Made by a program: the position numbers and the translations under genes
The notes under the pieces: generated by a model
What the model was told of the DNA's origin: nothing
Seen by the model: only the letters and a program-made list of their open reading frames with translations
Databases searched by the model: none
From: a virus
DNA length: 43,908 bases
IMG/VR virus record: IMGVR_UViG_3300047463_000374
Span: 1-43,908 of that record
Reading direction: 5' to 3' (one strand)
Part shown: piece after piece, positions 1-43,908 of the stretch
Position numbering within the stretch: position 1 is the first letter of the stretch
How the letters are laid out: each line of letters opens with the position of its first letter

Positions 1-80
1 CGCCCCATCTTTGAAATTTACAGTGGGTTCCGAGTGTGGTATGATGTTAAATTGTGGTTGATTGTGGAGATCCGGGCCCG

Positions 81-195
81 GCGGTAATTTTGTTACACTC
101 CAGCTCACTCCGGTGAAATTTTGTTACTGCGGTAATTTTGTTACCGCTGAGCGCGCCGGTGTGTTCTATTGTTACCGCGGTAATTTTGTTACCGC
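81..195. repeat. Palindromic GCGGTAA/TTACCGC repeats
   Basis: Two perfect copies of GCGGTAATTTTGTTACCGC lie at 129-147 and 177-195. Each is a 7-bp inverted repeat around TTTTG. Degenerate copies start at 81 (left arm plus TTTTGTTAC) and 111. The fourth copy also forms a perfect 12-bp palindrome, TTACCGCGGTAA, at 172-183 with the half-site before it. The copies are about 48 bp apart in non-coding DNA. This could be a protein-binding array, replication iterons or RNA hairpins; the sequence does not decide. Confidence 0.75.
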
Positions 196-337
196 TCCCG
201 CGCTCTCCGGATCACTTCGTTTCTGGCCCGCGCTCGCTCGCTATTGACCCGCCGGTCATTAGCGCTGGCTCCGCTTGTATTCTGTATACAAAGACCTGCG
301 TGTTTTGACCCTATAGAGACATTGTGACTCGCTGGAG
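196..337. other. Non-coding stretch after the repeats
   Basis: No convincing gene is seen on either strand. A short inverted repeat, GACTC with loop GCTG and GAGTC (about 325-338), sits just past the stop of the minus-strand ORF and could be a weak transcript end, but it has no T-run. Confidence 0.4.
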
Positions 338-577
338 TCAGCTCCCTGTCTCTGGAGAGTCAGCGTCTGGAGGCTCGCTGGAGGGCGCCGGTGAGCATTC
401 GGGGGCCATGGTGTATTCTACATCCGTGACCAGACCTATTCTCCAGACTCGCGCTGCGGGCATCCTCTCGCGCACCAGCTCTAGAGCGCGCTTGAGGTTT
501 GGAGCTCTAGCGGTCGTGCGGCGAGCGGTGTGGTTGGGTGAGTCGGAGAGGTATAGGTAGTAGGTGTTGTTGGTCAC
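338..577 (-). CDS. Hypothetical protein, last gene of the QL-repeat operon
   Basis: Predicted 79 residues, family not recognised. It starts at a GTG that overlaps the TGA of the upstream 49-aa ORF (GTGA), so it is probably translated by coupling. The N-terminus has a tyrosine-rich strand (TYYLYLSD), followed by a basic region and a Pro/Ser/Glu-rich tail. It is the distal member of the run of small ORFs that begins behind the promoter at 1061-1089. Coding status rests on the coupled start and operon context. Confidence 0.5.
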   Translation of the reverse strand: MTNNTYYLYLSDSPNHTARRTTARAPNLKRALELVRERMPAARVWRIGLVTDVEYTMAPECSPAPSSEPPDADSPETGS

Positions 578-723
578 GCTGGTCTCTTGGCCAGGTCGTC
601 GTCTGGTCTATAGGTCAGGTCGTCGTCTGGTCTATAGGTCAGGTCGAGCGCCAGTCTATTCTCTAGTAGATCCCAGAGCTGAGTCATGAGCTGATCCCAG
701 AGCTGATCTCTAACTGAACGCAT
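574..723 (-). CDS. Small QL-repeat protein, copy C
   Basis: Predicted 49 residues. It begins MRSVRDQLWDQL, nearly the same as the start of copy B (SSVRDQL), then two more QL units. It ends in two tandem copies of an octapeptide with core DLTYRPDD, encoded by two 24-nt direct repeats around 590-650. Its start overlaps the end of copy B out of frame and its TGA overlaps the next gene's GTG. Function unknown. The pattern suggests a duplicated module that has diverged at its 3' end. Confidence 0.5.
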   Translation of the reverse strand: MRSVRDQLWDQLMTQLWDLLENRLALDLTYRPDDDLTYRPDDDLAKRPA

Positions 724-907
724 CTTGATCCTCCTCGAGCTGAGTCCTAAGCTGAATCTCGAGCTGAAGCCAGAGCTGAGTATAGAGCTGATTCACGAGC
801 TGATTCCAGAGCTGAGTCCTGAGCTGATTCCCGAGCTGAATCCTGAGCTGAGTCCAGAGCTGATTCGAGAGCTGAATCCTGAGCTGATCTCTAACTGAAC
901 TCATCAT
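710..907 (-). CDS. Small QL-repeat protein, copy B
   Basis: Predicted 65 residues, composed almost wholly of a tetrapeptide repeat of the form Q-L-x-[NTI], for example NQLRTQLWNQL. The underlying 12-nt DNA unit is CAGCTCnnnAnT on this strand. It ends in LEEDQDAFS, matching the LEEDHDEFS end of copy A, so A and B look like a tandem duplication. The start is a double ATG overlapping the end of copy A in another frame. Such xQLxxQL or QV repeats occur inside DUF6745-type proteins, and a DUF6745-like gene lies just upstream. Confidence 0.6.
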   Translation of the reverse strand: MMSSVRDQLRIQLSNQLWTQLRIQLGNQLRTQLWNQLVNQLYTQLWLQLEIQLRTQLEEDQDAFS

Positions 908-1034
908 GATCTTCCTCGAGCTGATCCCCGAGCTGATTCCTGAGCTGATTCCTGAGCTGAGTATAGAGCTGATCCTCGAGCTGACTGCAGAGCTGATTCC
1001 AGAGCTGAGTTTCGAGCTGATGCTTTAAATGCAT
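891..1034 (-). CDS. Small QL-repeat protein, copy A
   Basis: Predicted 47 residues, from ATG at 1034 to TAG at 891-893. After MHLKH come nine Q-L units and the acidic ending LEEDHDEFS. It is the first gene behind the promoter at 1061-1089. No strong ribosome site is visible before its ATG. A leaderless 9-codon ORF starting at the promoter's predicted +1 (MMKESIECI) overlaps it. The regular period-4 Leu/Gln pattern would give an amphipathic, perhaps self-associating helix or solenoid. This is inference. Confidence 0.55.
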   Translation of the reverse strand: MHLKHQLETQLWNQLCSQLEDQLYTQLRNQLRNQLGDQLEEDHDEFS

Positions 1035-1060
1035 TCGATTGATTCTTTCATCATATAGTG

Positions 1061-1089
1061 ATTATACCATGTGCGATCAAGTCAGTACA
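1061..1089 (-). promoter_or_regulatory. Early-type promoter for the QL-repeat genes
   Basis: On the minus strand: TGTACT, 17 bases, TATAAT, then CACTATATGATGAA. The -35, exact spacing, -10 and TATATGATGAA start region match the other early-type promoters here. An ATG lies exactly 6 bases after the -10, at the predicted +1. Confidence 0.75.
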
Positions 1090-1096
1090 CATAAAA

Positions 1097-1118
1097 GAGG
1101 CGGGCTAATGCCCGCCTC
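1097..1118 (-). terminator. Rho-independent terminator after the DUF6745-like gene
   Basis: Perfect 9-bp stem GAGGCGGGC/GCCCGCCTC with a 4-base loop, followed on the minus strand by TTTTAT. It separates the DUF6745-like gene from the next promoter. Confidence 0.85.
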
Positions 1119-1147
1119 TCGCTGCAGTGGAGACAGCAGCGTAGTTA

Positions 1148-2035
1148 TCAGGTGCGAATTTCCGGCTTAAGGAAGTCGCGGACGTCCTCGACACCAAATG
1201 TCCAGGCCTGAGCTTCTAGCGCAGTCTTCATGTCCGGCGGGACGGGAAGGGCGAAGGTACGGCCAGTGCCGCAGAGCACCTTGAGGAAGCGCTCGCGACC
1301 GATCTCAGGAATCTCGACCTCGAGGAGCTCACCGATCTCGGGGTCCTCGTCGCGGTCGATGGTCTTGGCCTTGAGCTCTTTCAAGACGTTTACCCAGCCC
1401 AGGATCTCGCAGGCCGCGCGACGCTGCTCGACGTTCTCCCAGGTGAGAGCGATCTTCGCGGTCAGCGACTTGCGGTTGTCGATCCACTCGCCCGGAATAC
1501 GAGTGCCGTGCCAGGAGTAAACACCCCAGCCGTCGCGGTACTCAACGGCCGGCCCGTCCTCGCGGTGCAGCCGTCCCTCGTTGTCCATCTTAGTGACCAT
1601 GGGACGATCGACCAGGAAGCAGACGCCCTCGAACGGGGTCCACCAGTTGACGCTCTCGGAGATGTCTGCCCAGAGGCGGAGGAGCTTCGAGTTATCGCCG
1701 AAGTCGACGCCGATGCGCTCGGCGAAGAGATAGTAGGCGATCCAGTACGAGTCCTGCTGGCCGAAGAAGCTGCCGTTGACGTACTCGTCAGTATTCACCT
1801 TCTTCTTGCCAGAACGCTTGGAGATCTCGACAGCGGCCGCGCGGGGCGAGGCCACTCGAATGAATTCAGGCTTCTCCATATTCAACCGAGTATAGAACTC
1901 AGTGATGGCTGCCTCGGCTCGAGGGAAATCAGCCGGCTCAGTGTTCATGCCCTTTGCCAGCCATTGTTCGCGAAACGCGACCAGATCCTTTTCCTGTTCC
2001 GGCGTCAGCTTTTCGATCTTCTTAGTCGTTGCCAT
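1148..2035 (-). CDS. DUF6745-like protein
   Basis: Predicted 295 residues. The middle and C-terminal half resemble DUF6745 proteins: a GQQDSYWIAYYLF segment, a CFLVDRPMVTKMDNEGRLH stretch, then GPAVEYRDGWGVYSWHGTRI and a long helical C-terminus. Function unknown. In many relatives a block of QL/QV tetrapeptide repeats lies inside the same protein, upstream of the GQxD segment. Here the protein has none, but three separate QL-repeat ORFs follow it, after a terminator and a new promoter. It has its own promoter at 2076-2104. The family call is from memory of its motifs. Confidence 0.7.
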   Translation of the reverse strand: MATTKKIEKLTPEQEKDLVAFREQWLAKGMNTEPADFPRAEAAITEFYTRLNMEKPEFIRVASPRAAAVEISKRSGKKKVNTDEYVNGSFFGQQDSYWIAYYLFAERIGVDFGDNSKLLRLWADISESVNWWTPFEGVCFLVDRPMVTKMDNEGRLHREDGPAVEYRDGWGVYSWHGTRIPGEWIDNRKSLTAKIALTWENVEQRRAACEILGWVNVLKELKAKTIDRDEDPEIGELLEVEIPEIGRERFLKVLCGTGRTFALPVPPDMKTALEAQAWTFGVEDVRDFLKPEIRT

Positions 2036-2075
2036 GATGTAAAGTCTCTTTCAATTAACAACCAATCGTAAGTAT

Positions 2076-2104
2076 ATTCTACCATACAAAGTAGATAAAG
2101 TAAA
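2076..2104 (-). promoter_or_regulatory. Early-type promoter for the DUF6745-like gene
   Basis: Minus strand TTTACT, 17 bases, TAGAAT. Its -35 lies only 9 bp from the plus-strand late promoter of the first homing endonuclease, so the two are divergent and may interfere. Confidence 0.75.
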
Positions 2105-2113
2105 CAACTATTT

Positions 2114-2121
2114 TATAAATA
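2114..2121 (+). promoter_or_regulatory. Late promoter of homing endonuclease 1
   Basis: TATAAATA, the T4 late promoter element, 4 bases before the leader hairpin. It points against the surrounding minus-strand genes. Confidence 0.7.
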
Positions 2122-2125
2122 GTGT

Positions 2126-2174
2126 GTCCGTCGCGGAGCGCCAACTCCCACGGACTCTATAACTGGAGGAGTTA
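2126..2174 (+). promoter_or_regulatory. Structured leader of homing endonuclease 1 (copy A)
   Basis: Hairpin I pairs GTCCGT (2126-2131) with ACGGAC (2150-2155), with an inner GGAG/CTCC pairing. Hairpin II pairs TAACT (2160-2164) with AGTTA (2170-2174) and holds GGAGG, the ribosome site, in its loop. Transcription from TATAAATA would start at about the first base of hairpin I. Copies B (7955-8002) and C (22049-22095) keep the same plan, with compensating changes in both stems of hairpin I. Confidence 0.75.
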
Positions 2175-2183
2175 CAGCAAACA

Positions 2184-2882
2184 ATGTCTATTTACTGCAC
2201 ATATTTAACGGTGTATAATGGGAACTTAATGCCCAAGTTCTACATTGGATCGACGAGTCTTAACAAGATCAATAGAGGATATCATGGGACAGTTAAGTCT
2301 AAGAGATACAAGAGTATCTGGAAGACAGAGCTACAGGAGCATCCTGAGTTCTTTATCACTCACGTTCTCACAAGACATGATACAAGAACAGATGCTTTAG
2401 AACGCGAGTCGAGATTTCATGAGAAGCTGAAAGTTCATCGCAACCCTATGTATATCAATATGGCTACAGCGAACGGGAAGTTCTACAACCAATCGTTGAC
2501 CGATGAACATAAGCATGCCTTACTTCTAGCAGCTCTCAGACCTAAGTCAAAAGAACATAAGCGCAAAATAGGACTCGGCAATAAGGGAAAAATAAGGAGT
2601 CCTGAACTTCGTAAGAGAATAGGAGATGCGCAGCGTGGTCTATCAAGACCGGAATTCTCTGAAGAACATCGTAAGAATATATCTAAAGCACTTATGGGAA
2701 AATCTTTAAGTCAAGAGCATCGCGCAAAGATTAGCCAAATACAAATGGGTAAGAAACTTTCAGAAGAGCATAAGAAAAAGATAGGTAGTGCTCAGAAAAA
2801 TAGAGTTTTCTCTGAAGAGCATAAGCGTAAGATATCAGAAAGCAAAAGACTATCGTGGAAAAGAAAAAAGGGGATCAATTGA
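2184..2882 (+). CDS. GIY-YIG homing endonuclease 1 with NUMOD3 repeats
   Basis: Predicted 232 residues, one of only three plus-strand genes. The N-terminus carries the GIY-YIG nuclease core: CTYLTVY as the GIY strand, FYIGST as the YIG strand and a Glu in the ALERES helix. The second half holds several NUMOD3-type DNA-binding units around SEEHKKKIG and SEEHRKNI. The first 100 residues closely match homing endonuclease 3 (22104), whose C-terminus is unrelated. It has its own late promoter and structured leader, and its stop codon lies inside the terminator at 2870-2887. The flanking genes look intact, so it is a free-standing mobile gene, not intron-borne. Confidence 0.9.
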   Translation: MSIYCTYLTVYNGNLMPKFYIGSTSLNKINRGYHGTVKSKRYKSIWKTELQEHPEFFITHVLTRHDTRTDALERESRFHEKLKVHRNPMYINMATANGKFYNQSLTDEHKHALLLAALRPKSKEHKRKIGLGNKGKIRSPELRKRIGDAQRGLSRPEFSEEHRKNISKALMGKSLSQEHRAKISQIQMGKKLSEEHKKKIGSAQKNRVFSEEHKRKISESKRLSWKRKKGIN

Positions 2883-2887
2883 TCCCC
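2870..2887. terminator. Bidirectional terminator between convergent genes
   Basis: GGGGATCAATTGATCCCC is a perfect palindrome with A-run on the left and T-run on the right, so it can end transcripts from both sides. The TGA of homing endonuclease 1 lies within it. Confidence 0.85.
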
Positions 2888-2897
2888 TTTATCTGCA

Positions 2898-3239
2898 TCA
2901 ATCTTCTACGCGTCTAAAACCCTCTGCTACGTACTCGCGCTGGCGACGCACGTGATACGTACCCTTGTTGAACGCGATCGTCTCGTGCGTGTCGTGAGGG
3001 CGCATGTGCTCGAGCAGCGCGCCGTCTTCCTCGACCTGGAGAAACACGTCCATGATCGAGTCGGGAAGAGTAAACATCTTCACGCGATCTGCGAGCATGA
3101 CGTGGTGGTGGTCAGTCTCCGAGTGGGTGACGATGAGTCGACCGTTCTCAGGCTGGACCGGCACTGCGTTGGCCGGAAGGGCGCTGCAGCGCCGAATATA
3201 GATGTCGCCCTGCGCGCACACCGTCTTAAACTGCTTCAT
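2898..3239 (-). CDS. Conserved phage protein of unknown function
   Basis: Predicted 113 residues. It has features I recall in a common phage family: QGDIYIRR near the start, a THSETDHHHVM block, RPHDTHETI, and GTYHVRRQREY near the end. The His-rich strands could form a cupin-like metal site, but this is a guess. It has its own promoter at 3294-3322, giving a leader of about 55 bases with an AGGGG ribosome site. Confidence 0.75.
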   Translation of the reverse strand: MKQFKTVCAQGDIYIRRCSALPANAVPVQPENGRLIVTHSETDHHHVMLADRVKMFTLPDSIMDVFLQVEEDGALLEHMRPHDTHETIAFNKGTYHVRRQREYVAEGFRRVED

Positions 3240-3293
3240 GATTTAACCCCTAGTTGCTGGTTTTTTGCTGACTAACTACTTACTCTACTACTT

Positions 3294-3322
3294 ATTATAC
3301 CACGGACGCCGGCCGTTGTACA
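3294..3322 (-). promoter_or_regulatory. Early-type promoter inside the end of the SWIM gene
   Basis: Minus strand TGTACA, 17 bases ending in TGG, TATAAT. It overlaps the last codons of the SWIM-like gene and drives the 113-aa gene. Confidence 0.75.
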
Positions 3323-3681
3323 CTGTTGATGTGCTTACAGCTCTTGTGAAAGCCAAAGCCAACGCACGTGCACGACCAACTCCTGCCGTCTCGAGTCACG
3401 ACGTACTCGCTTCCCTTAGAGCCCTTGACCACGTGCGTCTCTCGCCGCATGGTCTCGGCCGCGAGCTCCTGCCTGACGCCACCGATCGAGACGATGTCTC
3501 GCTTCTCGATGACGCGAATCGGCGTGAAGTCGTCGCCAGTCATCGCGATGCAGTTTGCGGACACGTGCCTGGGGTTCTCGAGGATCACACCGCGGTATGT
3601 CACGGTGGCGGGCTCGTTGTAGAAGATGGCTCCAGACCCACAGGGCCGATTGCGCACCACTACTTCGACGGCGTTAGTCAT
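3295..3681 (-). CDS. SWIM-type zinc finger protein
   Basis: Predicted 128 residues from the ATG at 3681 (MTNAVEVVV), which overlaps the stop of the upstream gene. A longer in-frame reading exists but lies inside that gene. The C-terminus has the SWIM pattern: after VVTRDGRSW come C-T-C, then about 9 residues, then C-K-H. SWIM fingers bind DNA or protein partners. The N-terminal part is not recognised. The last codons overlap the promoter at 3294-3322. Confidence 0.7.
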   Translation of the reverse strand: MTNAVEVVVRNRPCGSGAIFYNEPATVTYRGVILENPRHVSANCIAMTGDDFTPIRVIEKRDIVSIGGVRQELAAETMRRETHVVKGSKGSEYVVTRDGRSWSCTCVGFGFHKSCKHINSVQRPASVV

Positions 3682-3940
3682 AGATCGCATCGAGAACGTC
3701 TTCCAGAGTATAGATCGGCTCCGAGTCGGCTGCGCCAAACTGGCTGAGCTTTTCCATCACGAGGAGCATACTATTGCGAGTAGCAGTGGAGTCGTTACCA
3801 GAGTTAACTAGCTGCTCGAGTGCTTGATTTAACTGACGGGCCGCCAGCATATCACCGGGCATGGTATAGAGCTGCCAGTCACCGGGAGTAAGATTGACAG
3901 TAATAGTCTTCTTAATCGCGATCTTATCACGCAGCGCCAT
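3674..3940 (-). CDS. Hypothetical small early protein
   Basis: Predicted 88 residues starting MALRDKIAIKK. This ATG is chosen because GGAG lies 6 bases before it; the upstream in-frame ATG has no such site. It follows the promoter at 3968-3996. The start begins with basic and beta-prone residues, and the end is helical and acidic (TLEDVLDAIYD). Family not recognised. It overlaps the SWIM gene by 8 bases. Confidence 0.7.
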   Translation of the reverse strand: MALRDKIAIKKTITVNLTPGDWQLYTMPGDMLAARQLNQALEQLVNSGNDSTATRNSMLLVMEKLSQFGAADSEPIYTLEDVLDAIYD

Positions 3941-3967
3941 GTGTATCTCCATTCTTCATCATATAAA

Positions 3968-3996
3968 ATTATACCATCGTTGAATGGCGTTGTACA
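3968..3996 (-). promoter_or_regulatory. Early-type promoter
   Basis: Minus strand TGTACA, 17 bases ending in TGG, TATAAT, then TTTATATGATGAAG, the shared start region. An out-of-frame 11-codon ORF opens at that ATG. Confidence 0.8.
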
Positions 3997-4245
3997 CTAC
4001 TTTAGCTTACTCTCGACGAGCTCCACGAGGTCGGAGACAGTCTTGAGCTCCGACGTCTCTCGCATGTTGAGAGTGATGTCGAACTCATCCTCCACGCCAA
4101 GTATGAAGTCCATCATGGCCGCGGAGTCCATGTACAGATCGTAGAGGCGGTCCTCGTACGAGAGCTTCTGCCGCGCGAGGCGGGAGAGCTCTCTCAGGAT
4201 CTTCTCGGACTTGAGAGTGCCGATGACTTCGTTCTTCAATCCCAT
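3997..4245 (-). CDS. Acyl carrier protein-like protein
   Basis: Predicted 82 residues from MGLKNEVIG; an ATG 6 bases upstream is also possible. Size and layout match acyl or peptidyl carrier proteins: helix 1, then YMDSAAMMDFIL with Asp40-Ser41 in place of the usual Asp-Ser-Leu 4'-phosphopantetheine site, then an acidic helix (GVEDEFDITL), and a final helix after TVSDLVELV. If modified, it would carry acyl or aminoacyl groups. No partner ligase or synthase is seen nearby, so it may use or divert host enzymes. The start overlaps the upstream gene. Confidence 0.75.
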   Translation of the reverse strand: MGLKNEVIGTLKSEKILRELSRLARQKLSYEDRLYDLYMDSAAMMDFILGVEDEFDITLNMRETSELKTVSDLVELVESKLK

Positions 4246-4493
4246 CCCCTGCATCCGCAGTAATACGAGTCGTACTCGTGCCCGTCTGGGTTTGACGTGA
4301 AGCTCTGACACACGAGTCTCCTGCCTCGAGCCCAGTTCTCCGTGGTGTGAGCCACTATGTTATACTTACAGGACACACACATGTGCTTGGAATAGTCAGA
4401 GCCCGGTCCACGATACTCGAAGAACGGGAGGTCTGGAGCCGACTTTTCCTTTCGGCCGCAGGAACACGAGGCTGTGCGATTGGCGAGGTTCAT
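4236..4493 (-). CDS. Cys-rich, probably zinc-binding protein
   Basis: Predicted 85 residues from the ATG at 4493, which overlaps the upstream stop (TAATG). Cysteines occur as CSC near the N-terminus, CVSC mid-protein, a single Cys and CGC near the end, enough for one or two zinc ribbons. The ending YYCGCRGWD recalls a small conserved family in phages and bacteria with unknown role. It lies between two early genes in one operon. Confidence 0.7.
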   Translation of the reverse strand: MNLANRTASCSCGRKEKSAPDLPFFEYRGPGSDYSKHMCVSCKYNIVAHTTENWARGRRLVCQSFTSNPDGHEYDSYYCGCRGWD

Positions 4494-4909
4494 TAGGCAG
4501 CATTCCTCAGGAAGTTGACATTGCACTTGAAGCCACGGTTATCACGGACGCGAATCAGCTTCACGGGCTGCTTGTGAGCCCGAGTGTTGACGCCGGCGAC
4601 TCGATACTCGACACCGCCGATGTTCACGACCTTGCCGAAGAGCCCGGCCGAAATGCCGTTCTTGTATGCGAAGCGCTGGAACTTGAACTTCTGATCCAGC
4701 TCCTCCGTAGCCTTCGAGGCCTGTGTCTCGATCGTGAGCTTCACCTTCTTGGTAAACTCGAACGTGCCAAAGCGAGCTGAACTCGGCTCGAACTTAAGGC
4801 CATTCTCCGTAGCGAACTGCTTAACGAGAGCGTTGAACTTGTTGTGCAATTCGCCGGCGTTACGCTTGTCAAAAGTGATGTACTTCACGTTGGCTCCAAT
4901 CTTCATCAT
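4493..4909 (-). CDS. Hypothetical basic protein
   Basis: Up to 138 residues, rich in Lys and beta-prone. It ends with a segment like a small beta barrel (GKVVNIGGVEYRVAGV). Family not recognised. Two starts compete. The ATG at 4909 (MMKIGANV) sits exactly at the predicted +1 of the promoter at 4916-4944 and would be leaderless. The GTG at 4888 has GGAG 5 bases before it and would give 131 residues. Confidence 0.7.
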   Translation of the reverse strand: MMKIGANVKYITFDKRNAGELHNKFNALVKQFATENGLKFEPSSARFGTFEFTKKVKLTIETQASKATEELDQKFKFQRFAYKNGISAGLFGKVVNIGGVEYRVAGVNTRAHKQPVKLIRVRDNRGFKCNVNFLRNAA

Positions 4910-4915
4910 ATAGTA

Positions 4916-4944
4916 ATTCTACCACAGTCTTTAGCTGTTGTAAA
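4916..4944 (-). promoter_or_regulatory. Early-type promoter
   Basis: Minus strand TTTACA, 17 bases ending in TGG, TAGAAT, then TACTATATGATGAAG. An ATG starts 6 bases after the -10. Confidence 0.8.
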
Positions 4945-4947
4945 GGA

Positions 4948-5178
4948 CTAAAATGCCGCTTCGTCTTCGTCCAGTTCTTCGTCTTCCTCGGGGAACGTAG
5001 AGTTCCACTCGGCGTCCGTAACACCGGTGAGGATGAACTCGCGCTGACTCGCGTCGAGCTGCGGGAATGCGTGCTGGATCAGAGCGCCGTTCTCGTACTG
5101 CACGGCCTGCTCCATCGTGATCGGGAGATCGAGAGTACGAGTGATGCCCGAGATCATTGACTTACGCGTAACCAACAT
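4948..5178 (-). CDS. Conserved small phage protein
   Basis: Predicted 76 residues. The core ITMEQAVQYENGALIQHAF and a REFILTGVTDAEW segment recall a small family often seen in phage genomes. The C-terminus is strongly acidic (Glu/Asp run). Function unknown. The start is preceded by GGAG. It lies downstream of a long hairpin at 5203-5249. Confidence 0.75.
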   Translation of the reverse strand: MLVTRKSMISGITRTLDLPITMEQAVQYENGALIQHAFPQLDASQREFILTGVTDAEWNSTFPEEDEELDEDEAAF

Positions 5179-5202
5179 TGCTGTCTCCAGAGTAAAAGGG
5201 AT

Positions 5203-5249
5203 GATCTCGAGGCCAGCCCCAACGTTAGGGTCGCGGACGCCTCGAGATC
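5203..5249 (-). terminator. Long intergenic hairpin
   Basis: GATCTCGAGGC at 5203-5213 pairs with GCCTCGAGATC at 5239-5249, an 11-bp perfect stem. The 25-base interior can pair further (CCC/GGG). On the minus strand it is followed by ATCCCTTTT. It may end or attenuate transcripts, or be an RNA-processing site. Confidence 0.6.
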
Positions 5250-5256
5250 ACCAGTC

Positions 5257-5652
5257 TCAGTCTTCGTCTTCGTCGTAAAACTCACCGGCCGTGTCGATCT
5301 CGACGTTGTCGAACCAGATCATGCCGTTGCGGGTGACGCCGGTGCGAAACGGCCGTGCGAACTCAATCACATGGCCGAGAAGGACGTCGTTGTCCTTGAC
5401 CTCGAGATTCAGGTCAGAGACCAGAACGCAGCCGATGAGACCGGCGTCCACGCTGTAGCTCCGACCCTTGTTGTCCAGATACGTGCCGTCGCCGTACGCG
5501 GTCCCATAGGTGGCGAAGCGAGTGCCATCCGACAGCTGCATCTCGCCGTCCTTGCAGCTGTTGCCGTCGATCGTCTTGTCGCAGAAGTCGTCCCAGCGCT
5601 CGTGCATCACGTATGCTAAATCTCCAATATAATAGGTTCCGGCGGGCATCAT
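5257..5652 (-). CDS. Conserved protein of unknown function
   Basis: Predicted 131 residues. The start PAGTYYIGDLAYVM and the middle ATYGTAYGDGTYLDNKG with SVDAGLIG recall a small beta-rich family found in many bacteria and phages. Role unknown. The C-terminus is acidic. GAGGAG lies 8 bases before the double ATG. A 7-codon leader ORF (MMNEETN) opens at the promoter's predicted +1 and ends in a TGA overlapping this start, so coupling is possible. Confidence 0.8.
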   Translation of the reverse strand: MMPAGTYYIGDLAYVMHERWDDFCDKTIDGNSCKDGEMQLSDGTRFATYGTAYGDGTYLDNKGRSYSVDAGLIGCVLVSDLNLEVKDNDVLLGHVIEFARPFRTGVTRNGMIWFDNVEIDTAGEFYDEDED

Positions 5653-5681
5653 CAGTTTGTCTCCTCATTCATCATATAGTA

Positions 5682-5710
5682 ATTCTACTATAGATACTGA
5701 CCGATGTACA
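5682..5710 (-). promoter_or_regulatory. Early-type promoter
   Basis: Minus strand TGTACA, 17 bases, TAGAAT, then TACTATATGATGAATG. Same plan as the promoters at 1061 and 4916. Confidence 0.8.
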
Positions 5711-5738
5711 CAGTGGAGTGTGTAACTTTATTTCTTTG

Positions 5739-5903
5739 TTAGTGCTTTGGGAGTAACGAAGTTACTATCTCTAGTTCTTCAACCCTTTTCTTCCAGAAAG
5801 TCTCTTGATAAGATCCTGGCTTAGAAGTTTGAAGCATGTAGAGAGCTTCATAGTATTCTTCTAGTTTAGTCTTAGGACTCGTATCGGGCTGCTTCTCGCT
5901 CAC
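5739..5903 (-). CDS. Small hypothetical protein
   Basis: Predicted 54 residues from the GTG at 5903, which overlaps the TGA of the AAA+ gene (GTGA). A longer reading in this frame would run deep inside the AAA+ gene and is rejected. Mostly helical with aromatic residues (LEEYYEALYMLQ). Family not recognised. Confidence 0.5.
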   Translation of the reverse strand: MSEKQPDTSPKTKLEEYYEALYMLQTSKPGSYQETFWKKRVEELEIVTSLLPKH

Positions 5904-6985
5904 CGGATGAAACCCATGCGCGGCATCTCCACGTTCTTCTTCTCGTTGAAGATCTCGGCCAGAGTCGACTCGCGTCCCGGCGGTGATACTCCGATCTCGG
6001 ACGCCACGATCGCGGCCTCGCCGGCCGATAGAGCTCGACACTTCATGAAGTCAAAGCAGCGACCTGGGCGGGTGAGAGCCGAGTCGATGCGCTGGAAGTC
6101 CGAGAGGTTGGTTGTGAACACGATCTTCTTGTCGTGGAGAGGGATGAGACCGTCAGCCACGTTCAGGAAGCGTGAGATCATCTTGTTGGCGTCGCTCTCT
6201 CGAGACGTGAGCAGCACGTCGGCGTCCTCCACGATAAGCACTGATGGCTTGCGGTCGGTGATGAACTCGATGAACACATTGTCAGAGTTGAGGATGCGCT
6301 CGTCGTACGAGATGTGAGCTCGATAGCCCATGGTCTGGTAGCGGAAGAGGAAGTGCCTGAGCAGAGAGGTCTTGCCGGTGCCGGGCGGGCCCGCCATGAG
6401 AAGGATAGGAGAGCTCGACTTCGTGTAGCGCTGTAGATACGACTCCACGCCCCCGTCTAGCCAGGGATAGAACGAGTCTCGAGTATCGCGGCGGTCCTCG
6501 GGCATGAGGCTGATGTCCTCATACGTGCCCCCGTGAGCCCCCAAGTAGTGCCAGCGCACCGACGGAGCCTGCTCGTCTCGAAACAGGGAGTTTAGAGTGT
6601 CGACCGCCATTTGGACGTTGCCGACGACGCCGAAGAGCCTGAACTCCCACGTTCCAGCGCTCTCGGCGAAGTAGTCGAAGTGAGAGTCGCCTGGAAATTG
6701 AATCATGATCATCAGCGACTCGGTGCGCCGGTAGAACAGCTGCTTGGACATGCCGGTGTCGATGACCGTCCAGCCAGACGCGTCGGCGTTGAGCGTCGCG
6801 TCGATGCGGCTCATGACACTCTTGAGAGAGCTCTTGAGCGAGTACGAGAGCGTGGTCATGACGATGCTGGAGTTAGGCCAGCGCTTAGCCGCTGTCTGAG
6901 CGAACTCGTGCTCCAGCACCTCGCTCGGGCGCCCGAAGACGCCCGAGCCGAAGTAGTAAGGGTCATATCCCGTCGGTTTCATCAT
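5900..6985 (-). CDS. AAA+ ATPase (first of a pair)
   Basis: Predicted 361 residues from the first of two ATGs after AGTAGGAG. The N-terminal 180 residues are not recognised. The AAA+ core follows: Walker A GPPGTGKT (residues 199-206), Walker B SVLIVEDADVLL (about 248-259, with Glu-Asp in place of Asp-Glu), sensor FTTNLS, and an arginine-finger-like LTRPGR near 305. The layout recalls BCS1-type AAA proteins, which remodel or translocate folded proteins. It follows a second AAA+ gene after 5 bases, so the two may form one complex. Substrate unknown. Confidence 0.85.
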   Translation of the reverse strand: MMKPTGYDPYYFGSGVFGRPSEVLEHEFAQTAAKRWPNSSIVMTTLSYSLKSSLKSVMSRIDATLNADASGWTVIDTGMSKQLFYRRTESLMIMIQFPGDSHFDYFAESAGTWEFRLFGVVGNVQMAVDTLNSLFRDEQAPSVRWHYLGAHGGTYEDISLMPEDRRDTRDSFYPWLDGGVESYLQRYTKSSSPILLMAGPPGTGKTSLLRHFLFRYQTMGYRAHISYDERILNSDNVFIEFITDRKPSVLIVEDADVLLTSRESDANKMISRFLNVADGLIPLHDKKIVFTTNLSDFQRIDSALTRPGRCFDFMKCRALSAGEAAIVASEIGVSPPGRESTLAEIFNEKKNVEMPRMGFIR

Positions 6986-6990
6986 TACTC

Positions 6991-7848
6991 CTACTTGTTG
7001 CGAAGGCAGGTGACCCGCGCGATGCGCTGCCACTTGTCGCCGTTGGCCTTGCGAATGCGTGCCAGCTTGATGACCATGCGGAGCGAGAGCTCGCGGAGGT
7101 TGTCGGCGTTGTCGTCGATGAACTTGGTGACGTCACCGGCCTCGTGCCAGTTGAGGTCGCTCAGCAGACCCTGCTTGACCACCTGGCGAATGCGCACGAG
7201 GTAGTCCTGCTTGGTCTTCATCGTGAGGTCGACGTAGTGAGAGCGCGACAGCATCGCCTGGAGGTGAGGGGCCAGGCGAGAGCCGCGGTCGATCGCGGCG
7301 TCGAAGTCGATGTTCGTGATGAACACGATCGAGCCGTTGAAGTCGAACGAGCGCGGGATGATGTCGGCCGACTCCTCGTCGATGAGGGTGGCCTCGGAGA
7401 GCCACGAGACGCGACGGCGCTCAGTGGTGTCGGCCACGGCCTTGAGGAGGTTCAGGGCCACGTCGTCGAGGAACACCGAGTCGGCGTCGTCGAAGATGAT
7501 GACCTGGCCGGCGTTCCTGTACTGGTACAGGAGCTTGTAGAGGCCGGTGGCCTTGGCGTAGCCGCGGATGAAGGTGTGGTTCTTCTCCTCGGGGTCCCAC
7601 TCGCGCATGACGCGCTCGACCGTGAACGACTTGCCGAGACCGGCGGGGCCGGACACGATGAGGGAGCGAGAGACGCCGGTGATCACCGACTTGGTGATCT
7701 CCTCGAGAACGTCGAAGCGCTCGGAGATGCGGGCGTCTACCTCAGCATCGGTCTCAACGCGCTTGGCGATCTGCACGGCGGGGAACTGGGCCGTCTTGGC
7801 CTTGGTGTTCTTTCGGTCGTAAACGCCTTTAGGAATGATAACCTCCAT
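6991..7848 (-). CDS. AAA+ ATPase (second of a pair)
   Basis: Predicted 285 residues from MEVIIPKGVYD. A longer reading would run through the promoter at 7865-7893 and is rejected. Walker A is SGPAGLGKS (about 66-74) and Walker B QVIIFDDADSVF (about 115-126). FITNIDFDA gives a sensor I, and a helical lid follows. Paired ATPases like these recur in T4-like phages of environmental bacteria; their role is unknown. The gene is the first of its operon, and GC content is higher than around it. Confidence 0.85.
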   Translation of the reverse strand: MEVIIPKGVYDRKNTKAKTAQFPAVQIAKRVETDAEVDARISERFDVLEEITKSVITGVSRSLIVSGPAGLGKSFTVERVMREWDPEEKNHTFIRGYAKATGLYKLLYQYRNAGQVIIFDDADSVFLDDVALNLLKAVADTTERRRVSWLSEATLIDEESADIIPRSFDFNGSIVFITNIDFDAAIDRGSRLAPHLQAMLSRSHYVDLTMKTKQDYLVRIRQVVKQGLLSDLNWHEAGDVTKFIDDNADNLRELSLRMVIKLARIRKANGDKWQRIARVTCLRNK

Positions 7849-7864
7849 CAGATTTGATATTGTA

Positions 7865-7893
7865 ATAATACCCCATAATGAAGATGCTGTACA
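7865..7893 (-). promoter_or_regulatory. Early-type promoter for the AAA+ pair
   Basis: Minus strand TGTACA, 17 bases ending in GGGG, TATTAT. It gives a leader of about 16 bases before the ATG at 7848. Confidence 0.75.
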
Positions 7894-7939
7894 CAATAGA
7901 ATGCATAATTTTGTTTCAAAGATGGAAGAAATTTTGAAA

Positions 7940-7947
7940 TATAAATA
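7940..7947 (+). promoter_or_regulatory. Late promoter of homing endonuclease 2
   Basis: TATAAATA, 7 bases before the leader hairpin. Confidence 0.7.
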
Positions 7948-7954
7948 CAAGGTG

Positions 7955-8002
7955 GCCTGTCGCGGACCGTGAATCCCACAGGCTCTATAACTGGAGGAGT
8001 TA
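7955..8002 (+). promoter_or_regulatory. Structured leader of homing endonuclease 2 (copy B)
   Basis: Hairpin I pairs GCCTGT (7955-7960) with ACAGGC (7978-7983), inner GGA/TCC. Hairpin II TAACT/AGTTA has GGAGG in the loop and is identical to copy A. The spacer TCTA between hairpins is the same in all three copies. Confidence 0.75.
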
Positions 8003-8007
8003 CAGCG

Positions 8008-8535
8008 ATGTCAAATATTTATTACGTCTACGCGTATATTCGTAAGTCTGATGGAACACCTTACTATATCGGTAAGGGTAAAGAAGACAGAGCATATGCT
8101 CCGCATGGTGGAGTAAAAGTTCCAAGAGATAAATCCAAGATAGTATTTTTAGAGACCAATTTAACAGAATTGGGTGCTTTTGCTATCGAAAGACGTTTAA
8201 TTAAATGGTATGGACGAAAAGATATTGGTACCGGCATTCTTAGAAATAGAACACATGGCGGTGAAGGTTTTACTGGAAAACATAAACCAGAAAGTCGTGA
8301 AAAAACTAGACAATCTTTACTATCTAAGCGAGAACAAATAAGACAAACGACAATAAATCAATGGAAAAATGGTAAAGCCATTATAGATCAAGAAAAAATT
8401 AAAGAAAGTATGAAACAAAAATACGGTGTAGATAACATACGACACCTAAAATCTACGTGCGAACACTGTGGTAAATCTGGTCAAATGGTAGCCATGTTAA
8501 GATGGCATCATGATAATTGTAGGTCGTGCAGGTAG
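8008..8535 (+). CDS. GIY-YIG homing endonuclease 2 with C-terminal zinc finger
   Basis: Predicted 175 residues from the ATG after the leader; a longer reading would start inside hairpin I. GIY strand YYVYAYI, YIG strand YYIGKGK, then the catalytic-type helix [12 protein letters not shown] and an RNRTHGGEG segment. The C-terminus has a finger: C-x2-C, then about 12 residues, H-H-x3-C, with another Cys at the end. AT-rich and unlike its neighbours. Its stop codon lies about 5 bases from the 3' hairpin of the tmRNA, which is transcribed towards it. Confidence 0.88.
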
Positions 8536-8539
8536 GTGG

Positions 8540-8990
8540 CAGTTGATTCTGTTTCTAGGTCCAACTGACAAAACCCAAGAAGACTAGGCTGCTAGAGCCA
8601 TATCCTCAATGCCATTATCATTCGCGGCATTTAACGATGCATCTATCACGGCTTCTGCTTTACCGATTCTCCACCGTCTCTTCAGCACCAGTCGATCCTG
8701 TTTCGCCCCCAGCATAGACACCTCGATGGCACATGATGACTCGCATATTGTCGCTATCATCTTTCCACGAATCGAGATCGTATACTCATCTAAGAGTACT
8801 TTTTATGCCTGTGTCTGTGGTGGAGGCGGCGGGTACTGCCCCCGCGTCCTGATTGCCTATCCACACGGCTTCATCGAATTAGGCGCCCAGTAACTTTAAA
8901 GTCCACCGGGCTGGGACTACTTCTAATACAACGGCCAGCGTTACCGCACTTCTCGCTCGAGCCTGCCGGCCGTCGGAGCGCTACCTACGA
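8540..8990 (-). ncRNA. ssrA: Circularly permuted (two-piece, alphaproteobacterial-type) tmRNA
   Basis: Minus-strand order is acceptor piece, intervening segment, coding piece. Acceptor 3' strand CGCCTCC plus A plus encoded CCA ends at 8818. A 5-bp T-type stem GCGGG/CCCGC lies just before it. The coding piece starts at 8710 with GGGGGCG, which pairs over 7 bp with CGCCTCC and gives a G3-U70 wobble, the alanine identity element. The tag frame at 8628-8584 reads AANDNGIEDMALAA then TAG. The 107-nt intervening segment (8711-8817) starts and ends with AGACAC/GTGTCT, extending the acceptor stem. CAGTTG/CAACTG at 8540-8567 forms the 3' hairpin. The left part of the acceptor piece (8870-8990) has pseudoknot-like helices such as CTACG/CGTAG; its exact end is uncertain. 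Confidence 0.9.
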
Positions 8991-9132
8991 TTACCTACAA
9001 AACGTAGCCGGCTGCAGGGGGGAATCAAGAGGGCCAGGTCGATCTGGTAGGTCCCTCAGGTTAGGTCTCTGCATACTATCGACTCGACGTCGTATTAGTC
9101 GTCTCTGTTATACCTTTCGGCGTGCTGCCATT
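8991..9132 (-). other. Region upstream of the tmRNA
   Basis: No gene is seen. The minus strand can form GAGGG/CCCTC with an inner CCAG/CTGG hairpin at about 9028-9057. It also holds CAGCCGGC, which can pair with a segment of the acceptor piece. The tmRNA precursor may start here. A TATAAC near 9107 could be a -10, but no matching -35 is clear. Confidence 0.35.
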
Positions 9133-9366
9133 TCAGTTATCCTTCGTTCCCTCTTCCTTCATGTAACGCTTGCCCTGCTTCTCGGCCTCTCTCCTATTGG
9201 TCAAGAAGTGAGACTGCCTGATCTTACCGTTCCTATGCAGCGTGAGCAGGTAGCCGGGTCTGACGACGTGCTCGCCGTTGATCAAATAATCCATGATATA
9301 AGGCTCTACTGTGTAGGTCCTTATGTCTGGTTCCCTGAGCCAATCGGGCGTCTTACTAAGAAGCAT
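9133..9366 (-). CDS. Hypothetical small protein
   Basis: Predicted 77 residues. Mixed, with a Tyr-rich segment (TYTVEPYIMDYLI), a short strand and a basic tail. Family not recognised. It lies at the end of the run of small genes downstream of the FkbM-type gene. Confidence 0.6.
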   Translation of the reverse strand: MLLSKTPDWLREPDIRTYTVEPYIMDYLINGEHVVRPGYLLTLHRNGKIRQSHFLTNRREAEKQGKRYMKEEGTKDN

Positions 9367-9399
9367 AGAGCTTACTCCTGTTTACTGTCTATTTATGCT

Positions 9400-10050
9400 C
9401 TACTTGGCCGCGAAGATTAGGTCGCCTGCCGCACGATCGACCACGCTATATCCAAAAGACTGCATGTATGGAATGCATGGATCAGCGAACTCAGCAAACA
9501 CCACTGGCTTGAAGTTCTCCAACGTGTTAACGGCTCCCTTGAGGATGTTCAGCTCATAACCCTCGGTGTCTATCATGATCAGATCGCAGTGGTCTAACGC
9601 TAGGTCATCAATTCTGATAGTAGGCACTATTGTCTCGCCGTTAGGTACTACCACTCTCACGCCGTAGTTGGTCTCCCAGTCATGAAAAGGCTCGACGGAA
9701 ACTCGCACCATCTCGTGCTTGTATCCAAGAGCAGCATTCATCTTAACTATGTTTGACTTCTGACAGTTGGCTACGAGACAGTGAAAGTTCACGGGATCTG
9801 GCTCGAACGTATATACTTTCTTGAAGATATCAGACAGCAGCCGCGGATACATTCCCATGTTACCACCAGCCTGCACCACTGTATTTCTATTTTCTTCAGG
9901 AATCATATTAAGAATCTTTGGGTAGTGCAGGTGCTCCCAGTCCATCTTAGGCCCGATCCAGGCGTGGACGTCTGTTCGCGCCCAGACCCACGGGCCAACT
10001 CCAGCGACCGTGTCTTCTCGCAGGTGAACCAGGTGCTGGTACAGCATCAC
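9400..10050 (-). CDS. FkbM-family methyltransferase
   Basis: Predicted 216 residues; start is GTG at 10050 or the ATG next to it, overlapping the upstream stop. SAM-binding motif VVQAGGNMGMYPRLL, then YTFEPDPVNF with the acidic residue that holds the ribose, and IRIDDLALDHCDLIMIDTEG, which is the FkbM (Methyltransf_21) hallmark, followed by ELNILKGA. Family members O-methylate sugars or polyketides. The target here is unknown; host surface glycans or phage glycans are possible. Confidence 0.85.
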   Translation of the reverse strand: MMLYQHLVHLREDTVAGVGPWVWARTDVHAWIGPKMDWEHLHYPKILNMIPEENRNTVVQAGGNMGMYPRLLSDIFKKVYTFEPDPVNFHCLVANCQKSNIVKMNAALGYKHEMVRVSVEPFHDWETNYGVRVVVPNGETIVPTIRIDDLALDHCDLIMIDTEGYELNILKGAVNTLENFKPVVFAEFADPCIPYMQSFGYSVVDRAAGDLIFAAK

Positions 10051-10262
10051 TTCTTTCCCTTCACGGGCGAGTTGGTCAGCTTACCGTCCAGGGCGTACTC
10101 GAGAAACTTGAGCATCACCCCGCCCAGCTCCTTGGCCTGGTCCTCAGTGAACGCGAAGGTCGCGTCGTTCTTGACCTTGGTGATGAAGCCGCCGAGAGGA
10201 CCGGTGTAGAAGTACTGGTTCTTCTTCTCGTCGACGACTCGTGCTGCCCAGAGGTCTACCAT
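10047..10262 (-). CDS. Hypothetical small protein
   Basis: Predicted 71 residues. It starts MVDLWAARVVDEKKNQYFY, then a helix and a Lys-rich end. Family not recognised. It abuts the upstream gene (stop at 10263) and overlaps the FkbM-type gene, so it is part of that operon. Confidence 0.65.
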   Translation of the reverse strand: MVDLWAARVVDEKKNQYFYTGPLGGFITKVKNDATFAFTEDQAKELGGVMLKFLEYALDGKLTNSPVKGKK

Positions 10263-10463
10263 CTACTTCTTCTCGCACCAGGCGTAGGCCTGCTCAATCT
10301 GGAGCCGGCCGTCACGATTAGCCTCTTCGTTCATGGCGTTCTGCTTCTCGTTGACCATCCTGGCGATCAGCCGGCACTCCTCGATCGAGTCGAGCTCGAA
10401 ACCGTTTACCTCCCAGCCGCCGGGCTGGACGTTCAGAAACAACACTACCAAGAGCCACTTCAT
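10263..10463 (-). CDS. Small protein with N-terminal hydrophobic segment
   Basis: Predicted 66 residues. MKWLLVVLFLNVQPGG is a short hydrophobic start that may be a signal peptide or anchor. The rest is helical with two cysteines (EECRL and AWCEKK) that could form a disulfide if exported. Possibly periplasmic or envelope-associated. Family not recognised. Confidence 0.6.
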   Translation of the reverse strand: MKWLLVVLFLNVQPGGWEVNGFELDSIEECRLIARMVNEKQNAMNEEANRDGRLQIEQAYAWCEKK

Positions 10464-10472
10464 CTTCTTCTC

Positions 10473-10703
10473 CTACTTAAGGCATTTAATAGATATCCAG
10501 GTGCCGGCAAAGGCGCCGAATGCAGCCGGAATCAGCAGCCATGGATCAGCCACGTACGACGTCGTGACAAAACCAGAGACCAGGATCAGAACAGCGGCCC
10601 AGTTTGACGCTGAGAACGCTTTTCGATCGGCCGTGTCCTTGACGTACTGCGTGTAACAGATGTCAAGAGCTGTCATTCCCAGAAATACTAAGATATATAT
10701 CAT
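10473..10703 (-). CDS. Small membrane protein
   Basis: Predicted 76 residues with three hydrophobic segments: the N-terminus (YILVFLGMTALDICY), WAAVLILVSGFVTT, and LLIPAAFGAFAGTWIS. A similar three-helix protein is common in phages, role unknown. Its start overlaps the upstream stop. Confidence 0.75.
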   Translation of the reverse strand: MIYILVFLGMTALDICYTQYVKDTADRKAFSASNWAAVLILVSGFVTTSYVADPWLLIPAAFGAFAGTWISIKCLK

Positions 10704-10921
10704 CTTTCTCTCTCTTTCGCAGTTAGAGCTTTATTCTTTACGTACGGGCCAAGAAGATACTTGATCTGGTTGGTGAGATCTGCGATGTCGCCGTCGAGAA
10801 ACTCTTTGATAAGGCTTTTCTCTACGTCAGTAAATTCTGGCCCAGGAACGGTTCGGCGCGCTTCTTTAAGTTGCTGGAGCTGGATGTAGTACTTACTGAT
10901 GTGTGAAAGACTGACAGTCAT
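10700..10921 (-). CDS. Hypothetical small helical protein
   Basis: Predicted 73 residues, helical, Lys/Glu-rich. Segments TDVEKSLIKEFLDGD and DLTNQIKYLLGPYV suggest a small helical bundle. Family not recognised. It is the first gene after the hairpin at 10944-10965. Confidence 0.65.
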   Translation of the reverse strand: MTVSLSHISKYYIQLQQLKEARRTVPGPEFTDVEKSLIKEFLDGDIADLTNQIKYLLGPYVKNKALTAKERER

Positions 10922-10943
10922 GATAAAGATATCTACAAATAGT

Positions 10944-10965
10944 GGAGAGGACCGAAGCCCTCTCC
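10944..10965 (-). terminator. Strong hairpin with UUCG tetraloop
   Basis: The minus strand reads GGAGAGGGC, TTCG, GTCCTCTCC: a 9-bp stem (one G-U) closed by a stable cUUCGg loop. Only a short T-rich tail follows, so it may be a terminator or an mRNA-stabilising element. Confidence 0.7.
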
Positions 10966-10972
10966 AGTAGTC

Positions 10973-11194
10973 TTACTTTTCCTCTACGAAGTTCTTTAGG
11001 CTCGCGGCCAAGAACGTGATTTCTTGGTCCAAGGGAAACGCCGGACGAGGCACGGGCTGCTCGACGATGTTGCCGTCGCGGTCTCGCTTGAGCGATATTT
11101 CCCAGTAATTGATGTCCGAATGATACTTCTGCAAGAGGCGATCCTGCGCCATCAGCAGCAGATCGTAGCGAAGCTCAAATGGTGTCTTACTCAT
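10973..11194 (-). CDS. Conserved phage protein of unknown function
   Basis: Predicted 73 residues from the ATG at 11194, preceded by AGGAG. MSKTPFELRYDLLLMAQD recalls a small family in large myoviruses. The rest includes a charged helix and a Pro-rich link. Role unknown. Confidence 0.7.
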   Translation of the reverse strand: MSKTPFELRYDLLLMAQDRLLQKYHSDINYWEISLKRDRDGNIVEQPVPRPAFPLDQEITFLAASLKNFVEEK

Positions 11195-11252
11195 ATTATT
11201 TCTCCTGTGTCGTGTGTGTCGAGTCATCATTGACTCCTTCTATATATACCAC

Positions 11253-11591
11253 TCAGGAGGCGTTCTTCTTTCCTGCATTACGAATGACGTCGGGATCATC
11301 TCCAACATACTGGACCGCACCCTTGTTGAAGAGAGGGGCGATACGCTTCGACTTGGCTACGATGGCCTCGATCGTCTCGGGCTTCTCCTCGCCCTTACGA
11401 ATCTTCTCCCAGATAGAGTTGACGCCGGCGGTGTAGGTCATGGACTGACGCGGGGCCGGCAACGGCTTGGCGTCCCATGGCTCGAGCGGCTTTGGCTTGC
11501 CGCGTCGAGCCTTGATCTGAGACGGGAGAAGTCCACGCTTCTCCAGCCACCTGTCGTGTTCCGCTCTAGCTCTGGCCAATCGCTTGTTCAT
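11253..11591 (-). CDS. Conserved phage protein, probably leaderless
   Basis: Predicted 112 residues, very basic at the N-terminus (MNKRLARARAEHDRWLEKRG) with a Pro/Lys-rich middle. The family recalls hypothetical proteins in several phage types. The ATG lies exactly 6 bases after the -10 of the promoter at 11598-11626 and has no ribosome site, so the mRNA would start at the A of ATG. Confidence 0.75.
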   Translation of the reverse strand: MNKRLARARAEHDRWLEKRGLLPSQIKARRGKPKPLEPWDAKPLPAPRQSMTYTAGVNSIWEKIRKGEEKPETIEAIVAKSKRIAPLFNKGAVQYVGDDPDVIRNAGKKNAS

Positions 11592-11597
11592 ATAGCC

Positions 11598-11626
11598 ATT
11601 ATATACAGAGTCTAGGGATAAGTAAA
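11598..11626 (-). promoter_or_regulatory. Early-type promoter giving a leaderless mRNA
   Basis: Minus strand TTTACT, 17 bases, TATAAT, 6 bases, then ATG of the 112-aa gene. Confidence 0.75.
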
Positions 11627-11634
11627 CTGCTAAG

Positions 11635-12504
11635 TTACTTAGCAGTCGGCGATACGTTTACGAACGGAAGACTCGCGCCGGGAACCATGGTCATTGGCAG
11701 GTGACCGTCCCACTTCTCGGCTGTGATCTTAGAGACTAGCGCTGGGTTCTTGGCCAGGGCGTCACCGACTCGCTGCACGGCCTCGGCCTCGGCGATCGAC
11801 GTCAGGCGCTTGGACTCGGCCTGGCCTCGAGCGTGCTCGATGTCGGCGTCTGCCTTGGCCTTGGCGTCGATCACGGTCTGCTCTGCCGCAATCTTCTGAC
11901 GAGCTAGGTCCTGCTCAGCCTTGGTCACTAGAGCGCGGGACTGAACTGCTGCCTCGACCGCCTTCTCGTACTCCTTTGAGAAGTCGATGTTCTCTAGCTG
12001 CACGGACTCGATGATGATACCTCGCTTGAGCAGCTGCTCAGCCGAGTGAATCGTCACCTGCGCGGCAAGCTTCTCACGTGACACGATGATTCGCGCCGCG
12101 TCGTTTGAGTTGATCACTGACTTATAGTAGGTCGGCACGACCGGTGAGATCAGGTTGACCCAGTAGTTCGCGCCGGCAGTGCTCATGATATCGACTACCT
12201 TACCTGGATCCAGATGCCAGATCACCGTAATCTTAGAGTTAGACGTCTGCTGGTCCGAGGTATAGGCGCTGACGTTTTCATATGTCAGTCGCATTGTCTT
12301 CATGTTGACGTGCTCAACGCTCTCGATGATCGGCACCTTGAAGTGCAGGCCAGGATCTGCAGTACCGACGATGCCGCCGTTTCGATAGATCACACCCATC
12401 TCGCCTTGGCTTACGGTATACCACGAGCCAAACATGACGGTTAGACCCAAAAGCATGGCTAGCGCTGTGGTTCCAATCAACAGAAATGATTTAATAGGAT
12501 TCAT
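11635..12504 (-). CDS. SPFH (band 7/prohibitin) membrane protein
   Basis: Predicted 289 residues from MNPIKSF at 12504, after GAGGAAG. One N-terminal membrane helix (about 6-28) is followed by the SPFH domain, with QGEMGVIYRNGG and DPGLHFKVP typical of HflC/prohibitin proteins. A long Ala/Glu/Lys coiled coil (ARQKIAAEQTVIDAKAKAD) follows. Such proteins form large cages that hold membrane proteases or rafts. A phage copy could sequester host FtsH-type protease or shape the membrane. A small single-helix gene lies just upstream and may be a partner. Confidence 0.88.
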   Translation of the reverse strand: MNPIKSFLLIGTTALAMLLGLTVMFGSWYTVSQGEMGVIYRNGGIVGTADPGLHFKVPIIESVEHVNMKTMRLTYENVSAYTSDQQTSNSKITVIWHLDPGKVVDIMSTAGANYWVNLISPVVPTYYKSVINSNDAARIIVSREKLAAQVTIHSAEQLLKRGIIIESVQLENIDFSKEYEKAVEAAVQSRALVTKAEQDLARQKIAAEQTVIDAKAKADADIEHARGQAESKRLTSIAEAEAVQRVGDALAKNPALVSKITAEKWDGHLPMTMVPGASLPFVNVSPTAK

Positions 12505-12526
12505 GACTTTCACTTCCTCTTTATAT

Positions 12527-12673
12527 CTACTTTGCGTTTGGTTTCGACTTGCTGCTCTTGGCATTGTCTTCTCCTGACTTGCGCCATACAACGTGCGAGG
12601 CCACGTGCCTCACACCCATTATCACCAGGCAGACGATAACTACCGCGCCGATGATCTCTGCTACAACCTGCAT
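12527..12673 (-). CDS. Single-pass membrane microprotein
   Basis: Predicted 48 residues, ATG at 12673 with GGAGAGAG before it and TAG at 12527-12529. MQVVAEIIGAVVIVCLVIM is a hydrophobic N-terminal helix; the tail is basic (Ser/Lys-rich). It ends 22 bases before the SPFH gene. Genes for SPFH proteins are often next to small membrane partners, so a complex is plausible, though no NfeD-like sequence is seen. Confidence 0.7.
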   Translation of the reverse strand: MQVVAEIIGAVVIVCLVIMGVRHVASHVVWRKSGEDNAKSSKSKPNAK

Positions 12674-12685
12674 TTTCTCTCTCCT

Positions 12686-13114
12686 CTAATCGTGCTCATA
12701 TTCCTCGACGTCGATCCCCTTCGGAGTGATCGTGATCTGGACGTGATCGCCAAACATCTCGAGAAGGATGTCAGAGCTCGAGCCGAGAATTTTATCCAGA
12801 GCTCTAATTTCTGGATACTTCTTACCGAGAGAGTAGGTGCTCTCCCACTCGTAGATACTTTCGTCAGCCGTCTCGGGATCATTACACACGTACATGTCGT
12901 TGTACCGGAAGACGCAGGGATCTCCGTCGTTGAAGTACGGGGTGTACTGAGTCCAGCCAAACTTGATGATGTCTGGATACTTCTCAAAGATGTCCTTGCA
13001 GATCACCTTGAACTTCTTCTTGAACTCCTCGCTGAGCTCCTCGCGCATCTTCTTGAGCTTCTGGTCAAACTCGTTGATGGCGGACCTCAGGTCCATAATA
13101 GCTTCTTTAGACAT
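12686..13114 (-). CDS. Conserved phage protein of unknown function
   Basis: Predicted 142 residues from the ATG at 13114, after GAGGAG. N-terminal helix rich in Lys/Glu, then KFGWTQYTPYFNDGDPCVFR, a segment I recall from many phage proteins. The rest is mixed, with an acidic end. Possibly a small enzyme or regulator; role unknown. Confidence 0.75.
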   Translation of the reverse strand: MSKEAIMDLRSAINEFDQKLKKMREELSEEFKKKFKVICKDIFEKYPDIIKFGWTQYTPYFNDGDPCVFRYNDMYVCNDPETADESIYEWESTYSLGKKYPEIRALDKILGSSSDILLEMFGDHVQITITPKGIDVEEYEHD

Positions 13115-13124
13115 AATATCTCCT

Positions 13125-13490
13125 CTAGTCAACGTCAAAATCGATGTGCTTTACTCTGATAATCTTGCGATGACTCGCACTGGTCATCCAATCTTCGATC
13201 GGTAGATTACGCAGCCACCTCTCCATCGTTGGGATGGTACCTAGATCCTCAACGACGTGCTCCTCTCCGAGGTCTCGTACACACACGTTCCGGCCGTCGC
13301 TGTTAGTGATGTACTCGCCAAATACTCTCTCGAGAAGAAAGATCCCAAAGCTGGAGTGTAGGATTGCTCTATGCCTAACATCGGCCAAGCACTGCTTAGA
13401 GCTGTCGAAGAAGTTGTGGATAGGAAGGTAGTCTTCGACCTTCCCACCATATCTCTTGACCGATGCGTTCGCGTGATACAGCGGCTTCAC
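13125..13490 (-). CDS. DUF6915-like phage protein
   Basis: Predicted 121 residues. YGGKVEDYLPIHNFFDSSK, RHRAILHSSFGIFLLERVFG, NSDGR and EEHVVEDLGTIPTMERWL match the pattern of a family common in phages and some bacteria (DUF6915, from memory). It keeps His and Asp/Glu residues in a helical core that could bind metal. Function unknown. The start overlaps the upstream gene (ATGA). Confidence 0.75.
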   Translation of the reverse strand: MKPLYHANASVKRYGGKVEDYLPIHNFFDSSKQCLADVRHRAILHSSFGIFLLERVFGEYITNSDGRNVCVRDLGEEHVVEDLGTIPTMERWLRNLPIEDWMTSASHRKIIRVKHIDFDVD

Positions 13491-13729
13491 ATCTGGTCTC
13501 GCGCCTGCTTGTACTTCTTCAGCGCTCCGACTAAAACGTCGTCGATCTCTTCGAAGGACATCTTGGCCTTGCGATATGAGCCGATGGCCGCGATCAGCAG
13601 CGCGTTGCCGAGAGTCATTCTGTCCATCGGGCTCTCAGCGTCCACCATGAACATCTGCACGATGCCGGAGATCTCCATGCAGTTCTGCAGGGTCTGCTCG
13701 CTGGGTTCAGTTGGCTCGTCGCGCGTCAT
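13487..13729 (-). CDS. Hypothetical helical protein
   Basis: Predicted 80 residues, mostly helical; a middle segment (MTLGNALLIAAIGSYRKAKM) recalls a small phage family. It overlaps neighbours on both sides (ATGA and TAATG), so it is translated in series with them. Function unknown. Confidence 0.7.
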   Translation of the reverse strand: MTRDEPTEPSEQTLQNCMEISGIVQMFMVDAESPMDRMTLGNALLIAAIGSYRKAKMSFEEIDDVLVGALKKYKQARDQM

Positions 13730-13965
13730 TAATCAATCTCCATCCAGTAGCGAACTGGGAAGCGTGGGCCATAGCGCTTGATCTCTTCCTCGGGATAACC
13801 CTCAGACACAAGCCAGGCGTTGAGCTCTTCACTGTCGCCGATGCTGCTCTTATAGTATGGCTTGGGAAAGCCGTAGTGCCAGCCAGACGGCGGGTCGACC
13901 ATGATCCTCTTGCTGGTCTGCTGCATCATGTCGTCCACGAATTTCTCAACTTCTTCTTTGGTCAT
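13729..13965 (-). CDS. Conserved small phage protein
   Basis: Predicted 78 residues from MTKEEVEKF at 13965, overlapping the exoribonuclease stop (ATGA); a longer reading lies inside that gene. DPPSGWHYGFPKPYY and the acidic helix after it (EELNAWLVSEGYPEE) recall a family of small phage proteins. The last residues are YWMEID. Function unknown. Confidence 0.7.
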   Translation of the reverse strand: MTKEEVEKFVDDMMQQTSKRIMVDPPSGWHYGFPKPYYKSSIGDSEELNAWLVSEGYPEEEIKRYGPRFPVRYWMEID

Positions 13966-14450
13966 CGCTTGTCCAATTCCTCGAGATAACGATACACCTG
14001 CAGGTTCCACTTGGCATCATTCAGCGCGTTGTGCGCGACGCTGTCCTGCTCTGGCAGCAAAGCAGCGATGCCGCCGTGCTTATCGACCTGCTGCATCTTG
14101 TACCAGAGCAGGTCGCGACAGAAGTGCGGCCAACCGGTCGGCACCTGCAGCATTCCGCCGTAGATGCTGCACAGGCACATCCAATCGTATGATGCGTAGT
14201 AAGCCCAGAACTCCGGCTGCTTGCCGGCGAAGTCTTCGATCTCGTCGCAGATCAGCGACATCGGCTTCACCTCACCAGTCAGGTGCTTGAGCACGTTGTC
14301 GCGCACCCACGGCACAGCCTTGTCGTAGTGTTGGACGTGCTCGGCGACCTCGGCGTAGTACTCTCGCCCGTCCTCGCGCACCAGCCCGATGGAGATCAGG
14401 TAGACAGTGCTGCCTAGGTCTAGGAACTCGGTGTCAAAGAAGATCTTCAT
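13962..14450 (-). CDS. 3'-5' exoribonuclease, Rv2179c-like DEDDh
   Basis: Predicted 162 residues from MKIFFDTEFLD, with GGAG 5 bases before it. Acidic residues of the DEDDh fold: Asp and Glu in FFDTEF, Asp in YYASYDWMCL, and His and Asp in HNALNDAKWN. The spacing and the motif WPHFCRDL match the Rv2179c-like family (DUF5051). It would degrade RNA 3' to 5'. It lies just downstream of tRNA-Lys, so tRNA 3' trimming is one possible role. Otherwise, general RNA turnover. Confidence 0.85.
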   Translation of the reverse strand: MKIFFDTEFLDLGSTVYLISIGLVREDGREYYAEVAEHVQHYDKAVPWVRDNVLKHLTGEVKPMSLICDEIEDFAGKQPEFWAYYASYDWMCLCSIYGGMLQVPTGWPHFCRDLLWYKMQQVDKHGGIAALLPEQDSVAHNALNDAKWNLQVYRYLEELDKR

Positions 14451-14463
14451 GATCACTCCAAGA

Positions 14464-14538
14464 TGGTGTGCCCTGTGAGGATTGAACTCACGACCAGCGG
14501 ATTAAAAGTCCGCTGCTCTACCGCTGAGCTAAGGGCAC
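14464..14538 (-). tRNA. tRNA-Lys (UUU)
   Basis: 75 nt with a 7-bp acceptor stem (GTGCCCT/AGGGCAC), D arm with AGCTCAGCGGTAGAGC, anticodon loop CTTTTAA giving anticodon UUU, T loop TTCAATC and an encoded CCA. The 5' end overlaps the 3' end of the upstream gene. Confidence 0.97.
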
Positions 14539-14949
14539 TGTATACTTCTTGTCTAACTCTAGGTTCTCGAACTTCATCTCGAGCAGATTCACCAACTCTG
14601 GATCACGATAGTTGTAGTTGTCGTGAACACCAACCACGTAGTAGTCCTTGTGCTTGCCGTAGAGGCGAAACGCCCTGTCGGCGTGCTCGTGCTGAGCAAA
14701 CACCACGGTGTCAGCCCACTTGTAGAGCACCTCGTCCAGACGAACCAGAGCAAACTCCTCCACTCCGCACGCGCGAGTGTTGAAGTTGTAGGGGCTGTTT
14801 GAGAGAACCCAGGCCATAGTTGCAGAGCGCAGCATGCCGGCAGAGCAGACGCATAGCACGCGCCGATGCTTCTCAACCCACTGGCGATCGTGATTGACTA
14901 GCTCGAGCCGAGCGTCTTTCATGTCGAAGAGCTTAAATTCATTGGTCAT
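14518..14949 (-). CDS. Low-molecular-weight tyrosine phosphatase-like protein
   Basis: Predicted 143 residues. RVLCVCSAGMLRSATMAWVL carries the C-x5-R phosphate loop (CSAGMLR) and Ser after it, as in LMW protein tyrosine phosphatases. Later residues AVFAQHEHADR lack the usual DP acid pair, so activity is uncertain. The last seven codons and stop lie inside the 5' end of tRNA-Lys (21-nt overlap). Leaderless start: ATG 6 bases after the -10 at 14956. Confidence 0.75.
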   Translation of the reverse strand: MTNEFKLFDMKDARLELVNHDRQWVEKHRRVLCVCSAGMLRSATMAWVLSNSPYNFNTRACGVEEFALVRLDEVLYKWADTVVFAQHEHADRAFRLYGKHKDYYVVGVHDNYNYRDPELVNLLEMKFENLELDKKYTVPLAQR

Positions 14950-14955
14950 AATGAT

Positions 14956-14984
14956 ATACTACACCACTCTGGCGCTTAAATACA
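14956..14984 (-). promoter_or_regulatory. Early-type promoter giving a leaderless mRNA
   Basis: Minus strand TGTATT, 17 bases, TAGTAT, 6 bases, ATG. Weaker -35 match than the others. Confidence 0.6.
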
Positions 14985-14992
14985 CAATTATT

Positions 14993-15041
14993 TTATTTTA
15001 GCTCTTCTCTCTGTAGAGAAACAATGATACCCTGGATCTGC
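14993..15041 (-). pseudogene. Leftover 3' end of a lysin gene
   Basis: The minus strand reads KQIQGIIVSLQREELK then TAA, nearly the same as the lysin end RQIQGIIISLQKGELK at 16901-16950. It has no start and no upstream lysin reading; the methyltransferase stop abuts it. The first 18 bases (GCAGATCCAGGGTATCAT) are identical to the lysin copy, and the rest has silent and conservative changes, so the two copies are old or came from different strains. Confidence 0.85.
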
Positions 15042-15959
15042 TTATTTTATGTGTTTCCACACCAATAGACTATAAGCTTCATGAAATTTTGATCCAAAGC
15101 GAAGTCGCTTTTTGGCTATTACTTCAATTTCGCTGCGCTCTTTTCGATTGAGTATTTCGGTCAAATAACCGCTCAGATATTTGCGTTTCTTATGATAGCG
15201 CAGAGCCAAAAAATCTAGTAAATTATTTTCATCATATAGTTCAGCGATGGGTTCGATGTGTACTATGATACTCGGTCTCATTTCGTCTACTATTTTTAGA
15301 AATGGCTTCCATTCAGATCCAACCTGTTCTAACCCATGAACTGTTAATACACCAGTACGACCATTCACCAGTTCAGCAGAATTGGCGCCAGCGCCTGTCC
15401 ATAGATTAATAAGTTTACCAGATACATCAATTTTTTGTTGTTCTGCAATTGCGTTCAAGATAGATATCGTTGGAGTTGCCCAATCACTGCCGATAAGTTT
15501 ATAATTTGGATATATCTTTCCTATGCGCAGCAAGTTGATTCCTGTACCACACGCAAATTCAACCACAGAATCCAAGTTACTAAAATAGTACTTAAATATA
15601 AGTTCTGATATTATCTTATGTAACTCGTACTCAGACATACCTATTACATAGTTACCAAAAAGTCTCATGTATTCTGAATGATAGTATTGCGGCTTGAGCG
15701 TATGCTCAGAAACACCATGATCAGCGATACGAGCTGCAACTTCGGCCCAACCTCTCTCCCATTTAGCAATTTCTGCTGGACCTGGAGTAGGCAAAGGTTT
15801 TTCAATTTCTTTAATAGTGTTTAACACTAATTGATCGCGATCAAGTTGAACTGGCTGCCAACTCATATTTTTTAGAGCTTCCAAAGAAACACTATCTTTA
15901 ATGAAATCTCTTGGAAGCCCGGTCATTTCAACTAGATGATCATATTCAATATTTGGCAT
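15042..15959 (-). CDS. SAM-dependent methyltransferase in the inserted cassette
   Basis: Predicted 305 residues. Motif I is VVEFACGTGINLLRIG, followed by an acidic residue at KLIGSDWA, with HGLEQVGSEW and IIVHIEP giving later strands of a Rossmann fold. The N-terminal 120 residues look like an added domain. No target-specific motif is seen. It overlaps nothing but lies 1 base after the 2OG oxygenase gene, so the two are co-expressed. Low GC marks it as acquired. Function could be glycan, lipid or small-molecule methylation. Confidence 0.8.
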   Translation of the reverse strand: MPNIEYDHLVEMTGLPRDFIKDSVSLEALKNMSWQPVQLDRDQLVLNTIKEIEKPLPTPGPAEIAKWERGWAEVAARIADHGVSEHTLKPQYYHSEYMRLFGNYVIGMSEYELHKIISELIFKYYFSNLDSVVEFACGTGINLLRIGKIYPNYKLIGSDWATPTISILNAIAEQQKIDVSGKLINLWTGAGANSAELVNGRTGVLTVHGLEQVGSEWKPFLKIVDEMRPSIIVHIEPIAELYDENNLLDFLALRYHKKRKYLSGYLTEILNRKERSEIEVIAKKRLRFGSKFHEAYSLLVWKHIK

Positions 15960-15960
15960 T

Positions 15961-16875
15961 CTATACCTGTATCACGTTAAATTTAGATATAAGTGTATTT
16001 CTAGTTTCATCTCTGATTGGCTGCTTAATACTTTGCTTGGATGACATAAACTGTGACGTGCCTATTTCCAACCACTTGTCTGCTGGTATATAATTTTCAT
16101 ATCGCGGTGTATGCAGACAAAAATCATCTTCAAGAATTTTACTGTATATTATTCTGAAGTCTAATGATAGACGAAAATTTCCTCTGTTCTTTACTGTCTG
16201 GTGAAGACAGAATGAATCCATCGCTATCATATGATTGCTAAGAAAGCTGGGAGGATATTTCTTAGCGCCATTGGCTAAAATTGCGCCATCATTATAATCT
16301 GATAGTGGCTTCTGAAATTCTGTTGGGAAAGAATTCGGCTCGAAGAAATCAACCGTAGTGTTTTCTGAATCGCCGAGTACCGTTAAAAATATAGTAACAG
16401 AATTGGAGTGTTCGGCTGCCCAGATATCGCTGTGTATCTTTGTTGATGCTCGAGGCCTAGAGTCTATATGTGAATTTGAAACACCGGTAACTAGTCTAAC
16501 ATTAATCGGCATAAAAATAGAAGCTACGGCGTGAGGATTAACGTATTTTTTAACGACTGCAGATACAGCTTGATGCATCTGGTTATAAGCGTTGTGATTT
16601 TCTATCTTTGGCATAACAACGCCGTTTGGCGTAACATTTGGCATCGTCGCTAGAATGTCAGCATTTTTATCGAACCAGGTAAAGTTATCTGGGAATTCCA
16701 GGTTGATTCCAACTGCATAGGCTGATTGCCACAGATAATTGCATACGGTATACTGCAGTGCAGCTAAATCAGTTTTTTCCAATAAAAATCCAATCAATAA
16801 ATCATGATTTATCGTGCAATCATTTTTATTAATTAAGTTCTTAAGTCTTAAAGATCGATCTGTGAAAGTATTCAT
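15961..16875 (-). CDS. 2-oxoglutarate/Fe(II) oxygenase-like protein in the inserted cassette
   Basis: Predicted 304 residues. His148-x-Asp150 (TKIHSDIW) and a distal His225 (FCLHQTVKN) form the metal triad, and Arg235 (FRLSLDFR) sits where 2-oxoglutarate is bound. The FLTVLGDSENTTVDFFEP segment between is a double-stranded beta-helix core, as in phytanoyl-CoA hydroxylase-type enzymes. It would hydroxylate a small molecule or glycan. GGAG lies before the ATG. AT-rich. Its methyltransferase neighbour suggests a two-step tailoring pathway. Confidence 0.8.
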   Translation of the reverse strand: MNTFTDRSLRLKNLINKNDCTINHDLLIGFLLEKTDLAALQYTVCNYLWQSAYAVGINLEFPDNFTWFDKNADILATMPNVTPNGVVMPKIENHNAYNQMHQAVSAVVKKYVNPHAVASIFMPINVRLVTGVSNSHIDSRPRASTKIHSDIWAAEHSNSVTIFLTVLGDSENTTVDFFEPNSFPTEFQKPLSDYNDGAILANGAKKYPPSFLSNHMIAMDSFCLHQTVKNRGNFRLSLDFRIIYSKILEDDFCLHTPRYENYIPADKWLEIGTSQFMSSKQSIKQPIRDETRNTLISKFNVIQV

Positions 16876-16900
16876 AACGATATCATCTCCATTTCATATA

Positions 16901-17713
16901 TTATTTAAGCTCACCTTTCTGAAGTGAAATTATGATACCCTGGATCTGCCTGATGTAGTCATTACCCCTGATCGAGTAGCGCTGCATATAGTTCATCAGT
17001 TGTATTGGATCTTTGGTATTCTCTCGAGCAGCTCTAAAACCAGCGTAGGCCGGATGCGTGTTCAGGTTCATGAAGTAGGCAGTCACTGACTCGCGATGAG
17101 AAGAAAACGGCTGGGGACGATCTGGTCCAGGAGTCCATGGAACAGTAACAGAGTGAGTACCCCTAGACTGAATCTGGCCAAACAACCCCTTGCCTACTCT
17201 AGCAGCGTAAGACATACCCCATCCAGACTCGAGTATAGACTGAGCCAGCGCCATCTCTACGGGAACGACATCCATGCGCTGGATCAACTCGTGCTCGTTC
17301 TTAGCGCCGTAGTGAATCATGGCGTCTCTCAGCCACAGCGTATCGGATAGGTCTGCATAACCGACAACACTTCGCACGAGAATGATACTGAATAGACGTG
17401 AGCGATGAGACTCTATGATAGAATTCTCCTCCTCTACCATGTGTCTTACGCATGCTAGAAACGTTTCACGAGTAGGAATACAGTCTGTTCGCTGTATCTC
17501 AGTGGTGTGTATCTTTGGTAGGTCGCGGCTCCTTGCTTTCTCTTCGTCTGTCAGCATAGAGGCTGATAGAGCGAGAGACGATCTGCGATGAACTTCGCCA
17601 TCGCTTCCGAATATACAGGTTATCAAAAATACGCACAGCGCTAAAGAATAGGCGCTGATAAAAAACCTGCTCGACCACAACGGCTTTAACCGTTGTGCTA
17701 TGTTAGAAAGCAC
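16901..17713 (-). CDS. Lysin: Bax-like glucosaminidase with N-terminal anchor
   Basis: Predicted 270 residues from a GTG. One hydrophobic helix (about 17-35, FFISAYSLALCVFLITCIFG) could be a signal-anchor-release segment. The C-terminal half is a Bax/GH73-like muramidase-type domain: VPVEMALAQSILESGWG with Glu162 as the likely acid, KGLFGQIQ and SVTAYFMNLNTHPAYAGFR. It would cut the glycan backbone of peptidoglycan at lysis. Late promoter at 17802. Its 3' end is the duplicated segment of the cassette insertion. No holin is recognised nearby. Confidence 0.85.
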   Translation of the reverse strand: MLSNIAQRLKPLWSSRFFISAYSLALCVFLITCIFGSDGEVHRRSSLALSASMLTDEEKARSRDLPKIHTTEIQRTDCIPTRETFLACVRHMVEEENSIIESHRSRLFSIILVRSVVGYADLSDTLWLRDAMIHYGAKNEHELIQRMDVVPVEMALAQSILESGWGMSYAARVGKGLFGQIQSRGTHSVTVPWTPGPDRPQPFSSHRESVTAYFMNLNTHPAYAGFRAARENTKDPIQLMNYMQRYSIRGNDYIRQIQGIIISLQKGELK

Positions 17714-17801
17714 TGTGTGTTTTCTATGCTACCGAATAACGCTCGGAGTGGTGTACTTATGGATCATATAGCTCTCCTTTAGTACAAGTTGTCAGGTCTA
17801 C

Positions 17802-17809
17802 TATTTATA
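17802..17809 (-). promoter_or_regulatory. Late promoter for the lysin
   Basis: Minus strand TATAAATA, about 90 bases before the lysin start. Confidence 0.75.
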
Positions 17810-18157
17810 TCAGGGCTGATCATCAGCCGGCTCGATATTAGAGGTTTTGTCGGCTGGCGTGTCGATCGCGATGATGTATTTCTCAACTCTCGGGTCCATC
17901 ACGTGGAATGCCTTGAGCTCTTTTCTCACCTCGTACAAGCGGTTGAATATCGCCTGCAGGGTGTTTACGCAGACATCGTCCATGTATCCGTCGCGCAGGT
18001 CGGTCAGCACTGCCTCTACGTTTGTGTCGACACTAGAGTCGATTGAGTATCTCTCGCCGTTGACCTCTCTGGTCTCAAACGGTGGGAAGAGCAGGTCGCT
18101 GACTTTCTTGATCAGCAGGTCGCTCTGGTTAGGTTCACTCTTCTTCATGCCAAACAT
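17810..18157 (-). CDS. Hypothetical protein downstream of RegA
   Basis: Predicted 115 residues, mixed and acidic at the end. Segments IKKVSDLLFPPFETREVNG and NTLQAIFNRLYEVRKELKAF suggest a helical protein with a short strand region. Family not recognised. It is directly downstream of regA in the replication operon, and the lysin late promoter starts at its stop codon. Confidence 0.65.
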   Translation of the reverse strand: MFGMKKSEPNQSDLLIKKVSDLLFPPFETREVNGERYSIDSSVDTNVEAVLTDLRDGYMDDVCVNTLQAIFNRLYEVRKELKAFHVMDPRVEKYIIAIDTPADKTSNIEPADDQP

Positions 18158-18164
18158 ATAGTCC

Positions 18165-18578
18165 TCACTGACTTCGCTTCTTACCTATGTTATACTTGCT
18201 CACGAGCGTCCACTCGAGCTTGTCCTTGTGAGCTATCACCTTGATCCTGCTCATCGCGGCTCTCGGCTCCTTTATCTTCTCGGACTCTATAACGCTCACC
18301 AGACTCCACTCCTCGAGAAGAGCCACGATCGTGTTACGCCGACCTAGATCCTCGTCGTCGAGGTTGGTCTCCTTACCGTCGAGCGCAAATAGCTCCTTGA
18401 AGTGAATTATGACGTACCTGCCCTGCTTGTGCAGTATATGGCAGGACTGATAGAGCTTCTTCTCTTTCTTGGAGGAGACGCCTATTCTGGTCAGAGTCTC
18501 CTTGACCTTTAGAAAGTCTTCTTTGCTGTTGAGCTTGATCTCAACTCCTCGTCCCGAGAATATATCTTCAACTTCCAT
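18165..18578 (-). CDS. regA: RegA translational repressor
   Basis: Predicted 137 residues. The stretch EDFLKVKETLTRIGV, YQSCHILHKQGRYVIIHFKE, and EWTLVSKYNIGKK match T4 RegA along its length. RegA binds near start codons of early mRNAs and blocks translation. The gene order clamp, 44, 62, regA matches T4, apart from one extra small gene before regA. About ten extra N-terminal residues compared with T4. Confidence 0.95.
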   Translation of the reverse strand: MEVEDIFSGRGVEIKLNSKEDFLKVKETLTRIGVSSKKEKKLYQSCHILHKQGRYVIIHFKELFALDGKETNLDDEDLGRRNTIVALLEEWSLVSVIESEKIKEPRAAMSRIKVIAHKDKLEWTLVSKYNIGKKRSQ

Positions 18579-18660
18579 GACGCGTCAGCCTTATTATTAT
18601 GTTATAGGTCGACAGCACAGGAAACATCAGCTGACGTCACCGGTACTCTACTACCTATAT

Positions 18661-18906
18661 TTAGGCGTCGTGGAACTTTACATTAAACCCAGAATCTTTA
18701 GCTATTGAGGAATGATATCGCATCATATCTTCCTTTTTCTTACCGTCTACGCTTCGCATCGCTGGGCGTCTGGCGCCGAGAACACCATACGCTTTGTGTG
18801 AATCTCTATCGGTCTTACCCTTCCAAGTCACACCGTCTTCATGAGGCACGAGATGAATGGTTTTGCTGTCGTCTTCCTCAGATACGTATTCACTAAATCT
18901 TTTCAT
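18661..18906 (-). CDS. Hypothetical small protein, late promoter
   Basis: Predicted 81 residues. The start MKRFSEYVSEEDDS resembles starts such as MKTFKQFIAEA of T4-like phage proteins that often follow late promoters. Remainder is His/Lys-rich and not recognised. A late promoter lies at 18926-18933. Confidence 0.6.
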   Translation of the reverse strand: MKRFSEYVSEEDDSKTIHLVPHEDGVTWKGKTDRDSHKAYGVLGARRPAMRSVDGKKKEDMMRYHSSIAKDSGFNVKFHDA

Positions 18907-18925
18907 ATGACCTCTCAGTTTACTA

Positions 18926-18933
18926 TATTTATA
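18926..18933 (-). promoter_or_regulatory. Late promoter for the 81-aa gene
   Basis: Minus strand TATAAATA, 19 bases before the ATG at 18906, with GAGAGG in between. Confidence 0.7.
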
Positions 18934-18939
18934 GAGAGG

Positions 18940-19311
18940 TTACTCGACTCCAGCGGTCATTTCATTGGTAATGTCAGCCAGCTGCTCCTCGCCGAGTGTG
19001 CCGACGATCTCCAGAGCCTTCCTGTAGCTGCAGTTGTAGTACTTCATGACGGCGCTGAGCGTCTCGCTCTTGCCGCGCTTGAACCACTTCGAGAAACGCT
19101 TCTTCTTGCGCAGCGAGTTGAGCAGGTAGTCGTACTGGAGCAGGGCCGGGAGGTGGTGGTTTACGTTCATCTCCTGCGCGTGCAGGATCGTGTCAGGATA
19201 GTACGACAGCGCTCGATTAACCATGAAAGAGCTGTAGTCGCTCTCGTTCTCCTCCGATATCACGCGGGTCTTGGTGTGTGATACCGACGACACTATGTCG
19301 AACGGGTTCAC
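18940..19311 (-). CDS. 62: Clamp loader small subunit gp62
   Basis: Predicted 123 residues; shorter than T4 gp62 (187). YSSFMVNRALSYYPDTILHA and the next HHLPALLQYDYLL match the gp62 family core. With gp44 it loads the gp45 clamp onto DNA. Start overlaps the gp44 stop (ATGA), so both are made in proportion. Confidence 0.9.
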   Translation of the reverse strand: MNPFDIVSSVSHTKTRVISEENESDYSSFMVNRALSYYPDTILHAQEMNVNHHLPALLQYDYLLNSLRKKKRFSKWFKRGKSETLSAVMKYYNCSYRKALEIVGTLGEEQLADITNEMTAGVE

Positions 19312-20246
19312 TGGAACTCACACTCCAGCATGATCTCGGTGAAGCACGCCATCATGTTGATCTCAGGATCTGCCGCAAACGCTCCCTGGTAGGAGTACTT
19401 GGCGATCGCCAGAACCAGCAGCGGTACGCTGTTCGGCTTGAGGATCTCGCTGGCTCGATCGTAGAGCTTTCGATAGATCGCGTTCTGGTCTTGGTCTGAG
19501 TTCTCTGCGACCCACTTCCTGATCTCGGTGAACTGCTTGTCCTTGAGCAGCGGGATCAGGTCCTTGATCGTGGACTCCTTTAGGTCCGCCAGAATGCCGG
19601 AGTCGATCTTGCCAGTAACTGAGTAGCGCTGGAGCTCGTTCAGGGCTCGGCGCCAGTCTGGAAAGTACTTCTGCACTACAGCCGCGACCGCGGCCTTGTC
19701 GAACTCTACCGACTCAGCTGTGAGTATCTCCACGGCGCGCCGCATGAACTGAGCCGCCATCTTCGGCCTGTCCTCACGACTGATCGCGAAGTCGATCGGC
19801 GGGCACCTAGAGTGCAGCGGGGCGATGATGCGGTTCTTGAAGTTTACCGTGAGGATAAACCCGCAGTTGTTGGAGTACTCCTCCATGAAGTTGCGGAGAG
19901 CCGGCTGGGTCGAGTTAGGGTTTAGGTAGTCGGCCTCGTCCAGGATTACATACTTACGACCGCCGGCGAGAGATACCGACGACGCGAAGTTCATGATCTC
20001 GTTTCGCAGGGTGTCGATGTTGCCGTTCATCGACCCGTTGATCACGATGTAGTCGCACTCCAGCTGCTCAAGCATAGCTCGAGCGATGGTGGTCTTACCG
20101 ACACCTGGAGGGCCAGACAGCGTGATGTTTGGAATGCTGTTCTGGTCTACGAACTGCTGGAATGTAGCCTTAAGACTCGCGGGCAGGATGGTGTCTGCCA
20201 CGGTCTTGGGCCGATACTTCTCGACCCAAAGCGGGTTGTCTGTCAT
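19308..20246 (-). CDS. 44: Clamp loader large subunit gp44
   Basis: Predicted 312 residues, close to T4 gp44 (319). AAA+ motifs: Walker A SGPPGVGKTT (about 44-53), Walker B YVILDEAD near 102-109, and arginine-finger context LHSRCPPIDF. LWVEKYRPKTVADTILP at the start is typical of RFC/clamp loaders. Four copies would pair with one gp62 to open the clamp using ATP. Confidence 0.97.
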   Translation of the reverse strand: MTDNPLWVEKYRPKTVADTILPASLKATFQQFVDQNSIPNITLSGPPGVGKTTIARAMLEQLECDYIVINGSMNGNIDTLRNEIMNFASSVSLAGGRKYVILDEADYLNPNSTQPALRNFMEEYSNNCGFILTVNFKNRIIAPLHSRCPPIDFAISREDRPKMAAQFMRRAVEILTAESVEFDKAAVAAVVQKYFPDWRRALNELQRYSVTGKIDSGILADLKESTIKDLIPLLKDKQFTEIRKWVAENSDQDQNAIYRKLYDRASEILKPNSVPLLVLAIAKYSYQGAFAADPEINMMACFTEIMLECEFQ

Positions 20247-20258
20247 CTGATCTCTCTT

Positions 20259-20480
20259 CTAGAGGCTTTCAATATCGAGAGCTTTCTTGACCTCTCGACG
20301 CACGAAATTTCTACCGTCGTGCTCTCCCATATTATACACGGATTCCATCAGCCTGTACACCTGTGAAATCATGACGGGAGCTCCCTCGAAGCAGGGCTCC
20401 CACCAGTCCTGCTCTCGAAATCGACCTCTCTTGACGAAGATTCCTGTGTCTCGAATCTCAAAGTTGTCGCTGAAGCTCAC
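20259..20480 (-). CDS. Hypothetical small protein between clamp and loader
   Basis: Predicted 73 residues. WWEPCFEGAPVM and a helical end with basic residues (RREVKKALD). Not recognised. Placement between gp45 and gp44 suggests an early gene co-transcribed with replication genes. Confidence 0.65.
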   Translation of the reverse strand: MSFSDNFEIRDTGIFVKRGRFREQDWWEPCFEGAPVMISQVYRLMESVYNMGEHDGRNFVRREVKKALDIESL

Positions 20481-20482
20481 GC

Positions 20483-21154
20483 TCAGCCCTCAAACTTTGA
20501 GAGCTTGTCCTCGACCGCGATGAAGTACGTGAGGTCCTCGGCCTTGAACCTAGAGATGCCTCGCGCGCAGATCGCCACGTCGTAGTCAGCCGGCATGATC
20601 TTGATGTTCTCGGCCTTGAATACCAGGCTGAACTTCTTGTTGGTCTCGCCGACCTCGGTCGCGAAGCTGTCGGTGGTTGGGTTGGCCACATCAGCTGCGC
20701 CGATCGTGATCTTGCCCTTGTCGCCCGTGACCACCACGTGCGGCAGTCGTAGGACCGACACCACCTTGTTGACGTCGTTCATCGTGTCGTTGGTGAGCTT
20801 GAACACTGCGTCTTCGCTCGGGAGGGTAATGTTCTTGTCGGGCGCCGAGATGACCGTGGCAGGGCTTGAGAAGACGTAGTTCATCTTCTTACCGCCCTCT
20901 GAGATCACGGCGTGCTTGCTGTCGATCGACAGCTCCGGCTCCTTGAACAGCGACAGAGCCGCTAGGAAGCGAGAGATGTCGTAGATCGCAAACTCAGACT
21001 CGAAGTCCTCCTCGACGTTGGCTCGCGCCATGATGGTCTTGCCGGCCGAGATGGTCGACAGGACCTTGCCAGGCTTCACGTGGATCGACGGGTTGATCGA
21101 CGAGAAGTTCTTGAGCACCTGGGTGGTGCGTGGGCTGATCTTCAACTTTTGCAT
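20483..21154 (-). CDS. 45: Sliding clamp gp45
   Basis: Predicted 223 residues from MQKLKISPRTT (ATG at 21154 after GGAG), near the T4 length of 228. The N-terminus KISPRTTQVLKNFSSINPSI and the MNDVNKVVSVLRLPHVVV stretch match the T4 clamp. It is a trimeric ring for DNA polymerase and, with gp55/gp33, the mobile activator of late transcription. The upstream reading in frame lies in the previous gene's tail. Confidence 0.95.
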   Translation of the reverse strand: MQKLKISPRTTQVLKNFSSINPSIHVKPGKVLSTISAGKTIMARANVEEDFESEFAIYDISRFLAALSLFKEPELSIDSKHAVISEGGKKMNYVFSSPATVISAPDKNITLPSEDAVFKLTNDTMNDVNKVVSVLRLPHVVVTGDKGKITIGAADVANPTTDSFATEVGETNKKFSLVFKAENIKIMPADYDVAICARGISRFKAEDLTYFIAVEDKLSKFEG

Positions 21155-21170
21155 GATATAGTCTCCTGTT

Positions 21171-22013
21171 TTACTTCTTCCCCAGCATCCCGACGTCAGC
21201 CGTGGCCGGAGCGCCGATCGACGCCAGGTCTGCGAGCGAGCCGCCAAAGATATAGGTGCCGACGTGGCTCATCTGCATCCACGGGCAGAACCACGTGCGC
21301 ATTCCAGCCTCCTGAACCTTCTGGCAGAACCAGTAGTCCTCGGACAGGTAGCGCTTAGAGTTGGGATCGATCTCGGCCTGGAAGAACTGCATGATCTCAC
21401 GCGTGCCGTCGAAGTGCTCGGTGCGCACGTGATCTGGCTTGTAGTGATACTGCGGGAACTTCTCGGTAAACTTGCGAAGGGTCTGCTTGCGCAGCATCAT
21501 GAAGCCGGTGCCGATCTCCAGGACCTCTACCGGCTTGTTCAGCGCGATCTGAGTCTGCCCGCCCTTTGGGTTGAACACGTAGTCGCCGACGAACTTCTCG
21601 AGGACGTTTGGATTCTGGTCAGCCACGCCCTTGTCGACCGCGTGCTTGATCTTCTCCCAGCTGATGCACTTCTTCGGGTACGGGCCGCCGATGACGTCGT
21701 ACTCAGAGTCGTCTTCAGAGATGGCTAGGAGCGCGAGCACGTCCTGCGGGTTGAAGCCGATGTCCGAGTCGACGAACATCATGTGGGTGCACTCCGATCG
21801 CATGAACTCGTCGCAGCAGTAGTTGCGGGCGCGTGTGATCAGCGACTCGTTGAAGAGGAAGTACATCTGGAGATGAATACCATATCGCGTGCACAGTGCG
21901 GATAGATCTGCCACCGACTTGGCAAACAGCCCAGCGCAGGCGCCACCATACATCGGCGTCGCGAAGAAGAGCTTACGCTCACGCAGCTTCTCTACTGGAA
22001 TCTCAATGTTCAT
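21171..22013 (-). CDS. Glycosyltransferase-like protein, GT-A type
   Basis: Predicted 280 residues. LFFATPMYGGACAGLF starts the fold, FNESLITRARNYCCDEF is a conserved helix, and MMFVDSDIGF holds the D-x-D motif (Asp82, Asp84) for nucleotide-sugar metal. ISEDYWFCQKVQEAG near the end is typical of this phage GT-A family. It may glycosylate phage DNA or a virion protein; the DNA-modification genes nearby favour DNA but do not prove it. It follows gp45 in the same operon. Confidence 0.75.
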   Translation of the reverse strand: MNIEIPVEKLRERKLFFATPMYGGACAGLFAKSVADLSALCTRYGIHLQMYFLFNESLITRARNYCCDEFMRSECTHMMFVDSDIGFNPQDVLALLAISEDDSEYDVIGGPYPKKCISWEKIKHAVDKGVADQNPNVLEKFVGDYVFNPKGGQTQIALNKPVEVLEIGTGFMMLRKQTLRKFTEKFPQYHYKPDHVRTEHFDGTREIMQFFQAEIDPNSKRYLSEDYWFCQKVQEAGMRTWFCPWMQMSHVGTYIFGGSLADLASIGAPATADVGMLGKK

Positions 22014-22030
22014 AATCTAGACCTCGCTTA

Positions 22031-22038
22031 TATAAATA
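22031..22038 (+). promoter_or_regulatory. Late promoter of homing endonuclease 3
   Basis: TATAAATA, 10 bases before the leader hairpin. Confidence 0.7.
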
Positions 22039-22048
22039 TAGTTGTAAT

Positions 22049-22095
22049 GCCAGTCGCGGGTAGCAGCCCCACTGGCTCTATAACGTAGGGAGTTA
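22049..22095 (+). promoter_or_regulatory. Structured leader of homing endonuclease 3 (copy C)
   Basis: Hairpin I pairs GCCAGT (22049-22054) with ACTGGC (22071-22076), inner GGG/CCC. Hairpin II keeps TAAC/GTTA with AGGGAG in the loop. CGC follows the first arm, as in copies A and B. Confidence 0.75.
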
Positions 22096-22103
22096 CAGCA
22101 ATC

Positions 22104-22754
22104 ATGGGTATTTATTGTACTTATTTGACTATTTACAGGGGAAACAAACTTCCTCCATTTTATGTTGGATATACTAGTCTTCATAAACTTCAAAAAGGAT
22201 ATAGAGGAACTGTATCATCTAAAATATATAAACATATTTGGAAAAATGAATTAAAAAATCATCCAGAATTATTCACTACTAAAATACTATCATATCATAA
22301 TACAAAAGATGAAGCTCTAAGAAAAGAGTTCATAATTTTAACATCCCTAAAAGTACATAAAAATTCACTCTACATCAATCAGAACTGTGGCGGTATTAAT
22401 TTTTGCGCTCCATGGGAAGATAGAGAGTATAGAAATAAAATGTTAGTAACAATTTCAACTACTCATGCCGCTGGAAAAATATGGACCGATGAGAGAAGAA
22501 AGCAGCAATCCTTGCGCATGCAAGAAATAAGTAGAAATATGTCCACAGAAACTAGACGCAAAGCAACTTTGTCCATGAATTTTGACATTGAACATTATAA
22601 AAATATGTCAAATATAGCTGCTAATAATCCACAAACTTTAAAAACTAGATCTAAAAATATGACTTCTCTAAACGCCATAAAAAAGAAATGTGAGTTATGT
22701 GATTTTGAAGCTAATGCAGGACTGTTAGCTAGACACATTAAGTCAAAGCATTAG
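22104..22754 (+). CDS. GIY-YIG homing endonuclease 3 with C-terminal zinc finger
   Basis: Predicted 216 residues. CTYLTIY and FYVGYTS are the GIY and YIG strands, and EALRKEF holds the catalytic-type Glu. The first 100 residues are paralogous to homing endonuclease 1. The middle is a new DNA-binding region. The end, CELCDFEANAGLLARHIKSKH minus its last residues, forms a C2H2 finger, like the end of homing endonuclease 2. Very AT-rich. The stop overlaps the end of the convergent DUF3310 gene. Confidence 0.88.
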   Translation: MGIYCTYLTIYRGNKLPPFYVGYTSLHKLQKGYRGTVSSKIYKHIWKNELKNHPELFTTKILSYHNTKDEALRKEFIILTSLKVHKNSLYINQNCGGINFCAPWEDREYRNKMLVTISTTHAAGKIWTDERRKQQSLRMQEISRNMSTETRRKATLSMNFDIEHYKNMSNIAANNPQTLKTRSKNMTSLNAIKKKCELCDFEANAGLLARHIKSKH

Positions 22755-23041
22755 TCTTTATTTCTATATTTTAACATATACAGGATGAAGAAACAATAGT
22801 GTATTGCCTTAATTACATCGTTAATTTCATCCTGTTCATTTCCTTTCTTACCTAGCCTCCACAAATACTTCATGGCGGTGTTGCGAAACGTAGGCGTGGC
22901 GTCACCCATCGCGATCCAGGCGTCAAGACACTGGATATCCTGTTGGTCTGACTTGTAGTGCTGCCCGTAGGTCTTGTCGATGTAGGACTTTAGGTCCGCG
23001 AGGATCTTGTCCTCTGAGTACTTATATTCAATCTTAGACAT
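22751..23041 (-). CDS. DUF3310-like protein
   Basis: Predicted 96 residues. The C-terminal AMKYLWRLGKKGNEQDEIND and KAIHYCFFIL match the DUF3310 helix pair, also found in T7 gp1.7, which acts as a nucleotide kinase. Here the rest of that protein is missing, so enzyme activity is uncertain. It fits among nucleotide-metabolism genes. Confidence 0.75.
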   Translation of the reverse strand: MSKIEYKYSEDKILADLKSYIDKTYGQHYKSDQQDIQCLDAWIAMGDATPTFRNTAMKYLWRLGKKGNEQDEINDVIKAIHYCFFILYMLKYRNKD

Positions 23042-23055
23042 TATATATCCTCGGC

Positions 23056-24246
23056 TTATTTATGGGCGAATTCCATAATAGTGCTTCTCTCGTAGTCGAG
23101 AATTTCATAGGTCTGCTTGTGGTTAGACTGCTTGAGAAGATGCGCCTCGACGGTGTCCAGCTTTCCGGCCAGGGCCAGCTTGATCTCTGCGGCCATGTCT
23201 GTCGCGGTACCAACCGGCACGTTCTGGCAGATATGGTTTAGATTCTTCTTGGGCTCCAGCAGCTCGAAGTTACTGGGCAGGCCCATGATGCTCATGCACT
23301 CGCGTACCGTGAGGTAGCGGTCTTGCTGGTAGTGCGTCATGGCCGTGGGAAGGTGACCGACGAAAGCTCCGATATAACTCTTAGGTACCGTGGTCTGGCG
23401 TCGCATGATGGAGCCGCCCTCGCTCAGCTTCTTGTGAATTCTATCGCAGCGAGTGGCAGTACGCTCCTCGCCGATCGACCGGCACCACTCAGATACCTGC
23501 TTGTAGTCGTGACCCTTGGACTCCAGCCAATCCATGGGGTTGGTCGTGTGGTCTATTATACCATAGAATTCCGGATGTGTGATGCCTTTTTCAACTTTTT
23601 CTAACACATACCTGTACAAGACGTCGTCCCTGCTCGGCATGCGGGTGTTGGTCAGGTCCTGCTGGCTGTTGATCTTAGACGCCTCGTCTAGAAGACCCTC
23701 GATCGGCTCTAGTACTCTATCGAAGTAGCTCAGCAGGGGAATCTTACTGCCCTGCCAGAAGAAGTAGAACGAGCGCTCTCGAATCTGGGGCAGCCCGTGC
23801 AGTAGAGACTTGGTGCGGTAGATCGACATCACGTAGCCGTTGGCCTTAGCGATAGACAGCAGCTTATTGACCACGGGCTTACCCATCTTACCGGCGAACT
23901 GCGGGCTGTTCTCGCCCCAGAACACCTGCGGCTTCAGCGAACCGAGAACGAACTCGGCCGTCTTATACATCCATTCGTTGGTGAGCGAGTCGCCCGAGGC
24001 GCTGTGAGACAGGGTCGACAGACCGGCGCAAGGGCAGGTCGTTCCGATGACGTCCACTCGCTTGAGCTTGGGAACCGAGTCGTCGAGCAGGTGATATGGT
24101 ACGTCCTCGTAGTAGTTCACGAGGTGAGAGTCGTTGCTCTTGAAGGGATCGTACGAGAGCAGGTACTCTGGACGAGAGCCAAAGGCTCTCTCCTGGCCCA
24201 GGACCTGGCCGCCGATGAGGGGAACTATGAACGCGTGTTTTGTCAC
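23056..24246 (-). CDS. C5-cytosine methyltransferase-like protein
   Basis: Predicted 396 residues. It keeps most conserved blocks of the C5-cytosine family: VIGTTCPCAGLS with Cys73 as the likely nucleophile (canonical P-C-Q is P-C-A here), WGENSPQF (Glu112), GLPQIRERSFYF (QxRxR), a middle recognition-like region, RECMSIMGLPSNF and NVPVGTATDMAAEI at the end. Motif I, normally F-x-G-x-G-G, is degenerate (IVPLIGGQVLG). Either the cofactor site is altered or the protein has a changed role. It sits between a GT-B-like gene and DUF3310. Overlaps the upstream stop. Confidence 0.85.
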   Translation of the reverse strand: MTKHAFIVPLIGGQVLGQERAFGSRPEYLLSYDPFKSNDSHLVNYYEDVPYHLLDDSVPKLKRVDVIGTTCPCAGLSTLSHSASGDSLTNEWMYKTAEFVLGSLKPQVFWGENSPQFAGKMGKPVVNKLLSIAKANGYVMSIYRTKSLLHGLPQIRERSFYFFWQGSKIPLLSYFDRVLEPIEGLLDEASKINSQQDLTNTRMPSRDDVLYRYVLEKVEKGITHPEFYGIIDHTTNPMDWLESKGHDYKQVSEWCRSIGEERTATRCDRIHKKLSEGGSIMRRQTTVPKSYIGAFVGHLPTAMTHYQQDRYLTVRECMSIMGLPSNFELLEPKKNLNHICQNVPVGTATDMAAEIKLALAGKLDTVEAHLLKQSNHKQTYEILDYERSTIMEFAHK

Positions 24247-25334
24247 TTATTAGCCTCCAGCACTCTTGTTATTTCTTTTCGCTGAACGCTCTTGTCGAGC
24301 GGGTGGTTGTCGTACAGGCACTCGCGCTGGGCTGAGGCCAGGTTCTGCAGGGACTGATCGCTCATGCCCTCGATCTCAGACACGCTCAGCTTGGTGAACG
24401 CCTCGCCGTAGACTTTGCCCTCCTCGTTCTCGCAGAACAGGATCGAGCCGACGTCGACCACCTGCTGAACGCGTGAGCGCCACCAGCCAGATCCGGCGTG
24501 GTAGTACACCGGCATCAGGCAACCCCAGCTCTTCTGGTATACCTTGCACATCTCAGGCTCGGTCACGCGCTCGCTCTTGTTCTTGCCGCGCCGAGAGCCG
24601 TAGATGTTCACCGGCCACTTGGCGTTCTTCTTCTCAAGCCACTTGCGAGTCTTATCGTGCATGAGAGACGAGAATACCCACGACCTTTCCTTGACGGGCT
24701 CGTCTGAGAAGAACGAGTCGAGCCCGATCGAGTCCTCACCGAAGTTGTTCTCCGGGCGCCGGTTCAAGTTGTACGGGTTTGGATTATACTGGAACATCCG
24801 AGACGCGTCCCAACCGGTGTTGAGCTTGGTCAAGTCACCGCCGGCGAAGGCGCACACCATGAGACGGTTTGTCTTAGCCATGACTCGCTCGACGCCTGCT
24901 ATGAGATCTTTCTCGTGAGCCATGACCTTGTCTTTGGAAGAGTCGCCCATGTATAGGTCAAAGATGTAGTCGCGGTACGGATCGCGAATTCGCGTGGTGA
25001 GCTCCTGCCCGTAGCGGCGGATGTTGTCCATAACCTGGTTTACCTGCCAGTCGTCAAACGCCATGATGCAGTTTGGACGAGCCGCGATGGCGTATAGCCC
25101 ATCGTAGATGTACTGACAGAATGAGTTGGTCGAGTGCAGGTAGACGACGACCTCGTCGTACGAGCTCAGGTCCTCGCCGATAGATATCGGTCGCTGGTCT
25201 ACCTCCCAACCCATGTCCTCTAGACAGCGGATCAGTGAGTAGTGCGAGTTCAAGATCTTAAGCTCCTTGCGAAGGTAGAAGTCTCGATTGCACTGCTCGC
25301 GGTTGAAGCCTGTGATGAGTATTCGCTTAGCCAT
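24243..25334 (-). CDS. Glycosyltransferase-like protein, GT-B type
   Basis: Predicted 363 residues. Two-domain layout like T4 DNA glucosyltransferases: an N-terminal Rossmann part (RILITGFNREQ, EVVVYLHSTNSF, IMAFDDWQ) and a C-terminal part with PVNIYGSRRGK, GCLMPVYYHAGSGWW and GSILFCENEEGKVYG. The last block resembles sugar-nucleotide binding. With a dCMP-hydroxymethylase-like enzyme two genes away, transfer of sugar to hydroxymethylated cytosine is the best guess. Not proven by sequence. Confidence 0.65.
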   Translation of the reverse strand: MAKRILITGFNREQCNRDFYLRKELKILNSHYSLIRCLEDMGWEVDQRPISIGEDLSSYDEVVVYLHSTNSFCQYIYDGLYAIAARPNCIMAFDDWQVNQVMDNIRRYGQELTTRIRDPYRDYIFDLYMGDSSKDKVMAHEKDLIAGVERVMAKTNRLMVCAFAGGDLTKLNTGWDASRMFQYNPNPYNLNRRPENNFGEDSIGLDSFFSDEPVKERSWVFSSLMHDKTRKWLEKKNAKWPVNIYGSRRGKNKSERVTEPEMCKVYQKSWGCLMPVYYHAGSGWWRSRVQQVVDVGSILFCENEEGKVYGEAFTKLSVSEIEGMSDQSLQNLASAQRECLYDNHPLDKSVQRKEITRVLEANK

Positions 25335-25683
25335 AGATATATTTCCTGCACAGATCGAGCTGCTCGAGCTCGTATAGCTTGTCGTTGAGTTTTCTATTTA
25401 GCCCTGACGGGTGGGGCAGCGTGAAGTGGTCGATGCCGCATCGGGACAGGGCGGCTGACGGGAAGTTACCCAGCGCTACAACGCGCTTGTAACCCCTGAC
25501 GCACTCTCTCAGCATGTCGTAATCCACGCTCTTGAGAGAGTACTTGCCCTGGCTGTGGATGCAGTTAGTGAACGAGAACACGTCTAGACCTAAGTAGTCT
25601 GCCCACTTCGGCAGACGACTCCAGGTTGTAGACCATCCCTTCTTAGCTGTGGAAGGATTGATGCCGACTACCAGAACTTTCAT
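25327..25683 (-). CDS. Uracil-DNA glycosylase superfamily protein
   Basis: Predicted 118 residues. VLVVGINPSTAKKGW gives the GINPS motif and TLPHPSGLNRKLND the H-P-S-G-x-N-R motif of small UDG-like proteins. It lacks the catalytic Asp in the standard position. Such mini-UDGs are frequent beside phage DNA-modification genes and may read or process modified bases. Overlaps both neighbours. Confidence 0.75.
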   Translation of the reverse strand: MKVLVVGINPSTAKKGWSTTWSRLPKWADYLGLDVFSFTNCIHSQGKYSLKSVDYDMLRECVRGYKRVVALGNFPSAALSRCGIDHFTLPHPSGLNRKLNDKLYELEQLDLCRKYIYG

Positions 25684-26333
25684 ACGATTAGGTGGAAGTG
25701 TCGCTCGTACACGTGGAGAGACCCGACGTTCCAGTAGATATCGCCGGGCAATACCTCCAGCTTTCCGGCCAGAAGCATCAGCACGTGGAGCTGCCAGGCG
25801 TAGTCGTTCTTATAGCCAAACACGACGTCGTTGCTGCGCATCTGGACGTGAGCCTCGAGCTTATTATCGCGAATCATGTATTGCACGGCGTTTGTGCACA
25901 TGAAGTCGGACATACCGTCCTTGTTGTATTCGTCCCACATCGATGGACGAGTATAGATCATGATAGCTCGTCTCGATTCTGGATTGGCCCTCAGCTCGTT
26001 TTCCACTCGGTGGAACTGGTTGCCGTTCTCAAACGAGAAGATGCACCAGCCGTAGTTGCTGATGATACGACCATCTGAAGTGGCCACCTGCTTCCAGATA
26101 GCGGGCGGTTCGCCGGGAATGTCGTTGATGTTCCGTGAACATGACATGTACCACTCGATCTCGCGCTTGATATAGTCCTGGTTGGGCGTGCCGAATATAG
26201 CTGGCTCGTCGGCTAGAAACGAGGCCGATCGAATCTCCAGCATCTTGCAGCCGGTCTTATCGGTTACGTAGTATCCAGCCTTCTTTAAATTTAGAAAATC
26301 TCGCCGAACGTCTAATACGTAGTTTATATACAT
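25680..26333 (-). CDS. Thymidylate synthase family, predicted dCMP hydroxymethylase
   Basis: Predicted 217 residues. It is colinear with E. coli thymidylate synthase: Arg121-Arg122, Cys146 (SDFMCTNAV), Arg166-Ser167-Asn168-Asp169, His207 and Tyr209 fall on the family's usual numbers or near. Position 177, Asn in dUMP enzymes and Asp in dCMP enzymes, is Asp here (GYKNDYAW). This predicts dCMP as substrate and so 5-hydroxymethyl- or methyl-dCMP as product, as with T4 gp42. The C-terminal 45 residues of TS are missing. Overlaps the UDG-like gene. Confidence 0.85.
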   Translation of the reverse strand: MYINYVLDVRRDFLNLKKAGYYVTDKTGCKMLEIRSASFLADEPAIFGTPNQDYIKREIEWYMSCSRNINDIPGEPPAIWKQVATSDGRIISNYGWCIFSFENGNQFHRVENELRANPESRRAIMIYTRPSMWDEYNKDGMSDFMCTNAVQYMIRDNKLEAHVQMRSNDVVFGYKNDYAWQLHVLMLLAGKLEVLPGDIYWNVGSLHVYERHFHLIV

Positions 26334-26335
26334 GC

Positions 26336-26686
26336 TTATAGTACTGGCTTAGTAATCTTCTTGTTGAGCCAATCGCGGTCCGGCTGCTGGCCATCGATCT
26401 TCCCGCGAGAATAGGCCACGAAAAACGAGGCGTAGTTGATCAGGTCGCGAGCAGAGTCCTCAAGCGATTCGAAGTTAGGATTATACTTCGGATCATTGCT
26501 CATGGCCTCCATTACCGAGCGCATGCGTAGCAGCTTAGCGTTCATGGAGTCGAAGATGCTCTGGCAGCCGTTCGGGTAGTAGTCCGCCTGGCGAATGCTT
26601 GAGTTTGGATTCTGGTAGTCGTTCGATTTGCGCAGCTGCAAATCGATACATTCTTGAAGTACTTTAACGGATTCCTTTTGCGTCAT
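26336..26686 (-). CDS. DUF1599 (nucleotide modification-associated domain 1)
   Basis: Predicted 116 residues from MTQKESVKV at 26686, after GAGG. KSNDYQNPNSSIRQADYYP, QSIFDSMNAKLLRMRS and ARDLINYASFFVAYSRG match DUF1599. This domain is often linked to phage base-modification genes and may bind or sort modified nucleotides. It lies directly before the TS-family gene. Confidence 0.85.
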   Translation of the reverse strand: MTQKESVKVLQECIDLQLRKSNDYQNPNSSIRQADYYPNGCQSIFDSMNAKLLRMRSVMEAMSNDPKYNPNFESLEDSARDLINYASFFVAYSRGKIDGQQPDRDWLNKKITKPVL

Positions 26687-26688
26687 TC

Positions 26689-27240
26689 TCACCTCACCGT
26701 GATGCAGTCACCAGCTCGAAGAGCCGAGTGGTGATCGAAGAAAGATTTGTTATCCCTGTAGTGGCTTGGCTTCACATACTGAAGCATCTTGTAAGGGTCT
26801 ATTATAAAGCGCGGTGTTACGACATAGCCGTTTTCACTCTGCTTGTACGACGCCGTGACTACGACGTCCAAAACCTTTGCCGAGATATTGTTTCGCAGCG
26901 TCTTAAGCCCGTCATTGGGTATGTCGAACCACTCGCCCTTCTGACTCTTGACCTCGACGCGCATGCCTTCCGCGATTAGATCGCACCCGTATGTGCTTCG
27001 ATCGTTTACGTCCCACGCGTCGTTGAAGACGTCGAGCTTGTCCTCGGCCTTGAGCAGTTTCTTAACGCCGACCTCTGCTATCCTGCCGTAGAAGCAAGAC
27101 TTAAACACCTGCTGATAGCTTCTGCCGCGACGCTTATACTTGTCGTTGAAGATCTTTTCAGCCAAAAGAATAGCTGCGTCCGAGACCTCTTCGTTAGAGA
27201 CAAAGATCTCGCCCTTGAGAGGCTCAAGAAGATTGTTCAT
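26689..27240 (-). CDS. PD-(D/E)xK nuclease-like protein
   Basis: Predicted 183 residues from MNNLLEPL at 27240. RSTYGCDLIAEGMRVEVKSQ matches the D-x(n)-E-x-K core (Asp in GCDL, then E-V-K). Upstream helices fit a restriction-like fold. It could cut host or unmodified DNA, sparing modified phage DNA. The start is near-leaderless: the ATG lies 7 bases after the -10 at 27248. Family-level only; specificity unknown. Confidence 0.7.
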   Translation of the reverse strand: MNNLLEPLKGEIFVSNEEVSDAAILLAEKIFNDKYKRRGRSYQQVFKSCFYGRIAEVGVKKLLKAEDKLDVFNDAWDVNDRSTYGCDLIAEGMRVEVKSQKGEWFDIPNDGLKTLRNNISAKVLDVVVTASYKQSENGYVVTPRFIIDPYKMLQYVKPSHYRDNKSFFDHHSALRAGDCITVR

Positions 27241-27247
27241 ATTAACC

Positions 27248-27276
27248 ATATTACACTATATCGATATCGATGTAAA
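27248..27276 (-). promoter_or_regulatory. Early-type promoter
   Basis: Minus strand TTTACA, 17 bases, TAATAT, 7 bases, ATG of the nuclease-like gene. The -35 abuts the stop of the MazG-like gene. Confidence 0.65.
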
Positions 27277-27702
27277 CTACTTTTTATCTTCAATCCACTT
27301 CTCGACAAAGACATAGTCGAGAAGAGACTTTAGATCTTTGTGGTCTGGCGCTCGCCATCCCTCGGGCTTGACTAGGTCTGGAAGTCCGAGTGGGTTTGGC
27401 CTGCTCTCCTTGATGCCGACTCGCTTGCTCATGTTGGCCGTAAACACACGGTTCCAGGCTGTCTGAGCGTCCACGTCAAAGGCGTCCAGAGTACCGATGG
27501 CGACCACGCACAGGTCAATCAGGGCGTCGATCGCGTCTTCTGGAGTATCTGCCTCTTCAAGCTCTTTTAATTCTTCTTGAAGAAATTTAATACGGAACTG
27601 GAAAAACTCCAGCAACTTTTTAGCCGGCATCTTCTTGATGGCGTCATGGAAGCCATAGTGAGCGTGCATCTCACCGATATCTTTTACCCAGTTGTCGCTC
27701 AT
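27277..27702 (-). CDS. MazG-like nucleotide pyrophosphohydrolase
   Basis: Predicted 141 residues. EELKELEEADTPEDAIDALI shows the E-x2-E and D-x3-D pattern of MazG-type NTP pyrophosphatases. AWNRVFTANMSKR and the RPNPLGLPDLVKPEGW end match the form common in T4-like phages. It may hydrolyse unmodified dNTPs such as dCTP, or (p)ppGpp. Its start overlaps the upstream stop (ATGA). Confidence 0.85.
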   Translation of the reverse strand: MSDNWVKDIGEMHAHYGFHDAIKKMPAKKLLEFFQFRIKFLQEELKELEEADTPEDAIDALIDLCVVAIGTLDAFDVDAQTAWNRVFTANMSKRVGIKESRPNPLGLPDLVKPEGWRAPDHKDLKSLLDYVFVEKWIEDKK

Positions 27703-27857
27703 TGTCTTAGATCACTCCACATCCAGTAAAGTTCAACGAAATATTTCATGAGACGAATGGTATCTTTATCTTCCCATACGTCTTTGAGTGGTGTTCCTCT
27801 CTCGTATTCTTCGAGGGAAGCCTTACACTTATCGGCTAAGCTGTCGAACTCATCCAT
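27699..27857 (-). CDS. Small hypothetical protein
   Basis: Predicted 52 residues, MDEFDSLADKCKASLEE at the start, acidic, ending YWMWSDLRQ. Both ends overlap neighbours: the ATG by 8 bases with the upstream gene, the TGA with the MazG-like gene. Family not recognised. Confidence 0.65.
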   Translation of the reverse strand: MDEFDSLADKCKASLEEYERGTPLKDVWEDKDTIRLMKYFVELYWMWSDLRQ

Positions 27858-28386
27858 GAATCCACTCCGGTGCTTCTCTATTGGTCCACTTATGCATTCT
27901 CGACTTGCCGACGCGGTAGTACTGGCGGTAGTTCTCCACGGGGTCGGCCGAGATCTTGTACTCGTCGGGCATGGCGCAGAGCATCTTGGTGCGGTCGTAC
28001 TCCTTCAGGTTGAAGGGAGGCGACTGGAGCGGGTAGAGCAGGTCTGAGCACTTGTGACGCTTGCCGTAGCGGTGGGTATACTCGTCGAGCAGTGCCGCGA
28101 AGTGCTCTACCAGCCACAGGTAGTTTTCCACTGAAGTACGACACCACACCGCGCTCGGGTGGTTTATATGTGTGGCCTTGTACAAAGCCAGCTCGCGCGC
28201 GTCGTCTAGAACCCAGCGCTTCATCTTTCGACCGTTGTCGTTCTGAGCCACCAGCATCTTGCCGTCCAGATAGCGGTGGGCGGTGGACAAGAGTTGAGCT
28301 GACTCGAGAATCATTTTCACCACGTGGCGGTCGACCATCCACTTGGCCGCTTCCACAGGATCGTCTGACAGGTAGAAGATATTCAC
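27850..28386 (-). CDS. Conserved phage protein of unknown function
   Basis: Predicted 178 residues from the GTG at 28386, which overlaps the upstream TGA (GTGA) and has GGAG 6 bases before it. The start VNIFYLSDDPVEAAKWMVD and VVKMILESAQLLSTAHRYLDG are hallmarks of a family common in phages and environmental bacteria. Middle: HPSAVWCRTSVENYLWL. Conserved His, Asp and Trp suggest an enzyme, perhaps acting on nucleic acid. Function unknown. Confidence 0.8.
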   Translation of the reverse strand: MNIFYLSDDPVEAAKWMVDRHVVKMILESAQLLSTAHRYLDGKMLVAQNDNGRKMKRWVLDDARELALYKATHINHPSAVWCRTSVENYLWLVEHFAALLDEYTHRYGKRHKCSDLLYPLQSPPFNLKEYDRTKMLCAMPDEYKISADPVENYRQYYRVGKSRMHKWTNREAPEWIHG

Positions 28387-29141
28387 TGCTTTCTCCAAAC
28401 AAGCGGCTTGTTGTTCCACATGCCGCACTTCACGCTCTCGTAGCCGAGAGACCTCACATACTTATTGAACTCGCGACCGGCATCTGCCTGATCCACCACT
28501 CGGCCGTTGAAATTGTATTTCTCAAAGTGGCCGATAGCCCACACGTTGAATGAGTTGGCGATGACCATGTACTTGGGGTTGAGCCGATCTACGACTTCGC
28601 GGACGTGAGCGATAGGGTTCTCCAGGTGCTCGTAGAACTCAGAGGCAAATACCAGATCCACGTCGCCCTTGATCTCATCGATTGCTCCGACTAGCTCAAA
28701 CCCATGCCTCGCAGCCATTATACCACAGAATCCCCACTGCTTGGTATCTCTAAGATTGACCGCGTAGCCCTTTGCGTTGGGAAAGATCTGCTCCAGAGCG
28801 CAGGTGCTGTAGCTGAGCCCGCAGCCGACGTCGACGAACGAGCGGATGCTCTTCATCTCGTCGTAGATCTTGTTCTTGGCCAGCTGGCGGATATAGACGC
28901 GACTGTAGGTCTTAAAGCACTGGAAGATGTCGATGAAGTAGTAGTCGTCGTCGTAGACGCTGAACGCCTCATCCATCTCACGTCGGTGCAGGTGGTCATA
29001 CCACTTGACCGTAAGCTTCTTGAACAGCTCGTCGGTCTTGACCAGACGATTTGCCTCGGCGTAGTCGATCTTGTTGTTGAGAGTGTAGTCGGCCAGAAAC
29101 TGCTCAAACATCTGGCGAGGGCGGTCCTTGATGAAGTCCAT
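28383..29141 (-). CDS. Class I SAM-dependent methyltransferase
   Basis: Predicted 252 residues from MDFIKDRPRQ at 29141, which overlaps the upstream stop (TAATG). Motif I is FVDVGCGLSYSTCALEQ, then NAKGYAVNLRD; DLVFASEFYEHLENPI is a later motif. Target not shown by sequence. The N-terminus is helical and may bind a partner. The context among nucleotide genes could fit DNA or small-molecule methylation. Confidence 0.8.
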   Translation of the reverse strand: MDFIKDRPRQMFEQFLADYTLNNKIDYAEANRLVKTDELFKKLTVKWYDHLHRREMDEAFSVYDDDYYFIDIFQCFKTYSRVYIRQLAKNKIYDEMKSIRSFVDVGCGLSYSTCALEQIFPNAKGYAVNLRDTKQWGFCGIMAARHGFELVGAIDEIKGDVDLVFASEFYEHLENPIAHVREVVDRLNPKYMVIANSFNVWAIGHFEKYNFNGRVVDQADAGREFNKYVRSLGYESVKCGMWNNKPLVWRKQ

Positions 29142-29359
29142 TACCAACCTGACCCGTTCGTCTCACCGAGCTTAGCATACATCTGCGCTAGATCAGATCC
29201 ATATATCGGGCATACGATGATACGCTCGGGTAGACCATTGTCATCTTTGTCGCCGCTCTCACCGCAGATAAAATAATGTCCTGACTTGTCTGGAAGCAAG
29301 TGGGCCAAAATCTTCTTGAGCTTTTGGTTTTCTTCAGCCAGCTCTTCTATGGTTCTCAT
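29141..29359 (-). CDS. Hypothetical small protein
   Basis: Predicted 72 residues. The N-terminal helix (IEELAEENQKLKKILAHLL) is a short coiled coil, then a Cys/Gly/Asp-rich part. The start overlaps the deformylase stop (TAATG). Family not recognised. Confidence 0.65.
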   Translation of the reverse strand: MRTIEELAEENQKLKKILAHLLPDKSGHYFICGESGDKDDNGLPERIIVCPIYGSDLAQMYAKLGETNGSGW

Positions 29360-29862
29360 TAGCTAGCTCTCTTCTGCTGTCGCTCCAGCTTCTTCAGTCG
29401 ATTCATGGCCTGATGCCTGTGGTAGTCATTGGCGTGCCGGTAGAACACTAGGCCGTCCATGTGGTCCATCTCGTGTAGAAAGCATCGAGCCGAGATGCCG
29501 GTGAACATCTGCGTCATGGTCTCGCCGTTGGGTGTCTGAAAGCGAACCCTGACGTGGCGCGGCCGCTTGATCTTAACGAACAGGTTTGGGTAGCTCAGGC
29601 AGCCCTCGTCTAGCAGGATGGTCTCCTCGGACGGCATGATCACTCGCGGGTTGATGCACACGAAGTTCTCAGGCGATCCGCGCATAGCGAAGATGCGGTA
29701 TGGCACGCCGACCTGGTTGGCCGACAGGCCAATGCCATTGTTGTCGTACATGCACTTGACGAGCTCCTGAGAGAACTCGACGAGGTCGAACGGTGGGTTG
29801 GCGAAGTCTACCGGATGGCAGACAGCTGTGAGAACTTGATCGTTTTTAGGTACTAGTTTCAA
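29359..29862 (-). CDS. def: Peptide deformylase
   Basis: Predicted 167 residues with all three family motifs: GIGLSANQVG (43-52), EGCLSYP (86-92; Cys88 binds metal), and HEMDHMDG (130-137; His130, Glu131, His134). It removes the formyl group from the N-terminal Met of new proteins. Phage-encoded forms occur in T4-like marine phages, where they support high-rate synthesis in infected cells. The C-terminus is a short basic tail. Confidence 0.97.
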   Translation of the reverse strand: MKLVPKNDQVLTAVCHPVDFANPPFDLVEFSQELVKCMYDNNGIGLSANQVGVPYRIFAMRGSPENFVCINPRVIMPSEETILLDEGCLSYPNLFVKIKRPRHVRVRFQTPNGETMTQMFTGISARCFLHEMDHMDGLVFYRHANDYHRHQAMNRLKKLERQQKRAS

Positions 29863-30125
29863 ATATCAGCTCCTATGAATATTCTATGCTGACCCCAATT
29901 ACTATACGTATTAGGAATTTCTCTCAACTCTCCGAGCTCTACCAAACGATCCATGCACGCAGTCATCATCCACGTGTCGCCGGTCGTTGCCGACATCAAC
30001 TTACATGACATAACGACACCGCTCGAATTAATTAACTCGTGAGCTTTGTCTCGAATTTTAAGAAACATGACCTGGCCATCTTCTGTGAAGATGCGCGGTC
30101 TCTGTTCCTGATAGTTATAACTCAT
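29859..30125 (-). CDS. Hypothetical small protein, winged-helix-like
   Basis: Predicted 88 residues. CMDRLVELGELREIPNTYS resembles the end of a winged-helix DNA-binding domain, with the rest of the domain before it. Start overlaps the gene at 30115. Function unknown; could be a small regulator. Confidence 0.6.
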   Translation of the reverse strand: MSYNYQEQRPRIFTEDGQVMFLKIRDKAHELINSSGVVMSCKLMSATTGDTWMMTACMDRLVELGELREIPNTYSNWGQHRIFIGADI

Positions 30126-30468
30126 CGAATACCATCCTGATGAAGTAAGGTTTGTCTAGAGCAGACATGTTCTTGATCATGTTCAGCGTTCCTCGAGACT
30201 TTCCGTCCCAGAGTATGATGGCGGCGTCTGCGTACTCAGCCATCTGCTTGTTTCGAATAGGACCGGCGGCTCGGCCGTGCTTATTCCAATCTGCTGGGAA
30301 CTTTCTTATTGAATGACCATCAGCCAAAGCAAGCGCTTCGCCCATAGTATCTACACCGGGTGCGCAACCAGATACTACTTCTGCGATCTCAAATCCAGAT
30401 TGATTAATAGCTTTAGCTAAAGCCACACGATCAGTAATATGGCGTGAACCCGCAATGATGACTTTCAT
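30115..30468 (-). CDS. SLOG-domain (DUF2493-like) nucleotide-binding protein
   Basis: Predicted 117 residues. VIIAGSRHITDR and EVVSGCAPGVDTMGEALA are the GSR and GxAxGvD motifs of the YspA/DUF2493 group, followed by FPADWNKHGRAAGPIRNKQM and AIILWDGKSRGT. These proteins bind nucleotides or nucleotide-like signals. Leaderless start: ATG exactly 6 bases after the -10 at 30475. Confidence 0.85.
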   Translation of the reverse strand: MKVIIAGSRHITDRVALAKAINQSGFEIAEVVSGCAPGVDTMGEALALADGHSIRKFPADWNKHGRAAGPIRNKQMAEYADAAIILWDGKSRGTLNMIKNMSALDKPYFIRMVFDEL

Positions 30469-30474
30469 AGTAGT

Positions 30475-30503
30475 ATTATATCACACCCTCTGGATAAAGT
30501 AAA
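30475..30503 (-). promoter_or_regulatory. Early-type promoter giving a leaderless mRNA
   Basis: Minus strand TTTACT, 17 bases, TATAAT, 6 bases (ACTACT), ATG. The best leaderless example in this window. Confidence 0.8.
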
Positions 30504-30507
30504 CAGG

Positions 30508-32217
30508 CTAAGCTACTAACTTTGAGAAGCTCTTTATCTTGGTAAACTTAAGAACGTTCTCAAACTTATCTACCATCGAGTCGGTCTTGTGAGATATGAT
30601 GAAGGTGTTTGTATCTGAGGTCAGACCGTTCAACATCTTCATGAATTCGTCGGTGCCGTTGACGTCCAACGAGGAGTCAAACACCTCGTCCAGCACCAGT
30701 ATGTTGGTGTTGATCGAGTTGCGAAGCTTGGCGATAGCTCTCCAGGCGAAGAGGATGGCCAGGTTCAGCCTCATCTTCTCGCCCTCCGAGAACGACTCGT
30801 ATGAGAACTCGTCGCGGAACCTAGACCTGATGGTCTCCTGGAAGTTCTCGTCCAGCTCAAACTGTACGAAGAAATCGAGAGCTGATAGGTACTTGTTGAT
30901 GAACTTGTTCATGACCGGAATATACTGCTTCACGATCTTGGACTTAATGCCGCCGTCCTTGAGCATCATTCCTGTTAAATTCAGGACTTCTCCCTGCTCG
31001 GTCAGCTCAGTCATCTTCTTCTCCTGCAGCCTCAGCTGCTCCTCCAGCGAGTCGATGTCGTCTTCCCTGGGAGCTCTGGTACGACCACGAATGTCGTCGA
31101 TCTCTCGCTGCGTGCGCTTGATATAGTCCTCATAGGTGCTGATCTGAGAGTCAATTGTAGATATCTTAACCCTGATCTCCGATATCATCGAGCGAGTGGA
31201 GCTGATACCGTCCACCGCAGCCTGCGCCTCACCTAACTTCTTCAAGAGATCTGGCATAGACTGTCGAATTTTCTCGACCTTTTCTGTCTTGGAGTGCACG
31301 TGCGTCTCTCTAAACTCTGGGTCGATCTCCTGAGCGCAGGTCGGGCACGTGGTGTTGTCGTGGAAGAACTTGAGCTCTTGACTGATATTCTCGACTCGTA
31401 TGTCCAGCTCGTTCTTGAGGCGATTAATCTTCTTAACGCTGTCTATGGCGGTCTTCTCATCGCCGATCGAGAGCATCAGGCTCTCAGCTTTAGACACCAG
31501 CTCGGCTCGCTTGATCTTGGCCTGGTCGATCTGCGTATTTGTAGACGCGATCGCCTGCTCGCGGTCTTCTATAACGCGACGGTCGTCCTCCTCACGCTCA
31601 GCTGAGTGCTTCTTGACAAGCTTTATCTTCTCGATCAAGAGCTTCTTCTCGCTGTCGGCTGAGCGCACGTCCTCGGCGTTGAAGTACAACCGGTCCTTGA
31701 GCAGGTTGTTCATGACCGTAAATACCTGTAAGTCCAGCAGGTCCTCGATGATCTCACGGCGCTGGCCAGTCGGCAGCTGCATGAACGGGACGTACGAGGC
31801 TGAACCTAGTACTACTACCTGGCAGAACGACTTGTAGTTGACCTTTAGGATCTGCTTCTCGAGGATCTCCTGATAGTCCTTGTTGTCGGATGACTGGTCC
31901 ATCATCGCGCCGTTCATGTAGATCTCAAACACGTTCGGTCGAATTCCTCGGACGATCTTGTACGAGTTAGAACCAACGCTGAACTCCACCTCCACTACCA
32001 TGTTCTTGCGGGTCATGGAGTTTACGAGCTGCGGCTTGTTGATCTTACGGAAAGGCTTGCCGAACAGAGAATACGTAAGCGCCTCTAGGAACGTTGATTT
32101 TCCCGCGCCGTTCTCACCCACTATCAGCGTGGTCTGAGCCTTGTCGAGCTGTATCTCAGTGAACTCATTGCCTGTCGACAACAGGTTCTTCCATCTTATA
32201 GACTTAAACTTAATCAT
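30508..32217 (-). CDS. 46: Recombination endonuclease subunit gp46 (SbcC/Rad50-like)
   Basis: Predicted 569 residues, close to T4 gp46 (560). Walker A GENGAGKST (34-42), long coiled coil with a zinc-hook CPTC (291-294) at its middle, signature SFSEGEKMRL (about 475-484) and Walker B NILVLDEVFD (505-514). With gp47 it resects DNA ends for recombination-dependent replication and host DNA breakdown. It follows gp47 by one base. Confidence 0.97.
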   Translation of the reverse strand: MIKFKSIRWKNLLSTGNEFTEIQLDKAQTTLIVGENGAGKSTFLEALTYSLFGKPFRKINKPQLVNSMTRKNMVVEVEFSVGSNSYKIVRGIRPNVFEIYMNGAMMDQSSDNKDYQEILEKQILKVNYKSFCQVVVLGSASYVPFMQLPTGQRREIIEDLLDLQVFTVMNNLLKDRLYFNAEDVRSADSEKKLLIEKIKLVKKHSAEREEDDRRVIEDREQAIASTNTQIDQAKIKRAELVSKAESLMLSIGDEKTAIDSVKKINRLKNELDIRVENISQELKFFHDNTTCPTCAQEIDPEFRETHVHSKTEKVEKIRQSMPDLLKKLGEAQAAVDGISSTRSMISEIRVKISTIDSQISTYEDYIKRTQREIDDIRGRTRAPREDDIDSLEEQLRLQEKKMTELTEQGEVLNLTGMMLKDGGIKSKIVKQYIPVMNKFINKYLSALDFFVQFELDENFQETIRSRFRDEFSYESFSEGEKMRLNLAILFAWRAIAKLRNSINTNILVLDEVFDSSLDVNGTDEFMKMLNGLTSDTNTFIISHKTDSMVDKFENVLKFTKIKSFSKLVA

Positions 32218-32218
32218 G

Positions 32219-33271
32219 CTACTCTAGGCTAACTGCCTCCTGGTAAAGGTCCACCATCAGACTCTTGATCTTGGACTTGCTTATGCCGCCGGTCTCGGTC
32301 TGCTCGACAAACTTCGTAAATATGTCCACGGTGGACTCGGCCTCGTCGATGATCGACTCGTCGTCCTGGATGTCTAGGTTGAGGTGGTCTTCTACCACCT
32401 GCATCTCGATCGGTCCCTGCTCCTCGATGCTCTCAATGAACTGGTCGAAAGCGTATGGATTAGTCTTGCTGCGGACCACGACCTTCACGATCTTATTCTT
32501 GAACTGCGTGAAATCGACGTCCTTGGGCGTCTGGTCGTCGTAGATAATCTTCTTGAAGATGTTTATAGGGCTGTCGAAAAACTCCAGCTGGCCTGTGTCC
32601 GTGTCGAAGACGGCAAACCCGCGAGGGTCTCCAGCGTCAGACCAGGTATACTCCATGGCAGCGCCGATGTACTGGATGTTTCCGTTCCTGGAGCGGTGGT
32701 GGTAGTGTCCAGTGCACACCAGATCAAACTTTTTGAACGGGTCCACGCTGGCGCCTCCGTGAGAGGGCAGTCCCTTGTACATCTGGAAGCCATTGAACTC
32801 CAGATGGCCGAAGCAGTACAGGGCGTCAGTCTTCTTGATGAGATTAAATGTCTCCTCTCGATTTTCATCGCAGATCCACGGGACGAATAGAATCTTGCAG
32901 CCGTTAAACTCCACCTCGGTGGTGCGTGAGAACGACTTGCGCGTTACCAACCACCCGCCAGACACCAGGCCAAACGAATTTATAGCGTTTGTATTCTTGT
33001 GATACGTATCGTGGTTGCCGATGATTACGTCTAGGTACATATCTCGTTCTATGACCTGATCGAAGAAGTATTTCTTCACGCAGTGAGCGGTGTAGATGTT
33101 CACGTACTTGCGACGGTCCATCAGGTCTCCCAGGTGGACGATCTGCTTGATGCCCAGCTCCTCGAGCTTGGGGAAGAAGAAGTCCATGTAGTACTGACGG
33201 AAGTACTCCAGGAACTTGACGTTGTCTCCTCTCACGCCCCAGTGGGTGTCGGTGATGAGTGCCAGCTTCAA
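32219..33271 (-). CDS. 47: Recombination endonuclease subunit gp47 (SbcD/Mre11-like)
   Basis: Predicted 350 residues. Phosphoesterase motifs are all present: DTHWG, GDLMDRR, IGNHDTYH, and TGHYHHRS. The start is TTG at 33271, overlapping the TGA of a small upstream ORF (TTGA) with AGGAAG before it, so translation is coupled. It forms the nuclease with gp46. Confidence 0.95.
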   Translation of the reverse strand: MKLALITDTHWGVRGDNVKFLEYFRQYYMDFFFPKLEELGIKQIVHLGDLMDRRKYVNIYTAHCVKKYFFDQVIERDMYLDVIIGNHDTYHKNTNAINSFGLVSGGWLVTRKSFSRTTEVEFNGCKILFVPWICDENREETFNLIKKTDALYCFGHLEFNGFQMYKGLPSHGGASVDPFKKFDLVCTGHYHHRSRNGNIQYIGAAMEYTWSDAGDPRGFAVFDTDTGQLEFFDSPINIFKKIIYDDQTPKDVDFTQFKNKIVKVVVRSKTNPYAFDQFIESIEEQGPIEMQVVEDHLNLDIQDDESIIDEAESTVDIFTKFVEQTETGGISKSKIKSLMVDLYQEAVSLE

Positions 33272-33447
33272 GCGCGCTTCCTAGTCTTCACCGGCGTGGT
33301 GATGATCTTACCGAGAGCCGTGTTGCAGGCGTCGCGGATCGTGCGGATCTGCAGCTCGTATGCCTGACGCTCGTTCTGGCTGGTGGCGTTGATCATCTTT
33401 GACAGTAGGTCCTTTATGATGTCTGGTACTAGATAGTTGTTACTCAT
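33268..33447 (-). CDS. Small protein between gp55 and gp47
   Basis: Predicted 59 residues; MSNNYLVPDIIKDLLSKM at the start, helical, basic end (VKTRKRA). Its ATG overlaps the gp55 stop (ATGA) and its TGA overlaps the gp47 TTG, so it is tightly embedded in the operon. Family not recognised. Confidence 0.75.
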   Translation of the reverse strand: MSNNYLVPDIIKDLLSKMINATSQNERQAYELQIRTIRDACNTALGKIITTPVKTRKRA

Positions 33448-33974
33448 GTAAATATCTCCAATCCTTTTTTCTTAGCAGTCTTCTTCTTTTTCTTCTTGTT
33501 GTTTTCTGCTTTTTGCTCAAAGTCTCTGATAACGTCGTCTGATTTTTGGTCGCCAGTGACCTGCATTCCAAACTCAGACGCAAGCTCGTCGACGATGAAT
33601 GTGTTCTGCATGTTCTTGTGCTTGATGTAGGTCTGCTTCTTCTCTCGCTGGATTCTCCGGATGAAAGCGTTCCAGGCTATCATCGTGAAGTACGCGAACG
33701 GGTTGTCTGACTTCCTCGGGTCGAAGTTATCGATCGCCACTATACAGTTCTCGATGCCGTCCGATATCATCTCGTCTCGCCAGGTGTATCCCGAGAACTG
33801 CGGCTTCAGAGATAATTTATTGCATATCAGGTACAGACACTCGCCGATGTACTCTGGTATGCGCGGGGCCTCAACCTTCTCCCTCTTAGACTTCCTCACC
33901 GCCTTGATGTATACCTTCATGGTCTCATACATCTGCTTGTTGTTCACGTAGTGCACTGGTTTTGGCTTCTTCAT
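33444..33974 (-). CDS. 55: Late sigma factor gp55
   Basis: Predicted 176 residues, near T4 gp55 (185). EMISDGIENCIVAIDNFDP and NPFAYFTMIAWNAFIRRI are the sigma region 2 core, which reads the late -10 TATAAATA. The end is Lys-rich. Works with the gp45 clamp. The stop is in the small-ORF overlap; start overlaps the UvsW stop (ATGA). Confidence 0.95.
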   Translation of the reverse strand: MKKPKPVHYVNNKQMYETMKVYIKAVRKSKREKVEAPRIPEYIGECLYLICNKLSLKPQFSGYTWRDEMISDGIENCIVAIDNFDPRKSDNPFAYFTMIAWNAFIRRIQREKKQTYIKHKNMQNTFIVDELASEFGMQVTGDQKSDDVIRDFEQKAENNKKKKKKTAKKKGLEIFT

Positions 33975-35413
33975 TTTATAGATATCCTGTATGTTTTATA
34001 TGGAAACTTCTCCTCGCTGTAGATCTTTATTCTCTCAAGGAAGTGAAGAAGCGTGTAGTTCTTTCGAGTCTTCCAGACCATGTCGTCGGCGATGTCGTAT
34101 AGAACTGCCGAGGTCTTGGTCTCAGACCTGCGCAGGCCTCGGCCAATGGACTGAAGGTTACGAATTCTAGACTTAGAGGGCGAGGCGAATATCACGCTCG
34201 ACAGGTTCTTGATGTTCACGCCCGTGCTGTAGACGCCGAACGACGCGACGATGATCGCGTCCTTCTCGGTCTCTACTATTCGTCGTACCTCTTCTCTCTG
34301 CTCGCCGTCGACGCCTCCGTGGACGAAGAACACGCGCCGTTCTCCGGCTGCCGAGCTCAGCATGTCGTTTAATATTTTACCATGTTTCTCGACATATTGA
34401 AACAACAAAAGCGTGTTGCCGCTGAGGGATAGTGTAAGATTCTTTATGAATTTATTCCTCGCGTCGTTCCTGACCAGGAAGTCTATCTCGTCCTGATAAG
34501 AGGCCTTAGCCATCGCCTTACGAGTGACGTCGTCGTACGTGAGAACGAGCGCCTTGATATGGAAGTCTGCCAGGTGCTGCTGCTCGATCAGCTCGGCCGT
34601 GGTGGTTACCCTTCGCACCGGACCGAACAAACCCTGCAATATCAGCTCGTGACACTGGGTGCCGTCGAGAGTTCCGGTGAAACCAAACTTGTAGACGCAG
34701 CCAGACATCTTCTCCATGATGGTGATCATGGACTTGGCCTTGAACAGGTGCGCCTCGTCGCCGATCACCACGTCGAACTGGTCGAACCACTGCTTGGGCA
34801 GCCTGTATATCGACTGCCATGTGGTGACTACGACGCGACGGCTGACGTCAGTGGTCTGACCCCCGTGGATCTTCTGCACGTCCTCGGCGCGGCCTGAGTA
34901 GGTCTCGAAGTCCGACGTCATCTGGTGCACGAGAGATATCGTCGGGACCACAACCAGAGTTCTGGCGCTGTAGTACCTCTGCATCAGGTAGATGATCAGA
35001 GACTTACCGGACGCCGTCGGAGACAGGAATAGCGCTCGGCCCTCGCGGACACCGGCCACGAAGGCCTTCATCTGGTAGTCGCGGGGCTCGAGGGTTAGCC
35101 CGAGAGACTTAACGAACTCGGCACCCTCCACCAGAGAGAACTCGCGGTGGGAGGTGTCGAAGTCGTACTCGATCAGGTAATTACGCTCTCGGCAGAACAC
35201 CTCAAGCTTAGACCTCAGCCCGCAGTAGAGCAGGCCGTGGATCATCTTGTATATTCTAAACCGGCCGTCCCAGAACTTATTCTTGACAGCCGGCATGAAC
35301 TTAGCGCCCGGAACCTCAAACGTAAAGTAGTCGTTGAGCTCCTGACCTATTCCTGGATCACATATTATACGATCGTAGGTCTCGTCAAACTTCTCTACTC
35401 TTACGACGTCCAC
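33971..35413 (-). CDS. uvsW: UvsW helicase
   Basis: Predicted 480 residues from GTG. Walker A SPTASGKS (131-138), DEAH box (219-222), GFTGTLDG, and SIGRGLRRSE as motif VI. It unwinds R-loops and branched DNA and pushes replication to recombination initiation. The T4 protein has about 500 residues. Usual neighbour of uvsY, as here. Confidence 0.97.
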   Translation of the reverse strand: MDVVRVEKFDETYDRIICDPGIGQELNDYFTFEVPGAKFMPAVKNKFWDGRFRIYKMIHGLLYCGLRSKLEVFCRERNYLIEYDFDTSHREFSLVEGAEFVKSLGLTLEPRDYQMKAFVAGVREGRALFLSPTASGKSLIIYLMQRYYSARTLVVVPTISLVHQMTSDFETYSGRAEDVQKIHGGQTTDVSRRVVVTTWQSIYRLPKQWFDQFDVVIGDEAHLFKAKSMITIMEKMSGCVYKFGFTGTLDGTQCHELILQGLFGPVRRVTTTAELIEQQHLADFHIKALVLTYDDVTRKAMAKASYQDEIDFLVRNDARNKFIKNLTLSLSGNTLLLFQYVEKHGKILNDMLSSAAGERRVFFVHGGVDGEQREEVRRIVETEKDAIIVASFGVYSTGVNIKNLSSVIFASPSKSRIRNLQSIGRGLRRSETKTSAVLYDIADDMVWKTRKNYTLLHFLERIKIYSEEKFPYKTYRISIK

Positions 35414-35414
35414 T

Positions 35415-35603
35415 TCACTTCGCTGCCGCGGCCAGCTTCTCGGTCTGGATCTCCTTGCGGCGCTCGCCGGCCAGCTTTCGCAGCTCTCCCAGGGCCTTGC
35501 GAGCGCGTGCCGCCGAGGCCTTCACACCCTTCGCCACGAATCGATCGTTCTCAGCCACATAAGTTTCCCACTGCAGCTTCATCTGCTCGTTTGTATTGCT
35601 CAT
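35415..35603 (-). CDS. Histone H1-like small basic protein
   Basis: About 62 residues from MSNTNEQMKLQW; MSKPMSN (ATG at 35615) and a GTG at 35648 are alternatives, none with a clearly better ribosome site. VKASAARARKALGELRKLAG resembles the Lys/Ala/Arg helix of small phage and bacterial histone H1-like proteins. It may compact DNA. Located between UvsY and UvsW. Confidence 0.65.
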   Translation of the reverse strand: MSNTNEQMKLQWETYVAENDRFVAKGVKASAARARKALGELRKLAGERRKEIQTEKLAAAAK

Positions 35604-35661
35604 TGGTTTAGACATCCTTCTATTTGTATACTGTAGGTTTACATCCACGGCGGGAGATAAA

Positions 35662-36099
35662 CTACCTCTCGCCCATTACGAACTTCTGGTGGTCGAGCGC
35701 GGTCTTCAGCTGGTAGCCGCGGCTCATGATGCTCCTTATTATGGAGTCCAGCATCTCTACCTTCTCCTGCTGGGCGCCGATCTTGAGGGATAAATTTACG
35801 ACCTCGCGATCTGACTCCATGTATATAGGCACGTCTGGCTTGAGGATCATGCCGCGGGCCGGAATCTCCCACCCCATGTCCTTGTGCTCCTTGGTGGGAC
35901 CCATGGTGTACATCTCGTACTTGTCTTTCCTCAGGACCTTCATGTCCGACTCAAGCATCCTCAGGCGAATTCTCTCCTCGGTGAGCATTCGCATGTACTT
36001 GGAGTGTAGCTTGGGAATCTTGAGAGCCTCGGAGCCGATCTCGGTGGAATCGATCTCGGAGTCTTTACTCCACTCTTCTACTATCTCTTCTATCTTCAT
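35662..36099 (-). CDS. uvsY: UvsY recombination mediator
   Basis: Predicted 145 residues from MKIEEIVEEWSKD. LKIPKLHSKYMRMLTEERIR and later helices SLKIGAQQEKVEMLDSII match UvsY. It loads the UvsX recombinase on gp32-coated DNA. The upstream in-frame ATG at 36147 lies before the -10-like site at 36107 and is rejected. The ATG is 7 bases after that -10. Confidence 0.93.
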   Translation of the reverse strand: MKIEEIVEEWSKDSEIDSTEIGSEALKIPKLHSKYMRMLTEERIRLRMLESDMKVLRKDKYEMYTMGPTKEHKDMGWEIPARGMILKPDVPIYMESDREVVNLSLKIGAQQEKVEMLDSIIRSIMSRGYQLKTALDHQKFVMGER

Positions 36100-36106
36100 G
36101 CCTAAT

Positions 36107-36112
36107 ATTATA
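36107..36112 (-). promoter_or_regulatory. -10-like element before uvsY
   Basis: Minus strand GTGGTATAAT like the other early promoters, but no matching -35 at 17 bases (CACTAT). An ATG lies 7 bases after it. Weak candidate. Confidence 0.4.
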
Positions 36113-36133
36113 CCACAACTTTTGACAATAGTG

Positions 36134-36175
36134 AAAAAAAATATCACACAGCTCGCAATATCGTCGACATGTGTG
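36134..36175 (-). terminator. Probable terminator after the tail-tube-like gene
   Basis: Minus strand CACACA (36170-36175) pairs with TGTGTG (36145-36150), followed by ATATTTTTTTT. Short stem, long T-run. Confidence 0.5.
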
Positions 36176-36205
36176 GTATAATAGATCTATCGGATCTTAA
36201 GCCAA

Positions 36206-36730
36206 CTAAGATATCTTCTCAATCTGATACAGCTTATATCTAAAGGTAACCGTGGCGGTTACGTAGTTGACGTCCTCTAGAGTGGAGTCAAACTCGATCT
36301 CGCCGAGGTCGACTGGGAAGGCGTCCTCAAACACCACTGCGTAGTTGGCTCGTCTCTTGGAGTTCAGGATCTCCAGCTCTAGATCTGAGTAGATGCCCTC
36401 GCCGGACAGACGATCCTTGGAGTCTATGGTCTGGTACTGCTCGTAGTCTCTAGACCGAGCCATCTGAGCCATCCAGGTATATATCTCCATGTAGTTCTGC
36501 ATGTCCTCGTCGACCTTGAAGGTTACGCTCAGGTCGCTGTAGCTCAGGTGATCGCCGGGCTTCGGGATGAATGTAAATGGGTTCTGCTGCTCTACGATCG
36601 GTAGGCTCAGCCTCGGAACAGTTACTTTCTGGACGAAGAAGTTAGTAGTCGGTGTCTTCTTTATCCTGAACTTGAAGTTCAAGGGTGATAGGAAATTTCT
36701 GTTGGACGGGTTGTCGCTTATAGCTGTCAC
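36206..36730 (-). CDS. Tail-tube-like structural protein
   Basis: Predicted 174 residues from the GTG at 36730 that overlaps the upstream stop (GTGA). FKFRIKKTPTTNFFVQKVTV at the start, and a later VFEDAFPVDLGEIEFDS then VTATVTFRYKLYQ, are the beta-strand pattern of T4-type tail tube (gp19) and related baseplate proteins (gp48/gp54). Which of these it is cannot be told. It sits before UvsY, not in the usual gp18-gp19 place. Confidence 0.7.
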   Translation of the reverse strand: MTAISDNPSNRNFLSPLNFKFRIKKTPTTNFFVQKVTVPRLSLPIVEQQNPFTFIPKPGDHLSYSDLSVTFKVDEDMQNYMEIYTWMAQMARSRDYEQYQTIDSKDRLSGEGIYSDLELEILNSKRRANYAVVFEDAFPVDLGEIEFDSTLEDVNYVTATVTFRYKLYQIEKIS

Positions 36731-37005
36731 TTTATTACTGTCTCCACGTCTACCTTTGTCCACCTACCGCGGTCGCAGTAGGCCATGACTACCTCGGATA
36801 TAACCGCGCGCACGTTCTCTCGCCAGAACGTCATGAACGTATTTACCCTATCAAACTTGGGGTATACGTCGTCGGTCTGCCATAAGAACTCATTTATCAG
36901 GTGCGAGTGCTTCGGCATGTAGTAGTACACGTCTAGAGTCACGAGTACTTTTTTTGGTATGATAATCACTACTGCTTCGCGTGAGTTGTCTTTACGTGAT
37001 TCCAT
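36727..37005 (-). CDS. Usg-like family protein
   Basis: About 92 residues. VLVTLDVYYYMPKHSHLIN, EFLWQTDDVYPKFDRVNTFM and FWRENVRAVISEV match the Usg-like family: strand, LPxHPxLLQ-like loop, WQxxDxxPxFP-like and FWxxxxxGxLHSV-like blocks. Usg-like proteins are found mainly in alphaproteobacteria and have no known function. The start is uncertain: the ATG at 37005 overlaps the upstream gene; a GTG at 36969 meets the TAG there. Confidence 0.75.
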   Translation of the reverse strand: MESRKDNSREAVVIIIPKKVLVTLDVYYYMPKHSHLINEFLWQTDDVYPKFDRVNTFMTFWRENVRAVISEVVMAYCDRGRWTKVDVETVIK

Positions 37006-37310
37006 ATTCTATGACCGTTTTCGTCAGTATCTAGTCTATGTATAGTCGAGTGATATATCTTACCGCGAGGCGATATATTTACTTCCATACGATGCGTCTG
37101 ACCGGTATTAGCCATTACGTAGTGATGAATCACGTTATCATGATGTTCACCGGTACGAGCTAGTATGGTCTGATGTCCCGGAACATAAGAATGAATATAT
37201 CTCTTGAAATCTTCATGCTTATTCACAGCTTTTAGCTGCGCCTTATTCAGGAGCTTATGTATCGGATGATACGTATAGGCTTCGGCTATGAACTGCTTAA
37301 ATGTTTTCAT
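36969..37310 (-). CDS. Hypothetical protein with leaderless late start
   Basis: Predicted 113 residues. MKTFKQFIAEAYTY is a start shared by many T4-like phage late proteins. The rest is His-rich with a beta strand segment (MEVNISPRGKIYHSTIHRL) and looks like a small protein with metal-binding His. The ATG lies 5 bases after TATAAATA, at the predicted late +1, so no ribosome site can be present. Family unknown. Confidence 0.7.
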   Translation of the reverse strand: MKTFKQFIAEAYTYHPIHKLLNKAQLKAVNKHEDFKRYIHSYVPGHQTILARTGEHHDNVIHHYVMANTGQTHRMEVNISPRGKIYHSTIHRLDTDENGHRIWNHVKTTHAKQ

Positions 37311-37315
37311 AAATC

Positions 37316-37323
37316 TATTTATA
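37316..37323 (-). promoter_or_regulatory. Late promoter fused to a terminator
   Basis: Minus strand TATAAATA, whose first T is the last of the T-run of the terminator at 37332-37351. An ATG starts 5 bases later. Confidence 0.8.
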
Positions 37324-37331
37324 AAAAAAAT

Positions 37332-37351
37332 GGGGAGCTTAACAGCTCCCC
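37332..37351 (-). terminator. Terminator
   Basis: GGGGAGC stem with TGTTAA loop and GCTCCCC, then ATTTTTTTT on the minus strand. The T-run merges with the late promoter. Confidence 0.9.
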
Positions 37352-37410
37352 TATCTAGAGTCCACCTGCGCGGGCTCTAAGTCTCTCTTCATTTTTCTTT
37401 GTGCACTTTT
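37352..37410 (-). other. Short transcribed spacer between two terminators
   Basis: Holds a 13-codon ORF (MKRDLEPAQVDSR, stop next to the terminator) with no good ribosome site. Nothing else is seen. The region is bounded by a late promoter at 37411 and a terminator, so a short RNA of about 80 bases would be made. Confidence 0.4.
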
Positions 37411-37418
37411 TATTTATA
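37411..37418 (-). promoter_or_regulatory. Late promoter after gp23
   Basis: Minus strand TATAAATA, about 5 bases after the T-run of the gp23 terminator. Confidence 0.75.
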
Positions 37419-37428
37419 CAAAGAAAAA

Positions 37429-37448
37429 GGCCACCGGTTAGGGTGGCC
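37429..37448 (-). terminator. Terminator of the capsid gene
   Basis: GGCCACC/GGTGGCC, 7-bp stem, 6-base loop, followed by TTTTTCTTT on the minus strand. Confidence 0.88.
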
Positions 37449-37486
37449 TTGATCTCGGTGTAATCGTTTATGATACCTGTGTGTTT

Positions 37487-38863
37487 CTACATCAGGTTCG
37501 CGACGATCATCTTGCGGTAGTAGACGTTGCTGTTTACGCTCAGCGCGCCAGCACCCTTTGTCAGGCCCTCGGCAAATGGGTTGGCCACGACACCATAACG
37601 TGTCTTGAAGCCAATCTTCGGCTGGAAGGTAGCCTGGTCGACAGCGCGGACCATCTGCAGCGGGACGTACGGGCAGTAGAACACGCCTGCGTCGAACGCT
37701 GACGAGCCCTTATAGCCGACCGTTACGTAGTTGCCACCGATCGCGTACGGGTCGATGTAGACGCGGAAGCGACCGTTCAGGACACCGGCGAAGGTGTTGC
37801 CCGTGTCGTCCACGTTCAGGTTGTTGCTGTTGAGAGCCGGTGCGTAGTCGAGAACGCCGGCCATCTGAAGAGCCGACGCTACGTCGGACGAGCAGATGAT
37901 GACGTTACCCTTGCCACGGCGTGTCTCTCGGGCGATGCGGTTAGCCTCACGCTCCAGCTGGAACATCAGACCCTTGAACTTCTCAACCGACCAGCGGCCG
38001 TTTGAGTCGGTGTCGAGGTCGAAGATACCTGCTGTGGTTACGTTGTCCTGGGCACCGACCTTAGCCGTGATGTTGATCTCACGGACGATCTCACGGTTGA
38101 TTTCCGCCAGGATCTCAGCCGAGAGGATGTTCGACAGCTCTGTCTCAGCGTCCAGGCCATGGATAGCCTTGAGGTCCTGAGCCAGTTCCATCGTATACTC
38201 GGCCTTGAGGGCGCGAGACTTAGCCGTTACAGTGACCTTCTCGATCGTGAACGCCATCTGACCGAAGGCTGATCCCGAGTCGACACCGAGAGCTTCAGCA
38301 TTGGCTGTGCCCATGCCGAAGTTGGTGTTATAGAACGCGGTGTTGACCATCGCTGTCGTGTTCGACTGACCTGGGATCGAGGCAGCTGGGCCTGTTCCGG
38401 CAGCCTGGCCGAACGTGCTGTTACCAGCTGTGAGAGTCGAGAACGCAGTGTTGACTTCGTTGTAGAATGTCTCACCGGTAGGAGCTGTCGTGTTGGCATA
38501 CTGAGAGCGCATCGCGAAGATCAGGCCTGTCGGACCTGTCATCGGCTGCACGCCGCAGATGTCATAGGCGATCAGGTTCGGCATCGCACGACGCACGAGC
38601 GAGATCAGGACTGGATCGAACGTGTCGATGTTGCCTGTTCCAGCTGTTGAAGACGAAGCACCCATCTGGTTGACTGGCAGCAGAGACGCAGTCTCTGACA
38701 GAGTCTGGAAGCCGTTGTGAGCAGCTGCCTCACGAAGAGCGGCCTCTGTGTTCTCTAGCACAGTAGCAGTTACGCCGCGACGCAGCGGGTCCTTGATGGC
38801 TCCGAGAGCCGCGTGGTCCAGCACTGCTGCCCACTTCTTCTGAAGATCTTCCTTAAGGAACAT
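37487..38863 (-). CDS. 23: Major capsid protein gp23
   Basis: Predicted 458 residues (T4 521). Long N-terminal part that gp21 would trim in T4, then the HK97-type fold with IAYDICGVQPMTGPTGLIFA, the GNVIICSSDVASALQMAG strand, FRVYIDPYAIGGNYVTVGYK and YCPYVPLQMVRAVD. The C-terminus ends in a fold strand. Promoter AATAAATA variant upstream, AAGGAG before the ATG. Confidence 0.98.
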   Translation of the reverse strand: MFLKEDLQKKWAAVLDHAALGAIKDPLRRGVTATVLENTEAALREAAAHNGFQTLSETASLLPVNQMGASSSTAGTGNIDTFDPVLISLVRRAMPNLIAYDICGVQPMTGPTGLIFAMRSQYANTTAPTGETFYNEVNTAFSTLTAGNSTFGQAAGTGPAASIPGQSNTTAMVNTAFYNTNFGMGTANAEALGVDSGSAFGQMAFTIEKVTVTAKSRALKAEYTMELAQDLKAIHGLDAETELSNILSAEILAEINREIVREINITAKVGAQDNVTTAGIFDLDTDSNGRWSVEKFKGLMFQLEREANRIARETRRGKGNVIICSSDVASALQMAGVLDYAPALNSNNLNVDDTGNTFAGVLNGRFRVYIDPYAIGGNYVTVGYKGSSAFDAGVFYCPYVPLQMVRAVDQATFQPKIGFKTRYGVVANPFAEGLTKGAGALSVNSNVYYRKMIVANLM

Positions 38864-38892
38864 TTATTATTCTCCTTGATTCCTTGTTTCTA

Positions 38893-38900
38893 TATTTATT
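38893..38900 (-). promoter_or_regulatory. Late promoter variant before gp23
   Basis: Minus strand AATAAATA, one base from the consensus, about 30 bases before the gp23 start. Confidence 0.5.
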
Positions 38901-39972
38901 ACTTGACAGTTCTTGAGATAGCCTTTACATAGCCGGCGACGCGCGGGTCTACCGCCGGAGCCTGCTCTGTGAGAGTATTTTCACCCTCAAAGGTCTCTTC
39001 CTCGATGTTCGACTTGGCCGGCTTCTCGTCCTTGAAGTATGTCTCCTTGACGACTTCCAGCTTCTTCTTGAAAGTTTCAACGTCACCGTCGAAGTCCAGC
39101 TCTTCAGCCAGAGATCTAAACTTCTCCTGCTGAGTCATCGCCAGGCCATTGGCGAGCTCCTCCACGACGTCGCTCAGCTGTGAGCTCACCAGCTCTTCCT
39201 GAAGCTTGGCGTTCTCGCTGATCGCTTCGTCGAGCTTCTTCTCCAGCTCGTCTACCTTGTCAGCCATCTGCTCCACGACGTCGATCTTGTCTTCCGGAAG
39301 ATCGATGTAGTGCTCGGCGAACAGATTCTTCAGACCAGTAATGAAGTCGTTCGTCAGCTCGGTACGGAGAGAAGACTCGATGGCTACCTCGTTCTCCTTC
39401 ATCCACTCCTCGACGACGTAGTCCAGATACCTGTCGAGATTCTCTGACGTCTCTGCCTCTACGCGAGCTACTTCCTCAGTCAGCTTCGTCTCGAACTCTT
39501 CGATGAGCTCCTCACGAGCTACCAGAATCTGAGATACTACAGCAGCCTCGAAGATCGCAGCGGCCTTATCCTTGAATTCTTCTGAGAGCTCCTCGCCCGC
39601 GAACAGCTCAGCGACGTCTTCCTTCATCGACTGACCTGGAGTGATCGAAGCAAGCTTAGGCATCGCGTCCTTTGTCTTCGGTCCAGCGCCAAGAGTCGTG
39701 TCGATAGAAGAAGAATTCTTAGCCGCATGATCGCCGACCTTATCAGCCTCATGACCGATCAGGGCCATCGCTTGATTGAACCAATGTGTCATATCTTCCT
39801 TGCCCATGCCCGAAGCCATGTGCAGCATCGTCTTCATCATCGATACCTTAGAGGCGTCTAGCGCCTTCGGATCTGATACAGAGCGAGCGGCTGGATGCAG
39901 AGAAGCAGCAGCGATGCTCTCTTCGCTAGTCTCCACAGCCTCTTCCTTGATCTCTTCTTTCTTCTTAGCCAT
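38899..39972 (-). CDS. 22: Prohead core scaffold gp22
   Basis: Predicted 357 residues, highly helical and acidic with coiled-coil segments (VEQMADKVDELEKKLDE). Layout and place between gp21 and gp23 match gp22. The T4 protein is 269 residues; the longer N-terminal Ala/Ser-rich part here is extra. gp21 digests it during head maturation. Late promoter at 39999. Confidence 0.9.
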   Translation of the reverse strand: MAKKKEEIKEEAVETSEESIAAASLHPAARSVSDPKALDASKVSMMKTMLHMASGMGKEDMTHWFNQAMALIGHEADKVGDHAAKNSSSIDTTLGAGPKTKDAMPKLASITPGQSMKEDVAELFAGEELSEEFKDKAAAIFEAAVVSQILVAREELIEEFETKLTEEVARVEAETSENLDRYLDYVVEEWMKENEVAIESSLRTELTNDFITGLKNLFAEHYIDLPEDKIDVVEQMADKVDELEKKLDEAISENAKLQEELVSSQLSDVVEELANGLAMTQQEKFRSLAEELDFDGDVETFKKKLEVVKETYFKDEKPAKSNIEEETFEGENTLTEQAPAVDPRVAGYVKAISRTVK

Positions 39973-39998
39973 ATGGATTTTCTCCTTAAATCTTAGAT

Positions 39999-40006
39999 TA
40001 TTTATA
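39999..40006 (-). promoter_or_regulatory. Late promoter for gp22
   Basis: Minus strand TATAAATA, 26 bases before the ATG, with AAGGAG between. It overlaps the end of the gp21 gene region by a few bases. Confidence 0.8.
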
Positions 40007-40008
40007 CT

Positions 40009-40674
40009 TTATATCTTTTTTAACGAGCTAATAAAGCTCTGGAACATACGAAGCTTCTGCTCCTCGAGCTGAGTCTTAGACATCTTATGTACTTCAGCTT
40101 TAGTATCTTCTAGCTTATGCTCCAACCAAGTGTCTTTGACCGCGTCGTAAACCCAGTCGACGTTTTCCATAATACCCTTGACGTATGCATCTGGAGCCGA
40201 AGGATCGGCGACGATATCTGCCGCTGTAGCAAGCTTGAAGTCGTCCTGTACTTCCATGATTCCGTCTTTGGTAGGCTTTAACGTGCCGAGTCCACGCGAC
40301 GAAACACCCAGCCCAGCTCCAGAAAGCAGCAGGCCCTTAGCGATGTTACCCATCGGAGTGTCTGTCAACTTGGCCTTACCGACGAAGTTATCGCCGTCAC
40401 GCTTAAGCTCTGTGATTAGATGAGACACACGATCTAGATTGATCTGTGGCCCGTTCGGATGACCTAGCTCACCGTACGCACGGTTATGCTTGACGACCTC
40501 CTCGATGTAGCGGTTTACTTCCCTCTCCATCACGTTCATGGGGTAGATGCGACCGTTGCGATTCTTCTTGTTGGCCTGAAGGAATACACCCTCGATGAAG
40601 TGCTCCTTCTCGCCGTTCTCTTTAGCCTCAGCTAGGTAGCAGACATTCTCGTTTAGCTCTGTAAATAGCTTCAT
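40009..40674 (-). CDS. 21: Prohead protease gp21
   Basis: Predicted 221 residues, near T4 gp21 (212). VFLQANKKNRNGRIYPMNV, YGELGHPN (catalytic-type His) and GVSSRGLGTL (catalytic-type Ser) mark the herpesvirus-assemblin-like serine protease fold. It cleaves core and capsid proteins at L/I-x-E sites and then itself. Starts a few bases after the previous small gene. Confidence 0.95.
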   Translation of the reverse strand: MKLFTELNENVCYLAEAKENGEKEHFIEGVFLQANKKNRNGRIYPMNVMEREVNRYIEEVVKHNRAYGELGHPNGPQINLDRVSHLITELKRDGDNFVGKAKLTDTPMGNIAKGLLLSGAGLGVSSRGLGTLKPTKDGIMEVQDDFKLATAADIVADPSAPDAYVKGIMENVDWVYDAVKDTWLEHKLEDTKAEVHKMSKTQLEEQKLRMFQSFISSLKKI

Positions 40675-40676
40675 TG

Positions 40677-40922
40677 TTAGTACTTCCAGGCTACAGGGAC
40701 GCCGAGCATGCCGGCGCCGGTTAGAACGTCGTCAAACGCCTTCTGCACGATGACTGACTCGGTGTTAGACACGGTCAGGTTGGCGTAGGTCGTGTTCGCT
40801 GAGTTAGTAAACGACAGGGGAGCTCTAGCTCCAGTATTAATAACTCTTACTAATGTAGAATTAGCTACAGTATCGCCAGACGCCAGCGATACCTCTACGC
40901 CCTGTGGCTTAATGATCATCAT
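40677..40922 (-). CDS. Small beta-rich virion-type protein
   Basis: Predicted 81 residues. Strands such as STLVRVINTG and NLTVSNTESVIVQKA, then DVLTGAGMLGVPVAW, recall short head-region proteins of marine T4-like phages. Function unknown. ATG overlaps the stop of the core gene upstream (ATGA). Confidence 0.75.
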   Translation of the reverse strand: MMIIKPQGVEVSLASGDTVANSTLVRVINTGARAPLSFTNSANTTYANLTVSNTESVIVQKAFDDVLTGAGMLGVPVAWKY

Positions 40923-42583
40923 ACGTTTCTACCAGTGTTTACATCGACGCTGAAGTTTGGAAGAGTGATCGGTGTCACTGCTGGAGCTGACTGCTCCATC
41001 TCTTTCTTCTTGCCCTTCTTATTTTTAGTCGGATCTGTCGAGCCGATCAACGGCTGGGCTAGATCTTCTTTCATCGCCTGCTTGGTGGCAGTGGCGTACA
41101 TTACGTCCTTGGCGCGCTTGCCGTAGCGAGCGCGGAAGTCGCTGAGCTTCTTCTTCATGCCCTTAACGATGTGCTCGCGCTTGTCCATCTCAGCGGATGT
41201 CATCTTGCGCTCCTCGAGATCACCTTCGGCGAGGCTATGAATCTTCGGATCGTACTCAGACTTCTTGATGCGCATCACGCCGCCGGCAGACTTGGTTCCC
41301 TTGGCAGTTACTAGCATAGTCTGCTTGCTCTTGGCCAGGGCTTTCTCGTCGAGCTCAACTTCTTCTTTGAAGTTCTTGGCGTGCTGAATTAGCTCAGGCA
41401 CTGAATGATTATCAGCGTTCTGTGTAATTACTTTATTAGAATCAGTATGAATCATTTGACCCTTAGGCGTGAAGTGCACCTTATGGCCTGTGTTCTTCTT
41501 GATTAATGAACTAGTCGATAGACCTCGTGACAGATCAGTTCCATATCCCTCGCCGAGATGCTTCTTAGCAGCGGCGTGGGCTGAGGCTGAGTCGTCGTGC
41601 TCAGACGAAGACACTAGCTTGCTACCCACCATCTTCTTTACGCTGTAGGTACCGGCGTTCATGTTCTTATGAACTTCGGCGCTCTTGCCCTTAGAGCCAG
41701 AGACATAGTTCTGTACGAGAAGTTCGCTAACAACTTCTTCCTTAACTGGCTTTTCCTTTAGCATCTTCTTTGGTGGGCATGCCTTCATGCCGTGCACTTC
41801 ACACATCTTACCGGCTTCAGACATGTTACACTCAAACGTAGGCGTACCGCTTGGCGGCGGCGATGAACTTGTAGATGATGCTGTACGTGCCTGTGATGGA
41901 AGAGTATCATCTTCCTTTAAGCAATTCTTCATGCCGTGTACTGGACATTCGACACCAGCCTTAGTCTTATTGCACTTGGTCTTCTCTTCAGTGCGAAGCG
42001 CCATGACTTCTTCATTGGTATTCCACGGGCCTAGATACGCTATGTCTGAGAGCTTGTGGGCGTCCTTCGAAGCCTTGTGAGCTTTTACGCTGTCGTCGTG
42101 TCTAGTCGGGCTGCCAGACGAGTGACTATTTTTCGCGAGATGATGGGCTAGATCTGCCATGTGGTGAGCGCCTGCGGCGTCTTGATGATACTGCGCAGCC
42201 TTATCATCTTTCATGTGCTTTGAGCGCGCTGCCAAGACGTGGTGAGTTCTAGCCTCCGCCGCGTGATCTAAGGCGTGCTTGTCGTGACCATAGTCAATGT
42301 TAGAATCAAAGGCCTCGTAGACCTTCTCGTCTTCTCCAGCCTTATAGCCATGATGAGCGGCTTTGTCGGCGTCCATATAGGACTTAACGTTGGTGGCTGA
42401 GTATACGTCAGAGCCGTTACCAACTCGATCGGCGTGCTGATCTACGTGGTGCTTGTCGGCGAACTTACGCTCGTCGCCTGCCTTGGGCGAGTAGTCAACA
42501 CCCGGCTTAGTGCCGAGGATGTCCTTGGTCTTGAGTTTTGAGGACTTTACTCCGTCCAGAATCTGCTTAAGCGTCTTGGCCAT
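40919..42583 (-). CDS. Very large gp68-like prohead core protein
   Basis: Predicted 554 residues from MAKTLKQILDGV at 42583. The C-terminal KREHIVKGMKKKLSDFRARY and RAKDVMYATATKQAMKE match gp68-type core proteins, but T4 gp68 has only 141 residues. The extra part is rich in His and Asp/Lys (several HxxxxHH-like clusters) and has two Cys/His units of form C-x(5,6)-G-x2-C-x-V-H-G-M-K-x-C near 190-260. It contains many possible gp21 sites. Start overlaps the upstream gene. Confidence 0.75.
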   Translation of the reverse strand: MAKTLKQILDGVKSSKLKTKDILGTKPGVDYSPKAGDERKFADKHHVDQHADRVGNGSDVYSATNVKSYMDADKAAHHGYKAGEDEKVYEAFDSNIDYGHDKHALDHAAEARTHHVLAARSKHMKDDKAAQYHQDAAGAHHMADLAHHLAKNSHSSGSPTRHDDSVKAHKASKDAHKLSDIAYLGPWNTNEEVMALRTEEKTKCNKTKAGVECPVHGMKNCLKEDDTLPSQARTASSTSSSPPPSGTPTFECNMSEAGKMCEVHGMKACPPKKMLKEKPVKEEVVSELLVQNYVSGSKGKSAEVHKNMNAGTYSVKKMVGSKLVSSSEHDDSASAHAAAKKHLGEGYGTDLSRGLSTSSLIKKNTGHKVHFTPKGQMIHTDSNKVITQNADNHSVPELIQHAKNFKEEVELDEKALAKSKQTMLVTAKGTKSAGGVMRIKKSEYDPKIHSLAEGDLEERKMTSAEMDKREHIVKGMKKKLSDFRARYGKRAKDVMYATATKQAMKEDLAQPLIGSTDPTKNKKGKKKEMEQSAPAVTPITLPNFSVDVNTGRNV

Positions 42584-42854
42584 TAGGTTCCTCGATCCCA
42601 GTCTCGACTTCGTCGTTTTGATCTTCAGCACTATTTATTTCAGCGCTGTCTTCACCAGCGTCAACCTCTACCTCTTCGGGCTCACCCTGTGGAATCTCCT
42701 CGCCGGCGAAGAACATGGCTTGAGCCATCTCCTGACGCCTGGTGTCCAGAGCAGCCACCACTCTCTGGCCTAGCAGCTCTGCGGCTTGAGTCTGAAATTC
42801 AGAAGGCTTGGAGGACTGAGCCGCCTGCATGAGTGTCTTGAGGTTTGGTTCCAT
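42567..42854 (-). CDS. Prohead core protein, gp67-like
   Basis: Predicted 95 residues from MEPNLKTLM at 42854, with GGAG before it. Short N-terminal helix, then Gln/Ala-rich helix (VVAALDTRRQEMAQAMFF) and an acidic tail. Order portal, gp67, gp68, gp21 matches T4. Sequence similarity is weak, so this is by position and composition. Confidence 0.7.
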   Translation of the reverse strand: MEPNLKTLMQAAQSSKPSEFQTQAAELLGQRVVAALDTRRQEMAQAMFFAGEEIPQGEPEEVEVDAGEDSAEINSAEDQNDEVETGIEEPNGQDA

Positions 42855-42875
42855 CGCGCTCTCCATATCGAGTTG

Positions 42876-43907
42876 TTATACTATACCCTTGTTCTTAGCT
42901 ACTATCTGAGAAAGACTCTTAAGCTTGGCCTGATCTTGAAGAGACTTGTTCTCCTTCTTCATGAGCATCTTATACTCTACCTTGGCTCGTCTGACCTTAG
43001 CGACCTTGTCGTCGCCGCTTGGAACTGCGGCCTCGTCTCCAGACAGTGGTTTCTGCGGGCCGCCGGCCTGAGGTGGTCCACCCGGTTCCATCTGATCAGG
43101 AGGCTGCATCATGTCCGGCGCAGATCCCTCCTCCTCTATCATCTCGTCCTGCTCCTCGATCTCGTCCTCGGTCTGCTGCAGCACGTTCTTACGCGCCCAG
43201 TCAACCGAGTAGTAGCGACCAATGAGCTGAGCGTTCTCCATCAGAGACATGAGGTTGATTCTGTTCTCTAGGACCTCGGCTTGCTTCATCTCCTCGAAGT
43301 AGTTGTCCTTCGCGAAGTCAAACTTGATCTTAGGCTCAATGATCTTCCAGTCGTCGAGCGTCATGACGCCCTTGAGCACGAGTTGCTTCTCCAGCAGCTT
43401 GAGGAACAAGACGCCGAAGCGGCCGCGTATGCGAGTGATGAATCGAGCAAACTTGAGCTCGTCGCGCGTTATCTCTGTGGCTCTACCGAGCGAGAACAGC
43501 GCGTCTGAGTTGAGGCGGTTGACCGGAACGTTTAGCGTCTGGTACAGCTTCTTCTGGAAGTAGAGGACGTCGTCCATCTGGCCAAGAGTCTGACCGCCCG
43601 GCAGTGTAGTTACCTCGGTCCCTCGCCCGCCCTCTCGGCGTGGTAGCCAGAAGTCCTCGAGCATCGTCATGAACTTGCGGTCGTCGCGCACCTCGCCGGT
43701 CGCGCCGTCGTAGATCAGTCGATTCTTGTGCTTGACCATGATGTCGCGGACGTACTGCTCGGCCTTCATCTTTGGAAGGTTGCCGACGTCGATATACCAT
43801 ATGCGGCGCTCCGGAGCGCGGCTGATTCTATAAATCACAAGCGAGTCCTCAAGAACTCTGAGCTGGTTCAGCGCCTTGATACCCTTGTGTAGGTATGACA
43901 GGACCAT
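42876..43907 (-). CDS. 20: Portal protein gp20, C-terminal part (cut by the window edge)
   Basis: 343 residues seen; T4 gp20 has 524, so about 180 N-terminal residues lie beyond the right edge. RRIWYIDVGNLPKMKAEQYV, FWLPRREGGRGTEVTTLPGG, FQKKLYQTLNVPVNRL, and ARFITRIRGRFGVLFLKLLE match gp20. It forms the 12-fold ring for DNA entry. The C-terminal tail is long, with Pro/Gly-rich and Lys-rich parts. Confidence 0.97.
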   Translation of the reverse strand: MVLSYLHKGIKALNQLRVLEDSLVIYRISRAPERRIWYIDVGNLPKMKAEQYVRDIMVKHKNRLIYDGATGEVRDDRKFMTMLEDFWLPRREGGRGTEVTTLPGGQTLGQMDDVLYFQKKLYQTLNVPVNRLNSDALFSLGRATEITRDELKFARFITRIRGRFGVLFLKLLEKQLVLKGVMTLDDWKIIEPKIKFDFAKDNYFEEMKQAEVLENRINLMSLMENAQLIGRYYSVDWARKNVLQQTEDEIEEQDEMIEEEGSAPDMMQPPDQMEPGGPPQAGGPQKPLSGDEAAVPSGDDKVAKVRRAKVEYKMLMKKENKSLQDQAKLKSLSQIVAKNKGIV

Positions 43908-43908
43908 C

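Follow-up and report, generated by a model that had tools for sequence, protein, structure and literature searches.

Two-piece tmRNA genes are already known from phages, and the locus described here raises the question of whether it is a genuine phage gene of this kind and how its anatomy compares with that of the bacterial form. The window, a virus contig of 43,908 bases (IMGVR_UViG_3300047463_000374) analysed over its whole length, had been credited in a first-pass annotation with a minus-strand permuted tmRNA bearing an encoded CCA end. Its span, given as 8540-8990 in plus-strand order, was nearly right; the gene itself runs from approximately 8913 to 8538 on the minus strand.

Identification of a permuted tmRNA gene

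Searches with Rfam cmscan returned full-length matches to two models: RF04321 (tmRNA_permuted) at 8880-8584 (98.7 bits, E = 3.9e-18; gathering cut-off 47 bits) and RF01849 (alpha_tmRNA), the model that the first-pass annotation had proposed as a check, at 8930-8538 (89.1 bits, E = 5.4e-23; gathering cut-off 50 bits). ARAGORN reports a tmRNA* at 8913-8493 with the tag AANDNGIEDMALAA, and direct reading gives the order acceptor piece, spacer, coding piece, which is the permuted one. The three methods agree on a minus-strand permuted tmRNA with an encoded CCA, and the alpha_tmRNA match and ARAGORN tag bear out the alphaproteobacterial type of order and the separate tag that had been proposed.

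The acceptor piece (8818-8913; 5' end approximate, at 8913 by ARAGORN and 8930 or 8880 by Rfam) comprises the 3' strand of P2, the T-arm GGACGCGGGGGCAGTACCCGCC, the acceptor 3' strand CGCCTCC and ACCA, as placed by Rfam, ARAGORN and direct reading, with the CCA end read at 8818-8820. It is followed by a spacer at 8711-8817 whose removal is expected and whose length, read directly, is the 107 nt first recorded. The coding piece (8538-8710; 3' end approximate, at 8538 by Rfam and 8493 by ARAGORN) contains the acceptor 5' strand GGGGGCG, the D-loop GAAACAGGATCGAC, the tag frame and a 3' tail. Both pieces are joined by the acceptor stem GGGGGCG/CGCCUCC, with the pairs G-C, G-C, G-U, G-C, G-C, C-G and G-C read directly and the predicted G3-U70 present. 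P2 also pairs between the pieces under the RF04321 model, with three non-standard pairs marked by cmscan. The tag frame, A(A)NDNGIEDMALAA and the stop codon TAG, occupies 8628-8584 by ARAGORN and direct reading and closes with a hydrophobic AA end (AANDNGIEDMALAA-stop); its first alanine is uncertain by one codon, with GCC or GCG as the resume codon. At 8540-8567 a 3' terminal hairpin, CAGTTG...CAACTG, surrounds ACCTAGAAACAGAA, which matches the alpha_tmRNA consensus ACCuGGCAACAGAA.

The gene is real and functional-looking. Its score of 98.7 bits is lower than that of typical host genes (130-167 bits), which fits divergence and also partial decay. No sigma-70 promoter was found adjoining the tmRNA, so its expression must rely on co-transcription or on a phage promoter. 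A 94-aa ORF on the plus strand (8609-8893) is antisense to the tmRNA and was taken as spurious.

Genomic context and a syntenic relative

The window has T4-like gene content, including a gp23-type head protein (E = 6e-163), a gp20-type portal (4e-128), gp46/47, a UvsW-type helicase and a clamp loader. Among named phages, the nearest head proteins are those of Stenotrophomonas phage DLP_6, Methylophilales phage Melnitz and Sinorhizobium T4-like phages. A syntenic contig of 13,970 bases, L083, has a tmRNA at the same place, between an upstream gene and a downstream ATPase common to both. The L083 tmRNA also lies above the Rfam cut-offs (87.4 and 74.1 bits), which argues that the window tmRNA is more than chance. 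The tmRNA and spacer together are 87% identical between the two contigs, versus 67-77% for the flanking genes. The placement in a T4-like phage made at first pass is thus upheld by the genes of the contig and by L083.

Could the gene nevertheless be bacterial DNA, an ssrA copy introduced by misassembly or left as the remnant of a prophage attachment site? tmRNA genes are frequent integration sites (PMC11915505), but phage-like genes lie on both flanks and the same gene is present in the syntenic phage contig. An identical host copy, which had been named beforehand as a sign of contamination, did not emerge: the exact 32-base acceptor/T-arm sequence of the window occurs in only 18 contigs across 84,980 genomes, and the complete genes there have other spacers and tags. 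Host contamination was rejected on these grounds, and we consider a host origin extremely improbable.

Abutting the 3' end of the tmRNA, and convergent with it, is a plus-strand ORF of 188 aa (7969-8535) that probably encodes a GIY-YIG homing endonuclease. The protein matches PHROG 15526 and 10829, both of unknown function; its best solved-structure match is to GIY-YIG (E = 0.02, weak), YVYAYI...PYYIGKG and GGEG are recognizable by eye, and Pfam and NCBIfam gave no GIY-YIG match. In L083 a tRNA gene (3276-3349) takes its place in the gap between tmRNA and ATPase (3168-3355), so the window gene is likely, judging from this comparison, to be a recent arrival beside the tmRNA.

On the other side of the tmRNA, approximately 220 nt without a clear gene (8881-9132) separate the acceptor piece from the upstream ORF, whose stop is near 9133; in L083 the upstream gene runs directly into the tmRNA, with no such gap. 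An inverted repeat (8933-8944/9163-9174) spans most of this interval, and the stretch 8881-9130 folds no better than shuffles (z = -0.30). Inside the L083 coding piece, just ahead of the tag frame, a direct repeat of about 21 nt (ATCGGATTGGGAATTTTCTCG) occurs three times (3440-3535). Elsewhere in the window, a minus-strand gene (11635-12591) encodes a phage SPFH protein resembling HflK/HflC (NCBIfam E = 1.2e-12, below the curated cut-off; PHROG 200). HflK and HflC are modulators of the FtsH protease.

Relation to known tmRNAs

Mycobacteriophage tmRNAs, from unrelated phages, are as far as known one-piece or lack a tag frame. They share with the window gene the property of being phage-encoded (e.g. 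Lethe, PMC13097058), and the tmRNA database paper counts 79 phage tmRNAs (PMC11915505). Closer relatives have been described. The first-pass annotation knew of no such form in a T4-like phage, a view superseded by a 2022 study. It reports a two-piece tmRNA for Melnitz, a T4-like phage, mentions Pelagibacter phage Mosig by name and arrives at 53 unique two-piece forms among 18,146 phage genomes, almost all of marine or aquatic origin (PMC9004378). Like the window, Melnitz and Mosig combine a permuted tmRNA in a T4-like phage with a stem-capped spacer; the stem has 11 pairs in Melnitz and reads TAAACACATTA/TAATGTGTTTA, by eye, in Mosig. Their sequences and tags (ANDNYVPVDYALAA and GEDNFALAA) differ from those of the window. 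A glutamine riboswitch adjoins the tmRNA of Melnitz, whereas no riboswitch was found near the window tmRNA at E up to 1, and the Melnitz spacer holds a reading frame whereas that of the window is a folded RNA.

The alphaproteobacterial two-piece tmRNA (RF01849; Caulobacter) shares with the window the permuted order, encoded CCA, G3-U70, GGGGGCNGUACCC T-arm and ANDN...AA tag. This type suggests an alphaproteobacterial host, a weak hint because Melnitz, with a non-alphaproteobacterial host, also has an alpha-type gene (PMC9004378).

The spacer is enlarged and capped by a terminal stem

The enlarged, stem-capped spacer is the more unusual property of the gene; the first-pass annotation had recorded its length alone. 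Spacers were measured in 117 viral loci, 89 of them distinct. The distinct viral spacers have a median of 96 nt (range 24-489), versus 29 nt (maximum 48) in 29 alphaproteobacterial genomes (Mann-Whitney p = 1.2e-12), a comparison that is incompletely balanced in that the viral sample was picked by one T-arm sequence and the hosts are the 29 best-scoring matches. Host spacers, unlike those of the phages, also mostly lack a long stem enclosing the CCA. Among the host matches listed, 3 of 150 have spacers as long as that of the window, these outliers measuring 115-232 nt.

A terminal stem with 8 or more uninterrupted pairs is present in 87% of the distinct viral spacers, compared with 2.6% of shuffles. 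It starts right after the CCA, usually ends about 4 nt ahead of GGGG, stacks on the acceptor stem and encloses the CCA. Those 4 nt can partly pair with ACCA, so that the precursor is a nearly continuous hairpin enclosing the CCA. In the window the stem is formed by AGACAC (8811-8816; spacer positions 2-7), just 3' of the CCA, and GTGTCT (8716-8721; spacer positions 97-102), 5 nt ahead of the coding piece. Its six perfect pairs, one of them compensated relative to L083, fall short of the group's usual 8 or more; both contigs fold in this way together with their acceptor stems.

The window and L083 spacers are 88% identical, differing at 13 of 107 positions. Within a 25-pair structure three pairs are changed on both sides, one on one side and none is broken; the helices were chosen by complementarity, and RNAalifold alone recovers two of the three compensatory pairs. 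These compensated internal helices, the excess of spacer identity over the flanking genes (67-77%) and folding better than shuffles (z = -2.6) are what would be expected if the 107-nt spacer, once freed by tmRNA processing, were a functional RNA in its own right. The same conservation could serve processing alone, and the type is known from just two sequences: no Rfam family matches the spacer, and a scan of IMG/VR with the spacer core found L083 alone. We therefore judge a separate function of the released RNA unlikely. In another contig, L186, a 108-nt spacer (near 11710-11820) contains a tRNA-like sequence that ARAGORN calls tRNA-Phe.

Many phage spacers contain genes

The window spacer is capped and folded but carries no gene: read in the direction of the tmRNA, it has no frame reaching 30 codons. 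Such frames are present in 45 of 101 distinct viral spacers, a set that includes loci sought for their long spacers, so that 45% is not a prevalence. A ribosome-binding site precedes 24 of the frames, against 2 on the reverse strand and 6 in shuffles. Most changes between homologous spacer frames from different contigs fall at third codon positions, with dN/dS values of approximately 0.06 (L092/L148), 0.08 (L131/L092), 0.15 (L124/L163), 0.09 (L169/L185), 0.14 (L179/L233), 0.10 (L117/L212) and 0.25 (the distant HNH pair L179/L115). Values of about 0.05-0.25, estimated from sequence comparison, show purifying selection on several spacer-frame families.

Three spacers (L115, L179 and L233) encode an HNH-type protein, that of L179 scoring 21.1 bits with Pfam HNH, just below the cut-off of 21.4, and one (L232) encodes a LAGLIDADG protein (31 bits, cut-off 22.5). 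Related phages thus apparently keep homing endonuclease genes in the tmRNA spacer. L179 derives from a 157,580-base contig with a gp23-type gene; the whole locus (L301) is above the Rfam cut-off at 50.4 bits despite its 489-nt spacer and encodes ANDNAPRFALAA, a tag read from the sequence. Cyanophage relatives of the spacer HNH protein occur in phages without a permuted tmRNA match, so this endonuclease family is not confined to tmRNA. A membrane-type spacer protein had no match in 50,697 phage records or Pfam. The Melnitz spacer holds an unannotated 54-codon frame that begins MFKWLSKTRLVV and has GGAG upstream.

A removable segment of pre-tmRNA that carries a homing endonuclease gene has a parallel in group I intron tmRNA with LAGLIDADG genes (PMC11915505); the phage relatives differ in having the gene in the spacer of a permuted form, with no intron, and the window spacer has no gene. 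For the intervening sequence of permuted genes, the accessible text of that paper names a single tRNA-Ala and a single repetitive element; a protein gene is not mentioned. We found no description of a stem-capped, gene-carrying spacer in the openly searchable papers, and an earlier notice elsewhere is possible.

Many spacer frames end at a TGA directly ahead of the coding piece. In six loci (L119, L124, L163, L170, L189 and L229) the stop lies only inside the coding piece, and a cut at the tmRNA 5' end, the RNase P site, would leave a nonstop message. Nonstop mRNA is the substrate of tmRNA, and by analogy with arfA such spacer messages might be regulated by it. For some frames the ribosome-binding site lies within the terminal stem.

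Distribution and annotation of phage permuted tmRNAs

At least 119 IMG/VR contigs share the exact 32-base T-arm/acceptor sequence with the window, and all five tested contigs above 100 kb that contain it have a gp23-type gene. Among 28 contigs with head proteins near that of the window, mostly fragments, a permuted tmRNA above cut-off is present in three. About 150 nt can be aligned, and tree support would be weak. Two of the 18 contigs found among genomes, L207 and L212, have phage-type spacers and belong to nominal Euryarchaeota and Muricauda MAGs. These are likely phage contigs binned into MAGs, and such binning may explain some 'archaeal' tmRNAs.

Annotation misses permuted tmRNA genes as well as the Melnitz spacer frame. 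In the records searched, unannotated permuted tmRNAs were found in Rhodobacter phage RcRudolph, Erythrobacter phages vB_EliS-L02 and XM05, Mesorhizobium phage Cp1R7A-A1 and Stenotrophomonas phage DLP_6. The DLP_6 gene (L291; KU682439.2, 102838-103059; 136.8 bits; tag ANDDSFAPMAIAA) belongs to a T4-like phage of a gammaproteobacterium. In RcRudolph the 'hypothetical protein' RcRudolph_61 (L279, 1128-1463) overlaps both the acceptor piece and the spacer, and was probably called as a gene in error. In the two Erythrobacter phages (L281 and L283) a gene annotated as proteasome subunit/HslV-family peptidase closely follows the tmRNA, so tag and protease may be linked there. A tandem half-copy is present in L224 (6638-6971), in the order acceptor piece, spacer with a 43-codon frame, GGGGGCGAA D-arm, second acceptor piece and complete coding piece.

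Proposed mechanism

We conclude that the window very probably encodes an alphaproteobacterial-type permuted tmRNA of the phage, made as a single precursor and presumably processed, alanylated and active in tagging with host SmpB. This is the best explanation because two Rfam models and ARAGORN agree and the acceptor with G3-U70, the CCA and the tag are intact; because the tmRNA lies at the same place in L083 and is better conserved than its flanks; because the spacer pairs show three compensatory changes and none broken, on a plan common to many viral contigs; and because the gene content is T4-like, with no SmpB gene in 20 phage records.

One precursor would contain acceptor piece, spacer and coding piece. 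The sequence and its covariation show that the spacer folds on itself, its terminal stem stacking on the acceptor stem with the CCA inside the nearly continuous hairpin. By analogy with known permuted tmRNAs, host RNase P at 8711/8710 and a 3' nuclease after the CCA would excise the spacer, leaving two pieces held together by the acceptor stem and P2. G3-U70 should, by the established rule, make the product a substrate of alanyl-tRNA synthetase. With host SmpB the tmRNA would then enter stalled ribosomes and add A(A)NDNGIEDMALAA, whose LAA end should direct the tagged product to ClpXP-type proteases. The likely gain for the phage would be ribosome recycling during host mRNA breakdown. That the RNA exists as two pieces and influences tagging in infected cells, as suggested at first pass, is plausible.

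The absence of SmpB (no gene was found in the window or 19 other phage records in a search that detected it in 10 control genomes, although a weak relative would escape) is also compatible with a decoy, in which the phage RNA weakens host trans-translation by sequestering SmpB, alanyl-tRNA synthetase or stalled ribosomes. A precedent is the mycobacteriophage DS6A form without a tag frame, which is reported to inhibit endogenous tmRNA in E. coli (PMC11915505). A decoy would need no tag, however, and the window retains a full tag frame (NDN...ALAA and stop), as do 62 other viral loci by ARAGORN; we regard inhibition as very unlikely and favour active tagging.

In the wider phage family the spacer has become a site for structured RNA or complete genes. 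It is possible, if doubtful, that the phage permuted tmRNA is a dual-use platform. In this reading the spacer, being always removed, would be a safe site for structured RNA as well as for homing endonucleases and small proteins, with the window as a folded-RNA member and with ArfA-like feedback between tmRNA and small protein. Where the spacer gene stops inside the tmRNA (for example ...MMGAN-stop at GCGAACTAG) or has its ribosome-binding site in the processing stem, maturation of the tmRNA would preclude stable synthesis of the small protein and vice versa, and the protein would accumulate only when tmRNA is in short supply.

Implications

Phage tmRNAs are often regarded as copies borrowed from the host. 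The comparison made here shows a consistent anatomical difference: a long spacer whose closing stem encloses the CCA and which holds genes in many phages. The probable endonucleases in the spacer could spread the tmRNA locus as mobile DNA. It becomes testable how a pre-tmRNA whose CCA is paired gets cut, whether a single transcript acts as tmRNA and mRNA alike, and whether the nested proteins have a link to ribosome rescue.
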